From NCBI GenBank assembly GCA_027923505.1, contig BROI01000009.1:682001-746000 (forward strand): DNA of 64,000 nt. Direction: 5' to 3'. The stretch comes from Mayamaea pseudoterrestris (taxonomy: Eukaryota > Bacillariophyta > Bacillariophyceae > Sellaphorales > Sellaphoraceae). Position 1 is the first letter of the stretch; the number at the start of each line of letters is the position of its first letter. Made by a program: the position numbers and the translations under genes. Below the pieces are notes generated by a model that had not been told where the DNA came from, ran no database searches, and saw nothing but the letters and a program-made list of their open reading frames with translations. Shown in pieces: positions 1-64,000 of this stretch.

Positions 1-59
1 TCACCAGAGTCACTAGACGGGTCTTTTCTCTTCTTCGCGTAGGGATTGGCGAGAGGCAT
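1..59 (-). CDS. Start of a gene running off the left edge (unknown product)
   Basis: On the minus strand an ATG at position 59 opens a frame that stays open to the window edge and begins MPLANPYAKKRKDPSSDS. A short Asn-Pro-Tyr-Ala-Lys-Lys-Arg-Lys start of this kind is usual for basic nuclear or nucleic-acid-binding proteins, but nothing more is visible. It would be transcribed away from the cyclophilin-like gene at 437 and share its upstream region. Only 19 codons are present, so the call rests on composition alone. Confidence 0.35.
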   Translation of the reverse strand, partial: MPLANPYAKKRKDPSSDSG

Positions 60-436
60 GGAATTTACCAAACTGCTAGAGACGTGCAATGTGGATGATG
101 AATGACATGTCATCGTGACTGCTCATTCATCTCGCAAGATTTTGGCGCGCCCAAATTCGTCGAGCTCGTCGATTGACGGTGAGACGCGACGCTTGGTTGA
201 TGGGTATCCATTGCAAGTGACTGCACATGCAAAAGGTATCTTCCATGTCGCATCGAAAAACTTGGCTAGATGGAAAAATGACTCTTGCGAGCCAGCCGGC
301 TGGCCGTTTTTGGTCGCGGTGAATTCGTCGCTGCGTGACTCTGCCACAATTTGCCGGTTTCTCATTTCCGTCGTCGAGTCGAGCAAACGACACAAAAGCA
401 ATCCAAACAACTTACAAACAAAATCAGTAAACAAAG
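60..436. other. Probable divergent promoter region
   Basis: These 377 bases lie between the putative minus-strand start at 59 and the plus-strand start at 437. Short open frames on both strands have low-complexity, unfamiliar translations and are not called. No clear TATA box or repeat was seen. Confidence 0.4.
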
Positions 437-2001
437 ATGATGTACGGAGACTTTGTCTTTCACCAAGGTGCTAGTCGCAGCGGCGGATTGATGATGGACG
501 CATCGAATCATGGAAATTCTTCGTCGTCCTTAAAATACAGTCATAACGACGCCACGACGAATCCCTTTAGCAGTTATCGGCGCTCCTATTCTACAAACAG
601 CGACTCAATGCTTTACTATAAGGACAAGCCAGTGCATAAGGAGAGTCGACTGCTCAATTATTTGCAAAAACTGTTGAATGAACCATGGAACGTTGTCGCT
701 TTGCTTTTGTTCCTTGGCGTCATTGCAGGCTGCCATCAGCGCGCCACGAAAGCATGGCTGCTCAAGGAGTTTCATTCGCAATCATATCACGAAGCCGTCA
801 GTATTTGGCAGGAGGTGCAGCAGGATCATTTGGAGCTGGCCAACGAATTCGATCAGCTTTATACAGCACAAACTAAGTGGGAGCACCGCGACCTTGCATG
901 GCGCACGCATGTGCAAAGACTGCACAACTTTACACAGCGCGAGAGTCGACGAGCTGTTCTTGACAAGTGAGTATTATAACAAAGTGGAGGTTCATCAATG
1001 CCCTTGACGTAGTTGACCAATTAGTGCTGCCACTAACAGGAACTCAACTCATGCAACTCCGTCTCATTCATCAATGTTGCAGATTCGGACCTGGGCCGCA
1101 CCATGTTTCCATCAAAGTCGTTTTACCTAGCGACAATCCATCGACCATTACTATCAATCCCGAAACGCAACTACTTGAACTGCCAAAGCACGATCCGTCC
1201 AAGGTGCGAAGCTTTCAAGTCGAGCTTGCTCCACTTTCCGAAATGCCGCACGCCGTTCACTTGTTCTTGGAGCAAGTCTCGCACAAACTTTGGGACAAGG
1301 CTAGCAGCTTTTACGTTAACCACGACCATGTCATGCAGGCGGGTCCTCGTACTCGTGAGGCGAGGCAGCACTTTACCGACTACAACCTTGAAAAGTTGGC
1401 GTTTCCGGAATACTCTCACGCGTTTCCGCACAAGCAATGGACGCTTGGATTTGCCGGTCGACCGGGTGGTCCAAGTTTCTATATAAATAAAATAAACAAC
1501 GAGGAGGACCATGGCCCATTTGGACAGGAGCACCACGCACTTGACGAGTTTGCTGACTCTTGCTTTGCAAAGATTGTTTCAGGCTTTGATACATTGTCGG
1601 AAATTATTCGCCAAACGGATGGCCAGCATCATACGCAGATTGTTGGTATGGAAGTTGTTTCCTGGAGCGACCACTGGACGGACAGTCAAGATGCGCATTG
1701 GCGAACCGCGCATCAACAATTTGACGATGTAAGCCTTGATAGCACGGATGACGCACTGTTTGCGGATGAGAATAGCGCAACGGGAACGCCGGCTGCTTCC
1801 AAAGCCTCGAATGAGATTCTCCAGCAACAATCACCGCAACACGTTGAACCAGTACACCATCACGCGCATGGCCAAGTGCAGCAAATGCTTGTACAACGAG
1901 ACGACGAACTGCAACCTCGTCATCACCGGCCGCCGTCGCACTACAACCACCACGCCGCGCGACATCTGGAAGGCTTCCATGAGACGCATGTGAAACACTA
2001 A
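437..2001 (+). CDS. Cyclophilin-like single-span membrane protein
   Basis: Two exons, 437-966 and 1083-2001, are joined by a GTGAGT donor and a TTGCAG acceptor with the frame kept, giving about 482 residues. The N-terminal 80 residues are Ser/Asn-rich and polar. A single hydrophobic span (residues about 84-99) follows, then a helical stretch (about 110-172). The second exon opens with FGPGPHHVSIKV and later holds GPFGQ and DSCFAKIVSGFDTLSEI, which match the ends of a cyclophilin fold, where family members have F-A-K-V-V-x-G-M-D. The usual catalytic Arg/Phe core is not obvious, so peptidyl-prolyl isomerase activity is uncertain. The tail is very rich in His and Gln. It is probably a type II protein of the secretory pathway. 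Role unknown. Confidence 0.7.
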
Positions 2002-2634
2002 CACCAGCTACAAAAGCAGCACATGCTTCACGAGTAGATGGGGTGAATTAAATATCTATCTCGACTCCTCTGCCGCCTTTGTTACATGCTCCAATATAAG
2101 ATAGCATTCGTAACCAATAAATCTTATGATTCGCACATGACATACGCTTTTTACGGTATGATAGTCTCCCATCATCGCATGGCCTTGAGTGTGCCACGAT
2201 ATATCTTGCGCTCAGAACATGTGGAGCTTGCGACGATGGACATGGGTTAAACAAACTGGTATCGTCGAAACTTAGCTCCATGTAGAAATGCGGATCAGGG
2301 GTAGGTCGCGCACTCTGCCGAGAATAATGAGCCTTTGCCGCCTGCGGGAGTATTTGGATCCGGACGCATCCAATACTATATGACGATTGTGCTTGAGCGA
2401 ACTAAAAAATTAGTCCCCAACCCTTTTATGGAAAGCGCATCTACCGTAGAATGACAAGGTCTCGAGCACTGCTGTTTGTACCATTCTCAGTTCTGACTTC
2501 TAACGTCTTGACTGGAATAAACTTCATCGGCTGTATTGCCGAAAATTAACGCCACTCCAATCATTTACTAGTTTGATTCTTTCACTATATTTAGAGCTAA
2601 GTTTGTTATTAATTCGCGCCAGCGAAAAGCAAGA
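2002..2634. other. Intergenic region between convergent genes
   Basis: This is the 3' flank of the cyclophilin-like gene and the 3' flank of CBP20 on the other strand. It is AT-richer than its neighbours. One 77-codon minus-strand frame is present but has no recognisable features. I see no gene, repeat or RNA here. Confidence 0.5.
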
Positions 2635-3396
2635 CTAGACACGCATGCGCTTGCTGGCCGGTTCCATGTCCTCGTCCATGTCTTCACTCGCTCCATCATT
2701 GCCACGGTTGTTGTTTGTCATATCCGACTCACTGCCTTTATGGTAGTTGTGTGATCCCGATCGAGGAGCCGTCAAGGGAGCATTGACGTCAACCATGCCA
2801 GAGGTTCCATCCTCATCACTCCGACCTCGCTTACCGCTGCTGTTGCGGCGATCGACATCATCCCGATGCACCTTTCTGCGCTTGTCGTCGCGAACTTGTC
2901 CTCCGGTAACTCCGCGACCATATTGTCGTCCAGGCTGAAAACCAGCGTCAAGCTCGACGCGAATGACCTTCGTATCCAACTTTGTATTCGTCAACAAGGA
3001 AACGGCCGCCAGTGCATCGGCGCGAAACTGATACTCCACAAAACAGAATCCGCATGGAGTCTTCTTGACGCGATCCAGTCCCATTTGGATGCGAACAACC
3101 GGTCCAATCGTTTCAAAGTGTGCTCGAACATGGCGCGAGCGAGCTCCAAAACTTAGATTTCCAACATAAACTGTGGACGACCGACCGAGAGCTTCAAGCT
3201 GTCGCGCGGGAGATTCGTAGTGCGAGCGATCCCAGTAGAGCATAGGTGCATTGTCAGCATCATTGGCAGCAAAAAAAATGTCAGCAGCTCGGCGATGCGG
3301 CGCAAGACGGGGATTCGAAACAGAAACAACGTCGGTCGAGCCACTTTCAGCTGCTGCAGCTGCAGGGAGACTAACACTTGCGCTTTCAATTTCCAT
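2635..3396 (-). CDS. NCBP2: Nuclear cap-binding protein subunit 2 (CBP20)
   Basis: This 253-residue protein has one RRM at about residues 74-152, with RNP2 VYVGNLSF and RNP1 CGFCFVEY. Around the RRM are the family hallmarks: the YWDRSHY segment before it and DAGFQPGRQYGRG after it, whose aromatic and charged residues contact the m7G cap in known CBP20. CBP20 pairs with CBP80 to bind capped RNA in the nucleus for splicing, export and 3' processing. Animal CBP20 is about 156 residues. Here the N terminus has an extra Ala/Ser-rich stretch, and a long charged C-terminal tail (about residues 170-253) carries basic clusters and a closing acidic run. The gene has no intron. Confidence 0.95.
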   Translation of the reverse strand: MEIESASVSLPAAAAAESGSTDVVSVSNPRLAPHRRAADIFFAANDADNAPMLYWDRSHYESPARQLEALGRSSTVYVGNLSFGARSRHVRAHFETIGPVVRIQMGLDRVKKTPCGFCFVEYQFRADALAAVSLLTNTKLDTKVIRVELDAGFQPGRQYGRGVTGGQVRDDKRRKVHRDDVDRRNSSGKRGRSDEDGTSGMVDVNAPLTAPRSGSHNYHKGSESDMTNNNRGNDGASEDMDEDMEPASKRMRV

Positions 3397-3560
3397 TATA
3401 ACAGCTCCGAGTAAGATAAGACGAATATTGCCAATCGTTGTCCTCTTTGAAATTCAGCTTGCCAAACAACGCCGCACTACCATGGTGAATGGTTGCGATT
3501 TGATCCGCGGCGAAAGGTAGTACTGTTGCGACAAAGATTGTTCGCCATTCATATCGCACC

Positions 3561-3720
3561 GTTACTGTTATCGCCGATCCTAAAGCTACGTACGCAAAAA
3601 TGTAGTCATCATGTAGAAAGAATCGTTGACTTCAGGTGTTGCGTTGCAAATAAGCATCTATTAACGTTTACATAATGCTCTTTGTCAACATGGAATGCCC
3701 TCGACTTTGGCTTTTCAGGA
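3561..3720. repeat. Direct repeat, copy 1 (about 150 bp)
   Basis: This segment matches 4201-4351 in the same orientation with small indels. Shared blocks include CCTAAAGCTACG, GTAGTCATCATGTAGAAAG, TTGCAAATAAGCATCTATTAA and ATGGAATGCCCTCGACTTTG. The second copy abuts the 3' end of the TPR gene at 4356, so copy 1 looks like a duplicated 3' flank of that gene. Confidence 0.85.
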
Positions 3721-4143
3721 TGTATTCATCGCGCGCCAATGGACAGGGGGTCGTCGCCAATGATGTCGTCGCCAAGGCCTCGGAGACGACTACCAATAGA
3801 CAGCAGGTGTTTGGGGCTTCAAGCATGGAATGCTTGTACCAGACGAAGCATGCGCCTTTACGCGCAGAGTGGGAATGAGCGGCGTTCGGAACACATTGCG
3901 TGGTTTCGGAAAGCGTATCTGGCGTTACATCATGGTAGTATCGACGGAAGCATTGAAATGATGATGACTAAGCAGCCAGTGCCTCAGAACAGCGGTTCTG
4001 ATCCGTTGGAAGTTAGTGGCGCCAAGATTATGCTCGCATGCTTGCGGGGCAATGTAGCAAGTGCGCTCAAACGACCACTCGCCGAGGTACTACAGATCCC
4101 AGAAGTCTTCCGAGGTTCACCATGTAACGTTTTCGTAAGATAG
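3682..4143 (+). pseudogene. Peroxiredoxin C-terminal relic
   Basis: The last part of this plus-strand frame resembles the C terminus of the type II peroxiredoxin encoded at 12006-12683. Here it reads PVPQNSGSDPLEVSGAKIML followed by ACLRG. The intact gene reads PVIQNSGPDPYEVSDAETML followed by TYLKG. The similarity starts near residue 75 of the frame and covers only about 55 residues. The peroxidatic Pro-x-x-x-Thr-x-x-Cys region is absent, so it cannot be an active peroxidase. The upstream part of the frame has no recognisable match. It sits exactly between the two copies of a direct repeat, which suggests a duplicated and inserted gene scrap. A short expressed gene is the less likely alternative. 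Confidence 0.6.
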
Positions 4144-4200
4144 CCGACAACTAGTCAAACTTTTTCCGAACTTGATTTGCTATGTTGATATATAGTGCAA

Positions 4201-4351
4201 AGTTACTAGTGTGTCGCTGTCCTAAAGCTACGCAAAGTAGTCATCATGTAGAAAGGATCGTTGCATTCAGTGTCGCGTTGCAAATAAGCATCTATTAATA
4301 TTTACACACTCCCCGTCAAACATGGAATGCCCTCGACTTTGGCTTTTCTGG
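4201..4351. repeat. Direct repeat, copy 2 (about 150 bp)
   Basis: This is the partner of 3561-3720, in the same orientation. It ends just before the stop codon of the TPR gene (minus strand, stop at 4356-4358), so it is the 3' untranslated or flanking region of that gene. Confidence 0.85.
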
Positions 4352-4355
4352 CATT

Positions 4356-5727
4356 TTACAAGTGAAAAGCGTTAGCAAACTCCAGGTTTGACAACGTGTC
4401 TCGCACTGCCCTGTGCTGATCTCCAAGGACTGACTGTTGAATGAGCAGAGCTTCCTCCAATAATGACAGCGCATTTTCGTAATCCTTGAGCGCAAGCATG
4501 AGATACCCACAGTTGCAAATGACGATTGCAACGTGCAACAAATCCAAATCAGCTTGAGCCGACGATCCAATCGCCATTTGCTGTAACTCATCTGCTTCTT
4601 GCAAGAGCGAGAGAGCTTTATCATGATTGCCAAGCTCGAAATGACAGCAAGCCATATAGTTCAAAACCATGGCTTGCTGAGGCCGACGCGACATATCGTG
4701 AAGCCGGTTGCGAACCGCAAGGGCCTCTTTAAAACATGCAATGGCGCCTTCAAAGTCACTCTTGGCAAAGAGCTGAATGCCTAATTCATCACACGAGAGT
4801 GCCACCTCGGGATTATTCTCCCCAAACGCCACCGTCTTCAAGTGAATAGCCTTTCGAAAGTAGGTAATGGCATCGTCAGGTCGTCCAGCAAGGATACTGA
4901 CAACACCAAGATTGTGAGCCGTGATGCCTGCCAAATATTTATTGTTTCCTCGATTTGGTCGTGCCATTTGTACCCCTAGGTCACCAGCAAACTTCTCTAA
5001 AAGTACCTTGTAGCGCTTGTTCTAAAAGTAATGGACTCGTTAGTGCTTTATATGAGTCCCATACGTAATCACATTGCAAACGCACCTTTGTATGTTCTAC
5101 AATCTCAGCTAATGTAACACTAAGATTGTTGGGATGCCGCATATTCCACACGTCGAGGGGAACAGTCTCGGCAACCTTGATCTGGCCAATCTCCATGAAT
5201 CGATTCTCAGCCATTATGGGCGGTATATCGATCAAATACCCAACCGAAATCATTCTCTCCGTGCGCGTCGTGAGTTGTTCAAGCGTGTCGTAAACTCGTT
5301 CATGAGGCGTCAGCTCATCGACGAGAGCACCAAGTCCGATGAACCGAAGACCATGAAGCTCAACGAATTGCAATGACGTCGCCATGACTTGATCCTTTGG
5401 TTCGGCGTTGGGAAAACTTGTGCAAACAATTCCGCAATTACCAAGAAGAGCTGTAACAAGGTCAATGCGTTTAGAGGATGGCTGATTTGGCCCGACTCCA
5501 TAAACTTTTGTTGTTGCAACAGAACCTTTTTGAATCGTCGGCGGAAGGGTTCCGCAAGCAACTAGGCGCCGCAAGGGACTTTCGGTCTCCTTATATTCGC
5601 CAGATTCTGCACTGACGTTCATCGTTTTCTTGCTAGCGAGGCAATTTGCCGACGGACAATAATGGAAGAAGAAAGATCGGACTGGTATGCGTGTTGTGGT
5701 ATGTGGTCGCAGCAACTGGAATTGCAA
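4356..5727 (-). CDS. Tetratricopeptide-repeat protein
   Basis: Two frames join as exons 5727-5086 and 5021-4356 through a 64-base intron (AAAG/GTGCGT donor, TTTTAG acceptor, phase 0), giving about 435 residues. The C-terminal half has at least four tandem TPR units, each with the W/L-G-Y/A-F-A spacing, for example ITAHNLGVVSILAGRPDDAI and VLNYMACCHFELGNHDKALS. The N-terminal half (about residues 40-210) has no domain I recognise. TPR arrays bind other proteins. The first 35 residues are hydrophobic, Arg-containing and lack acidic residues, so a mitochondrial leader is possible. The Met at 5622 is an alternative start if the leader is not real. Confidence 0.75.
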
Positions 5728-6036
5728 GTCTCACTGTCAAGTCATGAGGGAAACGGAGCAGGCCGTCGTCGCCAAAACCCGCCTGGCGTGGCGCGGCCCG
5801 CGCGTGAACTGATGCGTTTCTCTGCACCACACAATCGTTCCATTCACTCCATTCTCGCCTTTCCATCGTTCCCTTGGAGATGCTCGATGATCCAATTCGA
5901 TCCATACTTTGAGCATAGCTGCATATACCAAGCACTGATAAACATGCCTGCCTGTTTCAGATTTGCTGATGAACAAAGCGCACGCATTTGGTGGTGATGC
6001 ATCTACGTTGGTGCATGGTGCATCCCTACGATTCCG
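5728..6036. other. Upstream region of the TPR gene
   Basis: Overlapping open frames occur on both strands here, but neither translation shows a domain, a leader or repeat structure. It is read as promoter sequence of the minus-strand TPR gene. No repeat or RNA gene was seen. Confidence 0.4.
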
Positions 6037-6550
6037 ATGACGACTCATTCAGCGCTACCTGACATTACAAAAGACATGCTGCGCTTTTCCTTTAAAATGA
6101 TCAGCCGACGATCTTCAGGGACACAATCGTCTACTCACAAAGTAAGTGGCGGAATGAGCATTCTCTGTCATTATATGGCTGCAAAGGATGCTTGTCAATG
6201 CCGTTTACCTGTCGGACTGTAATACCTGGCGAAAACCTATGCTTATTTGACTCCTGATGCATTGCGATGTCGTTATGTGCCAGAAGAAACGTTACACCGA
6301 CCACTTACGTCATTTCCTCTTCAATTGCAGCTCTGCGATGATTGGCGCGCGGAACGAACGAGAGAGATATGCGCAATATGCGAGCAGATTCCTCTCGAAG
6401 CTCTTTTTTGCAGGTTATCGAGGTACACGCACTATAAAAGAATCAATGGTATGTTCGGGGTGCTGTGTATTTGGTACTGTGCATACCCAGTCAACCAAAT
6501 TTAGAATGTGGCGAGTAACACACTGCAACATTCATCGTTATGACTGGTAG
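6037..6550 (+). CDS. Possible small spliced gene, unknown product
   Basis: A frame starting at 6037 (MTTHSALPDITKDMLRFSFK) runs into a strong donor, CACAAA/GTAAGTGG, near 6140. Downstream are two good acceptors, GTGCCAG and TTCAATTGCAG, followed by a frame with protein-like composition (GARNERERYAQYASRFLSKL near 6340-6400). This could be a short intron-bearing gene, but which exon joins hold is unclear and no family is recognised. It may equally be non-coding. Confidence 0.2.
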
Positions 6551-6953
6551 AGAAATGGCTTGTACAAGACAGGCTATGCGCATATCCATGCCAGTGTCTG
6601 TAAGAAACCTTGTCAACATCTCTTGCGAATCTTCTCACATGAGTTTGTGTCAACGATTGTTCTTGACAGAAAAGATTTGACGCTCCACGTTTCATTCGTT
6701 CGATGAATTCGAGTAGACCTACCTCATCTTTAAATATCTTTGTTTACACACCATGGCTATCTTCTACATTTATATAGGACTTCTTGGCCCATGGCATTCG
6801 ATGGCAGCCCCTACTAAAAAATGGCAATGAGGGGTGTAGCCTTTTTTCAGTGCCGGGCTGACAGATCTGATGTCGCAGCCTCACTGTCAACGCCGCGCTG
6901 CAGCAGCACTCTTCTCGATTGAATTGCCTCTCGACGCAAGGAAAGGGTTGACC
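6551..6953. other. Intergenic stretch upstream of the HMG-box gene
   Basis: I see no open frame with recognisable content. It probably holds the promoter of the HMG-box gene, whose likely start ATG at 6954 lies in a good context (GACCATGG). Confidence 0.4.
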
Positions 6954-8689
6954 ATGGCCGACGAGGTAGGTGCATCTTCATTGTTAAACGCGTTAGCTAA
7001 GATTTGTCGCACGAAAGTGTTTTCGGTCTGCGGTCTGGGTCGGAGCGTTGCTATGTAGCCCTGTGCTGCACTTCTTGGCAGCAACTGGAATGGACGAGGC
7101 ACGAGGCAAGGCTGAAATTCAAAGGCGACAATTGGAAGTTGACTGTACGACTGAAGACGCAGTTCATCATCTTGCTTTGACCCGCAAGCAGTATCGATCT
7201 ATTTTACTATTGAACTTATGGCTCGAATCTTATATGTTGGTTACTTTCTCTTCTCATTCTTGGTGTCCTCATTCTGTTGACAGCACAACAATGATATCCA
7301 GCAAGGACGATTGCTCGACACCAGAGAAGCAGGAGAGAAAACCAAAGACATTGAAATGTGCGCCGGAGCTGTGGATGATGTTGTCAATGCATTTTTGACA
7401 GCATCTGTTTCCGTAGAAAGGCAAGGCAATCATAACAAGCGCAAGCGCTCCATTCCAACACCCCTAGCAAATCCACACCAACTGCGGAAGAACCCTCATG
7501 CTCCAAAGAGATTTAAGAGCAGCTATATATGCTTCTTCATAGCGAAGCAAGCAGGGATAAAGCAGGAGCTTGGTGAATCAGCAACGGTAGCTGAGATATC
7601 GCGTCAATCAGCCATTCTCTGGAAACGTCTTTCGGAAACGGAGCGAAAGCACTGGGAGGAAATGGCTACCAAGGACAAGGAACGTTACAATATCGAAAAG
7701 GCAACCTACACGGGGCCTTGGCAAGTTTCTACCAAGCGTGCCAAAAAGGAGTAAGTGTAGTGTCTGCTTTCTCGGGTTCGTGGCCACTTCTGTGCGTCAA
7801 ATCTGATGGCTGATTCTCCTCTCATCCCAACTTAGCCCCAGCGCACCGAAGCGTCCAATGTCTGCTTTTCTTTACTTTGCTCAGGAACATCGGAGCCAGA
7901 TCAAGCATGCTCATCCGGATACGAAGAATACTGATATTTCGAAACAGCTTGGCGAAATGTGGCGCAGCTTGACCGAAGCTGTCAGAAAACCGTATATTGA
8001 TCAAGAAAGGACTGCACGCGAACAGTACAAAATAGATATCAATGAGTGGCGCAAGGAACATGAGGCCAAAGTGACGGAGGAGCGAGAGCGGGCACATGTC
8101 GGCATGGGCCATGTTTATCCAACGCAGTTTGGCTACGCGGCGGAGCACCCGTACGGAGTCATGCCTGTGCATGCATATGCTGGCGTCCACTCACCCTATG
8201 GGCGCCCAATGCCAACGCCCTATGGATATTGTAAGCTGCAATTAGGATTATAAGGCTGGGCATACCTTACATCAACTAACAATTTCCCTATTCTCTTTAG
8301 CCGCCCCGTCGTACAATACGTTTCATGCGCCGCCTCGGTTGGGGCCGATCCAATTTAACCAAGGGGGTGCTGGAGGAAGTAACAAGCCAATTGTGCTTGG
8401 ACCTAACGGAATGCCGGCTGTCCAGGGTGGGCACTATGGCGCTCACAGCGATCTTGCCGCCAATCACGGTCACCTTCATATACATCATCAACATCACTTT
8501 CACAATGATTTATCAAGAGGCGAAGCAGATGCACCGCCGTCTCCCGAGCCCTCTGAGCACGAGTACGATCAAGAGGACGATGGCGATGGCGAGCAAGATG
8601 ATCATCATTCTAGTGAAGAGGAAGCGGACAATGCGTTGACCTATAACTTCGTCAGAGGAACCGATCTAACTGAGCCAGCGTTGTTGTGA
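6954..8689 (+). CDS. Protein with two HMG boxes
   Basis: The likely start is ATG at 6954 (MADEV), followed by an exon from 7082 (ATGMDEARGKAEIQRRQLEV). The join between that exon and the main one, which opens by about 7284, is not resolved because donor and acceptor phases disagree. The rest is clear: the main exon to 7750, then 7836-8230, then 8301-8689, with GTAAGT and GTAAGC donors and kept frames. HMG box 1 begins at HAPKRFKSSYICFFIAKQ, and HMG box 2 begins at SAPKRPMSAFLYFAQEHR right after an intron. HMG boxes bind and bend DNA in chromatin. The tail is rich in Gly, His, Tyr and Pro and ends in a long acidic run, as in animal HMGB proteins. Confidence 0.85.
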
Positions 8690-8808
8690 GCAAGCGATCA
8701 ACGATGCGCAATTTCATATTGCCGCGTGGATTGGTCGGATTGCATCTAAATTCTAATCATAAATGGACGTGTTGTTTAGCGTACATGACAAATAATTGAT
8801 TAGCGTTA

Positions 8809-10482
8809 TTATTGCCGCCGGCTCAAAAAGTCTGGCACGTCGGATCCTGGCCTTCCGAAGAGCGAAGATGATGGCGGGGCAGGCGAATCTCGACTATTGA
8901 ATCCGGTCGCCAGCACAGTGATGGACACTTCATTCTCCATTTCATCATCCACTAATGCACCGAAGATCACGTTGGCATCTTCATGAACATTGTCATAAAT
9001 TACGCGCGCTGCCTTGTTAACATCTTGCAGCGACAAATTCCGTGGTCCCATAATGTTAAATACAACACCAGTGGCATCACTGACCGGCTCGTCGAGCAGT
9101 GGGGAACTGATCGCGGCAATCGCAGCGTCTTCGGCGCTCGTTCTGTGATAAGATAGAGCGACGCTCAATTCAGTTCACAAACATATCAGAAGTCAAACTG
9201 GACGCTCATCTGATGCAAACACTTACTTTCCGACACCAGTTCCAATACCCATGAGCGCATTGCCAGCATCCTTCATTACTGATCGCACATCCGCAAAGTC
9301 GACGTTGATCAATCCTGGACGTACAATGATTTCACTGATACCAACAACACCTGAAAACAGAAAAACTTAAGGTGTTAACGTGTTGACCACACGAAGACCT
9401 TTTGTAAAAACGGGGGAGCTCAACGTACCCTGTCGCAAAATGTCGTCGGCCACACGAAATGCTGCAGTAACGGGCGTGTCATCGGGAATAATCTCTAGTA
9501 GCTTATTGTTGCTGACAATGATGACCGTGTCAACATTCTTCTTGAGCTCGTTAATGGCATCAGTCGCCTGTTGCATGCGCCGTCGTCCTTCAAAGGCAAA
9601 GGGCTTCGTCACGATTGCGACCGTCAATGCTCCACTCTTCTTAGCAATTCCAGCCACGACAGGTGCCTATATTTGAAAGTAATTAAGTTGATGAGTTGGA
9701 TCAGCCACCGATTTGTTTCAGCTGCAGTTGTGGTAGAAGCAACGTCATTTATCAGCAACGCAGCGAAACTACGTACCGCTCCACTGCCAGTGCCGCCACC
9801 CATACCAGACGTGATAAAGCACAGATCTGTCCCTTGCACCATGGCTTCAATATCCTGCGATGACTCTTCCGCCGCTAATCTTCCAACGTTTGGATCTCCG
9901 CCTGCTCCCAGTCCTCGAGTAACCGCTGCACCAATGTTCAACACTTTGGCGCCCAGCACTTTGGATCTACCGAGCGCTTGGGCATCCGTGTTAATGGCCC
10001 AATAGTCGACACCGCCAACGGCTGTTTCCAACATTCTGTCGACCTGTTCATGCAAGACGGTGTATGAGAATGGAACTAGAAAAGGAACGCTGTATCTTCC
10101 GTCACCTCCTACCGTAGAGACCGCGCATACGTACAGCGTTACACCCTCCTCCGCCGACTCCGAAGACTCGAATGACGCATGGACTTAATCCACCTTCTGG
10201 ATACAGTGGTCGCGCTGACTGCTTCAAAAGAACAGATCTATCGGACTGTGATAAAACATCCTTGGCCTTTCGAAAGCCCAAAAACGTTGCTCGACCTTTG
10301 CCAGTTCGCGACAGTTGCTGCGGCTCTCGACTATGCAGTATTTGTGAATCGTCATTCTTATTGTTAATTTTAGCTAGCAGATGCGTCGTTGTTGATTGTC
10401 GAGTACAAGATGATGGCAAGTAGGCAAAAGCCAATGTCGTCGTGGCGAAAAGTATCGTCAATATCTCCAAACCAAATCTCAT
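8809..10482 (-). CDS. ftsZ: Plastid division protein FtsZ
   Basis: Five exons (10482-10135, 10043-9777, 9666-9429, 9350-9227, 9142-8809) keep the frame across four GT-AG introns and give 436 residues. The tubulin-type GTPase core is complete: [12 protein letters not shown] at the N side, the GTP signature GGGTGSG split by the second intron, and [12 protein letters not shown] in the T7 region. A hydrophobic leader ending LAFAYLP has Phe after a signal cleavage site, as in bipartite plastid targeting, so the protein is probably sent to the stroma to form the division ring. The tail is short and I do not see the conserved C-terminal membrane-anchor-binding peptide. The nearest relatives would be the cyanobacterial-type plastid FtsZ. 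The upstream 80 bases hold a short TGCAG microsatellite. Confidence 0.95.
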
Positions 10483-11013
10483 GATCAGAAATTCAGTAGC
10501 ACCACCAGAATATCACAGAGAATGAACAGCCTTTTAATGCTTCGTCTTCAGTATGAGTCGACGAAAATGCCGAGTGCAATGCAGTGCAGTGCAGTGCAGC
10601 AGAGCAGCTATGATATCGACAACAAAGTCGAATTGATGATGAGAGGTGCAGGCGCGATGCGACGAGCGTTTGACGCTGCGATGCAACGGCTTCATTGAAA
10701 GCACGGCCGCCAAGTTGAGTTGAAGGCGAATCCGTCACGCGCGCCAGCCGAGCCTTATGGGATGCCAAGCCTTGATCACCAAGCAAACGCACGATGCTCG
10801 ACCTTCTTTCCCATGGCAAATGGGGGAGATAGTTTGACTTCTACAATTGACAGTTTTCAATTTTAGGCTTGACATTTGCTACTAATTAAGACAACATTTT
10901 GCGGATTGACGCATTGGCCCTTGTATTACTCTCCAGTTGATTGTCGCTTAACACTCTCCGATCAGTCGCGATCAGTCGCGATCATCCAAAAGTCTTCCTT
11001 CACAATTGACATC
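10483..11013. other. Divergent promoter region with two small repeats
   Basis: This lies between FtsZ (minus) and a plastid TPR gene (plus). A run of five-base TGCAG-type units lies at about 10570-10605, and a ten-base direct repeat (GATCAGTCGC twice, then partly again) lies at about 10961-10985 just before the plus-strand gene. No gene was seen, although a minus-strand frame at 10493-10819 exists. Confidence 0.5.
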
Positions 11014-11844
11014 ATGATGGAGCATTTAGCTCTACCAAAGCGACTCGCACAAGCTTCAGTATTCCTTGCAGCTATGGTGGCCATGTTACTGTCACAACAT
11101 ACACATTCATTTGTCTTTAATATCCATTCCAATTCGCCCAAGCTGACATCCTTCTATTCGGCCAGTGGAAGCATTAATCCATCGGCAGGGGCAGCATCGT
11201 CGACGCAGCTTAGATTAAGCGAGGCCGAGGAAAGTGCTAATCCGCAAACTTTTCGAGAGGCTGAGATTTTGGGCCTCAAGCTTATGCAAAATGGAAACTA
11301 TCAGGGTGCCATTAAAGGTGAGTCTTTCGTTGACGCAGAAGGGTCAATCGTAGAGCATGCTGTGACTGACGATTGCATCTCAAGTCAAGCAACCAGTGGA
11401 ATGTTACGCGATGATGCTCCTTCATGTCAAATATTCTTTTAATCTGTTCTCCTCACTTCATCTACTGCAGTCTTCAAGAATGGCCTTCGATTGCCAGGTG
11501 CAAAGTATGACGTTGTTCGTTCCAAACGACTACAAGGACCGTCACCGGTGGGCGGATCATTTGGTGGAACGGAAAGTCAAAGCATACAGTCATTGGACGA
11601 GTTTGAGCTGCAGGCGGCGCACTACAACATGGCTTGTGCGCATGCGCAGCTCGGACAAGTTGAGGACGCAATTGCATGTTTGGAAACGGCGCTGCAGCAA
11701 GGATTCGACAACTTTTCCACTATACTTGGCGATCCTGATCTTGAAGTAATACAGAAGGAGGCAGGATTTGTAAAGCTTATGAGCCAGTACAACAAGAACG
11801 ATGATAACAAGAAGGGCTTTTTTGGCTTGTTTGGAAAGTCGTAA
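11014..11844 (+). CDS. Plastid-targeted TPR protein
   Basis: Exons 11014-11317 and 11471-11844 join through a phase-1 intron (AAAG/GTGAGT donor, CTGCAG acceptor), giving about 225 residues. An N-terminal hydrophobic segment ending HTHSFVFN fits a signal peptide with a plastid-type Phe. The mature part holds one TPR-like helix pair split by the intron (LKLMQNGNYQGAIK then VFKNGLRLPG) and a second at about residues 150-185 (AAHYNMACAHAQLGQVEDAI). It ends GFFGLFGKS. Similar short plastid TPR proteins are associated with photosystem assembly, but nothing here ties this one to a particular complex. ATG at 11014 is immediately followed by a second ATG, and either could start. Confidence 0.75.
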
Positions 11845-12005
11845 TTTCAAATCGTTCGACCGACAACTCGCAAGTCGCCAAATTTACAACTGCAAACAGC
11901 GTATACGTGCCATTGGGAGCTGCTAATTCTTTCTATATATCTTAATTAAATTATCTTAAAGATGTAGTTTCAATCAACTAATAACTACGGTAGCTTAGTC
12001 GATGA

Positions 12006-12683
12006 TTAGAGCTCCTCCTTCTTGGCGCCCTTAAGGTACGTGAGCATAGTCTCAGCGTCGCTAACCTCATACGGATCAGGACCACTGTTTTGAATCACAG
12101 GTCCCTCAATGAACATCTTCTCAATGATTCCATCATCAACAACCATGCTGTAACGCCAGCTGCGCTCACCAAACCCGCGCTCGGAAGACCAGACGTTGCT
12201 CATGCCCATGCCGCGCGTAAAGGCGCATGCTCCGTCTGGCACAAGCTTGACTTTCTTGAAGCCCCAAGATCCTGGGGTCTTGTCTTCCTCGAGGCCTTGG
12301 CTGAGTCCCCATTGACGCATGACGAATGCGTCATTGACGCTGAGGCAGTAGACTTCGTCAACTCCAAGGTTCTTCATGTCTCCATACGCCTTCTCATAGC
12401 CTGGCAAATGAGTAGACGAGCAGGTTGGAGTGAATGCTCCGGGGAGAGCGAAAAGGACCACGCGCTTTCCCTTGAAAAGATCGTCGGTGGTGCGATCCTT
12501 CCAGTCAAAGGGGTTTGGGTTGCCAGGATCCTCAATGCGGGCGCGAGTCTTGAAGGTGACTTGAGGAACTTTGTCGCCTTCTTTCTTGGGAGTAGTCCAT
12601 TCCGCCTTGATGTTGCTTGCAGAAAAGCCTTCAGAGGAAGAGATAGAAGCCATGATGACGGCAAGAATGTGCAAGATCTTCAT
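12006..12683 (-). CDS. Type II (Prx5-class) peroxiredoxin, plastid-targeted
   Basis: This intact 225-residue peroxiredoxin has the active-site stretch LPGAFTPTCSSTHLPGYEKA. The peroxidatic Cys is followed 24 residues later by a second Cys (VYCLSVND), the C-X24-C spacing of plant type II peroxiredoxins. These reduce hydrogen and alkyl peroxides, usually with glutaredoxin or thioredoxin as electron donor. A signal peptide (MKILHILAVIMASISSSEGF) ends at a G-F-S site, so import into the complex plastid is likely. The gene has no intron. A degraded relative of its C terminus lies at 3682-4143. Confidence 0.93.
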   Translation of the reverse strand: MKILHILAVIMASISSSEGFSASNIKAEWTTPKKEGDKVPQVTFKTRARIEDPGNPNPFDWKDRTTDDLFKGKRVVLFALPGAFTPTCSSTHLPGYEKAYGDMKNLGVDEVYCLSVNDAFVMRQWGLSQGLEEDKTPGSWGFKKVKLVPDGACAFTRGMGMSNVWSSERGFGERSWRYSMVVDDGIIEKMFIEGPVIQNSGPDPYEVSDAETMLTYLKGAKKEEL

Positions 12684-12989
12684 GGAAATGAGCTTGGTTC
12701 GCTGCGCAACAAAAGATCGGGTGTTTGTGCAGTCTCAAAGGAAGTCGTCGGAAGGCACGTGATGAATGGCTTGGAACGAAAACACGTCAGTGCGCGTGAT
12801 GCCGCGTGGAATGTTGCCCTTAACTATGGGTGCCAGTGCGATAAGATCCAAAGAGTATCGTAGCAGTTTCTGCTGTGATGTGCAGAACGACCATGAGGAT
12901 TACATCCTTCAGAGTCGCGACCACTTTGCAAATCCGGCGAGTTGTATTATCAAACGCAGATGCACTATTCGCGATTTGTTTATCAAATG

Positions 12990-13544
12990 TCCCGTTCAAT
13001 TCACTTTGCCATCGAGCGTTCTCGTCGGTCTTTTACAAGGAGTTTTTCAAGAAGATGCACGCACAATTCCGTTCCTTCTTCGACCACCATGCAGCAGCAT
13101 CAACCCACGACAACTACGCGATCCATGCAAAGCTCATCGCAACGTTTTAGCTATATAACGTCAAATATGGCACATTACTCGCGTCGTCACTTTACGACTC
13201 CATTTCCAAATGAATCCGCGTTTCAGTCGATGGCCGACGAAACGTTGGAAAATATACAAGATTCCATTGAACAGGCACTCGAAGACATTGGAGTCGATTA
13301 TGAACTTTCCTTTGCGAGTGGGGTTTTGACGCTTAAACTGCAGGAAGCTGGGACTTGGGTCTTGAACAAGCAGACTCCAACACGACAATTGTGGTGGTCG
13401 AGTCCAATGAGTGGGCCGAAGCGTTTCGAATTCGACTCTATAAAGGATGCATGGATTGGTACCAAAAATCAAAGCGAAATGATCACGAGTCTGCTGGAAG
13501 AGGAGATGAGACAAGTGTATCCGGACCTTGGCAAAGTATTTTAA
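12990..13544 (+). CDS. FXN: Frataxin
   Basis: The frame is open from 12942. The Met at 12990 (MSRSIHFAIERSRRSF) gives an Arg/Ser-rich N terminus without acidic residues, a good mitochondrial presequence, and is preferred. The core (about residues 70-185 from this start) shows the frataxin fold: a first helix with acidic residues (DETLENIQDSIEQALEDIGV), then SGVLTLKL and the signature TPTRQLWWSSPMSGPKRFEF. Frataxin binds iron and activates cysteine desulfurase in mitochondrial Fe-S cluster assembly. The length is usual for the family. The gene has no intron and overlaps nothing. Confidence 0.93.
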   Translation, partial: SRSIHFAIERSRRSFTRSFSRRCTHNSVPSSTTMQQHQPTTTTRSMQSSSQRFSYITSNMAHYSRRHFTTPFPNESAFQSMADETLENIQDSIEQALEDIGVDYELSFASGVLTLKLQEAGTWVLNKQTPTRQLWWSSPMSGPKRFEFDSIKDAWIGTKNQSEMITSLLEEEMRQVYPDLGKVF

Positions 13545-13638
13545 CTGTTTGTTGCGACATCTAAATGCAAGATACAATCATACAGTAGTGTACACGAATT
13601 GGAGGCTACCCACGACATGTAGGCAAGTATGCAATAAT

Positions 13639-15333
13639 CTAATCATTTAGTAAATCATCCAAATCATCGTCGTTCCAATTGTCGTCGTCGCCGAGATCCG
13701 ACGTGCCCGATGGAAGAGGTGTCGCGCCCATGGATGAGCCCTTCCATCGATTTGCGGAAGTACTGGTAGCAGTCGTTGTTCTGGAAGACGGATTTTCCGA
13801 TAGCCCCATTTCCGCAAAGAAGTCGTCCGATTTTGTACGGTTCACTATTGGTGCAGCAGCTGGTAGCGTTTTTGGTAAGGGCGCTGCTGGTTGGCGAGCC
13901 TTGGATGCCTGCGATGGCCGTTGCGTCAAAGGCTGCGCCTTGACTCCCTTTAGAGACATGCCTCGAACGCTTGGTGGTGCTGTAGTTTGTGGCGACTCGC
14001 GTGCTTTGGTTGCCGGCGCTTCGTGTGGCCTATGAATGGGCAACTCCATAGACTTAGGCGGAGAGAACTTTACATCATTGTCGTCATCGCCGTCCCAACC
14101 CCACTCATCGTCCGAGTCGGCGGATGATCTGTGTCGTGACGGATGCATCATGAGCAAGTATAAAACAATAATAGAAACTGACTGCACGCTGCGTTGTCAT
14201 ACTTACAAGCCTTGGTATGCAGCTCGTTGACTCGACCCAAGGTGCCCCTGTCCTCCTGCTCGACAGCACAGGCGACGCAGTATTGTACAAAGGGCACATA
14301 AGACAACAAGTCCCATGCCAATGGTCATTCCGTTAGATATTAGAAAGTCTTGCACTGGATTCATCGAGTAGTAGTCGTCTTCGTAGCTTGCCTCATTGTT
14401 TGCTGCGGCAGTCGGCTTTGGTTCTTCTGGCAACAGCGTTGGCGGCGCATCTACTGGTGTGCTAGTCGGCGGATCGGTGATTTGAGTCTTGGGAGTAATC
14501 GTCGGTGCATTTGTCAGCGATGGTGTCACTCTTGTTGCCGTTGGTGAAATGGTAGGTGGACGTGTTGTCGTTGCAGGTGTTGGTGATGCACTGGGAGCTT
14601 TCGTCGGTAATTCGGTTAGACACATTGTGTCGACATCTAATTCATCATCTTTGTCAACTTGGCTGCACTGGTTGTCGCCCCACCAGCAGATTTTGCCGGA
14701 CGTTTGAAGCTTATCATTTGCCGTCCTGCAAGCTTCGCATGACGATGCTGCAGTGCAGTAGTCGTCGGTAGGCGAGTTCGTCGGTGCTTCAGTGGGAGCA
14801 TCTGTAGCGTCAGTGGCGTCAGTGCCTTTGTTGTTGGAATGATTAGAGTCTTCATTGGTTGCGGATGCAGTTGGTGCTTTCGTTGGAGGATCAGTGGTTG
14901 CTCGATTGTCCTCTTTAGTCGCTCCACCTTCTTCAGTGTCATCTACGACATCAGCGCCCTTCGCATCGCCCGTTTCGTTCTTATCAGTTGTTGCCGTCTT
15001 CGGTTTCTTCGTACCACGGTCAGTGATTGCAGCGTCCTTTACTTGCCGTTGCCGTATCAGCTTTGTAGGAACTGCGAGGTTGCTGCTGCCATGACGTTCT
15101 TGCAGCTGCTGCTTCTGCTGCTCCGCTCGAGCGGAAAGCGACGCTGGTAGGTGGGTTGAGGCGTCGACAGTGACGAGTATAATGAAGCAAAATATCGCAA
15201 CATAGCTTGCCCATGGGATGGCTAATTGTGGTCTGCGAATGAATGCACTCGCCGTGGAAATTGATGGTATCGCACTGTCGCTTCTGATGGACGTCATAAT
15301 ACCTCCGCTGCTCTTGACGTTTCTATTCTTCAT
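13639..15333 (-). CDS. Mucin-like single-span membrane protein with a PSI-like domain
   Basis: Two frames are joined by a 78-base intron (CTT/GTAAGTA donor, CACAG acceptor, frame kept): exons 15333-14207 and 14128-13639, 538 residues. In order there is a hydrophobic segment (37-56, signal or anchor) and a Thr/Pro-rich stalk with repeated T-K-A-P-T and T-x-A-P-T units. A Cys-rich PSI-like domain (192-238) with C-x5-C-x2-C spacing and a C-W-W core comes next, then a second Thr/Pro stalk, a transmembrane helix (334-353), and a cytoplasmic tail of about 180 residues. The tail starts with DSDDEWGWDGDDD and ends with DDDNWNDDDLDDLLND, acidic Trp motifs like those that bind trafficking adaptors. The stalks should be heavily O-glycosylated. 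A cell-surface or Golgi-cycling protein is inferred, and the function is unknown. Confidence 0.75.
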
Positions 15334-15461
15334 AAAGTAGATGCTCCCTGCGCGTGATTCAGGTCTTGATAACAGTTATAGAATAGGCAAGCATTGATGG
15401 TGCCACAATTCGACAAGATTCTCGTCATGGTGGTGCGAGGCGGCGACGCGTGGGATGTGAT

Positions 15462-15720
15462 TCTTACGTCACAGGGCTATAGTATGAAACGAGTGCCAGT
15501 GAAAACTGCGTCATTAGGCAATTGTATGAAACGAGTGCCAGTGAAAACTACGTCATAAGGCAATAGTACGAAACAAGTGCTAGTGAAAACTGCGTCACAC
15601 GACGAATGCCAGTGAAAACTGCTTCATAAGGCAATAGTATGAAACGAGTGCCAGTGTCAATTACGTCATCAGGCAGTAGTATGAAACGAGTGCCAGTGTC
15701 AATTACGTCACAGGGCAATA
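15462..15720. repeat. 42-bp minisatellite, array 1 (about 6 units)
   Basis: The unit reads approximately AGTATGAAACGAGTGCCAGT, then GAAAACTACGTCATAAGGCA, then AT. The first units carry GTGAAAACT and the last carry GTGTCAATT. Each unit has an ACGTCA (bZIP-type) or closely related core. The array lies between the divergent starts at 15333 and 15876. A second array of the same family is at 31726-32060. Because 42 is a multiple of three, the array produces a spurious repetitive open frame on the minus strand. Confidence 0.92.
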
Positions 15721-15875
15721 CCGGTTGTTCGAGTTGGCGCACGATGATGGACAAGACTCGTCGGCGGCCGAAACGGTCATGAAACCGTGACGACGAGGAT
15801 AGATTGGCCGGCTCAACTCAATCTTGTATTGGTCATTGTACAAAACCTTCAGAAATTTACCAAATATCAGCCACC

Positions 15876-17864
15876 ATGGCCTATCAAAGCAACTATCGCG
15901 ACGGCTACGCTCCAGTAGGAAGAAAACGGTAAGCCTTGAAACCGGTGATTGGCAGTGAATTGTGCTGTTTTGCTAGGGTCGCCATTTGCTTGTCGTCACT
16001 CAGTGTGAAGAAACAAGAAGGGACTGGAGTTATCGTTGAATGAATTTTGATAAGCGTTATAAAAGGCAAACTACATTTGGATGCTGCTGGCGGAGCTGTT
16101 TTTTTGCTTTGGGCAGGCGAAGTCTTATTTCAATTTATCCTTGCATTGCTCATTCTGTATCTTATATATGTTTTCCTTATTGTCGCAGATACCACCAACC
16201 TTCTCCGTCGCGAGGCTATGGAGCTTGGTGCAAATTCATTGTCATTGGAGTACTCCTTGGATTGGTGGCGACATTTGTTTGGAACAAGAGCAATGGCACG
16301 TCCGTGTCGAACCAGCCAGGTAACTGACAAGGAGAAAAGTATCGGTCGCTAATTTATGTCGTGCAAGAATCTAACCCAATCAAATCGTATTAACTGCAGC
16401 TCACAACGATTCTCCTAAAGATGATGCTGATGCTGATGCTTGGTCCAACAAGGTTTCGAACAGTCTTGTGGATGCCGGTAATGATAATGGTGCGACGGAA
16501 GCTGACGATGATGGCGACAGTGCGGTAAGGACATGAACAGTTGGATGCATTCCGTTTTCAATTCTTTTCATTGCTGATTGCGTCTCTTGATGCTTCTTTA
16601 GGACGACGATGATACCAGCGGCGACGATGAGGACTATGAAGACGATGGAAATGTGAGTTTGAATGGGCTGTTTGCATGGACCTCTCGCTTGAAGCAACAA
16701 TGCTTGTCGTTCGATGTCTCACATATCGATTTGTTTGTATAGGGCGACGACTACAATGATCCAGACGCAGGGGGTGATGCAAATGACGACGATGCGACCG
16801 CAAATGACGATGACGATGGCGCGACGGAACAAGTCTTGGATGCTGCCGTTGGAGACGTGTTGCAAGACTTGGAAGATGTTGAAACGCAGGAACTGCAGAC
16901 TGACGAAGCCAAGGTTAATGCGGCACTAGACGCAGTCATTGACAAGGTTCGTGAAGACGTCGTAGCGTTTGTGGGGGACAAGCTCTCGGAGGAGCAGATT
17001 ACTAGCTTGACAGAAGACACGGCGCAACATGTGCGAACGCATGTTTCGGAGGAGCTAAAGAATGCGGCCAAGGAAGCCGTTGATGAAGTGGAAGAGCAAG
17101 TCGAAGGCTTGGTCGATGGCGAGTTGGAGGACGGTAACTCGATGAAGCAGATTGATACCGACTTGCACATGCACGAGGGAGAAGCTTTGACGAACCTCCG
17201 CAACATGATTAAGAATGCCGAAGCCAATATTGAACAAGGACTTTACATGTTTGCACTTGACATCGAAAAGGATATTTTGGAAAAAAGAATCGGAGAAATG
17301 CTTGGCGAGGCTGTTGCATTCGCCATTGTTGACGGCAAACTAAGCGATCCCAATGATGTTCTAAGCAAGCTTGTTGGTGCCAATGTAGACCAGCCGGATG
17401 ATGCTCCAGGCGTATCCGTGGACGCGACAGCAGGAGGCGAAAGTACCGTCGCCGATATGACGGATGAAGGCGTTGATGGTGAAGGAGATGCTGCCACTGT
17501 TGATGGTACCAGCAATGGCGACGCTGAGAATTCGGGGGGCGAAAACGTCGACTCTGAACCAACTCAAGGCGGAGTTGGTGACGGCGAGGCTACTGTTATC
17601 GATGGTGTGGATAATGTCGACGAAAACGTTGAAGATCTGCAAGGCAACGATGCGAATAGTGGTCTTGATGGAGCTACTAGTGATACCGATCTTGCATTGG
17701 ATACTGAGACTGAACCTCTGGAACAAGCGAACGAAGGTCAAGACGAGTCACAAATCCAACCGGAAGGGACCGTTGATGCTGGCAATGACGCATCGACAGG
17801 CGAGGCGGTGGCCGAGGCTGGGAGCGAGGGCAACGAGCGCCGATTGCGCGGATTCATTGGGTGA
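15876..17864 (+). CDS. Asp-rich type II membrane protein
   Basis: Five exons (15876-15928, 16189-16319, 16400-16524, 16602-16652, 16743-17864) keep the frame and give 493 residues. The start ATG has a strong context (GCCACCATGG). A short cytosolic head (YQSNYRDGYAPVGRK) precedes one transmembrane helix (about 34-49). A very Asp-rich region follows (about 55-150) and is spread over the three small exons. A long helical, Glu/Lys/Val-rich middle (about 155-310) comes next, then a low-complexity Gly/Asp/Glu/Thr tail ending ERRLRGFIG. The closing R-R-L-R resembles the R-X-L sites at which diatom wall proteins are cut, but that reading is speculative. The acid-rich lumenal part could bind calcium or silica-related polyamines. 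No family is recognised. Confidence 0.75.
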
Positions 17865-17994
17865 TTCGCGTTCGCTTTTATAACGTCGCACTCCCATCAC
17901 CTACCGGTAGGGTGCCGACGATACTACAATACTACCAGTAGACGATTAACAATTTCATAGTCTATAGTTTTTTGCAAAGTTGTTGCGTCTCAGA

Positions 17995-18663
17995 TTAGAA
18001 AAACTTGATACCATCCTCGGACGACGTCTCTCCTTTAAAGACTGCACACTTGCCTTGCTGCTCCAACATGCTTAGTGCTCGTCGCAGCAATTCCTCATCA
18101 GCTCCTTCAAAGGACATGCCATTTACGTCTTCTCCAGAATGTAGCTCATATAAAGTGATGACTGTATTTACATAGCCCTTTTGCTCGGCCCAATGGTAAA
18201 TGTCTGTCGCTAATTGCTCAGGTTTTCGCCAAAGTATCCGACATTGCGTCTTGGCGTCCGGATCGATCCATTCTCCGTTCCCGTGGTTTACAAAATCTTG
18301 TACGACAATCATGGCATCGTTGAGCGATAATTGTCGTTGTATTTGAACATTTCTCCAAAGCGGGCAGTCGTGAACAACCAGAGTTTTCAGCTTGAGCTGT
18401 GTGTGGTACTGAAGAATGAGTTGCCGCCACAACGCTAACTGTTTCTCACGCGTCGCAAGGACAGGTTGAATAGTGAAGAATGGCGGAAAGTGATAGAATT
18501 CCGGAAACTGAAGATAATTGAAAGAGGTATATGAATGTGAGACTTACAAAGTCAATCGTTCATTACCTCGACGACAAACCAAATCTAGCACTCGTAGCAG
18601 CGTCGAGGCGGTGAATAGACAAAAACGATCGCGTCAGTCACAGACCTCGTATTGTGAGCTCAT
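17995..18663 (-). CDS. VPS25: ESCRT-II subunit VPS25
   Basis: The main exon, 18507-17995, encodes 170 residues of VPS25. It opens FPEFYHFPPFFTIQPVLATR, which is the conserved N-terminal PPxF-type segment that binds VPS22/VPS36. It continues with WRQLILQY, two winged-helix domains (second one LWRKPEQLATDIYHWAEQKG), and the closing GIKFF. ESCRT-II bridges ESCRT-I and ESCRT-III in sorting ubiquitinated cargo into multivesicular bodies. An acceptor (CTTCAG) precedes the exon in phase 0. The first exon is tentative: an 18-base piece at 18663-18646 (MSSQYE) fits in phase, but its donor GTCTGT is weak. Confidence 0.9.
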
Positions 18664-18821
18664 GCTAAATTGGAATAATGACAGCTACGGAAATGCGACC
18701 GTCTTTGATAAAAATCCTTGGTGCGAGCGGCAGGTTTTACCATGGCAGGTCCGTCGCGAATGATGAGGTTGGCTGATGATGTGTCGTCTACGAATCGCAT
18801 CGGTACTCAAGACATAACATT
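18664..18821. other. Intergenic, upstream of VPS25
   Basis: No gene is seen. This is presumed promoter of VPS25. Confidence 0.4.
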
Positions 18822-19050
18822 TACAGTACTCTTTGTGCCACAGTCATCGTCCGTTGAAAATCAAAGTTTTTGACACTACTGTTTGAGCGACAGTCAACGT
18901 ACGTTGAGAATCAAAGTTTTTGGCACTACTGTTTGAGCGACAGTCAACGTACGTTGAGAATCAAAGTTTTTGGCACTACTGTGTGTGCCACAGACATCGT
19001 CCGTTGAAAATCAGAGTTTACGTTGAAAATCAAAGTTTTTGGCACTATAC
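18822..19050. repeat. 50-bp minisatellite (about 4-5 units)
   Basis: The unit runs CACTACTGTTTGAGCGACAG, then TCAACGTACGTTGAGAATCA, then AAGTTTTTGG. Two units near 18880-18980 are almost identical, and the outer ones have drifted to GTGCCACAGTCATCGTCCGTTG. The better-kept units contain the perfect palindrome CAACGTACGTTG. The array does not lie inside any gene I can call. Confidence 0.9.
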
Positions 19051-20014
19051 TTATTTTATGTTGCGAGCATCGGCGCGATAGAAACTCGTTCACAAGGCCG
19101 CACATTGCTCTCGCATATCAACTTCTCAACACGAACAAATCAATATCCCTTGGTAGACTTGATGAGTTAGTGACCATGCGCAAGCAGAGAGCTATGTTGT
19201 ACAAGGCGCTCTCGTTGGAACAGAAGTGTTTTAACGCGCCGGTATGGACTGGATGCAATCGTTAACATGATGCTCCATTTTCTGGCATAAGTTACCAAGT
19301 GAAGCACTCAAGCATGCGGTCGAGACGGGAAACATTGGCAAATCGGCGCACGACGCCAGGAAGGGCATGCCTTCAACGGATCCGTCCGAAGAGTATTGAC
19401 GAGCAATGACATTGCAGCAGCACTTCTATCGCCTTGATCGTCGTCGACAATCAAGAGTATGACTCGTACACGAGCATGTTGAGAAATATCTGATTTGATG
19501 AAATATTAGAAGCTGTTGTCAGGGTGGCTGCGTAGAAAGTTTGCGATGATTAGCGATGGTGCTACGGTGCAAAACCTCACGATACCATTCTTTGGCATAC
19601 GGAGAAGTAGTAACAGGTCATGTTAATCGGTGTGTGCCTTAATGAAACGTCCTCATTTCCTCACATAGGGTCCGGACTTGCGTCCGGACTTGCTCCGTAC
19701 AAGCGCAGTCAGTCTTAATCAGATACCGCACATCGCTCCTCCGTTTCCATTAAGCAGCATTTCGGCTACGCGGAAGATGGAGAGCGAAAGACGTTGATTC
19801 GTAATACGCGAAAACAAAACTACAGACACGAAGTAAAAACTACATTGTCTATAAGGCGTTTCTTGTGTATGCAAAGTAATGTCCGTCGTCCACCACCATC
19901 GCCTTCACAAATATCATTTGGGAATTTGGAACGGTCTAATGATGTTTCTTCGGCACCAGTCGCTTGTCATGAGTTAGCATATACCCCGACAAGCTCAAAC
20001 TATCAGCACTTTCT
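19051..20014. other. Gene-poor stretch with decayed coding-like sequence
   Basis: About 960 bases without a convincing gene. Pieces at 19300-19510 read like protein in shifting frames (for example KHAVETGNIGKSAHDARKGM and later VVDNQEYDSYTSMLRNI) with stops between them, which may be a dead gene or mobile-element scrap of unknown type. A 12-base repeat, GTCCGGACTTGC, occurs twice at about 19670-19693. An 80-codon frame at 19023-19265 has no recognised features. Confidence 0.4.
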
Positions 20015-20498
20015 TTAATACTGGTTTGGGTCGGGAAGGTTGGTCAAAATTAACGTGGCCACGACGGCAAAGGCCGCCAATCCTCCACCGGCAACCAAGA
20101 CGGTTGCTCCCTTTTCGTCCGAGCTCTTGGAACTGACTTCCATCTTTGGCTCAATCGCCCAAACATTGGACTTGCCATCTTGGTCAACGGAAACTCCTCG
20201 GTCAACTGATGGAACACCAGGCATGTCGTCGTTCGCCATCCTTGATGAAAGAACTCTTTGGCGTGCGCCGAATGGAACTGTGCAGTTGAGAAAGAGAGTC
20301 AGTAATGAGCAACTTTGAACGTTGATGCGTATCGAGTCAGAACTATCTGTAACATTGTATTCGCTCCATCTTCAGACCATCGATCAGTCCATAAATCATT
20401 TTTCGTAGGAAGAATACAGAGAAGAACGTACCTGTAAAAGCCTGCGTTGACGCGAAGACGGCGAAGAGAAGAGCAGCAAGGAAAGAGAAGCGAGTCAT
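20015..20498 (-). CDS. Small plastid membrane protein (single helix)
   Basis: Exons 20498-20432 and 20277-20015 join through a phase-1 intron (ACAG/GTACGT donor, TGCACAG acceptor), giving 109 residues. The N terminus is a classic signal peptide (MTRFSFLAALLFAVFASTQA) directly followed by F-T-V-P-F, so cleavage would expose Phe and direct the protein into the plastid. The mature part has a conserved-looking NVWAIEPKMEV segment, then one transmembrane helix (about residues 85-103, ATVLVAGGGLAAFAVVATLI), and ends NLPDPNQY. Size and shape fit a nuclear-encoded small subunit of a thylakoid complex, but I cannot assign it to a named photosystem subunit. Confidence 0.75.
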
Positions 20499-21014
20499 GA
20501 TACAGTAACAGATAAAGTGATTGTGGAGAGAGTCGAGAGGCAGTTTTGCGATTGTGACTCGGCCGATGATGGAAGTGGCAGGGCCATGGGCTTCACCCGT
20601 CAGGCAAATGGCGTGACCACGTTTGTCATCGCGCGCCGACGTGTTTTCTGTTGACGCAAAACGTCATTATGTCTTTACTGACAATGCTTATGAAAAGCTA
20701 TCCACTGCTCCACAGGCAATGCACAGATAGATCCCATAAAAGCCTACGATAGCATAGACGGAGTATCATACATGTACTCTCTTGCAATGGAATGGGACGA
20801 CCGAGAAAAGCGCTTGAATCTTATCGGTATATATGTACCTACACTTTGCACGCTGTAGTCATAATAGCTACAGTAATATGTCGGATTATCGTGATTTGAT
20901 TGTTTGAGTCGGCGTGTTGTTGCCACTCTATAACGCGTACATATTTACGTGGCATAGGAGTATCCGCGAGCCGCTCCAACTACTCCACCCACCGTACCAT
21001 AATCATACATGCAG
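20499..21014. other. Intergenic region
   Basis: Between the small plastid protein and the one-helix protein, both on the minus strand. It holds the promoter of the first and the 3' flank of the second. No gene, repeat or RNA was seen. Confidence 0.45.
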
Positions 21015-21572
21015 TTAATCATATCCAATAAAACCTCCGACCCGCAACAGCTCCTCAACTTGTCCCGGCAAGCTAACTCCAGTCCATAGTTCCGTCAAGA
21101 GTCCTGTGACAAGAAAAAACATGGCTGTTCGTCCATTCAATAGTTCCGCCTTGGTTACAAATCCAACCTGCTTCTCGGCATCCCATTCATCCTCCTGCCG
21201 GCGTCGTCTCCAAGCATCCTCGAGCTTTCCCAAAGCTGTGACTTGTTCGGCGATCTCAATGTCACTCAACACGACTTTTCCTGGAACATTTTCGGTAATC
21301 CAGTCGTCATCGGAAGCAAACTTGGCGTCCCAATCAAAATCGCCCTTCAGTTCCGGAAGTTCGGGGCGATCGGGATTGCGGCCAGGTTCGGCATACTCGC
21401 GATCAGCAAGCGAAACAGAGTCGTCGTTACTGGCTTGCAGTGGTAGTGGTTTGTTCATTAGTCGACTACCGGTAGATGCGACAGATGATGCTTGAATGGA
21501 GAAGGCCCATGATGTTGTTGCCGTATGCAAAAGCAGCAGCGCCATCGAGGTAAGTGAGAATTTGAAACACAT
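21015..21572 (-). CDS. One-helix LHC-like (HLIP/OHP-type) plastid protein
   Basis: This 185-residue intronless protein starts with a signal peptide (MCFKFSLTSMALLLLHTATTSWA) followed by F-S-I, a plastid bipartite leader. The middle is acidic and disordered. Near the C terminus one membrane helix carries the chlorophyll-binding motif ELLNGRTAMFFLVTGLLTEL, matching the E-x-x-N-G-R-x-A-M signature of light-harvesting helices. A single such helix marks high-light-induced or one-helix proteins, which bind pigments during photosystem assembly and photoprotection in thylakoids. Which subtype it is (OHP2-like or HLIP) cannot be settled here. Confidence 0.85.
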   Translation of the reverse strand: MCFKFSLTSMALLLLHTATTSWAFSIQASSVASTGSRLMNKPLPLQASNDDSVSLADREYAEPGRNPDRPELPELKGDFDWDAKFASDDDWITENVPGKVVLSDIEIAEQVTALGKLEDAWRRRRQEDEWDAEKQVGFVTKAELLNGRTAMFFLVTGLLTELWTGVSLPGQVEELLRVGGFIGYD

Positions 21573-21847
21573 TTAGCTTGGATCTTCTTGTATGAATGGG
21601 CTTGCTAAAGATGCATTTGACTGGAAGGACGCCGACTGAGCCTTCTTGCCTGCTGCTTGATGGCTGCGTCAAACCGAAGATCGAGCCAAGTCATGGTGAA
21701 GCAACGTCAGTGAGTCCGTTTGCGCGTCGTACCGGTTCTCCATTTCGTGGCGCGTCGGCGCGGTGTATCTTCTCGCACCTTCGTTCATTTGCCGCTTTGC
21801 CGCCACCGACCATTGGACGACTTACCACCCTTGTCATCTTACCTGTA
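21573..21847. other. Divergent promoter region of the one-helix protein and Mic60
   Basis: The plus-strand frame of Mic60 is open across this stretch from 21596. The translation here lacks the mitochondrial leader features that begin at 21848, so this is taken as 5' untranslated and promoter sequence. Confidence 0.5.
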
Positions 21848-23704
21848 ATGATGCTAGCCAGTCGCACTTTACGCTTGCGAGTCTCGCAGCAGAGTCGACT
21901 TTGGCAGCGGTCCTTGGCGGCTGCAACCTCCAAGCAAAAGCGTGCTTTGAATCCCGAACAAATCCATGGTACTCCAACAGCATCGACCAATACCACGACA
22001 AAGTCCCCGCCTCCTCCACCTCCAACTAGCGTTAAACCTCCTGCATCGATTGGAAATAGCAGTGCCTCTAATAATTTGATTCCTTTTGGAATTGTAGGAG
22101 CGGTTGCCGTTGGTGGAGGAGCGTTCTATTTCGCAAAGCAAATGAGCGGCGATGAAACGTCGGTTACTCCAAACGCAAAGAGTACTATGGTAGCCAAGGA
22201 GAGCGTCGTTGACACGCCTGCAAAGGCCGAACCTGCAACGTTAAGCGGTTCTTTGAAAAACTTGCAATCTACCAATGCTTCTGAAGGAAATCGAGTGACG
22301 AGTATTGCAATGCCTCCAAAGATGAAAAATGCCAACGCTTCATATACGCCACCTCTTCCAGCAAACCCTATTGACGGCCATCGCGTCTCGTCGCTTACTC
22401 CGATAACTACCAAAAACAACGATGAAGGAGAAGTCAAGGGCAAGGAAAAGGAGAAGGAGAAGGAGGAAGCACGTAAAACAATTCTCGCAGACGCTAGCAT
22501 GACGAAGCAAGCCATTCAGGAACTCACTCCCAAGGAATCGTCGCCAGCATCATTGGAATCGCAGGAATCATTGATCAAGTCGCATCATTCTCTTTGGTCC
22601 AGCATGGAGGAATCATATCTAAAAGACCTTGACACGCTCACCTACTCGCAACTTCAAACTCGCATAGTTCAACTCGCGTCGGAACTTAAGGAACGCACCA
22701 AGTGGGAAGCTGTTCGCTTGAAGGAGTTTCTCGCTATGAAGGAGCGTGAAACGGCCAATCACTACATGGACTTGATGCAAAAGCAGCGGAGTGAATTTGA
22801 AAGTATCTTGGCGGAGCGACTTCGCAATTTAGAACACGAGCTACAGCTCAAGGCGAATGCAGCTTTACAGGAGAAGGAAATGACGATTCAAAACCTCTTG
22901 TCAACAGCACTCGAGGCGCAAAAGAAGGAGCATGAAGAAGACATGAAAGCACAGGAGGAGCTGATCCGTCTACAGATCACGACGCAAGTTCAAGACGAGT
23001 TTAGTCAGCAGCTGGAGCTCTACAAAAAGCAAGTGGCCCAGGAACTCGAGCAAAAGGTTTCGGCTTTGCAGTCCCTTACGAAGAAGCTTCAAAAACTCGA
23101 AAATGCTCTGCAGGCAAGTCAAACCTTTCAAAACAGCTCCATGTATGCGCATCGCTTGTCAGCCGCCGCATTGGCCTTGGCGGAGCGACTCGAATCGCAT
23201 CAGCCTGTGGCAGCCGAAATTACCGCGCTCCAATCCGTGGCCGGCGAGGAGGGGGTTATTCCGACGGCGCTGCAAACAATTCCATCCTCGGCGGCGCAAA
23301 CTGGAGTCCCTACCTTGGCGGAACTGCAAGCTGATTTTGATCTGGTCTATGATAAGTGTCGGCAAGCTGCCTTGGTTCCAAAAGGACGTACAGGTGTCGT
23401 CGGTCAATTAGCCGGCATGCTGTTTGCCAAGTTGAAGTATCCACCGAGTCCGGATGAACCGGCGCCGGAAGGTACCAGCAACCAGCCTGCCGACAATGCG
23501 GAGTACTTACTGGCACGTGCGAAAAAGCATGTGAGCTTTGGGCAGTTAGAGCAGGCCGTCGACCAACTGGAGCATTTGACTGGTCAAGCTGGTTTCACCG
23601 CCAAGGATTGGAAGCAGCAAGCAATGGACCGCATTGCGGTTGACAAGGCTCTTCGAGTGATTAAGATGGAATGTGCGTTGCTGAACGAGAGCATGTCAGA
23701 ATAG
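21848..23704 (+). CDS. MIC60: MICOS subunit Mic60 (mitofilin)
   Basis: From Met 21848 (MMLASRTLRLRVSQQSRLWQ) the protein is 618 residues and begins with a strong mitochondrial presequence. A Pro-rich linker and one transmembrane helix (about 80-98, IPFGIVGAVAVGGGAFYFAK) follow. A long coiled coil runs from about 230 to 430, rich in Glu, Lys and Gln. The C-terminal mitofilin domain (about 440-610) includes a PTLAELQADFDLVYDKCRQA segment, the amphipathic middle with GVVGQLAGMLFAKLKY, and the closing VDKALRVIKMECALLN. Mic60 sits in the inner mitochondrial membrane and shapes crista junctions. Upstream Mets in the same frame would bury the presequence, so they are rejected. Confidence 0.92.
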   Translation: MMLASRTLRLRVSQQSRLWQRSLAAATSKQKRALNPEQIHGTPTASTNTTTKSPPPPPPTSVKPPASIGNSSASNNLIPFGIVGAVAVGGGAFYFAKQMSGDETSVTPNAKSTMVAKESVVDTPAKAEPATLSGSLKNLQSTNASEGNRVTSIAMPPKMKNANASYTPPLPANPIDGHRVSSLTPITTKNNDEGEVKGKEKEKEKEEARKTILADASMTKQAIQELTPKESSPASLESQESLIKSHHSLWSSMEESYLKDLDTLTYSQLQTRIVQLASELKERTKWEAVRLKEFLAMKERETANHYMDLMQKQRSEFESILAERLRNLEHELQLKANAALQEKEMTIQNLLSTALEAQKKEHEEDMKAQEELIRLQITTQVQDEFSQQLELYKKQVAQELEQKVSALQSLTKKLQKLENALQASQTFQNSSMYAHRLSAAALALAERLESHQPVAAEITALQSVAGEEGVIPTALQTIPSSAAQTGVPTLAELQADFDLVYDKCRQAALVPKGRTGVVGQLAGMLFAKLKYPPSPDEPAPEGTSNQPADNAEYLLARAKKHVSFGQLEQAVDQLEHLTGQAGFTAKDWKQQAMDRIAVDKALRVIKMECALLNESMSE

Positions 23705-24386
23705 ATATAAAATCAACAGCATTATTGTGGTAGGATATATCCGAACATGCTTCACGACATTAATTGGTGCGCTGCCACTGCGACGCAGATGACGTCAACC
23801 GTAGCGCGCATGCAATGACCCCTCGCAATGACCGTGTTAGCTATCCCAGAAAACATTGCTGTACTTTAGAAGTATGCTCTCGAACCATTGATTACCCCCT
23901 CAATTAATGTAATCTCTTGCCCCTCCTTTGGTTCCTTATAGACGAGCGTTGTTGGCAACAACCCATCAAATAGTTACTTTGACTGTGAAGGCCACTGTGT
24001 CTACTGTTTGGCAGTGTTTGTGCGCGCGGAGCGCGCAAAAATCTTTGCAGGCTTTGTTAAACCTTTGATCCTACCACCTCCCCGCCCCGCGAATGTGTTT
24101 GCAAGTGTTGTGCTCGTGCCTACTCTGCTGGTCATGGTGATGCTTGGTCGATTCAAATTAATTTGATTATAATCGCAAAAATAAAGTGCATGACTCTTCG
24201 TGGTGCCTGTAATGGTCATCTTAGTTGATAATAGGCTGAGGAAGGGTGAACTACGGTAGCTTTGTATCATGTCTTTCATTGCTTATCGCACCGGTTTTAA
24301 AGATCGTCGGACCCGATCGTTCGTCGAAGTCGAAGCAGCTGGCTCAGACCAGATCAGAAGGCAACACCGACGGTACAACAGCGATA
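23705..24386. other. Intergenic region
   Basis: Holds the 3' flank of Mic60 and the promoter of the LON-domain gene. A minus-strand frame at 24001-24279 is low complexity. No gene or repeat was recognised. Confidence 0.45.
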
Positions 24387-25802
24387 ATGGCAATGAAACG
24401 AAGTTTCTTCTTAGCAAGTTGTCTCGCTTGCTTACCGGCAGCTTGTCAGGGCTGGCTAGCACCGAAGCTACCCAAGAAGCAACCGTCCTCCGAGACAAGA
24501 ACGGAAACCCGCTTGAATTTCGGCTCTGCCAACGAAAATACCAACAACAATGACGAAGCAGTCCGCATGGCCTTTGTCCGTAGCTTACAAATGCAGTTTT
24601 ACAAAAACTGTACCAAATCGGAACTGGACTTGTCGACAGGCACGATTTACAATCTCCCACTTTGGCGAGTTCCGTGGATTGAAGTCCCTGGTCGAACCAA
24701 TGTTTTGAACGTTCACGAAAGTCATTACACAAACATGATGGAGACCATTTTGCACAGCGAGCCGCCATGGTATGTCGGACACTTGTATTTGCCAGGTGGA
24801 AGCGACAATATTAAGTCTGAGGATCCATTGCTTAAGCTTGAGTCGTGGGCGGAGCGTGCATCTGACGACATGGCAATGCGGAAAGATCCTATAAAGCGGG
24901 CGGCCGTACTTGGGACTCTGCTTAGAATTTCAGATTATCGACGATTACAAGATGGAAGACTGCTGGTTTTGGTACAAGCTATGGAGCGTTTCGTTGTTTC
25001 TGAGGTCGTCCAGACGCTTCCGTACGGCATGGCGCACGTGCAACTTCTTCCAGATGCGGAGGAAATCGACTCCGATCTATCCTGGGTTCGCACGCAGATG
25101 GAACAAGATGTTTATGGAGCACGAGCGTTGGCATTAGCGGAATCTTTTCAGCGGTGGCATCGATATGAGTTTGAACATACCATTCTGCCCTTGCCCATGC
25201 GGTCTGATTTAAAGCCGGAGAAGATTGCTGGATCGGCTCTGGCACAAGTGCTTCCCTTTGCGTCGTTTTCGCCCGTCGTCAAGGCAGAAACGTTGGTTAA
25301 AGAGCAATCACCTGAGATTAGAGAAGTGAAAAGTGGGATGGAAGACAAGTCCACAAAAACACTGGAGCGGCGGTTGATAAAGGGACACATTCTGAGCGTT
25401 CCAGTCGAACTCAACGAGTCACTCCTACTCATGTCTAACGAAGAACTTGAAATTCAGCTATGGCTGGCGATAAACCAATTTCTCAAAACGACTCGCACGC
25501 CTGTCAGTCCTGTCATTCTCGGGCTGCTCCCTCATGTGGAATGGCCTGGTACATTTGTCTTGGAGCGAATTGGTAGCGCTATTGGCGATCAGACGCAGTT
25601 GGAGCACAAGTACATTCGCACGTCGGAGCAGTATCCGGCGGGTCGGAGACAGAAACGATTTAGCTATTGCGCAGCAGCACTCTTGGAACAGGTTGACTCG
25701 GTATCAAATTTTCGATACACGATACTCGCACTACCGAGTACTAAGCATCGACTTGCCTACGCGCTACAAATGTTCCAAGAAAAATTTGGGATTTTTCAGT
25801 AA
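24387..25802 (+). CDS. Plastid LON substrate-binding-domain protein
   Basis: Starting at Met 24387 (MAMKRSFFLASCLACLPAAC) the protein is about 471 residues, with a signal peptide ending C-Q-G-W-L-A-P, a plausible plastid leader with an aromatic residue after the site. The body starts NLPLWRVPWIEVPGRTNVLN, the conserved opening of the LON N-terminal (PUA-like) domain, and includes RRLQDGRLLVLVQAMERFVV, its second conserved strand pair. There is no AAA ATPase or Lon protease domain, so it is a stand-alone substrate-binding protein and may act as an adaptor or regulator of stromal proteolysis. The second half (about 280-471) is unassigned. The frame is open upstream to 24246, but the earlier Met would mask the signal peptide. 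The gene has no intron. Confidence 0.85.
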   Translation: MAMKRSFFLASCLACLPAACQGWLAPKLPKKQPSSETRTETRLNFGSANENTNNNDEAVRMAFVRSLQMQFYKNCTKSELDLSTGTIYNLPLWRVPWIEVPGRTNVLNVHESHYTNMMETILHSEPPWYVGHLYLPGGSDNIKSEDPLLKLESWAERASDDMAMRKDPIKRAAVLGTLLRISDYRRLQDGRLLVLVQAMERFVVSEVVQTLPYGMAHVQLLPDAEEIDSDLSWVRTQMEQDVYGARALALAESFQRWHRYEFEHTILPLPMRSDLKPEKIAGSALAQVLPFASFSPVVKAETLVKEQSPEIREVKSGMEDKSTKTLERRLIKGHILSVPVELNESLLLMSNEELEIQLWLAINQFLKTTRTPVSPVILGLLPHVEWPGTFVLERIGSAIGDQTQLEHKYIRTSEQYPAGRRQKRFSYCAAALLEQVDSVSNFRYTILALPSTKHRLAYALQMFQEKFGIFQ

Positions 25803-26025
25803 GAGTTCTACGTTGCCGCATATTAACTATCGGATGAGCTGTGGTAAGCTTTCACTGGCTTGATCAAAGACTTGGAAGAATGGAAAATTAACCTCAACAC
25901 ATGTAGTGTCTTGACCATGCTGCCAAGTTTGTCTTGCGGCCAGTTCCTGAGCTTGTAAGTGCTGGTAGACGAGCTGACTTTCCTGTTTAAGTTAATGAGA
26001 GAGCGATAGTCTGAGAAATATATTA

Positions 26026-28722
26026 TTATTTTTGCTGACATTCGTAGCTTCTGTCATTCATACGAACCACGCTAGCTCGGAACTTCAGTAGGGTTACCCG
26101 CAGCAATTCTCTACCACTTTCAAGGGACTGTAAAAAGGGGGATCGCTGGACCGACTCTAGTATATCGTATGCTGCACGAAGCACTGCCTTTGCCGCTCTC
26201 TCGTGAGCGGCTAGGTGCTCAGCCGAAAGCAGCGTTCGCTCGCGTTCCCTTGAGTCGGCAACGATGTCGTTCGATTTGTTCCCAAGCCCCAATCGAACAT
26301 GGACAGAAGTGGAAGGGAACTCTGATAGTCTGACAAGCAACTTTTCCTGTTGCTCAGTGCACTTGTCGCGAATAACGTCCTGCAGGTCTTCGCTGCGAGA
26401 CTGGCGCTGCTGCTTCGGCGAGAGAACAGGTGTAGAAACAGTTGTCTCTTTCTGTCTTCGGTTCGCCACTGGCGACAAAGAGAGCTTTGCTAATTCCAAA
26501 GGAGCGGGTTTAAGTGCAGTGTGAGCACTTGGTGGCGCGAGCGGTGAATTATGGATAGACGGCACGGGTGTCGCTCGCTTGACTTTTTTGCGAGGTTTTT
26601 CGACAGCCAAAGGAGGCCTATCGGGGTCGCGGGATTTTCTGCCTTCCTCGCAGTTGAATTTTGTGGAAGGACATACTGTATTTAATGCTTCGTCGAGACG
26701 CTGTTTTCTTAATTCTTTGCGCTTGATCTTTTTCAACAACTTTGCCGACACGAGCAGGGCCTGAGTCGCGGCAACGTCAGAAGTTGTCGCCGCATCCTCG
26801 CGCCGTTTAAATCGTTGCGGTAATTCTGGTGATACATGTATACCGCTCATACCCGGATAGTTTGGTGGTGACCGTCTAGGAATCGCTTCCGTCCCATCGA
26901 GTGACACGCGTGCCAATGTTCGAGTACCAGTGAGCTTGCTAACTGAGTCCTTATTTGTCAGTTCTCGCATTGTCATAAGCTCTTCATCCTCATCGTCGTC
27001 CAAAAACGAAAACGGGTATTCGCCTTTAACCGTAGGGAAGGCACTGGGTTTCGTTGCTCTTGGTTTTAACAAACTGTCCAATTTGGGAACCGCCTGCATT
27101 CCTGCGCAATTCAAGTCCATGCGCGGCTTGTCACGTCCAGACACGTTTTCCATGGGCCATAAGCTAATGCTTCCTCGTCCCGTGAAAGGATTATGAGAAG
27201 CCACAGCCGCGACCGCACGAGCATCTGATCCAATTCTTCCAATCGACAAGGTTCGACTCCATCCTTCCGGCAAGTCACTTTCAAGAACAATCTTAAGCAT
27301 GGGTCGGCCTCCATGATGCGTATAATGAACCAGCGTTCTATCATTCAATTCCAGTAGCGCATGCCCTCCGTCCATGCTCATGCCAGCGACTGCTTCGACG
27401 CTCTTCAAATCGCCTCGCTGCTGGCGGCGACTCGAAGATGCTTGTGCCACAATGCCAGGCAACGCGATTTCCGTGTGATTGAAGTCCGAAGCAACGTCCT
27501 CTAATGAAACAATGGACATTTGGTTAAAGTGGTAATCGGATCCTCCGCATAGGCAAAAGCCTCCAGCAACTCCGAGCGTTGCTTCAGTATTGGCCACGTC
27601 TGTAAAGGGTGGTCGGATAGGACGCGTCGTCGCTTTGTTTTCTTCGTCAACCTGTTTCTCCTCATGCGACAAGTCCCAAACACGAAGCTTTTGCTGCTGT
27701 GATTTGCTCAGCGCAAAGAGTCGATCTGGTCCGACGTGACGAAAGTCGAGAAGATTGATGGAGTTGCCATTCGTGACGCAGTTATAAATCAGTTCGAACG
27801 TTGGTTCCGAGCTCGAGTCGATGGGCGGCTCGAAGGACCAAATGTGAATATTCTTGATTCCCTTGCCGCAAAGCAACAAATACGTTGACGGTGATGCCGG
27901 ATTCTGCAGCTTGGTGCATGCTCCAAACCCTCGCAGCTTGGCGTCAGTATGACGATACACTGACAAGTAGTCTAGCAGATTTTCCGTCGGCGAAGCGTTT
28001 GCATCAAGTAACGACCTTGCATTGCCATTTAAACCAGCTCCTGTTGCTACAGTCACATTCACAGCTTGCTCCAACTGCCCCAAATCAACAATGAGCAGCT
28101 CCATGCTGCCTCTCGTCACGCCAGCAAAGCAAAATAGTCCATCGGGCGAAACACTGACTTGCATGCGCAAGGAAGTATGTACGCCCCGCGAAAGTATCTG
28201 TCCAGCAACGGCTCCATACTGCTGGTTGTTGTGACTGCAAACGTACATGCCGCTGCTGCTGCTGTTGCTGTTATAACTATTTGCGGTAATTGTATCGGCG
28301 TCTGCCCCTGACGATGAATGTGTCAGCTTCTTTTCCTTTTTACTTTTGATTGACTGCTTCCACTGACCCGTCGCAAAGCGTTCCGTCAAATCAAAGACTC
28401 TGAGCGTTCCATCCGTGAATCCTCCCAACACAAAATTTCCCGAGGGCGTCAAGGCGAGAGAGGTGCACTCGTCGTTGACGGAAAATTGAATGGGAGAGGA
28501 ATGCTTTTCGAAAAGGTTCGATGAAATATGATTCGTTGCATTTTGACTTGTCTCTGCTGCCGTCGAAGCTGCATGAGTTTCTTGTAGGGAGGGAAGAGCA
28601 AGACTTTCCGAACGCTTTGAATGCTGCTTTGTTTTACCTTGCCGCTCACAGTCATTGCTGCAGCTGCTTTGATGATTGTTCCGTATCGTTGTTGCTGCTG
28701 CTTCGCTCGATGATGATGACAT
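26026..28722 (-). CDS. Large WD40-repeat protein
   Basis: A single uninterrupted 898-residue frame. The first 90 residues are Ser/Thr/Gln-rich. From about 95 to 540 there are degenerate WD40 repeats: CTSLALTPSGNFVLGGFTDG ending LRVFDL, then SVSPDGLFCFAGVTRGS, IKNIHIWSF, QQQKLRVWDL and others. The C-terminal 350 residues are basic, Pro-rich and Lys-rich, followed by a helical segment (about 800-880). No specific orthologue is recognised. The propeller suggests a protein-interaction platform, possibly nuclear because of the basic KKVKR clusters. It is convergent with the LON-domain gene. Confidence 0.8.
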   Translation of the reverse strand: MSSSSSEAAATTIRNNHQSSCSNDCERQGKTKQHSKRSESLALPSLQETHAASTAAETSQNATNHISSNLFEKHSSPIQFSVNDECTSLALTPSGNFVLGGFTDGTLRVFDLTERFATGQWKQSIKSKKEKKLTHSSSGADADTITANSYNSNSSSSGMYVCSHNNQQYGAVAGQILSRGVHTSLRMQVSVSPDGLFCFAGVTRGSMELLIVDLGQLEQAVNVTVATGAGLNGNARSLLDANASPTENLLDYLSVYRHTDAKLRGFGACTKLQNPASPSTYLLLCGKGIKNIHIWSFEPPIDSSSEPTFELIYNCVTNGNSINLLDFRHVGPDRLFALSKSQQQKLRVWDLSHEEKQVDEENKATTRPIRPPFTDVANTEATLGVAGGFCLCGGSDYHFNQMSIVSLEDVASDFNHTEIALPGIVAQASSSRRQQRGDLKSVEAVAGMSMDGGHALLELNDRTLVHYTHHGGRPMLKIVLESDLPEGWSRTLSIGRIGSDARAVAAVASHNPFTGRGSISLWPMENVSGRDKPRMDLNCAGMQAVPKLDSLLKPRATKPSAFPTVKGEYPFSFLDDDEDEELMTMRELTNKDSVSKLTGTRTLARVSLDGTEAIPRRSPPNYPGMSGIHVSPELPQRFKRREDAATTSDVAATQALLVSAKLLKKIKRKELRKQRLDEALNTVCPSTKFNCEEGRKSRDPDRPPLAVEKPRKKVKRATPVPSIHNSPLAPPSAHTALKPAPLELAKLSLSPVANRRQKETTVSTPVLSPKQQRQSRSEDLQDVIRDKCTEQQEKLLVRLSEFPSTSVHVRLGLGNKSNDIVADSRERERTLLSAEHLAAHERAAKAVLRAAYDILESVQRSPFLQSLESGRELLRVTLLKFRASVVRMNDRSYECQQK

Positions 28723-29115
28723 GGCAGCTGCTATTGCATTGATTGTGAGCTCACAAGAACAAGGAAAGACGAAGCTAACGAGCGTTGTTAACTTGGTCCT
28801 TATACTATCAGGTGCCTTCCCTTACAAGTCGCAGTCGTTGAAAACTGAGACAGAGGCATCCTTGCCCTTGGGCCTCGACGAGCTGCACACCGAACCGCAT
28901 TGCCCATGGCCGCGAAGATCTCGATGAACGGAAACCGACGATGCGCGCCAGCCAGTCGTGCCAATGATGACGTCGGCAAAACGTGTCGTAGCGCGTCCGA
29001 TTCTGGCGATGGTCTCCCAGACGCAGCGACAGCGAGACGTCCAAGCCAAGTGATTCCTCACCTTGCGGAAGCTGCAGCTACATCTTTATAGATGCACGTT
29101 CTGCCCTATCTCATC
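28723..29115. other. Divergent promoter region (WD40 gene and GOLD-domain gene)
   Basis: Both flanking genes are transcribed outward. Open frames exist on both strands with low-complexity translations, and none is called. No repeat was seen. Confidence 0.45.
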
Positions 29116-30084
29116 ATGGCTAATGACAATGACAAGGTTGTCGAAAGTGAGCAAGAAGAGGACTCAACAGAAAACGCCGAAGAGACGGACAACGGAGACG
29201 AAAGCTCCACCAGTCAAAAGCACTTGCAAAACTACTTGGAATCGCGCGCCGTAGATCGCGCCAAAGCCACGGTCGACAATAATTTCAAACCCTCCGCCAG
29301 CGTATTGAATGCGCCATCTGCAACATTGTTGCTGCAGCAGGTCGATGGGCCGTCGCTTCAAACCTATCAAGGCAAGGAGAGTATCTACGTTGGTCGGTCT
29401 GTTCCGATTGCAGCGGGTGGCCGACATGATGTTCCAATTCATGTCACTACACCCGGATCTGTCGTAGAATATGCTGTTGAATTGCCGGCATACGATATTG
29501 GGTTTTGTATCATGGCGGAGCGAGACGAAGGAAGTACCGTTGTCAAGGTATGTGCATTATTTACACAAGCAAACGAAACTTGTTATTCATGTTCAAAAGT
29601 CCTCACAATCATTATTCACAATATACAGGAACACTCTAACATCGACTACACGCATTGCCCAGTCACTCAAAAGTTTCTTGTTGGCACTGTCCCATGCACC
29701 ATCAAGTTTGAATTTGACAATGCCTACAGTTGGATGCGAAGCAAGCAAGTTTCCTACAAGATTACAGTCACGCCGCCAAGCAAGGAGTCACTCGCGGCGG
29801 GGCGACGCCGTCGGGCGCAAGCTTGCCTCAAAGCAGTGCAGGATGATTTGCAAACGGCCACGACGCGATTACTAGCGGCCAATCAGCAAAAGCAATCGTT
29901 GCAGCAAGAGGTTGCCAGTCTCATGGCGTTGCTGCAGGAGAAGAAAAAGGCGTGGATGACTGCTGAAAAGGAGGAAGCTTGGCTAAAGGAACGGAAAGAA
30001 CTGCGAACGGAGCAGCAAAAGTTGTTGAAGGAACGATTGACGAATGGGTGGGACGACGAGGAAGGTTTAAAGTTGAACTTGTAG
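29116..30084 (+). CDS. GOLD-domain protein
   Basis: Exons 29116-29547 and 29629-30084 (AAG/GTATGT donor, ATACAG acceptor, phase 0) give about 295 residues. The intron is 81 bases, a multiple of three without a stop, so the unspliced frame also reads through. The N terminus is acidic (ESEQEEDSTENAEETDNGDE). The GOLD domain (about 95-220) has VPIHVTTPGSVVEYAVELPA, DIGFCIMAE, the VPCTIKFEFDNAYSW segment typical of Sec14-GOLD proteins, and YKITV. The C terminus is a coiled coil (about 230-290). GOLD domains bind partners in Golgi and vesicle traffic. There is no signal peptide, so it is probably cytosolic. The Met at 29092 is an alternative start. Confidence 0.82.
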   Translation: MANDNDKVVESEQEEDSTENAEETDNGDESSTSQKHLQNYLESRAVDRAKATVDNNFKPSASVLNAPSATLLLQQVDGPSLQTYQGKESIYVGRSVPIAAGGRHDVPIHVTTPGSVVEYAVELPAYDIGFCIMAERDEGSTVVKVCALFTQANETCYSCSKVLTIIIHNIQEHSNIDYTHCPVTQKFLVGTVPCTIKFEFDNAYSWMRSKQVSYKITVTPPSKESLAAGRRRRAQACLKAVQDDLQTATTRLLAANQQKQSLQQEVASLMALLQEKKKAWMTAEKEEAWLKERKELRTEQQKLLKERLTNGWDDEEGLKLNL

Positions 30085-30182
30085 TATTGTCGTTTATGTT
30101 AAGAATAAAGTATCCAACTTGTCGTGATCTACTTGTACTCAAATCAGCGTTCGAATGGTTGGACTGCGGAATACATTATCAG

Positions 30183-31447
30183 CTAAGCAAGCTCATTGTA
30201 CATGGTCTCCAGTTGTCGTAGGAACGCTTGGTTTTCGTCTGGCGTCCCAATCGTGACGCGAATACACTCGTCACAATGCAACTCCGTTCCGCGATACCGA
30301 GTCACAACATTGCCCTTGTCAGCCATGTGCTTGTACACTTGCTGAGCATTCTTGTCAAGTCGGAACAAGATGAAATTAGCGTCCGAATGATAGACTCGCG
30401 TCACAAATGGCAAGCCTTCAAGCGCACTAGCTACCAGCGCGCGCTGCTCCAAAAGAGAGTGGATGTTTTCATGCAATCGATCAACATGATCGAGTGCTTT
30501 AATAGCCATTTGACTTGTGAGTTCATTGACATTGTAGGGCGCCTTGACGTTGTTAAGCAGCTGCACAACGTCAGGTGGCCCAAACACAAAACCGCAGCGA
30601 ATCGCCGCCAATCCAAAGGCCTTGCTCAACGTTTGTAAGACGCAGACATTGGAATGCGACTCCAACAAGGCAAGTGCCGAGTTGCGTTCGACTGGCGTGC
30701 AAAAGTCAATGTAGGCTTCGTCGACAATGACCAACGAGTCGGGTGCGTGCTTGGCAATTTTCGAAACGTCGGCTAAAGGCAGGGCTTTGGCAGTTGGATT
30801 GCCCGGACTACAGAGAAATATAAGCTTAATCTTGGGTGAAATAGCTTTAATGATCTATGAAAGTTTTGTAAAAGACAGTCAGTACGCTTGAAATGAAACG
30901 TGCATGCGAGCATGCAATATGCAATCCTTCTGCTCTGAATACGTACCTCATCGACTTGCAAATCAAAATCTGAAGTCAGCGGGACATTGACAATGTCCAC
31001 ATCATTCACCTTGGCACAAACCTTATACATGCCATACGTCGGAGGCGTTGTGAGAATCTGGTCGTGTCCTGGTACGCAAAAGATGCGCATCAATAAGTCA
31101 ATCGCTTCATCCGATCCGACGCCGACGAAAATGTTAGCTGGTGCAATGTTAAATTTGCGATAGGCTGCCAACTTGGTCTTTAGCGGTATTTGGTAAGGAT
31201 CTGGATATCGCTCAAGGCAGAAGCCATTCGTTTCGTCCGCTGAAAGTGGGGGTCCAAAGGCGTTTTCGTTGGCATCAAGGAGAATGCCCTCCGAATAGTC
31301 GTCGCGCGCGCAACGATAGGGAAGTAATTCGAGAATATTTTTGCGCGCCAAGCGAGCAGCTATACCAGTTGGCGACATACTCTGAGTAGATACAAGTCTG
31401 TTTGCGTTGGATTTGGAGAGTATGTGGACGAGCAGACCCGCACTCAT
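30183..31447 (-). CDS. hisC: Histidinol-phosphate aminotransferase
   Basis: Exons 31447-30947 and 30854-30183 (GAG/GTACGT donor, CATAG acceptor, phase 0) give 390 residues. This fold-type I PLP enzyme converts imidazole-acetol phosphate to histidinol phosphate with glutamate as amino donor, in histidine biosynthesis. Visible motifs are LDANENAFGPP near the N terminus, RYPDPYQIPLK, VGVGSDEAIDLLMR, SPGNPTAK, VDEAYIDF and the PLP-lysine segment QTLSKAFGLAAIRCGF. The C terminus has HSDANFILFRLD and CIRVTIGTPDEN. The first 25 residues are a possible organelle leader (plastid or mitochondrion, undecided). Family length is usually about 350-380 residues without a leader. Confidence 0.95.
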
Positions 31448-31725
31448 GTGTCAACTTTCGAGACGACCAATGGATTGATGATGGAGGGCTGCGATTGCGC
31501 GACGGCGCGGCAACATTGGTGACGTCAGAATCATGGGTTGCCTTTTCCGTCACTCGCTCATTCGGCGTCGTCATCGACGTGATGGTTTTGATTCGCCTTT
31601 CGTCCGTTCGTTTTGAATGCTCAAAGAGATTGCGTTACTTACAAACATGTTGTCTTGCACACTCTATCGATCAATAGTAGCAGCAGCAGAGTATGTTTTT
31701 GTGCAGCTGACAATGGAGCGATAAG
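31448..31725. other. Upstream region of hisC
   Basis: Presumed promoter of hisC. It runs into the minisatellite at 31726. No gene seen. Confidence 0.4.
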
Positions 31726-32060
31726 GAAGACATAAGGCAATAGTATTAAACGAGTGCCAGTGAACCTACGTCAGAAGGCAATAGTATGAAACAAGTGCCA
31801 GTGAAAACTACGTCATAAGGCAGTAATACGAAACGAGTGCCAGTGAAAACTACGTCACAAGGCAATAGTACAAAACGAGTGCCAGTGAAAAATGCGCACA
31901 AGACTTACTGTCAGACAGTCACTGCGTCACAAGGCAATAGTATGAAACGAGTGCCAATGTCAATTTCTTCATAAGGCAATAGTATGAAACGGGTGCCAGT
32001 GTCTATTACGTCATAAGGCAATAGTTTGAAACGAGTTCCAGTGTCAATTACGTCACGAGA
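31726..32060. repeat. 42-bp minisatellite, array 2 (about 8 units)
   Basis: The unit family and orientation match 15462-15720. The order of variants is also the same: units with GTGAAAACT come first and units with GTGTCAATT come last. It has one interruption (31895-31920) near the middle. Most units carry ACGTCA. The array lies between hisC (minus) and a sulfotransferase-like gene (plus). Confidence 0.92.
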
Positions 32061-32165
32061 CATTCGTATCGGAACGCTTAGTGTAGTCGTCGACTGGCGA
32101 AACTGATCTGCTGATGAATGTCGAGGCATTTGAAGGCCGTCGTTGACGAGCAACTACACATTATC

Positions 32166-33179
32166 ATGAATAAGTTACATTTCAGTAAACTAGCCATAAG
32201 CGGCATCATCCTTGGCTTCTCACCGGCCATGGCGGCACGGGATCAAGGCGCTGCATCGACGACGTCTTCAGCCATGATTCGTTTCTGGAGTTTACAACTT
32301 CGAAGCGCCCTTCGCCTTACAAGCAGCACCATGGAGCAAGGCACGGAACGCCAGCCAATGCTCGTGATCAACGCTGGTAATGGTCGGACAGGTACGAGCA
32401 GCTTTGTCGTCGCCATGAATAGACTTGGACTAAAATGCTATCACATGAAGGAAGGGGTCATTGAGTCACCAGGTCACACCGAAATGTGGACAAAACTTAT
32501 GGCGGATGAGTCTATTACGTTCGACCAGGTCATGGACAAAATTGCAAATGATGGTTTTAATGCCACTGCCGATGTTCCCATGAACTTGTTCTACAAGGAG
32601 CTCATGGCTCGCTATCCCGATGCGCCTGTGATACTTTCGATTCGACCAGAGGATGAGGAGCACGCCGGAAGTGCTTTCCAGCGCAGCATGCAGGACACTG
32701 TTTTACAATTCCCAATGATCATGGCCGATATACCCTTTCGCTGGGTCCCCAGCATTAAACATCTTATGAGTTTCTTTCGCGCAATGGACCAAAAAATGGC
32801 ATCCCTCACTGATCAAAACGTGTCGACTAAGCTTTCTGAAAGCGATCGCTTGGCTAGATCCTATTACGAGTTTAATAACGACGTCTTGCAGCATGTGCCA
32901 ATGGAGAAACTACTCATTCACAAGGCGACTGATGGGTGGAAGCCCCTATGTGACCACATTTCTCACGTTTCGCCAATTGTTGCCGCCAACTGCCAGGAAG
33001 TGGTTGCAATTGGAGAACCTTTTCCTCATGTCAATGACCGGCAGAGCGTGCAGCGAACTCAGTTCTACCTGCGATGTATCACCAAGCTTACTTACATGCT
33101 GCCAGCATTGTTGTTTTTTGCAGTTGTCGTTGGTTATCGGACGAGAAAGTGGAGGATCGTGAAAAGAAAACTTGACTGA
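32166..33179 (+). CDS. Sulfotransferase-like membrane protein, copy 1
   Basis: The frame is open from 32118. The Met at 32166 (MNKLHFSKLAISGIILGFSP) lines up with the start of the downstream paralogue and gives a signal or anchor segment, about 337 residues. The core begins LVINAGNGRTGTSSFVVAM, the phosphosulfate-binding loop of the P-loop sulfotransferase family related to Pfam Sulfotransfer_4. It continues with LGLKCYHMKEG, the APVILSIRPEDE strand, and KLLIHKATDGWKPLCDHI with FPHVND near the end, all usual in this family. A hydrophobic helix near the C terminus (LTYMLPALLFFAVVVGY) should anchor it in the Golgi or ER. Substrate unknown. It is tandem with 33413-34408. Confidence 0.85.
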   Translation: MNKLHFSKLAISGIILGFSPAMAARDQGAASTTSSAMIRFWSLQLRSALRLTSSTMEQGTERQPMLVINAGNGRTGTSSFVVAMNRLGLKCYHMKEGVIESPGHTEMWTKLMADESITFDQVMDKIANDGFNATADVPMNLFYKELMARYPDAPVILSIRPEDEEHAGSAFQRSMQDTVLQFPMIMADIPFRWVPSIKHLMSFFRAMDQKMASLTDQNVSTKLSESDRLARSYYEFNNDVLQHVPMEKLLIHKATDGWKPLCDHISHVSPIVAANCQEVVAIGEPFPHVNDRQSVQRTQFYLRCITKLTYMLPALLFFAVVVGYRTRKWRIVKRKLD

Positions 33180-33412
33180 GTTTGCGAGGTGTAGTGAGCA
33201 CGGCTCCATACTTGACCCCTTTATGAACAACTAAAAAGGTGATAAGCATTGATCTTCAGCGCAGGGCTCCTTGTTGTACTCGTCGACTCGTGTCACTGTG
33301 ACATTGAAATGCACGTTCTCAAATTCGGAGTACATTCGTCGAGGCCACCGCAATGGTCCACGCTCCCTTCGCAACACAAATTGCGTCGACCATCCAATTG
33401 TTGTGTTTCATC
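33180..33412. other. Spacer between the tandem sulfotransferase-like genes
   Basis: A short spacer with no feature seen. It probably holds the promoter of copy 2. Confidence 0.4.
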
Positions 33413-34408
33413 ATGAAGCAGGTTTATCAACTATCTGCTCTAGGCTTCATTGTTATTGCAGCTCCGGTCGCCTATCTGTGCAGCGACAACCTCGTTCCTC
33501 CAACAGGCCGTGCCTTACTCCACTTTTTTGCGAACCAGGCCCAATCGCTGGTTCGTAATGGCGACTTGCAGCGAGGTCACAGTGAACCACAATCCCTCTT
33601 GGTGATTAATGCCGGGAATGGTCGGACAGGCACAGCCAGCTTTGTTAAAGCGATGGAACGACTTGGGCTCAAAAGCTACCACATGAAGGAAGGCATCTTT
33701 GAGACGAGTGGCCACATGGACCTCTGGAGCAAGTTTCTTGTTGATAAGCTGGTGACTTTTGACGAGGTTATGGATGCCATCGCCAACGCGGGGTTTAATG
33801 CTAGTGCTGACGCTCCAGTAAATTTTTTCTATAAGGAACAAATGCAACGATACCCCAATGCGCCGGTCATCTTGTCGATTCGGTCAGAAGCGGAAAATGC
33901 CGGTGAGGCGTGGCAGCGGAGCCTTCGTGAGAGCGTTTTTCGGTTCCCGCCGATCATGTCAAGTATACCTTTTTCCTGGATACAGGGGCTGAAGCGGTTT
34001 CGTGAGCTTACGCTTGTCGTGCACAACATGATGGCTGGTATCGCGAATGGCACAAAGGAGGAGATTGATCCAACGATGCTTGCCAATTATTATTATGAAT
34101 GGATAGATGAAGTCCAACAGACTGTTCCAAGCGAAAAGCTGTTAGTTTTTAAAGCGGAGGATGGATGGAAGCCACTTTGCCAACACATTTCTCATGTTTC
34201 TCCCATTGTGGCCGAAAATTGTCGCGAGGTTATTGCGACTGGCGAGGCGTATCCTCGCGTTAATGACCGCGAGAGTGTTCAGCGAACGCAGTTTGCCATG
34301 CGCTGTGTCATTCTACTTACATACGCGTCGCTGGCTGGTTTGTCGGCAATAGTTGGGTTGCTCGTTCTCCGAATGCTCCGTTATGCGGTTAAAGTCAAGT
34401 GTGCTTGA
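33413..34408 (+). CDS. Sulfotransferase-like membrane protein, copy 2
   Basis: This is the paralogue of 32166-33179 in the same orientation, about 331 residues from Met 33413 (MKQVYQLSALGFIVIAAPVA); an earlier in-frame Met at 33353 would mask the hydrophobic N terminus. It keeps the loop NAGNGRTGTASFVKAMERLG, then SYHMKEG, APVILSIR, DGWKPLCQHISHVSPIV and YPRVNDRESVQRTQF, and the C-terminal hydrophobic helix. By eye about half of the residues are identical to copy 1, so the duplication is old. The acidic insert after SIR differs. Function is as for copy 1, with the substrate unknown. Confidence 0.85.
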   Translation: MKQVYQLSALGFIVIAAPVAYLCSDNLVPPTGRALLHFFANQAQSLVRNGDLQRGHSEPQSLLVINAGNGRTGTASFVKAMERLGLKSYHMKEGIFETSGHMDLWSKFLVDKLVTFDEVMDAIANAGFNASADAPVNFFYKEQMQRYPNAPVILSIRSEAENAGEAWQRSLRESVFRFPPIMSSIPFSWIQGLKRFRELTLVVHNMMAGIANGTKEEIDPTMLANYYYEWIDEVQQTVPSEKLLVFKAEDGWKPLCQHISHVSPIVAENCREVIATGEAYPRVNDRESVQRTQFAMRCVILLTYASLAGLSAIVGLLVLRMLRYAVKVKCA

Positions 34409-34619
34409 CGACGAAAGCTTAGCTTGAGCATAAAAGTAGCAATCAGTAGATTGGATTGATAACAAGACTTATTTATACTGATGAGTACAGTACATTAAGC
34501 CGCAGACTCCTTTTTTATCGACAGTTTTCTTTCTTATAAATTATGATTTGACAAATACAAGTACCCTACATGCATCCCCTCGACTTGCTGACGTGCAAAA
34601 GCTCGTGCTTAATCACCAG
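34409..34619. other. Intergenic between convergent genes
   Basis: Holds the 3' ends of the sulfotransferase-like copy 2 and the BTB gene. No feature seen. Confidence 0.4.
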
Positions 34620-35504
34620 CTACGACAAGCAATCTGCATCTAGAATCACTTCCTCCAACGTGCGGTGCTGCTTCTTGGCGAAAAAAGTGCGGGCGATCGC
34701 CCAATGGCGAGTGCTGGCAGACATCTTATGAAGATGCGTGGCATAGCTTGGTGATCGCATAGATTTAGTGAGGATCAATGATGATCCGCTACGCTGACTG
34801 AAACGACGGCGGCTGCCCCAGTGAAGGTGCTTGTTAAGCATGACTAAGTGCGTCTCCAGTTTGCGCAGTCCAAGGACAATTGCCATGGGCTCGAGTTCCT
34901 CGATGTCAGCTCTGTTGAGTGATACTGGAAAGGACTCAAAAATTAGATGATTAAGCACAATCTCAAAAAGATCTGGACTTGTTTGTAGAAACAAGCAATC
35001 GTCGTTGTCGCTCCAATCCCAGGGCAGGCGCTTGAGTTTGTCAAACACACCAGATTCAATCATGAAGACGACTCCAGTTACAGAGACTTTAATCAAATTT
35101 TTCGTCAACTCAGAGCTTGAGCTCCAGTCAAAGGAAGGACTGCTGTAAAGAGACCCGCCCTTGCTGCCGCCGTCACCAGCCGACAAGGTGGCCGATTCAT
35201 GGTCATAGTCCCAAGAGTCTCCAAAAGTCGCAGACAGATCCTCCTTTGACATCATTTCCAAGTGGCCCTGCTTCTTGATCATGTTGGCTGCTGTGACCGA
35301 CGATTGCACTTGACTAGGCAGGACAGTTACGGCAGGTTTCGTTGCTGGAAATTGTGAGAAGGTTGGATCGCCCCACCGTCGCCGATTGCACTTCAGAAAC
35401 GTCGCTCCGGTACTGCACGACTCGCTCATGACGTCAGGAGGGGGCTGACGAGGCGCGGGCGCCGCGCTATCAAACGATAAACTCTCGAGCAAGGAGAAAC
35501 ACAA
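34620..35504 (-). CDS. BTB/T1 (KCTD-like) domain protein
   Basis: This intronless frame is 294 residues from 35504, or about 270 from the Met at 35432 (MSESCST), which would leave more promoter space. The conserved part is a potassium-channel T1-type BTB domain at about 140-220: NLIKVSVTGVVFMIESGVFD, then LPWDWSDNDDCLFLQTSPDL, then FEIVLNHLIFESFP. Proteins with a lone T1 domain (KCTD type) usually form oligomers and recruit Cullin-3 ubiquitin ligases. The C-terminal segment is basic. No channel helices are present. It is head-to-head with the SEC14 gene at 35558. Confidence 0.75.
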   Translation of the reverse strand: MCFSLLESLSFDSAAPAPRQPPPDVMSESCSTGATFLKCNRRRWGDPTFSQFPATKPAVTVLPSQVQSSVTAANMIKKQGHLEMMSKEDLSATFGDSWDYDHESATLSAGDGGSKGGSLYSSPSFDWSSSSELTKNLIKVSVTGVVFMIESGVFDKLKRLPWDWSDNDDCLFLQTSPDLFEIVLNHLIFESFPVSLNRADIEELEPMAIVLGLRKLETHLVMLNKHLHWGSRRRFSQRSGSSLILTKSMRSPSYATHLHKMSASTRHWAIARTFFAKKQHRTLEEVILDADCLS

Positions 35505-35557
35505 ATTAATTTGCGGAGCTGCGAGCTTGTCGGGACCAACAACAGCCAGCGCTCCAA

Positions 35558-36529
35558 TTGATCAGCATCGAGCATCAAAGGACCATGGTTCCTCGAACCA
35601 AGCTTCCTCGCGTGACATCCGTATCCTCGCTTGGTACGGGTTCTTTTCACGGCGCCATTGAACTTGACAATATCCCCTTGTCTCCATCCAAACAGCGACA
35701 GCAGCAACAGAATCATCACGAAATTCTCGGATGTGAACCAAACCATCTCGAACCATCAGTGGAGATTTCTCGTGTCCAGCAAATCCTCGAGGCTTTGACA
35801 GACAAGGAGCGAGCGCAACTTGCTGACCCTCGTATGCCCATCCGCCACTTGCGAGCCGAGAATGGCAACGTCCTATTGGCCATTCAAAAGCTAAAGGCTG
35901 CATTGCAATGGAGGCATGACTTTCAAGTCGAGCAGATCCTCAGTGACGATGCCGACATGCGAGCGCTGATTGCTCGCGAGAATGCTACTGGGAAAATCTA
36001 CGTACGCGGGCACGACCAACAAGGCCGCGCCATGGTCTACATGCGACCGGCACGAGAGAATTGTAACCACAATCTAGAAGGCAACATGAGGCATTTGGTT
36101 TGGAATTTAGAGAAGGCGATTGCTTGTACGCGGCGTCGATCGCTGGAGTTGGGCTCGCCAGCTCCACTGGAGAAGATTATACTTGTCATTGACTACGAAG
36201 GCTTTCGACTGCGCGACTCGCCACCATTGGCAACGAGCAAGTACACTTTGGATATATTGCAGAAGCACTATCCTGAAAGAATGCATCGAGCGTACGTTGT
36301 GCATCCGCCGCTGGTGTTTAGCTCATTTTGGGCTATTATAAAGAATTTTATTGATCCAACGACCAAGGAAAAGATTGTTTTTTGCAACCACAAGACAATT
36401 TACAAGCTGCAGGATGTCGCTGAGGACATGTCAAAATTGGAGACTTGTGCAGGCGGTGACGGATCGGCACGAGAGTTTGAGTCGAGCGAGTACGTCAACT
36501 TGCCATTTGATGTCAGCTTTGATGCATGA
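35558..36529 (+). CDS. SEC14/CRAL-TRIO lipid-transfer protein
   Basis: An intronless protein of 323 residues, or 314 from the Met at 35585. After a Ser/Gln-rich head there is a CRAL-TRIO N segment (ADPRMPIRHLRAENGNVLLA then IQKLKAALQWRHDF). The lipid-binding domain follows (about 150-300): GKIYVRGHDQQGRAMVYMRP, VIDYEGFRLRDSPP, TLDILQKHYPERMHRAYVVH, FSSFWAIIKNFIDP and KIVFCN. Such proteins carry phosphatidylinositol or other lipids between membranes. Its 5' end is only 53 bases from the neighbouring BTB gene if both use their outermost Met. Confidence 0.92.
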   Translation: MISIEHQRTMVPRTKLPRVTSVSSLGTGSFHGAIELDNIPLSPSKQRQQQQNHHEILGCEPNHLEPSVEISRVQQILEALTDKERAQLADPRMPIRHLRAENGNVLLAIQKLKAALQWRHDFQVEQILSDDADMRALIARENATGKIYVRGHDQQGRAMVYMRPARENCNHNLEGNMRHLVWNLEKAIACTRRRSLELGSPAPLEKIILVIDYEGFRLRDSPPLATSKYTLDILQKHYPERMHRAYVVHPPLVFSSFWAIIKNFIDPTTKEKIVFCNHKTIYKLQDVAEDMSKLETCAGGDGSAREFESSEYVNLPFDVSFDA

Positions 36530-36600
36530 CGCCAAACGCCAACGGGCCCAAGGAGCCAACGTAAAGTCATAGAATTATAGAACTGGCAATAATATGGGTT

Positions 36601-37347
36601 TTATGCTGATAAATTAACGTCGAATTTACTTTTGGTGGGCTTGCCGTGCTCATCGCGTTGCACCCGCAGTCCTCCTTCAAGCCTTTCATCTGCTGTTACA
36701 TATATTTCAGGGTTGAAGCCGATGTTACCGAGATCAAAATTGTCCGGCAAGGCACTAGCCGATCCAATTACCGGTTCCAAATTCACCTTATTTTGTACTG
36801 TATCCATTTCACTGTCACCTGGTGCCAGCCAAAGCTCCAAGTCGTGACTAAAAGGGCCGCCCAAATTCTGCGGCCGAAGTTCCAACTTGCTGTACTCAAA
36901 TATCAGTCGCTTTTGAGCCACAGCGGCTTGCTCGGCGGTCGCGCCATTCTGATAGGCAATTTTGCCCACAAACCAAAAGGTGGTTTTGTTATTGGATGGA
37001 GATCTCACGTAAACGTCACTGGAGGCGGAGACGCCATGTTCCTTGCGAATCGAATCAAAGAGAAGAGCGGCCTTACGCAAAACTTTAGTGCCTGATCCAG
37101 ACTGGCCACTTGATAAACTTCTCACGGCAGGTTTCTGTGATTGAGTTGATGTCGAAGATGATGAAGCAAAGCCTTTTGCCGGTGAAGCACCTCCTTTTTG
37201 TTTCTGCTTGGCGAAGCAAATTGTGAGGCGTTCTGATGGCTGGAGTGATAATGCTAATCCTTGGACATTAAACGATTGCGTGCAAATTAAGCAACGACGA
37301 ACAGATGCAAGTATCAGTAGCCGGCCTAACTTTTGAGCAAGCACCAT
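36601..37347 (-). CDS. Conserved protein, unassigned, possibly plastid-targeted
   Basis: An intronless 248-residue protein. The first 35 residues are basic and hydrophobic (MVLAQKLGRLLILASVRRCL), and a Ser/Gln-rich linker follows. The folded part (about 95-245) has NKTTFWFVGKIAYQNGATAE, then LIFEYSKLELRPQNLGGPF, LELWLAPGDSEMDTVQNKV, and GNIGFNPEIYVTADERLEGG followed by LRVQRDEHG. The W/F-V-G-K and LELWLAPGDSE blocks look strongly conserved. I have an impression of similar proteins in algae but cannot name the family, so no function is assigned. Confidence 0.65.
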   Translation of the reverse strand: MVLAQKLGRLLILASVRRCLICTQSFNVQGLALSLQPSERLTICFAKQKQKGGASPAKGFASSSSTSTQSQKPAVRSLSSGQSGSGTKVLRKAALLFDSIRKEHGVSASSDVYVRSPSNNKTTFWFVGKIAYQNGATAEQAAVAQKRLIFEYSKLELRPQNLGGPFSHDLELWLAPGDSEMDTVQNKVNLEPVIGSASALPDNFDLGNIGFNPEIYVTADERLEGGLRVQRDEHGKPTKSKFDVNLSA

Positions 37348-37531
37348 GTTTCGCAGGCCAGATATCGATAAAAAGAGTGGGCGACGAAAGTGTGAGCATC
37401 GTTGCTTGGCCTACAATCGCGTCGCAGTGGTTTCGATTGAGCTACTGTGCCAAAACCTTGCGTCTTTTATTGCGTCGCCATTCGAATGCATCCCTTGACA
37501 ATTAAGCAACATATACTTTAATAATGTTAGT

Positions 37532-38989
37532 CTACATCATGGCATCATTGTAGCGATCCTCGTTCGAGACTCGTTCCAGCAGCGCACTGACTCTGACCTT
37601 GACGGACTCGACTTGCCTCGCAGTGCCTTGGATCAGCAAGGTTCGGCGAACCTGATCCACGTGCATTTTTGTACCCGTTGCACGTTGCATACCAATAATC
37701 GTTTGGCCTTTCTTGCCAATGACAATGCCGACATGGTTGCCGAGTTCAATCTCGTCGGTGATAACATCTGCCTGCTCGGCCCCGGCACTTTCGGCTTCAG
37801 AGAGGCCATTCGACGTTCCGGGTCGATTTCGCGCCCAAAACTTGCATGACCTGTCATTAGATCCTGTTGCTAACAAATGACCAGCTGGATGCCACTGGAG
37901 ATCCCAAATGGCCATGTCGTGCGCGTAGGGGATCCTTTCTGGGATCTCTGATCCTCGCGCACCCACGTTCCAAAATGCCAACGTTCCATCCATTGATCCA
38001 GAAGCAAAGACAGACTCGCAGAGCGGATGCCACGCAAGACTAGTCACTTCTTTTGTGTGTCCTTTGAGCGAAACTAATTCCTTCATGGCGCGAATGTCGT
38101 ACAATTTGATCAACTGATCGCGCGACGCTGTCAGTAGCCAATTACCGTTATTATTCCAAGCAACCTTGGTTACAGTATTTTTGTGCCCATACAACGTCGA
38201 CACACAAGTGCCCGCTCGTGGATCCCAAAGCTTGGTAAGATTATCTTTGGAGCCAGATGCAATAATGGAGGATCGTGGGTGCCACTCAACCGATTTCACA
38301 TCCCATCCATGTCCCTCCAAAACGCGCTCCTCCGTATGACTCGCCCAGTCCCAAATTCGTACCGTTGAATCATCTCCACAACTGCAAAACTTGGTGTCCG
38401 CTGGTGAAAATGATAGTCCATGAATCGCTTGCTTATTGTGCGAGTCAATCGATTGTACCGGCGCAATGGAGGGACTCCAATATTTGATATTTCCGCCAGC
38501 GTCGCAAGTCAGCAGGTAATTGCGATTGTGAGACCATGTCATGAACCGAAAGCTAGTTTCATGTGCCGTCATGGCAAGCTCGTAGGCAAAGGAAATGCCA
38601 TCCCAAAGAGTAAATTCGCCGTCGGCGTTTCCAGTCAAAAGGCGTCGTCCACCGGGCGTCCAGCTCAAGCACACAACGGGCGACGAGTTTTTGGCTCGCG
38701 TCATGTGTGCCATATTCGTCAAAAAGAACTCGGAGGCTATAAAATCACCTACTTGAGAGATCGGCAGTCCCATGAGTCGCAAGTAGCTGGAATGTGGCTG
38801 TAGATATGGTTGAAACTGGCGTACATGTCGGGTTCGGCAGGCCTTGTGGTAGAGGCGATTTTCAACGTCGAGAACGGCGGGTGTGTGATAGTCGATGCAT
38901 CGACGAATTAGATTACGTTCAGCGGCTTCCTGTTCGGCATCGTCAGCCGACATGCCAGGTCCAGCGTTGCTGATCTTGGGAGTCGCCAT
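37532..38989 (-). CDS. WDR33/Pfs2/FY-type polyadenylation factor with a C-terminal KH domain
   Basis: This 485-residue intronless protein begins with the WDR33-family N terminus (RRCIDYHTPAVLDVENRLYH and LRLMGLPISQVGDFIASEFF). Seven WD40 repeats follow (about 95-390), for example LSWTPGGRRLLTGNADGEFT, WDVKSVEWHPRSSIIASGSK, and AWHPLCESVFASGSMDGTLA. WDR33 recognises the AAUAAA signal with CPSF30 in pre-mRNA 3' processing. After the propeller lies a type I KH domain (about 415-480) with ELGNHVGIVIGKKGQTIIGM, whose GKKG is the RNA-binding GXXG loop. Known WDR33, FY and Pfs2 proteins have no KH domain there. The start at 38989 lies about 50 bases from the edge of the Copia element. Confidence 0.9.
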   Translation of the reverse strand: MATPKISNAGPGMSADDAEQEAAERNLIRRCIDYHTPAVLDVENRLYHKACRTRHVRQFQPYLQPHSSYLRLMGLPISQVGDFIASEFFLTNMAHMTRAKNSSPVVCLSWTPGGRRLLTGNADGEFTLWDGISFAYELAMTAHETSFRFMTWSHNRNYLLTCDAGGNIKYWSPSIAPVQSIDSHNKQAIHGLSFSPADTKFCSCGDDSTVRIWDWASHTEERVLEGHGWDVKSVEWHPRSSIIASGSKDNLTKLWDPRAGTCVSTLYGHKNTVTKVAWNNNGNWLLTASRDQLIKLYDIRAMKELVSLKGHTKEVTSLAWHPLCESVFASGSMDGTLAFWNVGARGSEIPERIPYAHDMAIWDLQWHPAGHLLATGSNDRSCKFWARNRPGTSNGLSEAESAGAEQADVITDEIELGNHVGIVIGKKGQTIIGMQRATGTKMHVDQVRRTLLIQGTARQVESVKVRVSALLERVSNEDRYNDAMM

Positions 38990-39040
38990 GGTGTTTGCCT
39001 TTTTTCTTTCTTCTGTCTCTTTTTTTCTTTTTTCTACAAA

Positions 39041-42000
39041 TGTTGAACTAGAATATTTCTTGGTACAATTTCGTCATGACCCGAAACCTTGTGCCTTCAG
39101 AAAATATCCTGTCACAGCAACTGCGGTAGCATCGTGAACTCCCACGACTTCACTCTCCGTCGAGCTTCTTGTTACCAACTTCTGTTTATCCGACGTACTG
39201 TACACTGACCCTTTTCCAAGTGTCATTGTTCCACCAGTGTGACCCTTCATGTCGTGACGCGACGATGTATCCCCCACTACTGGACTATCGCGACTGGTCC
39301 GCTTCAGCGTCAACACCATGTCCACGCTTCCGCGTAAATATTTAATCACTCTTGCAGCCTTCTTATAGTCGTCTTCGTCGGGCTGCTGCAGCCTCGTGCT
39401 CAAGAAAGAAATCGCTGTGCGAATATCCGGTCGCGCTCGCTGACTCAGATACAGACACTGCATCACAATCGTCACAAAAATCTGCTTCTTCGCTTCGCTC
39501 AGCATGACAGGATTTTCCGAGATCTGAAACAAGTGACTGGCGGCCGGAGTAGCTGCCGTTCCATCCATGTCGCCCGGCGCATGATGAAGGATGTTCTTCA
39601 CATAATCAACCATGTTGATTGCTACTTCTCCAGGCTTAGTATAGTCCAATACCATGCCGAGGTAGTCGTGCACTTTTCCGCGTGACTTGTTCATTGGAGT
39701 CTCCTTGCCGAACTCCTCATCCATCTGCTCGATGAACGCATCCACTACGCTCACGTCGACGTGCGAAATCTTCAAATCGTCCACGTGCCATCCCACGGTG
39801 ATTTGCTTTCCATTGACAATCTTGTTACACACACACACGGATCGTACGGGTTCTTCTCGAAGCCCCACTCAAGCAATTTTGCAGACAACTTCTCCCAGAA
39901 TAGTCGCGCTGCTCGAAGCGTACCATAAAGCGCCATGAGTAACTCAACGTACATGACTTTCTCGCCATTCTCCATTGTGACGCAAGGCTCGTACATCTCG
40001 CGATCAATTTCCAACAGTAGCTCCACCATCTTCCCAGTGAAACGAACGTGCACCAACTCGTCCATTTCCGCTTGCATAAAAGCGCCCGGTACATCAACCA
40101 CAGCAACCTCGCGCCCTTCCATAGCGTCAATGATAGCTGTCAGAAAGATGGCCTCTGTCGCTATCGTTGGAGATGCTGCGTCTTCCTTTGCAGTGTATGC
40201 TCTTTGCTTGCGTCCATCCGCACATCCGCGTCCCTTCACAGTCCCGCATCGCTTGCGCTTGAGAAACATCAAATACGCCAGAGCATCCTTGCGCTGCTGC
40301 GGAGTCAGAGTGCACTGGGGGACTGCCTTCATGACGTGCCTGTCGTGTAGCTGCTGCATTTCCTTGCGCACTGCCTCCACTCCAGCATCGCCAAAAGCCT
40401 TTAAACCTTGTCGCATGTTCATCTGTGCCGTGACGAGTGGCTCCGACACTTCCTCTGCAGCGTCGAGCGTGAACAAATGAGCGAACGATCGAGGTTTGCG
40501 TGCACGCAGGCCATACCGACCAGTGCGTGGGCCATAGCGCGCATCGAAATCCTCTTCGTCTGCAGCAGCTGGCACTCCTTCAATTTCGCCTTCATCGGGC
40601 ACTCCTTCAATTTCGCCATCATCCACGGCCGCATCCAGTCGCCGGCGCGTCATCCTCCTCATCGTCCGGCACTCCTTCGATTGCGCCGTCAGCACCATCG
40701 TCGTCGTCGCTGTCGTCGTCATCGGTCGCATTCACTCCTTCGCTTCCGCCGGCAGAGTCGTCCTCGCCGCGAGAAGCGTCGTCATCGTAATCAGAGTCAT
40801 CATCATCCTCGTCGTCATCATCGTGCCACATGACCGGCTCAGCAGCTTCCGCAACACGGTGGCGGTCCATGAACACGATGCCCGGATTGGCCTTCTGTTG
40901 ACGAGCGAGACGATGCACGCGCTCAATGACATCATCAGGCATGGGCAAAGGCGTAGCGTGGCCACGATTCAGAATTTTGCCCAAAGACAAACTGAGGAAA
41001 TAAAACCCGCCCTGCACATTACCAGTCGGGCGCAGAGCCAGCGCACCAATCGTGCGCGCCTGCATGTCATTACTGTGTGACTCATGCGTTTGCACATACT
41101 GACCAAATTCATACTTGCAATGCCGATTAAAGTCAACTGTCTGACCAGTCACAATGGTGCGTGGACTGAGATCCTTCGAAATGCCACGCTCGTTCGAAAC
41201 GCATTCAACCAAAACACGGCAGACTTCGTCATCTCGATAACCAATCGTGCCGGCACGTGCTTAAACGGCAGCGTGTTGTATGTCGCGCGCACCCGTTCCT
41301 TCACGACACGGATAAAACGTTCGATTTCGCCAACGTGCTCATCCTCAGACGTCGCATTGAGCGCCACTCCGAGATCAGCCAACGCGCCAAGCATTGGAGC
41401 GAACTCCCCATCCATCAGAGCCGCGACGACACGGAACCCACCGCGTGCGTAAATCTTCAACACAGACTCAATTGCCTTCAACATAACCGGAAGCGTACGG
41501 TTTTGAATCACCTCGACCGTAGCAAAACGAATGCTGCGGGAGAACGTCACCAACATGGGGACCTTGTTGATATACATGATGTCAGCACAAAGAGTAACGT
41601 CTCGATAACGACTCATGATAGCCGGTGGAAGTTGCTCAACAATCGCAGGCTTCACCAGATGCGACGCGCGACGCGTCGTCTTTCCTTTTAACGAGCCAAC
41701 ATCTGGTCCAAAGATGTGCTCAGCAGCCAGGATGTCGGCCTTCGTCACAGGACAGTTCGGCAACTGATTGCTAGTAACGATGCGCAGGTAATCCTTGAGG
41801 CTTGGCCGTCCAATTTTGATTTGCAGTTCCCTAGCTCTAACAGCGCGTAAATAGTCATCATTGGTGTAGTTAGTACGGTTATCGTCTACCGTAGTCAACA
41901 TCGCCACTCCATCCTTGACATCGCCGCGCTTGCCCTTTGAAAAGCTCTCGCAAACATACAGCCCAGAGTCCGTCTCGACAAACTCTCGCTGCTTACCGTC

Positions 42001-43606
42001 CGGCTTCTCCACGACGAACATTGGACGCTCCACGCCATGCATGAGATACTCCACGGTAAACTTCTTTCGGACTTGCGCCAAACTCAAAATGTTCGCCAGC
42101 CCCTGCGGATACCACCACACCGGACCATAGCCCTCCAGGTCGCCCATCATGTTCGTCCTTACTGTACCAGCGTTGCACTTGATCACCATCCACGTTGGCA
42201 CCGGGCGAATGTTCGTCAGCATCTTGGCGTTACAGAACAGATCCACTGTCGACTGATTGTCCAAGAGCACAGCCTTCTTCGAGATGTTCACCTTCGGCGG
42301 CTGCGCGAACATGTATCCGACCTCGTCGTCGTCGTCGCTATCTTCCTCGCTACCCAGCGTGAAGTGCTGCGCCCCACTAGCCTCTGCAGCCGGCGCACTC
42401 TCCGTAGACTCCGCTCTCGTGGGACAGTCTCGCTGCACATGACCAACCTGTTGGCAGATCCAGCATCTGGGAGGGTCACGCGCTGTACCAGTCGTGTGAA
42501 ACGCCACGCCCTCGTTCGTTGGCAACGTGGCTTCTCCATCCGCATGCTCACGACGCTGCATGATGTTGTATGCATCGTGGATCGTCAACGGGAAGTTGTC
42601 GTGCCCGTCGAGGTAGCAGTTGCGCAAGTGCTTGCAATACCCAGCGTATTCGCCCGTTGCGCCACGCACGAAAAGCATCGCAAGCTCGAGCTCTTCGGCG
42701 GCCTTGATATCATCCTTGTTCGCCTTGTTACGATTGTCATCCTTGGCAATGTTCAGCGCCACAATCTCGTTGTGCATCGTGACGCCAACCGCCTTCGCCA
42801 CGTCTGCCAGCGTGACCATGCTTTCGTAATATTTCTGCAGGCTTTCGCGCGCTCCTTGAGTACGTCCGAACAACTCAGCTTGAATGTCCACGACTTGATC
42901 CACAAGTTTGCAGCGCCCTTCGTACGTGTGCGAGATCTCCTTGATAATCGCCAGCAACTTAATTCCGTCCGTGTCCTCCTCGGCGTCTCGGAACTTGGCG
43001 TGCGACTTGACACGATCCTTCATACGCTCCGTGCATTGCCCATACAACACGGCGTAGAGACCAGCGAGGAAGTCGGAGTATACACGCACGCGCTCGACAT
43101 GCTCTTTCTTGTCGGCCTTGTATTCCTCGAGCATTATGGACCAGTCCGAGTCCGTCGTGTCGGCATCCTTCGTTGGACGCGCAGGCTCGTCAGGAATCTC
43201 CAGTTCCACGTTGCGCATGCCCTTGAGCAGCTCCTTGGTATATTTCTTGTAGGAGCGCCCGACGAAAGTGATGATCTCGTTCGTCGTACGGATGAATCCA
43301 TCGGGATCGCGCGAACCGTTGTAGTCGTAGATGAAGCCAGCGAGCGTCGGCTCGCTTCCTTGGAAATTTCCACTCGGCGCACGACTCGGTCCGTTGAGTC
43401 TGTTACCATTGCCTTGGTTCCCGGAACGATTCCCAGCACGATTCCCACGACGATAATGACGGTTACGTCGGTTTCCTTCGCTTGCTGGCGGAGCGGGAGG
43501 TGCACCTCCACCGCTCGACGCCGTTCCTGTCGTCGGAGTATTGCTCGTCGAAGACATGTCTTTTCACTCCCTTCTTGGAGAAAATGTTGGATCTAGAATA
43601 TATCTT
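39041..43606 (-). mobile_element. Broken Ty1/Copia LTR retrotransposon
   Basis: Family Copia (Pseudoviridae-type order), minus orientation. Parts in transcription order: a gag-like region with Ser/Gly/Asn-rich start (about 43.56-42.5 kb), a CCHC zinc knuckle (about 42.4 kb), a protease-like segment (about 42.2 kb), a pre-integrase and integrase core (about 41.8-41.1 kb), reverse transcriptase (about 40.5-39.8 kb) and RNase H (about 39.3-39.1 kb). Integrase before reverse transcriptase is what separates Copia from Gypsy. A short matching sequence, AAATGTTG then CTAGAATAT, occurs at both edges and looks like the ends of the terminal repeats. The outer limit of the right-hand repeat was not found. 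It looks broken, with about four breaks, and appears moderately old rather than recent. Confidence 0.88.
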
Positions 43607-44140
43607 GCGCGCCCTTGAAGCGACACTAATGATTAAGCAGAACAGAGTCAATAAAACCACTTTACTTTTCAAGAGTGCTCCACCCTCTGCGCAACGGTCG
43701 TCGTCGCGCGTCGCTGTCTCTTCGGTTTGGGTTCTCATCCATGCTCAACAACAAACTGCGAGCATCAATAATTTGTGTTGGTGGCGCTCCGGCGCGGTGG
43801 AAGACGTTTGAATGCGACGTCGTTTTCACTTGTATGATCTTCGAGTATGATATTTAAAGTATTAAGATCGAGTCACAGACTACACTTTCATGTAGTGTCA
43901 CCATGGTGACGTCCATAAGCTTCGCATGCGACATTCCGCTCGACCTCTCGATTTTCGAATCGAAACGGATGAGAACCATCATCGATCACCATGATGATGG
44001 GAACACAATTGGGAAGCGACAGAGCTTGAAAATCACACAAGCGACGAGATATATTGGCTGCTGTTGTACCCTGTCTAGCAACGTGCAGACAATCACTTGC
44101 TTGAAATTGCTTGGCGCGGCGACTTTGCTTGATCTGAAAT
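43607..44140. other. Right flank of the Copia element and HSF promoter
   Basis: The first part, perhaps up to about 43.88 kb, may be the rest of the terminal repeat of the retrotransposon. The remainder is upstream sequence of the HSF gene. An imperfect hairpin, ACTACA then TGTAGT, sits at about 43882-43899. No clear heat-shock element was found. Confidence 0.4.
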
Positions 44141-45544
44141 ATGTACGGAGGCGAAGATGATCCGGCGGCTGCAAGGCGCATAGAGATTATGAGGCAGCAA
44201 GCAGCCGCTAGTCCGACTAATAATGCACCAATGAACAGTTCTGCAGGGTCATTAACCCGACAGCAATTGCCTCCTCCGTCGGTTGGCTTTGGTATTGACA
44301 ACAGCAGCCCACCAACGTTGTTCAATCCCGATCAGTCTGCACCTTTTTCGCGGTTGGCTGGAATGAATGGAGGGGAAGGCACGTTGACTAATCTTCAGGA
44401 AAAGAATGCTTCAGCATCTCCAAGAGTGACACCTCCAAGCTATCGCAATCGTGCGACAGCTGCATCGGAAGGAGGACTCGCGAATTATCATGGCGGCCAG
44501 TTTGGGTCGGCCAACTTCGCACACTTTTCTTTAGATACGACTACGGCCGTAACTTCCACCAACAGCTTGCTTACTTTTGCAGACGATTCGAATAGTAATA
44601 CCAAGCGCGGCGTTCCCCATATTTATCATGATTACAGTCAAGTGCCGGTGCAACCTGATCTACTGCGTAAAAAATCTGGCGGCGTGACGGTGCCGTTTCC
44701 AGTCAAACTTTACGAGATGCTAGAAGACCCGCAGACGGACCCCAACGTTATATCTTGGCTCCCACATGGCAGAGCATTTCTGGTGAAGCAGCCAAAGAGA
44801 TTTATGAGCGAGGTGATGCCAAAGTAAGTCGCGACGTCGCGTCGGATGGCGGCCGATGTCAATTCGCTTTCTGATCGACTCTCTTTTCTTCTCAGATATT
44901 TCCGGCAAACGCGTGTTACCAGCTTCCAGCGACAAAACAATCTCTACGGGTTTCGCAGGCTAACCAGGGGAGCCGACGGAGGAGCGTACTATCATCCAAT
45001 GTACGTATAATTCTGTGCTGGCTATAGTGCCTTGTTGGAGATGTTTAAGTAATTTTGTCCTGGTGTTGAAGTTTATGTTGCTCAAGCTCTATTGGAAATG
45101 CAGCTCACGTCGGCATTTTTACTCGTCTCTATTTACAGGTTCCTGCGAGGCCGACCAGATCTCTGCCATCATATGAGGCGTCAAAAGGTCAAAGGGACAG
45201 GGCATAAGCAGCCTTCTGATGCCCGCACCGAGCCCAATTTCTATGCCATGCCGCCCGTTTCCGCGAGTCCGGGCGGAGTTACTTCTGATACCACGGCAGC
45301 TGCATTCTCCCCGCAAGTACAGGCAGCAGTGCCTCCCGAAGCTTTGGCAAATACGTCTCCGGGATTGCATGGAGCTGCTCATCTTCTAAGAGGGTTTGCA
45401 GGTGTTAGCCCGAATCGAGTGCCCCCGCAAATGCCACTATTGGGAGCAAACGTCGCTGCCAGCCTAGCACACAATCAAGGTCTAACGCCGTTATTACCTC
45501 CAAGGAATAATGGGCACGAGCAAATTGGTAGAGATGAAGCGTAG
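44141..45544 (+). CDS. Heat shock transcription factor (HSF family)
   Basis: Three exons, 44141-44823, 44896-45000 and 45139-45544, keep the frame (GTAAGT and GTACGT donors, CTCAG and TTACAG acceptors), giving 397 residues. The DNA-binding domain (about 184-290) is split by both introns: VPFPVKLYEMLEDPQTDPNV and ISWLPHGRAFLVKQPKRFMS, then YFRQTRVTSFQRQNNLYGFR with the recognition helix, then HHMRRQKVKGTG. The F-x-R-Q-x-N-x-Y-G-F-R motif is the HSF hallmark. The N-terminal 180 residues are Ser/Asn-rich and there is no clear leucine-zipper oligomerisation region after the domain, as in many of the expanded diatom HSFs. It probably acts in stress or other transcriptional control in the nucleus. 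Confidence 0.92.
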
Positions 45545-45676
45545 ACAAACAATGAATGCAATTTTTAGTGTCGCTAGGGTCGTCGCGGCAGCACAAAAGA
45601 ATCATATGTAGGTGCCCGCTTGCCGAACAATAGCACTGTAAACAACATCATTGCTCTAAATTTAAAGTAATGTAAT

Positions 45677-47977
45677 TTATATCTCCGCTTGGTCAAGCCC
45701 ATCCGCATACCGACCATCGCTCTCGCTGGAAAACAAAGTGCTGTCCTTGGACTCCAGCGTACTCTCATCATCCATCAACGCATGCGCCGAATGAGCAAAT
45801 CGGGTAGGACCATTTTGCCGACCATGTCTTGCCAATCCTTTGCTCCCTTTCTTCTCTTCCGGGTCGTGAATGACTCCCAATGATGTCAAAATTTCATCTT
45901 CGCTAGAGTGTGTGCTTGATGGCGAAATAGATCTCGTCTGGTCGTCAACCACTTTCGTCCGCTTCATGCTGCCACTCGCAATTCCCCTCTTGGACGAAGG
46001 ACTGCAGGGAAAGCAAGGGAATTCGTCCTCGTCGATTTCGTTCACTACAACTGAATCCTTTGTTTCACTATCCGCCTGCTCGCCTTCAAGCGGCACCGAT
46101 CCACAAGAAAGCATGCCAATCATCGGACAGTTACGAAGTCGGGCAGCTGGCTTCTTGAAGTCATAAATTGAGTCAGTCGAAAGCGTGCTGCCATCCACTT
46201 CTTCGCCGATACTACTCACTTGCAGATCAAAGTCGGCCATGTTTGCGACGGGATTGGTGCTAGAGTGGTTCCAAGAATATGTGCCGCGGACATGCGTCAG
46301 CTTCGCATCGTCCAAATCAGATTTATAATCGCTACTCTCTTCGTAAAACGTGTGAACACTGTCACCGACACCAGAAAATCGTACGTGCTTTAAACTGGAC
46401 AGCAATCTCGGCTTTGCATCATCCGGTGGCGTGTTGCTCGCTGGCAGCTTCAGGCTAGATCGAATCCGAGGAGTGCCAGAAATATTAACCGTACGGTACA
46501 TGGGGGGATTTGTAGACGCTGTCGTTGTACTTGGCGCGGTCAGACGACTCTCAATGCTTTGGCTCAATGTCGATTCCGACCATGATAATAGATTCGTACC
46601 ATTATTATGTTCGTCCAAAGTCACTGCATCCGAGGGCAGCATGGTAGACAGAGCTAACGTTTTAGGACTTCGCCTTGGTCTGATAAACGGCAGCGATGTG
46701 GGACTTCTCAGTTCAGTTGAATTTCTTTCCGGAGGTGATACGACCCGAACGTTTTGAGAAGATGCCGCACTGTCGGTCGCTACAAGTGGAGGGTCCACAG
46801 ACGATGCTTCGTCACTTTCCAGTTCAATCTTTTCGTTACTTTGATTCCGATGCCGCGCGCCAAACGCAAGAGCAACGACGACAAATGTCATGAAAGTAAT
46901 TGCAGCAACAGCGCTAATTGTTATTGAGCGTTTGCGAGCTTGGTTTGCCGCTGCAACAGCCGAAATACTTTCCGACATCGGCGTCGGTCCCGTAGTTGCA
47001 GTCGGCATTATAGTCATTGTCGGCGTGATCGACTCTTGAGCTGCTTGTATGCCAGATGGGGCGGAGGAAGAAGCAATGGAAGGCGTGTATGATGGCGGCA
47101 TGGAAGGAAATACAGTCGGCGAGTCCGATGGCTGGGACGAGTCACCAATCCACTTGCAAGCCGTGCTTGCTACGGCGTTTGAGGGAATTTCGCAAGGCAT
47201 ACACCTCGTTGCATTCAAATAGTAGTTCTCCTTGCGAAAATAGCCGGCGCTGCACCCAACCACATCGTCGCAGTCGCTGCTGCTTGAGTCGCCATTGAGT
47301 AACCGACAAAGCGGCGAGGGTAGAGTTCCAGTGAGGCCAACGTTGGTGACTTTGAGTGATGCCAGCTTAGAGAGAGACGCCAAGCATGTCGGAAGGGTTC
47401 CTCGCATTTTCGTGTTTCCAGAGAGATAAAGATGGGTCATATCAGTAACGCTGCAGAGGGTCGTCGGTACGGAACCAGTCAGCAAGTTTTCAAACAACAT
47501 CAGTCGCATCAGACTGGCCAAGCTCGAAAAATCTGGGAGAGTTCCTGATAGATTGTTTTGGCCAAGGTTAAGGACACGAAGGTCTTGGAGAGAAGCCATG
47601 CTCTCCGTAGGGATCTGACCACGAATAAAATTTGACTCAAGTCGAAGGCTTCGGAGGCGAGTAAAGTTGCCGATACTGAGGGTTCCAGATAGACCCTTGT
47701 TTCGTAAACTGAGGGATTGCACGTAACCGTCGTTGTCGCACTTGACACCCGTAAAGCTGCAGTAGACCTCGCTGACGACTCCACCCCGAAACCAATTGTG
47801 CTTTCGGCGAGAACGAAACGAATACATGCGAGTAGAAACGTAAAAATGAAACAGTGCCCGGGCTTGTTGAAATGCTACACTGTCTTCATCAGCAACCACA
47901 TTGTCGTCATCGTTGGTACCAGCGCATCGCCTGACAAGGACCGCAACAACAAGGATGACCAGCTGTCGGAGCCTCAT
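45677..47977 (-). CDS. LRR receptor-like membrane protein without kinase
   Basis: A single 766-residue frame. It starts with a signal peptide (MRLRQLVILVVAVLVRRCAG), then an LRR-cap region with C-x6-C (YCSFTGVKCDNDGYVQSLSL). About six plant-type leucine-rich repeats follow (about 80-230), such as LRVLNLGQNNLSGTLPDFSS and MTHLYLSGNTKMRGTLPTCL. A short Cys-rich knot and a Ser/Thr/Pro stalk come next, then one transmembrane helix (about 350-372, ITISAVAAITFMTFVVVALA). The cytoplasmic tail of about 390 residues is Ser-rich with acidic patches and has no kinase or Toll domain. It is likely a cell-surface receptor or adhesion protein of the LRR-TM type common in diatoms. The ligand is unknown. Confidence 0.85.
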   Translation of the reverse strand: MRLRQLVILVVAVLVRRCAGTNDDDNVVADEDSVAFQQARALFHFYVSTRMYSFRSRRKHNWFRGGVVSEVYCSFTGVKCDNDGYVQSLSLRNKGLSGTLSIGNFTRLRSLRLESNFIRGQIPTESMASLQDLRVLNLGQNNLSGTLPDFSSLASLMRLMLFENLLTGSVPTTLCSVTDMTHLYLSGNTKMRGTLPTCLASLSKLASLKVTNVGLTGTLPSPLCRLLNGDSSSSDCDDVVGCSAGYFRKENYYLNATRCMPCEIPSNAVASTACKWIGDSSQPSDSPTVFPSMPPSYTPSIASSSAPSGIQAAQESITPTMTIMPTATTGPTPMSESISAVAAANQARKRSITISAVAAITFMTFVVVALAFGARHRNQSNEKIELESDEASSVDPPLVATDSAASSQNVRVVSPPERNSTELRSPTSLPFIRPRRSPKTLALSTMLPSDAVTLDEHNNGTNLLSWSESTLSQSIESRLTAPSTTTASTNPPMYRTVNISGTPRIRSSLKLPASNTPPDDAKPRLLSSLKHVRFSGVGDSVHTFYEESSDYKSDLDDAKLTHVRGTYSWNHSSTNPVANMADFDLQVSSIGEEVDGSTLSTDSIYDFKKPAARLRNCPMIGMLSCGSVPLEGEQADSETKDSVVVNEIDEDEFPCFPCSPSSKRGIASGSMKRTKVVDDQTRSISPSSTHSSEDEILTSLGVIHDPEEKKGSKGLARHGRQNGPTRFAHSAHALMDDESTLESKDSTLFSSESDGRYADGLDQAEI

Positions 47978-48116
47978 GGTGATGATGTGATTACGACGCC
48001 AAGGAAGAGCATGCTGTCCATTTTACGCATCGTGGACGAATCGTATAAGTCTTCGTCACGCGCAATAGGAGCGTGCCATTTCCTCAACGCCACTGGAAAA
48101 TTCTCACGTTTCAAAG

Positions 48117-49994
48117 TTACTTAAATCGACTCCGTTTCTGCGGAGGTGCAGTCGTGCCAGTCGACGATGAGTTGCGACTGAATCCAATCCCAGCTTGACT
48201 CATCCTGCCGGTATTTTGTCGAGGCGTTTCAAAGCTTGATCCCGCTAAAGCTGCCAATTCTGTACTAATTTCTCGACCCTCTCGCTCAAACGCATTCCTC
48301 AATACCCGCGCGAATCCGCTATCTCTCTTCGTCAATAGAGCATAGGCTGTACCAACCTGTTGTTGATTGTCACGTAATCGACCTGCTCGACCACAACGGT
48401 GCACATGAGCGTCCAAATTCTTGGCTGGATCGAAGTTAATAACCGTCATGACGTCCGGAACGTCCAACCCTCGGCCAGCAACATCTGTGGCGATCATGAG
48501 GTTGACGTCCTTCTTGGCAAAGGCCTTTAACGCAGCATTTCGATCGCTTTGATGTTTGTCGCCATGAAGTGTTACAAATGGAATATCAGGCAAGCCCTTG
48601 GCAATAACTTGACCTAATGCTTCACACCCTTCGCGCGTCGCGCAAAACACGAGCGTTCGTCCAATGCTTGTAAGAGTCTCCAGCATGCTCAGCAGGAATT
48701 GCCGCTTGGCTGCAACATCGGGGAGCACCATGACGTGCTGCTCGACATTTTGCGATGCTTCTCCAGTCCTTCCTACCGAGATGCGAACATGATGTGGCTG
48801 GAGCCATTGCTGCGCCACTCGCTCCACGCGATGCCCCATGGTGGCGGAAAGGAGGACAGTTTGACGATTACGAGGCAGTCGATGCAATATAGTATCAACT
48901 TGGACGGCAAAGCCCATTGACAATATTTTATCTGCTTCATCCAAGACGCAAAAACTAATGCTTGCCAAGTAGTCGGGTTGCGATTTTTTAAATCCACTGA
49001 GAACGTCAATGAGTCGAGCGGGAGTGGCAACAATTAATGAATAATGATCGTCGCGCTGCAATTCCAACTGCAAGTGATACTTGCTTGTGGAAGATGCACT
49101 CGAAGCACTGCTGCTGGCTCCTCCGCCTCCACCAATGACAGCCTTGCCAGCAAGCCCAAGTATTTTAAGAAATGGTTGCGCCTGTTGGTGGACTTGCAAG
49201 GCCAATTCTCTGGTTGGTACCAACACGAGAGCCTTTTGTCGCGACGCCTTAGATATATTCATAGATTCTTGCTGTTGTTGAATACGTATAGACTCGTTTG
49301 GTTGATTGTTAATGTGTGCCAAGGCAGGTAGTAGATAGGAGAGCGTCTTCCCTTGTCCTGTATGTGCCGTGATGACGGCATCCTTGCCGCTGAGTAGCAC
49401 TGGTAACGCCTGCGCCTGCACCAATGTGAATTGCTGGTATGTTTGCGAAAGTAGCGTTACGAGAGCCGACGGAAATACTTGTAGAAGCGATTGAAAGTCA
49501 AGCATGGGATCGCATGCTGCTCCAGTGCACGAAACTTGATGTTTTTCTCGCCAGTCGCGTCCTTGACTACCGGTCATGCTTGTCGGCGTGTAAAATACCT
49601 TTTGAATGTGTTCCATGTCAAATGGAAGCGGTGTCTTTAATATTGTTGCTGGTAGAAAGTCATGAGTATTAGTACCGCTACTACCGGTGGTGTCCTCGTT
49701 CCAGTGTTCCGTCGCTTCATCGGCTTCCGCCACCAAGTCGAGTCGTTCCGAAGACGACGCGGCGTTCTGCGGTGTATTTGTAGCTCCAATTTCTCCAAGA
49801 TTATTCATGTAGGCTTCCAAAGGATCATCATCTTGATTTATTGCATGCTCGGTGCCATTAGTAGAATGCTGCAACGTTTGTCTTTCATCCTCTGCGTCGT
49901 CAATCATCCAATCGAGCAAGGACGCCTTGTTCTTCCCCTTGCGCTGCGTTTCTCCGTCGTCTGATTCATCGCTCTCATCATTAAACCATCCCAT
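48117..49994 (-). CDS. DEAD-box RNA helicase
   Basis: An intronless 625-residue protein. The acidic N-terminal region has DPLEAYMNNL, a motif seen in DDX42/DDX46-type helicases. The helicase core begins near 187 with the Q-motif (FTLVQAQALPVLLSGKDAVI) and continues with motif I AHTGQGKT, PTRELALQ, TPARLID, DEAD (VLDEADKILSMGF), and SAT (LLSATMGHRVERVA). Domain 2 has TLVFCATREGCEAL, IATDVAGRGLDVPDVMTVIN and HRCGRAGRL. All catalytic motifs are present. A small insertion of Gly/Ser (GGGGGASSSASSASSTS) lies between motifs Ia and Ib. It probably works in RNA processing, with spliceosomal DDX42 as the closest guess. Confidence 0.92.
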   Translation of the reverse strand: MGWFNDESDESDDGETQRKGKNKASLLDWMIDDAEDERQTLQHSTNGTEHAINQDDDPLEAYMNNLGEIGATNTPQNAASSSERLDLVAEADEATEHWNEDTTGSSGTNTHDFLPATILKTPLPFDMEHIQKVFYTPTSMTGSQGRDWREKHQVSCTGAACDPMLDFQSLLQVFPSALVTLLSQTYQQFTLVQAQALPVLLSGKDAVITAHTGQGKTLSYLLPALAHINNQPNESIRIQQQQESMNISKASRQKALVLVPTRELALQVHQQAQPFLKILGLAGKAVIGGGGGASSSASSASSTSKYHLQLELQRDDHYSLIVATPARLIDVLSGFKKSQPDYLASISFCVLDEADKILSMGFAVQVDTILHRLPRNRQTVLLSATMGHRVERVAQQWLQPHHVRISVGRTGEASQNVEQHVMVLPDVAAKRQFLLSMLETLTSIGRTLVFCATREGCEALGQVIAKGLPDIPFVTLHGDKHQSDRNAALKAFAKKDVNLMIATDVAGRGLDVPDVMTVINFDPAKNLDAHVHRCGRAGRLRDNQQQVGTAYALLTKRDSGFARVLRNAFEREGREISTELAALAGSSFETPRQNTGRMSQAGIGFSRNSSSTGTTAPPQKRSRFK

Positions 49995-50215
49995 TGCTCC
50001 AGGTATGTAAATTGCAGCTTGAGGCTGTAAGATTCGTTCCCATGATCATTGTCTCTGCTGGATGTGCAGTGTTGGAATACGATCATCGAATGGTATGAAT
50101 GAAGGAATCAAAACCAGTGCGACGCGCATGTGACAGCCATCCAATTTCTCGAAACGAGTTCGTCTGTTCCATCATCCACATTGCATCGCAACTTTACACC
50201 TGAACCATCAATACC
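49995..50215. other. Divergent promoter region (helicase and HGH1)
   Basis: A short region between two outward-transcribed genes, with no feature seen. Confidence 0.4.
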
Positions 50216-51586
50216 ATGTCAACCGACAATGACGAATCCACGTTATACACAGATCTAAAAGGTTTTCTTGCATCGGACCGTTTGGATCTAAGGAGAGCAG
50301 CGACAGATGCAGTCTTGCAAATTGCCGATGAAAATGGTCGCCATCAAATTGTTGCCCATGGACTCGTTCCATTGTTGAGCTGCAACCTTTCCAGCACAGA
50401 CTATAATGTTTCCATAAACTCGCTGAAAGTGCTACTGCAACTAACGTCTGCGGAACATACTCCATTGGCCAAGGCGACGGCATTGCAGTGTGTTGAGGAA
50501 TTGCTGCAAGCTGGAGGCGGATTAGATCGACTCATGGAAATTCTATTAACGACGGCGTCGACGCAAAACGACGATTGGAGAAACAGAGTCAACCTTGCCA
50601 TGTCACTACTTGCCAATGTTACGCGATCGGAGGAAGGAGCCATTGCCTTGTGTGGTCGTCAGCTGCCCGAGGAAGCTGTCGTGGCGAGCGCAAAGTCATC
50701 AAACGACGACGATACGCCTTTTCACATTCCTCCCAGACCAACGCTGGAACTTCTCTTGGCTCGATTCTTGAATCCTCAATATATTCAACAAGAGATTGAC
50801 TATGATCAGCTGCTTATACAATCGGAAGATCCATTAGTGCTGGATACTCACAGTGGCGACCCCTTTCAACACTTTGCCGCCGTACTCATGAACGCCACAC
50901 AAGTCGAACAGGGTAGGCGCTTCCTTCTACAGCTTCACTACGCACCAGACAGTCGCAAAGCTGACGGTCCACCTCCAACGTCAAACTTTCAGCGCCTGCT
51001 GCCGCAACTACGACACGCTAATCCTATTCGACGCCGCGGAGTGGCAGGCTTGATTCGCAACTGCTGCAGCGACAAGGATAGTGCCTTTTGGTTCACGACG
51101 CAGGTGCGTCTCGTGGATGAGCACTTGCTCTACCCATTGGCTGGACCAGAAGACTTGGACGAGGACGAGAAGCAAAACTTGAATCCCGACTTGTGGCTGA
51201 CTGGTCCGAGCAAGCAACGCGAAACAGATTACTTGACGCGACTCTTTCTAGTGCAGGCGCTGCTCATGCTTTGCAAGGCGGGTCGGCAAGCACGAAAGGA
51301 AATGAATCGCGTCAAAACTAGCGTCATTCTAAAGTGGGCTGGCATGGTGGAGGAGCATGAAGATGTTTCGGAAGTCATTGAGCAATGCATGGAGTACTTG
51401 GCGCGTGATCAAGCGTTTGAGAATGGTGATGGTGAGGACATTGTCAATCGAATAGAGATTTTGGAAGACGATGGTGATGACGATATTAATAGGGACAACG
51501 AGAGTGGTGCTGCTGCAGCCAGGTGTGGTACGTCGGTAGGGGAAGCAATGCCCGTGAGCCAGGAAGATTTCGACAATGTCGATTGA
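50216..51586 (+). CDS. HGH1: HGH1 homologue (eEF2 folding co-chaperone)
   Basis: An intronless 456-residue armadillo-like protein. The first part (about 1-180) holds ARM-type helices (LRRAATDAVLQIADENGRHQ, IVAHGLVPLLSCNL). The DUF383/DUF384 parts follow: NLAMSLLANVTRSEEGAIAL, DPFQHFAAVLMNATQVEQGR, NPIRRRGVAGLIRNCC and LVDEHLLYPLAGPEDLDEDE, then TDYLTRLFLVQALLMLCKAG. The Asp/Glu-rich loop and the LAGPE block are family hallmarks. Yeast HGH1 works with the TRiC chaperonin to fold eEF2. The last 60 residues are acidic and disordered. Confidence 0.92.
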   Translation: MSTDNDESTLYTDLKGFLASDRLDLRRAATDAVLQIADENGRHQIVAHGLVPLLSCNLSSTDYNVSINSLKVLLQLTSAEHTPLAKATALQCVEELLQAGGGLDRLMEILLTTASTQNDDWRNRVNLAMSLLANVTRSEEGAIALCGRQLPEEAVVASAKSSNDDDTPFHIPPRPTLELLLARFLNPQYIQQEIDYDQLLIQSEDPLVLDTHSGDPFQHFAAVLMNATQVEQGRRFLLQLHYAPDSRKADGPPPTSNFQRLLPQLRHANPIRRRGVAGLIRNCCSDKDSAFWFTTQVRLVDEHLLYPLAGPEDLDEDEKQNLNPDLWLTGPSKQRETDYLTRLFLVQALLMLCKAGRQARKEMNRVKTSVILKWAGMVEEHEDVSEVIEQCMEYLARDQAFENGDGEDIVNRIEILEDDGDDDINRDNESGAAAARCGTSVGEAMPVSQEDFDNVD

Positions 51587-51809
51587 GCCATTTTGCGAAT
51601 CAAGGCCATCTCGCTATTTGTATAAACCAAGATAAACAGATTCTCTACTTCTCACTTTCGCCACTTGCGTACTACGCTTTTTGTGAGTGGTAGAACGACT
51701 CATTGTGCGTTCATCATTTCTCGTCCTTCGCATCCGCCATACACGTCAAGTACGAGCTGACAATACATGTAAAATAGAGCAATCTACTTTTCTACTTCAT
51801 CATTATACA

Positions 51810-52061
51810 TTACTCGCTAAAGAATGCCTTGCCCATGTTGTTTTGATAAAGCTTAGACTTTTGTTCCTGCTCCTTTGCCTTCTCCGCCTTTTTGGCAGCG
51901 TTTTGTCGCATGAAGAAATCCATTGGGGAGACTCCTGTGAATGCTTTTCCTTCCTGGGTCTTGGTTGGCGTAGGCTTCTTGTAGACGCTTTCGGGCGCCT
52001 TGAAGTCCTTGAATTTGGCGTCTTGCTGGTCGCGCTCGGATTGCGTTTGTTCGGCTGACAT
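51810..52061 (-). CDS. Small charged protein, unknown
   Basis: From Met 52061 (MSAEQTQSERDQQDAKFKDF) the frame codes 83 residues. It has KAPESVYKKPTPTKTQEGKA, then FTGVSPMDFFMRQNAAKKAE and a lysine-rich helical tail ending KLYQNNMGKAFFSE. The frame is open upstream to 52226, but that part is unlike the rest. No domain is recognised and it is probably mostly disordered. It shares its upstream region with the aminopeptidase gene on the other strand. Confidence 0.5.
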   Translation of the reverse strand: MSAEQTQSERDQQDAKFKDFKAPESVYKKPTPTKTQEGKAFTGVSPMDFFMRQNAAKKAEKAKEQEQKSKLYQNNMGKAFFSE

Positions 52062-52281
52062 GACGATTGATGACTTCGAATAATAAATCCGTCTTAACGA
52101 TCGATTGATGTGATGCAGCCACGAGAATGTAGAGTATGTTTGTATAGGCTGCTTTGTTGCAGAGATCAATTGCAATCCAAGGTAATTGAGAGAAGGTTGT
52201 CGGAAGGTCATGGCGAAGTCGGTCATTCATGTTGTGACCGCAAAGGTGCGTGACGCGATCGGACATATCTTTTAGAATTCA

Positions 52282-54147
52282 GTGCCGCATGGCACAAGAT
52301 CTTCGACGAACGCACTCACCATGGCGAAACCACTCCAACCACACACAATGCCTGTCTCCTACGGCTCTGGCAAGCGACTTTTGGTTGGTTATTCACGTCT
52401 TTGTCACTTACTCTTATTCAGTCGACCCCTAACGATACAAGCGGCAGCTTTTGGAATTCACAGTAGCGGCAGCAGCTCAATTACAACCACATCCAAACAC
52501 ATTGCTTTTGCAAGCCACGCAACAGTTCACAGCGGCATTACTGCAAGTACAGCACTCTTTAGCACCATGACTTCGGATCGTCATCCAGTCACCGCATCTC
52601 CCATCTTGACGTTTGGATCAAATGTCGAGAAACTTGGAGACGAGGAGTACGCAGCAACAGTTCTCATGGGAAAGAAGGACATGCTCGACAAGCATGCCGC
52701 TGCCTTGCTACGTGAAACACTCGGTCTCGCAATGGACGACAATTTACTAGAGCGCATGCTCAATGACATTGACGCCAAGTCGGGAGGTTCTTCCAGTACC
52801 CTTCTTGCTGCGAGTGCAGGAGGTCCGACGATGATGCATCGATTGACGATTTGTGGACTTCCTCATCACGATTCACGCAACCTCAGTCCAAGTTCGTTTC
52901 ATGCCATTCCAGCACTCGTCAAGAGCCAGGTCATGACGCTGAGTAAGCAATCCAACTGCACCCGCTAGCTTATTTTCACGAACGATGTAAGCGACAGCAT
53001 TGGCCCATATGCTGCGGCGGTCAGCAAGGCGGTTCCTCTCTTTTCGCTCAAAACTACGTCGTCGCCACCGAGCAATCTACGCAACATTGGCGTCTCATTC
53101 GTTGACGCGCAAGGCTCACTGGTGACTGATGAAACGCAACTACAAGCGGCGCAAGTTGTTTCGGAAAGTGTTCAGCTTGCCGCCCGCTTGGTGGATATGC
53201 ACCCCGAGCAATTAACCACGACGCAGTTTGTCAAGGAGGTGCAAACTCTTCTCGACGACAAGCTTGAACATGTGAAAATGACGGAAATCACGGGCGACGA
53301 CTTGATTCAATATGGAGGCTTGCACGCTGTTGGTCGCGCCGCGGAACATCCGCCTCGGCTTGTCATACTCGAATACGACGGTCGCTCCAAAAGTAACGAC
53401 AAGGGCCAAAGCAGCGAACATTCGACAGTGGCATTGGTTGGCAAGGGCATTGTATACGATACTGGTGGCTTGGCGCTCAAGAGTAAGGACGGAATGAGCG
53501 GAATGAAGGGTGACATGGGTGGTGCTGCTGCCTTGCTGGGTGGATTTTACGCTGCATGTCGTTTGAAGGTTCAGAGAAAGATTGTTCTAATCCTTTGCTT
53601 GGCGGAAAATGCCATTGGACCGACGGCTTTCCGCAATGATGACATTTTAATCATGTACTCGGGCAAGTCTGTCGAAGTTAATAATCCAGATGCGGAGGGT
53701 CGTTTGGTATTGGCAGATGGGGTGGCGCATGCGACCAAACACATTGAGGATCTGGGCTTGGTGGTCGACATGGCAACTCTTACTGGCGCGCAGCTTGTTG
53801 CGACGGGCAAGACACATGCCGGTATTCTCACAAACTCCAAAGAAGTGGAAGAGCAGGCTGTCCTGGCTGGTTTGAAATCGGGAGACTATGTATTTCCCAT
53901 GGTTTACTGCCCGGAGCTTTTGATGGACGAGTTCAAGTCCGAAGTAGCAGACATGAAGAACAGCGTCAAGGATAGGGGTAATGCGCAATCCTCCTGTGCG
54001 GGACATTTTGTTGAGAGTCACTTGAATAAAGGATATACTGGCGATTGGTTGCACGTTGACATTGCTGGGCCTGCTTGGCGCGATGGCCGAGGCACGGCAT
54101 TCGGTACAGGCTTCGTGCTCAGCATCTTGGGAGTTGACGGTTGGTAA
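52282..54147 (+). CDS. M17 leucyl aminopeptidase, with an internal in-frame TAG
   Basis: The same reading frame runs from 52282 to the stop at 54147 with one TAG at 52966-52968. Upstream is a Ser/His-rich leader and an N-terminal domain (SPILTFGSNVEKLGDEEYAA). Downstream is a complete M17 catalytic domain: GKGIVYDTGGLALKSKDGMS, MKGDMGGAAA, NPDAEGRLVLADGVAHATKH with the metal ligands, and MATLTGAQLVATGKTHAGIL. M17 enzymes remove N-terminal residues using two metal ions. The TAG could lie in a 39-base intron (52930-52968, CAG/GTCATG donor and GCTAG acceptor, phase 0), which is shorter than any other intron in the window. Otherwise it is a true nonsense codon. The region between the two parts reads as coding. 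Confidence 0.8.
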
Positions 54148-54194
54148 AATATAAGCGCGCCATAGTTTTATAGTGTTAACTTATTTAAAAAACG

Positions 54195-57100
54195 TTATGT
54201 TGTTTTGCTTTTCAACTGCTCCACCATCTCGGCAACAATCTCTTCGCCCTTCAGCTCAAATTCCCGACGATTCTGTAAAGCGTAGTTGAGGTACTCATCA
54301 CTAAATACGCCAAACACACCACAGTCTTTCAGTTTCTTTGCAAGGGGAATGATATAGAAGTCAAAGAAACCCATTTCGCCCCGAAACCATCCGGGTGCGG
54401 GATCCGACTGAGAGCGCCCCTCTTTCCAAGCTCGCCAGCATTCCTCAAACAGTCTCGCATTCCATTTGCGGTAAATATGCCAATGCTGCATCGTATGAGC
54501 CACATCTGAGGTCTGAATCAAATGCTCGATGACAATGGTGGCCTTGCGGGCTGTCAGTTCCTCGCAGGTGGCGCTCGATTTTTCTTGGGCAAATGCCTTT
54601 TTCCATCGCTCCTTGCGTTTTGCCGCCAACTCCTTGTCCATTATGTCCGTTGATAATACCGATTGAACTAACATCTGTCGGAAACGCTTGAACTCATCCT
54701 CTGTTTGATAGATGGTCCGACGGAGGTCCTCAAAGCAATCTTGCATGAGAAGATCCCAGGCAATCTCGAAGGAATTCTGTTCGGCAATGCTTTTCTGCTT
54801 GTACACGACGGCAATACTAGCATCTTCGTTCACTAGCTGCGAATTTGGAACTCCTGTATGGTCAACGTCATGAATGAGTGCGGCCAAAATCACTGCAAAT
54901 TGGGTCAGCGGACTAGAGTTTATACCAAAGGTGTGGTCATGCAAAACTTTGTGAGCGGCATCTTGGCTCTCAGGCTCTATATCAGGGGCAACAATGCGGG
55001 ACAAAAGCTTCACAACACTCATGGTGACATGTGAAGCGTGCTCAAAGTTATGAAAGGGGTTGTCGCGATACAGAGCGGCAATTGTTAAAGTATACTCCTG
55101 CAGTTGCAAGGAAATTTTGCTCCCGAGATCTACGTCAGCGGCGCATTTTTGTCGCTTGGCCACATCAGCGTCGAAGGCTGGAATATCCACTATGTCTTTG
55201 ATTTCATCTATTGGAATGCTATCACTGTCAATGTTGGCTAGCTCCAGCGCTCGCATCGTTGACGCGCTATCAGGTCGGACACCTCGGGCTTCGCGACGGA
55301 CAACTTGTTCACGCAAGACTCTTGACAAAATTTCCACGTTCCATGATACCAGACGCATGTTCTTTTCAGATAGCGGTTGGGCCTTCTCCTCAATGCTGTG
55401 TTTCAAGTCGCCTTTGAGCTGAGCAAGATCAACGACAGCTTGAGGAGCAAGGTCGACGACAGCCTGAGGCTCGTCCTCGTCCTCTTCATAGTCTGCGTTC
55501 GATGCCGACGGGTCACTGCCTCCCCCACCAGATGACATGGAGTGCGCTTTCTCACCCTTGATCTCAAGCCAAAATGTTTGCACTTCGCCCTTTCCAGTTG
55601 CAGTAATCTTATTTTCACGGGGACGCGTCCAATGACCCTTACCCGCATGCTGGAGCAACTCCGCCGTCTCAGGAGACAGATGGATCATATTTTTGGCACC
55701 GGTATTTTCAATTCTAGCGGTAATGTTGACTGCATCACCAAAGAGCTGTCGGAAAAGCGAGCGATAAGGTGAGCATATTCTCGTCTACTTTTATCCCGAA
55801 TTACAAGTTTTCCGCTTACCTGGAATCGAGCACGTTCGCCACGCAAAACTCCAGCCGTCACGGGCCCCGAGTGCAGCCCAACCCTGAGACCGAGATCGTT
55901 CGTATCCGGACCTAAAGAAACCTCCAAGGACTTGGTCACTTGACCTAGTTTGTACAAGCAATCGCGAGCAAAACGACTCTATGAAGGGAGTTAGGTAATG
56001 ACTGGATGAGCGGCAATTGTACCAATCGAACACCGAATGGGTACACTGCAACGGATGTACTTACCATGACGATAGCGTGATCATGCCGCGGCTCAGGGAG
56101 ACCGCACACAGCAACTGGAAAAAGAGGACTTAAGTTAGAGCGTACCCCGACTATTGGGCAATGGACATGCACATGAACTACATGGAACGCACCATAGCAG
56201 TCTCCAATCGTCTCGACCTTGAAAACACGACGGCGCATGGCAACCTGATCAAATTCATAGTATATGGTCTCCAATAAGTTAAATACCTGAGCAGGTTCCC
56301 TCATACTACTCCATGCAGTAAAGCCAACCAAGTCTGCATACATGATTGTCACTTGAGGGAACAAATCGGCAATCGGCTTCGTTTTAAAAATTGAATTTCC
56401 AGTGCTATTCTTGGCTTCGTCGTCGACGTGAAGGAACTGCTTGATCTGCGTTTTTGGGGCAAAAGCAAAGGAGCGCTTTGCTTGCTCATCCCGTTGGTAG
56501 TCGGCGTCTGCATTGTGCAAGATGCGATCATGCATTTCTTTTGGAAAGAGGCTCGTAACAATAGCTTTTGTTCGCTCGGCCGTGAATTGCAGCTTGGCTT
56601 GGCGACGGTAGATCATCAGGTCGTACGCCATGAAAAACATGAGCGTTAAAAAGAAAACCATTACCACAAGGACACAGTAAATAGTCGGCTTATTGGTGTA
56701 AAACGTTTCTTCGAACATGACAGTAGGGTACACTGTCATTTTGTAGTCGCAGTGCCCTTTCTGGGAGGTTCTGTTGACGCCATCGTATTGCGCCTGCTGA
56801 GCAAACTGATAGACAAACTTTGAGCCTTCGTATCGCTTGTCATGGTAGGAACCTGCGCCTAGATAGGTGGCCGTTGGGCCGTTAAGAAGAAACGAGAAGC
56901 TATCTCCACACGTTCCTCGAATGTCGACTAAAATGCCTTCCACCTCCGGCGGCAGAATGTTAAGGAAGAACTCACGCCATTGCACATTAGCAAACAAGAA
57001 AGCCACTGTCTCTGAGCCCGGGTAAAAGTCGTCGTAGATTGGATTAATGACTGATCGTTCATAAATTGAGTGTGTTAGTTGAGTCAAGGTGAAGGAAATG

Positions 57101-58247
57101 GGCCTTCGCTGAGTTCGAGCACTTACGGAAAGAGGACGGACTGTTATCCGCTGCCTCAACGTGGTCAGTAAAATGTGTTAGCATACGCAGGTCGGCCACA
57201 CCCGATAGCATCATATGATTAACCTCCAACGCATTGTCAATGGCTGACTTGAACTCGGGATGAGTGTAGACGTCAAAATTCACAATGGTGGCGTTGGTTG
57301 GAACGGGCCCAGTCTCCCAAATTGGTACGTGAAAGGGCTCATCAATGATTGGTGACGACGGACCCAAATTCAAGTCGTGCATGCTGCTTTCCCCATTGGC
57401 AGCCTGCTGCCAGGATGGGTCGCTCGCCAAAATCTGATTCATCGTCTCGTACGGATAAATTTGCGGCGTGATGTTACCTGGGTTCTTAGCAAAGGCTGCC
57501 TCGCCTTTGTGAAAACTCCAATCGTTGTAAACCCAAGATTGCTGCTCGTATGCATATTGCTCCCACTCGGCAAGCTTGCTTTGTTTGACGATGGGCGCCA
57601 AAAAGATGAGGCTTGCCCCTGAGAGTTCCCTGGCGTCGCCTGACCGACGATCAAATCTGGCAATAGTTACAGCTGGGAACGCTCCATTCGCTAGAGAATG
57701 CGATGTCAAAGTTACACCAAGAAGATGTACCTGGCCAAATAGATTGGCAGTAGTGGCTTCGACGTTAGCGTACGCTGCTTCGGCGTATTGAGTGAACTGC
57801 GGAATTCAAAGAGGATGAAGAACGTACGCGTGGTGAGTGGTGAGGTGGCGGATAATCGCGAAGGGATCGAAGGCAGCCCAAGCTTGACTTAAAAGAGACA
57901 CTTACCACAACTTGAAACTCGTACTGCTCTTGCTTCTTGGTAAAAATATACGTCAACGTGCCGACCGTGACTGCAGCCGCCAGGAGGGAGAGGTACACCA
58001 ACGCCTTCGATCGTTTGACGTTTCTTGTACGCTGCTTGGACTCGATGCACTCATCCGTCGAAACATCTCCCGTCGCTAAAGCTTTCCCAGCCGAACTGGA
58101 CCGCTCACTGGAACCCGAGTTACTGCCCGAACTGGAATTTTCCTTGCGTGAATCCATGTCGTCATCGTCAGATTCGTTTGTGATGCGCATTTTTTGTTCA
58201 TCCTTTGCTCCTCCGGCGGTCGCCACCGGTAGTTCCTTCGGTGCCAT
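54195..58247 (-). CDS. Receptor-type nucleotide cyclase-phosphodiesterase fusion, copy A
   Basis: Six exons (58247-57906, 57796-57127, 57050-56193, 56114-56065, 55978-55820, 55745-54195) keep the frame and give 1,209 residues. In order: an acidic Ser-rich cytosolic head, TM1 (about 86-106), an outer CHASE-like sensor (about 115-455), TM2 (about 460-482), a class III cyclase (about 565-720) and a class I PDE (about 860-1165). The cyclase keeps both metal Asp (MYADLVGFTAW and ETIGDCY) and the transition-state Asn/Arg (VNITAR). Substrate positions are Glu (KVETIG) and Gln (ARFQLFG), so it is guanylate-like but not decisive. The PDE has the full HD-x2-H-x4-N signature (HDVDHTGVPN) and HNFEHASHV. 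It could make and destroy a cyclic nucleotide in one chain. The linker holds a tandem QAVVDLAP repeat. Confidence 0.9.
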
Positions 58248-59057
58248 TTCAAACTTGTTGCTAGCTTGTTGCCTCTACTTTTTAAAGGCAAAGCACTTGG
58301 CACTTGGCGGATGTTAACAGCAGTCTGATCTCTACAAATGTGTTGCTGAAAGGATCGAGTTGTTCGATTGACGTTCGAGCAAACGAACTACGAAGGATAC
58401 GCACGACTGCGCATGCATCAGGCAATTCCAGTGACAAGTCATTGGTCACATTGATATTCACAAAGCTAATGGAGGCTATTGAATAGGTCTTGGAATGGGT
58501 CATTGTTGAGTAAAGTGGCTATAGGTCGCGCATCTGACGCATCTGTGAACCGACTTTTCAAAGCGGTGTTCAAGTAAAATGTCAACCAGTAAAGCGATAA
58601 TTGGCCTCGTGACATACGTATGAAGGCCCTACCGAAGAGGCCTCGGTAAATTTAGCTACTGGCATGCTGCATGCCAAAAGTTCATGAAGTACTGTAGCAA
58701 GAAATCCAATGCATGGGTTACTATAGCGCATTAACTTAGGTTAGAGCTCAAGTACAAATTGAAAGATGATAAGGATGCTGTGCGGAGGGGCGACGGTTGT
58801 GACGTGATCTATAACATTGGAATGTCAATGTGCAGCCGCCAGTACAAGTCACTCCACAACATTGGATTAACTTGGGGAGTGTAGTAAGGTTTTATGTCAA
58901 CACAAACATTGCAAAGCAGATAGTAGACGAGGCCCGTAGAGGCGCAGAACCACCGGTCATTTATGAGTCATTGGAGTAGGCTGCACGAACGCCAAGAAGT
59001 ACGGCATGTCGCACCAAGTTACACCCATTAATGTCGTGAAGCATGTCCGGATATATC
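58248..59057. other. Spacer between the tandem cyclase-PDE genes
   Basis: About 810 bases hold the promoter of copy A and the 3' flank of copy B. There is a palindromic TGGCATGCTGCATGCCA near 58657-58673. No leftover of either gene and no RNA gene were recognised. Confidence 0.45.
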
Positions 59058-62000
59058 CTACCACAAATACTTCGCCTTCATCTGCTCCACCATCTCAGAA
59101 ATGATTCCTTGCCCTTTTATCTCCCATTCTCGACGGTTATGCAGCGCGTAATTTAGATATTCATCGCTGGACACACCGAACACACCACAGTCTTTCAATT
59201 TTTTGGCAAGAGGAATGATGTAGAAGTCAAAAAAGCCAATTTCGCCTTGATACCATCCGTGTGTGGGATCCGTCTGCGAGCGCCCATCCTTCCATGCTTT
59301 GAACTGCTCCTCAAACAGTCTCGCATTCCACTTTCGGTAGATGTGCCAATGCTGCATTGTGTGAGCAACGTCGGATGCCTGAATTAAATGCTCAATCACA
59401 ATCGTAGCCTTGCGGTCGTTCCTCTCACTGACGCTCAGACCGTTCTGGCCATCGAACGCAAAATTCCACCTCTCCTTCCGCTTGGCCGAAAGATCCTTGT
59501 CCATAATGTCGGTGCTCAACACCACATTCACCAAGAGTTGTCTAAAACGTTTGAACTCTTCGGTAGTGGTGTATATGACGCGTCGAAGGTCTTTAAAACA
59601 ATCCTGCATGAGAACCTCCCAAGCAATATCCAAGGAATTCTGCTCGGCAATGCTCTTTTGGTTGTAGTAGGATGCAATGCTGGTTTGCTCAACAATAAGC
59701 TGCGAATTCGGAATGCCTGTATGGTCGACATCATGAATTAATGCAGCCATGACAACTCCAAGCTGCGTAAGTGGGTCTGAAGTTATGCCAAAAGTGTGGT
59801 CATGCAAATTTTTGTGAGCAGCATCTTGGCTCTCTGACTCAATCTCAGGAGCAATGATCCGAGATAGAAGCTTGACGACACTCATTGTCACGTGGGATGC
59901 ATGCTCAAAGTTGTGGAAGGGATTGCTCCGATAGAGCGCTGCCATCGTTTGAATAAACTCGGTCAGCTGTTGGTGAACAGTATCGTCCAATTCAATGTCG
60001 GTTGCACTCTTCTGTCGCTTCGCTGCGGCGGCGTCAAATTTTGGCAATTGGAGTGTATCCTGGACTTCATCAATTGCAATCGTGTCGCAGTCAAGTTTCT
60101 CCATCTCCAAGGCTTGCATTCGCTCAACACTCTCTGCCTTTATTCCTAAAGCTTGTCGTCGAGCGACTTGCTCGCGCAGGATGCGATAAAGAATTTCAAT
60201 ATTCCAACTGACAAGGCGCATGTTTCTCTCGGACAGAGGATTTATCTTTTGACCGACGTTTTCCTTCATTGCCTCATTAAGCTTGGTCAAGTTTGGAATG
60301 ACCTGGACGTCCCGCTCATCCTCATCGTCGTCCGCGTTAGAATGAGTGTCATCGCTGCCGCTGGCACCTGATGTCTGAGATTTGGCGTTGCTACCCTTGA
60401 TATCAAGCCAAAAGGTTTGAACTTCGCTTGCACTGTTAATCACTATTTTGTCTTCGCGCAGGCGCGCCCAGTGGCCCTTTCCTGCACCTTGAAGAACCTC
60501 TGCCGTCTCAGGCGAGAGATGAATGCGATTCTTAACGCCGGTCGTTTCAATACGTGCCGTTCCATTTACAGTATCCCCAAAAAGCTGCATCGACAAAAAC
60601 CATAGATTAGCAAAGATTACAATCCCTGTCGTCGGTACTCAAATTAGTTTCGTGTACCTTACCTGAAAGCGAGCACGCTCACCTCGAAGTACTCCGGCTG
60701 TCACTGGACCACTGTGCAATCCAATTCTGAGACCAAGCTCCGCTGTATCAGGTCCTAAAGAAAGCTCTAATGACTTGGTAACTGTATCGATCTTATAAAG
60801 GCAATCGCGAGCGAAGCGGCACTGTAAAGAACACAACCATTGTGAGCGCAAGTCGTCCCTTAAGGAATAACAAGACGACAGTTTACATACCATGACTGTT
60901 GCATGATCCTTTCGGGGTTCCGGAAGGCCACAGACGGCAACGTAACAATCGCCAATTGTTTCAACTTTAAATACGCGGCGACGCTTTGCGATCTGATCAA
61001 ACTCATTGTATAACGTTTCTAATAAAATGAACACTTGCGCGGGCTCTCGCATGCTGCTCCAAGCGGTAAATCCTGTGAAAGAAATGAGACGACGTACGTT
61101 AGTTTCAATAACTGCCACGGGTTGACGCAAGTCGGGGAAACCAACATGATAATTGGACCACGGTCGAAACTTACCAACCAAATCTGCAAACATTACGGTT
61201 ACCGCAGGGAAAAGGTCAGCAATGGGCTTGGTCTTGAAGATGGCGTCACCTGACATATCCTGGCCAGCATCTTCCGCCAAGAATTCTCTCAACTGTGACT
61301 TGGGAGCAAAGCCGAACGTTCTCTTAGCTGCTTCCTCCTTATGAGCCTGGGCTTCAGCTTCGGCCATGATGCGATCATGAACTTCCTTGGGAAACAAACT
61401 GGAAACGATCGCCTTGGTCCGAGCAGCGGTGAAGACAAGCTTGGCTTGGCGGCGGTATACCATGTAATCATAAGCCGCAAATAGCAGTAGAGTAAACACA
61501 AATACCATCACGACGAGTATACAGTAGACCGCCGGCTTGTTAGTGTAATAGCTTTGCGCAAACTCGGCTGTCGGATAGAATGCAATAGTGTAGTCGCACG
61601 CTCCGAGATCGGTCATTTTGTTAGGTCCATCGTACCGAGCGTCTTCGGCAAAGTCGTAATCAAGTTTCATGCCTTCATACTTCTCCTCGTGGTAGTGACC
61701 AGTGCCAAGGTACGTCGTCTCGTTTCCGTTCATGAGGTAGGAAAAGCGATCGCCGCAAGAACCTTCCACTTCAACCAACACTCCATTGACGCCTGGAGGC
61801 AAGATGTTGACGAAAAAAGAATGCCATTCGATTTTGGCGATGATAAAAGCCACCGTTTTTGCGTCCGGGTGAAAATCCTCATAGATTGGATGAAGCACTG
61901 ATACCATGCGAGTAGACAGTGAGTGAGCGGAAGTGGCAGCAGCAAATGAGTCGGAAGCATGCAGGTACCACAATGCATCGACTTACAAAATGATTCTGGC

Positions 62001-63142
62001 TCCGTATATATCAATTCTCCATGCGTCATGAAGTAGGTAACGATAGGAAGCGCCCATACTCTCGAAAAGAGCATACGATTGATCTCCAGCGCTTGGTCCA
62101 CGACGGGTTTAAAGGCAGGTTTTGTGTAAAGATCAAAGTTGCAGACGGATGCGTTTCGCGGAACAGGACCGGCTTCCCAGATTGGCAAATAAAACGGCTC
62201 GTCAATCACAGGGGAAGGCGGTCCAAGATCCTCCGACAAGGAAAGATCCTGATTAATGCTGTCCCATTCCGCCGATTTGACAGTCTTTTCCCAGAGTGGA
62301 TCTTGATCGAGAATTTTGATCGCATCGTGGAATCCGTATATGTTGCGCGAAATATTACCCGGATTCTGTTCGTAGCCTGACTCACCCTCGTGAAAGAGCC
62401 AGTCAGTGTAAACCCATTCTTGATTTTCATACGCGTATTGCTCCCAGCCCTTTCGTTGACTTTCCTTGACAATCGGCGCGTAGTAAATGAGACCTGATCC
62501 GGAAAGTTTTCGGGCCTCATCCGCGCGTCGATCGAACCTTGAAATGGTCACGTTGGGAAAGGCGCCGTTGGCGAGCGAATGCGATGTGAGCGTGACACTG
62601 AGCAGTTTGATTTGACCAAAAATATTCTTGGTGGTCGCGTCAATAGTTTGATGCGCAGCGTCGGCGTATTCGGCAAACTAAAGGATTAAGTGTAGCATGC
62701 GAGTGAGAAAGGAGCGAGATGATGTTGCCGATGACATCTGGTGCCATCATTTTACCCCGAGAAAGCTCCTCCAAGGCTCACGTACCTCAAGAGTGAAGCT
62801 GTCGTCCTCGGATCTTTTCGTAAAAAAGTAAGTCAAAGTGCCAACCGTCGTGGCCGCAAAGATAAGCGAAAGATAAACCAGGAACTTGGTTCGATTCACA
62901 TTCTTGGTATCTTGCTTGGTCACTGCACATATCTCTGTCGCTCGTTCTTCGCCACCAGTTCTGGATCCAAAGTCCGTCGTGGAGGGGTTGCTTGAAGAAT
63001 GTCCGGCCGAGCTCGAGTTTTCGTTGCTCGATTTGCCGTCCTCTATGTCTTCATAGATGGAATCGTCAACCATATGGCTTTTGAGAACCTCATCTTGAAG
63101 AGCCCTGGCTGCGTCCGACTTTTTGGGTGCGAGGATGTTCAT
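59058..63142 (-). CDS. Receptor-type nucleotide cyclase-phosphodiesterase fusion, copy B
   Basis: Six exons (63142-62786, 62677-61987, 61897-61175, 61072-60891, 60821-60663, 60584-59058) give 1,212 residues from MNILAPKKSDAARALQDEVL. The frame is open further upstream but loses protein character. Architecture matches copy A: TM1, CHASE-like outer domain (FAEYADAAHQTIDATTKNIF), TM2 (YCILVVMVFVFTLLLFAAYD), class III cyclase (FADLVGFTAW, ETIGDCY, VNGTAR, with Glu and Gln at the substrate positions) and PDE (HDVDHTGIPN, HNFEHASHV). The catalytic set is complete. The intron at D-L-V-G/F-T-A-W is absent from copy A, and the copy A intron at G-D-C-Y is absent here. Cyclic GMP or AMP signalling at a membrane is inferred. 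Confidence 0.9.
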
Positions 63143-63450
63143 GGTCTCCTGTCGTTGCCGCTCCTGCTGTTGACGACAAACTGATGGGACGGGGGCCGCG
63201 GAACAATTGATTGTCGCTTGCTTCCACCACAGGGATATGTAGACATAACGCAACTCCAACCTGCGAATGTGCGGCGTTATTTCGCAGTCATCCGGAGTTA
63301 TAGAATGGGTCGTGTCAATTGGGGCTATAATCTTCAAAATGACCGGCATTGGCGCGCAACTGAAAAGGTCGGCGATATGTCGCAGCGAAACTCAATGCCG
63401 ACAGCCCGATTTCCGCCATCCACAAATCTCCAAGCACCATGGCACTGTCA
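63143..63450. other. Divergent promoter region (cyclase copy B and right-edge gene)
   Basis: Short region between two outward-transcribed genes. The minus-strand frame is open across part of it but is not protein-like. No feature was seen. Confidence 0.4.
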
Positions 63451-64000
63451 ATGTTTTCTTCGCAATTTTGCAGTTTGACGCGACAATTGCATCGAGTAGC
63501 GCTGTCTCAGTCTCCTCAATCGTTTAGGAGACCGATACCTATCGCAACACAGCTCACGACGCGACCGTTCGCCTCCAAGAAGAAGGGTCCACCAAAATCG
63601 AAAAGCAATAGCAAGCATCGAAATGCTCCTGCTACGGCATCTTCCAAGGCACCGGCTGAATCAGCGTCAGCGTCTCACCAAGAATGGGTAAAATTCCAAA
63701 ATGCCATTGCTGTTGAAGGTTTCGAAACCGGCCAAGTTGTGGATGCTTCCAACGCTGGCAAGAAGCCTCGAGGTGGCAAGGCGGCTCGTGGCAAGGATCG
63801 CATGCGCAAGGCTCTAGATGAAAAGCTTGCTGAGCGACAGCGTCTCACGGAATCTGGAGGTGGTCAGTTTCCACCCATGCGCTACGAAGACTCGGAAACG
63901 GAGCGACTGCTGGCGGAAGCGTACGCTGCCATTCCGGAGAGGGCGGGCAAGCGAGGAACGCGCAATTTGAAGCGACAAAGCAAACGTTGGTTCTTGGTGC
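63451..64000 (+). CDS. Mitochondrial-type protein, partial at the right edge
   Basis: An ATG at 63451 opens a frame that stays open to the window end (183 complete codons). The first 45 residues, MFSSQFCSLTRQLHRVALSQ then SPQSFRRPIPIATQLTTRPF, are rich in Arg, Ser, Thr and Gln without acidic residues and look like a mitochondrial presequence. Next come a Lys/Ala/Ser-rich stretch, EWVKFQNAIAVEGFETGQVV, a basic RGKDRMRKALDEKLAERQRL, and KRGTRNLKRQSKRWFLV at the edge. Basic character suggests a mitoribosomal or RNA-binding protein, but no family is recognised. The 3' end is outside the window. Confidence 0.6.
   Translation, partial: MFSSQFCSLTRQLHRVALSQSPQSFRRPIPIATQLTTRPFASKKKGPPKSKSNSKHRNAPATASSKAPAESASASHQEWVKFQNAIAVEGFETGQVVDASNAGKKPRGGKAARGKDRMRKALDEKLAERQRLTESGGGQFPPMRYEDSETERLLAEAYAAIPERAGKRGTRNLKRQSKRWFLV

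Follow-up and report, generated by a model that had tools for sequence, protein, structure and literature searches.

A tandem pair of candidate receptor-type guanylate cyclase/phosphodiesterases in Mayamaea pseudoterrestris, with substitutions at both purine sites

Results and discussion

Two neighbouring minus-strand genes of the freshwater diatom Mayamaea pseudoterrestris, here called A and B, are probably tandem members of the pennate-diatom family of receptor-type guanylate cyclase/phosphodiesterases (GC/PDEs), which would both make and hydrolyse cGMP and thereby limit their own signal. The assignment draws on the sequence, splice signals, domains, predicted folds and conservation. Work on diatom sex pheromones has already described this receptor family; what is unusual is a fixed change at both enzyme sites. 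Across the fusions examined, the cyclase carries Gln and the PDE carries Glu with few or no exceptions, and neither change occurs in the aligned cyclases and PDEs that stand alone.

Gene models

Both genes lie where they were first placed in the window, i.e., the whole 64,000-nucleotide stretch of DNA that was analysed. Gene A (MPSEU_000535300; 54195..58247, minus strand) consists of exons 58247-57906, 57796-57127, 57050-56193, 56114-56065, 55978-55820 and 55745-54195, the last including the stop codon. Gene B (within MPSEU_000535400; 59058..63142, minus strand) likewise has six exons, 63142-62786, 62677-61987, 61897-61175, 61072-60891, 60821-60663 and 60584-59058 (with stop). The introns are 69-109 bases long and run GT..AG. 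The spliced translation of A (1209 aa) matches the NCBI protein MPSEU_000535300 (P0002) in every letter, whereas that of B (1212 aa) is contained whole in MPSEU_000535400 (P0001), for which the NCBI start lies 69 residues further upstream. Two adjacent genes for proteins of about 1,210 residues, as originally proposed, are thus borne out by the NCBI models. A false fusion was rejected at the sequence level, since the frames join across GT..AG introns and the NCBI models agree; the occurrence of cyclase-PDE fusions among the predicted proteins of other diatoms also counts against it.

Paralogues and tandem arrangement

The tandem pair had been singled out as worth a closer look, yet the arrangement is ordinary. 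We found 27 cyclase-PDE fusions in the genome, including eight that share a stretch of about 110 kb on a single contig, and A/B is one of several such groups; we therefore rejected the pair as a special feature. Among the listed homologues, pairs from Epithemia (two), Seminavis and Cylindrotheca lie on contigs of equal length, which hints that they are neighbours too. In a tree of PDE domains, A grouped with the paralogue C29:325 (support 98/79), with B next, and the two genes of the tandem are thus no strict sister pair. Dating of the A/B duplication gave no result, as dS was undefined, with 244 of 328 four-fold sites differing. The dN values between A and B were 0.35 for the CHASE part, 0.14 for the cyclase and 0.19 for the PDE.

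Membrane topology and the CHASE sensor

Hydropathy indicated two hydrophobic spans per protein, located at about residues 82-102 (57942..58004) and 457-485 (56608..56694) in A, and 87-106 (62825..62884) and 468-497 (61455..61544) in B, all on the minus strand. Together with Pfam, this gives the order N-terminal inner tail, span, outer domain, span, cyclase and PDE on both chains, so the earlier description of one chain with an outer sensor, a cyclase and a PDE was right. The N-terminal tail would lie inside and the CHASE part outside. A structural model of the paralogue P0005 likewise agrees with the diatom receptor-type GC/PDE topology.

The putative extracellular sensor spans residues 103-456 in A (56695..57941, minus strand) and 107-467 in B (61545..62824, minus strand), with two introns inside each. 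The Pfam CHASE matches were weak (E = 0.0062 and 16.8 bits for A, 0.065 and 13.4 bits for B, against a cut-off of 25 bits). The sensor of A was modelled alone, since the matches of a fold search with the full-length model were taken up by cyclases and PDEs and gave no information on the sensor. The predicted structure has a long N-terminal helix and two PAS-like subdomains between the two membrane spans. The sensor of B is 56% identical to the modelled one. The model shares its fold with the CHASE sensor domains of AHK4 and PcrK, a likeness at the level of the fold. The CHASE-like outer sensor that was first proposed is now backed by this comparison. A PDB search with a profile of 12 sensor sequences matched neither AHK4 nor PcrK, and its sole match was a flagellin-related chain at a chance-like E of 0.039. 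The predicted fold offers a concrete candidate ligand-binding pocket.

The cyclase domain

The class III cyclase, interrupted by three introns in each gene, covers residues 568-754 of A (55563..56361, minus strand) and 579-764 of B (60405..61211, minus strand), with Pfam Guanylate_cyc (PF00211) E-values of 1.9e-44 and 3.8e-44, respectively. The metal Asp pair and the transition-state Asn and Arg are D588, D632, N711 and R715 in B, with counterparts in A, and no fewer than 119 of the 120 homologues (the best 120 of 1701 matches) conserve each of them. This agrees with the complete cyclase first described. The metal Asp pair and the HD-x2-H-x4-N set of the PDE, earlier named among the points on which the reading could fail, are in place in both proteins.

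Canonical guanylate cyclases carry Glu and Cys at the two substrate positions, and adenylate cyclases Lys and Asp. The corresponding residues are Glu617 (56212..56214) and Gln693 (55820..55822) in A, and Glu628 (60960..60962) and Gln704 (60663..60665) in B, all on the minus strand. Alignment to AC8, which sets Glu on the adenylate cyclase Lys and Gln on the Asp, upheld the Glu/Gln assignment. The GC-type Glu is present at the first position, and the GC-type Cys is replaced by Gln in 120/120 of the best 120 of 1701 matches. A second set, the best 120 of 1608 with 117 new rows, takes in short predicted proteins; at the cyclase Gln, 3 of 105 letters differed and 12 more rows were gaps. Near relatives are over-represented in counts drawn from such best matches. 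The Glu/Gln pair flagged for closer study is thus real, but as a fixed family trait; we rejected it as an oddity of A and B.

The PDE domain

The class I PDE occupies residues 871-1209 of A (54198..55214, minus strand) and 871-1212 of B (59061..60086, minus strand), with E-values of 4.1e-32 and 4.2e-29 to PDEase_I (PF00233). Both proteins have the HD-x2-H-x4-N motif, the upstream H-N-x2-H and the second metal Asp. Each metal ligand and the general-acid His are conserved in no fewer than 119 sequences among the best 120 of 1701 matches and are intact in 26 of the 27 paralogues (L029 being read as two pieces), whereas L021 has lost metal ligands. Of the 117 new sequences in the second set, 4 carry Asn in place of the second metal Asp. 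The mean identity of the PDE domains was 62% (102 homologues).

The purine-binding Gln is known as the “invariant glutamine” of human PDEs in general. It is replaced by Glu1150 in A (54375..54377, minus strand), by Glu1152 in B (59241..59243, minus strand) and by Glu in 120/120 of the best 120 of 1701 matches; the paralogues L010 and L021 have Asp and Gln, respectively. In this genome, the aligned PDEs that stand alone carry Gln. Of the complete class I PDE first described, the metal ligand set therefore stands and the purine-binding Gln does not. The sequence-only reading had overlooked this substitution. We found no mention of it in literature passages on the PDE glutamine or diatom cyclase/PDE proteins, although it may have been published earlier for diatom fusions. 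PMC6688387 reports that its cyclases were aligned for GC motifs.

The PDE lineage with Glu at this position is a natural experiment on the binding and discrimination of cGMP and cAMP, with the Gln-bearing stand-alone PDEs of the genome as controls. How PDEs discriminate the two is contested, and the passages of a PDE9 study judge the invariant glutamine unlikely to decide between them (PMC3069055); the Glu alone is therefore no proof of cGMP specificity.

Nucleotide specificity and alternative readings

The product, cGMP or cAMP, had been considered unpredictable, a caution that is now partly lifted. The residue two before the cyclase Gln is Arg in 120/120 listed homologues. The two canonical guanylate cyclases of the genome read Glu/Arg/Cys at the three positions, as against Gln/Leu/Asp in L031, one other cyclase locus with an AC-type Asp. 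Because of this conserved Arg, and since most of the nearest cyclase structures are guanylate cyclases, we favour cGMP as the probable product. The same observations, with a first-position Glu that would oppose adenine N1, make it rather unlikely that the cyclase makes cAMP, or cAMP and cGMP, and that the PDE acts on cAMP or on both nucleotides. That reading draws on the second substrate position, where the GC Cys is missing and Gln might serve as hydrogen-bond acceptor for the amino group of adenine, and on the proximity of adenylate cyclases in the phmmer list, which is headed by two-domain enzymes (137.4 bits over two stretches, the better one 78.8; GC-A scored 123.7 bits within one stretch). 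It is also favoured by the rhodopsin phosphodiesterase (Rh-PDE), which has the same PDE Glu and, according to the passages of PMC7644710, hydrolyses both nucleotides.

Less likely still is a PDE half that is regulatory or largely inactive, in which the Glu would severely impair the binding of substrate, leaving the domain mainly to sense cGMP or to hold the dimer together. The Q453E variant of PDE9, with kcat/KM for cGMP reduced about 50-fold (PMC3069055, in the passages available), is consistent with it, and the loss of metal ligands in L021 implies that the PDE half can be dispensable. The conservation of metal ligands, general-acid His and PDE domain given above argues against it, as does the activity of Rh-PDE. 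At each of the two positions that contact the purine, the textbook residue is replaced in all or nearly all of the fusions examined, but not in the aligned stand-alone relatives, which might suggest that the two sites were rewritten together for another purine cyclic nucleotide. We regard this as very improbable, given that two of the three cyclase positions are GC-type, that no sequence feature indicates another base, and that Rh-PDE hydrolyses cGMP and cAMP with the same Glu.

Proposed mechanism

In the favoured GC/PDE reading, the CHASE domain, anchored outside the cell by a membrane span on either side, would sense a candidate small outside ligand; for one Seminavis member, a sex pheromone has been proposed in print. 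Members of this family are putative sensors of diatom sex pheromones. The second span and a long helix would relay the signal to a homodimeric class III cyclase making cGMP, which the class I PDE of the same chain would hydrolyse. With both enzymes on one chain, the cGMP signal would therefore be local and self-limiting for each receptor. The fixed PDE Glu probably gives the fusions a purine affinity different from that of stand-alone PDEs. If the PDE9 variant Q453E is a guide, the affinity for cGMP may be lower, and the PDE active mainly at high cGMP. We infer cGMP as product and substrate, the homodimer, the direction of regulation and the low affinity. More tentatively, the fusion may have created linked purine sites that evolved together, with the PDE a natural class, tuned to low cGMP affinity, to which the “invariant glutamine” rule does not apply. 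The PDE would then set the local cGMP ceiling of its own receptor, and a single protein with a CHASE pheromone sensor would act as a pulse generator.

Comparison with known systems

Marchantia CAPE also combines a cyclase, in this case an adenylyl cyclase, with a PDE on one chain, but it works with cAMP and its domains are ordered differently. AHK4 and PcrK have a histidine kinase output, in contrast to the cyclase and PDE of the diatom receptors. The chain of Dictyostelium ACG/AcgA is not known to carry a PDE. As in A and B, its CHASE domain lies between two membrane spans and feeds a class III cyclase, which is an adenylate cyclase, unlike the cGMP-producing enzyme favoured here (passages of PMC7316887 and PMC1863423).

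The listed Seminavis homologues are 40-46% identical across 93-100% of the chain, e.g., P0037 with 46% identity over 97% of B. That cyclase-PDE fusions are known in diatoms was confirmed by passages of Moeys 2016 (PMC4726125) and a later paper (PMC8027222), which describe the Seminavis robusta GC/PDE in the same terms: a short N-terminus on the inside, an outer stretch with two membrane spans, and then the cyclase and the PDE. Unlike the present analysis, these passages name neither a CHASE domain (the word is absent from the main text of PMC4726125) nor the Gln-to-Glu change of the PDE; Moeys 2016 describes the guanine-binding residues as conserved except two, unnamed in the passage. Literature passages on diatom cyclase/PDE proteins yielded no measured enzyme activity for any diatom GC/PDE.

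For the PDE half, a precedent is Rh-PDE from Salpingoeca rosetta (5vyd, 7d7p), which differs from A and B in its rhodopsin sensor and in having no cyclase. This class I PDE is active although it, too, has Glu in place of the glutamine, and the invariant glutamine is therefore a common, rather than a defining, feature of class I PDEs.

Gene pair and domain architecture

Two GC/PDE genes of six exons each lie head to tail on the minus strand of the window, gene B upstream (63142-59058) and gene A after it (58247-54195). All introns are of the GT..AG type, with lengths of 69-109 bases. The adjacent pair noticed in the sequence-only reading was borne out at its place, and the splice frames agree with the public models: MPSEU_000535300 is identical to spliced A over its full length, and MPSEU_000535400 contains spliced B, with 69 additional N-terminal residues (63143-63349, minus strand) before the Met that we took as the start. 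The two proteins share 63% identity (757/1197 aligned residues), and their genes differ at 244 of 328 four-fold sites. A plus-strand reading frame lies at 52969-54147, and we take it from its motifs to resemble an M17 leucyl aminopeptidase; 47 bases separate its end from the 3' end of A.

In both proteins, an acidic, serine-rich N-terminal tail precedes the first span, an outer domain of ~355 residues lies between the spans, and a class III cyclase and then a class I PDE follow the second. The metal Asp pair, Asn and Arg of the cyclase were all found in A and B, as were the HD-x2-H-x4-N motif and metal ligands of the PDE; when checked, the Asp pair and the motif were both in place, as had been claimed. 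Across GC/PDE homologues, the sensor and linkers are variable and the cyclase and PDE engines are conserved, with mean pairwise identities of 0.30 (sensor), 0.70 (cyclase) and 0.62 (PDE) in 600 random pairs from 102 homologues (taken from the best 120 of 1701, excluding A, B and rows with a short sensor). Sensor residues Cys385 and Cys438 (A numbering) are each kept in 118 of the best 120 of 1701 homologues, which would fit a disulphide outside the cell.

Purine sites of the cyclase and the PDE

The substrate positions of the cyclase (Glu617/Gln693 in A, Glu628/Gln704 in B) are Glu and Gln in all of the best 120 of 1701 homologues, A and B included, and the Arg two residues ahead of Gln is equally invariant (120/120). 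A separate search seeded with a distant paralogue added 117 further proteins among the best 120 of its 1608 matches, with Glu in 58 and gaps in 59 at the first position, and Gln in 102, other residues in 3 and gaps in 12 at the second. After exon joining, both residues are present in 27/27 fusion genes of the Mayamaea genome; for loci L019 and L025, the raw alignment gives another letter at Gln because it crosses an intron, and the exon ends restore Gln. Thus, the Glu/Gln pair earlier singled out for a closer look is real, but belongs to the whole family rather than to A and B. As controls, same-genome cyclases without a PDE carry Glu/Arg/Cys (L032, L033) or Gln/Leu/Asp (L031); for three further loci whose cyclase matches are weak (L036-L038), no alignment was obtained at E<=0.01. 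On chemical grounds, Glu would accept from guanine N1/N2, and Arg and Gln would donate to O6, which favours GTP.

Known class I PDEs bind the purine through a glutamine. The corresponding residue (Glu1150 in A, Glu1152 in B) is Glu in 120/120 of the best 120 of 1701 homologues. Among the 117 best-listed proteins of the second set it is Glu in 114, Asp in 1 (the protein of locus L010), Val in 1 and a gap in 1, and the second PDE metal Asp is replaced by Asn in 4. Same-genome paralogues have Glu in 25 of 27, the exceptions being L010 (Asp) and L021 (Gln). Stand-alone PDEs, collected as relatives of one PDE from the Mayamaea genome, have Gln in 111, gaps in 7, other residues in 2 and Glu in 0 of the best 120 of 252 matches; that genome's own three stand-alone PDEs also have Gln.

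In a PDE9 study (PMC3069055), a laboratory Gln->Glu mutant raised KM(cGMP) from 0.113 to 2.8 uM and lowered kcat/KM ~50-fold for cGMP and 5-fold for cAMP, yet kept a 29-fold cGMP preference; its authors concluded that the residue is important in binding and unlikely to select the base. By analogy with these data and that conclusion, it is safer to take the natural PDE Glu for an affinity setting than for a specificity switch.

We propose that a ligand bound by CHASE would shift the second span and the long helix that leads to the cyclase, predicted in the model of homologue P0005 as helix 427-474 followed by 477-495. The cyclase, presumably a homodimer, would then produce cGMP, which the PDE half of each chain would clear again, chiefly at high cGMP if the affinity of the PDE is low.

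Paralogues and family growth

The assembly (30.6 Mb, 41 contigs) yielded 33 PDE matches. Four of these belong to three stand-alone PDEs on contig C6, and the others correspond to at least 27 fusion genes, two of which were each hit as two pieces; such counts are lower bounds for large families. The fusion genes cluster on C20, C11, C9 and other contigs, so the tandem arrangement, previously deemed worth a closer look, is ordinary here, and tandem duplication looks like the usual growth mode of the family. A tree built from 53 PDE-domain rows placed A and B in one group with the C29:325 gene, which enters it twice (the second time as P0005), with support 100/99, and A was closer to C29:325 than B was (98/79). 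Eight GC/PDE genes occupy ~110 kb at G000:C20:471553-582322; two of the eight, C20:556 and C20:581, are almost identical in the tree, which suggests a recent copy.

Two paralogues are unusual. L021 (G000:C2:543000-549500; PDE at locus 4663-5637) retains the cyclase Glu/Gln, but its PDE has lost metal ligands and carries Gln at the purine position, with the changes general acid His->Asn, His->Arg, His->Arg and Asp->Glu; it is apparently a natural PDE-dead member. L010 (G000:C29:197500-204000; protein P0241), with Asp for the PDE Glu, has little sequence between its hydrophobic spans and thus apparently lacks a CHASE sensor. Elsewhere, the Nitzschia sp. Nitz4 models P0003 (2110 aa) and P0004 (1901 aa) each contain the cyclase and the PDE motif sets twice, being either merged tandem neighbours or genuine double-length receptors. 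Homologue P0024 comes from transcriptome MMETSP0472 of a seemingly non-diatom organism (name beginning 'Tiarin'), possibly from diatom prey or contamination.

Comparison with known systems

A and B are new members of the known diatom GC/PDE receptor family. In earlier work, the Seminavis GC/PDE, which shares their two spans, cyclase and PDE, rises in level after the pheromone SIP+, and sensing by its outer domain or by an activator was proposed (Moeys 2016, PMC4726125). Eight GC/PDE genes were among responders, all upregulated and of the same two-span topology (PMC8027222); a Pseudo-nitzschia GC/PDE showed 1.9-fold regulation (PMC5485032), and bacterial exudates drew a response from seven GCs, two of them with a PDE domain (PMC6688387). 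Neither the CHASE fold nor Glu at the PDE purine position was found mentioned in the covered parts of published diatom GC/PDE descriptions. The double signature at both purine sites is family-wide, testable and, as far as that literature extends, unremarked. In the four PDB alignments listed, the diatom Glu stands opposite Gln in two PDE1B sequences and Glu in two of Salpingoeca Rh-PDE.
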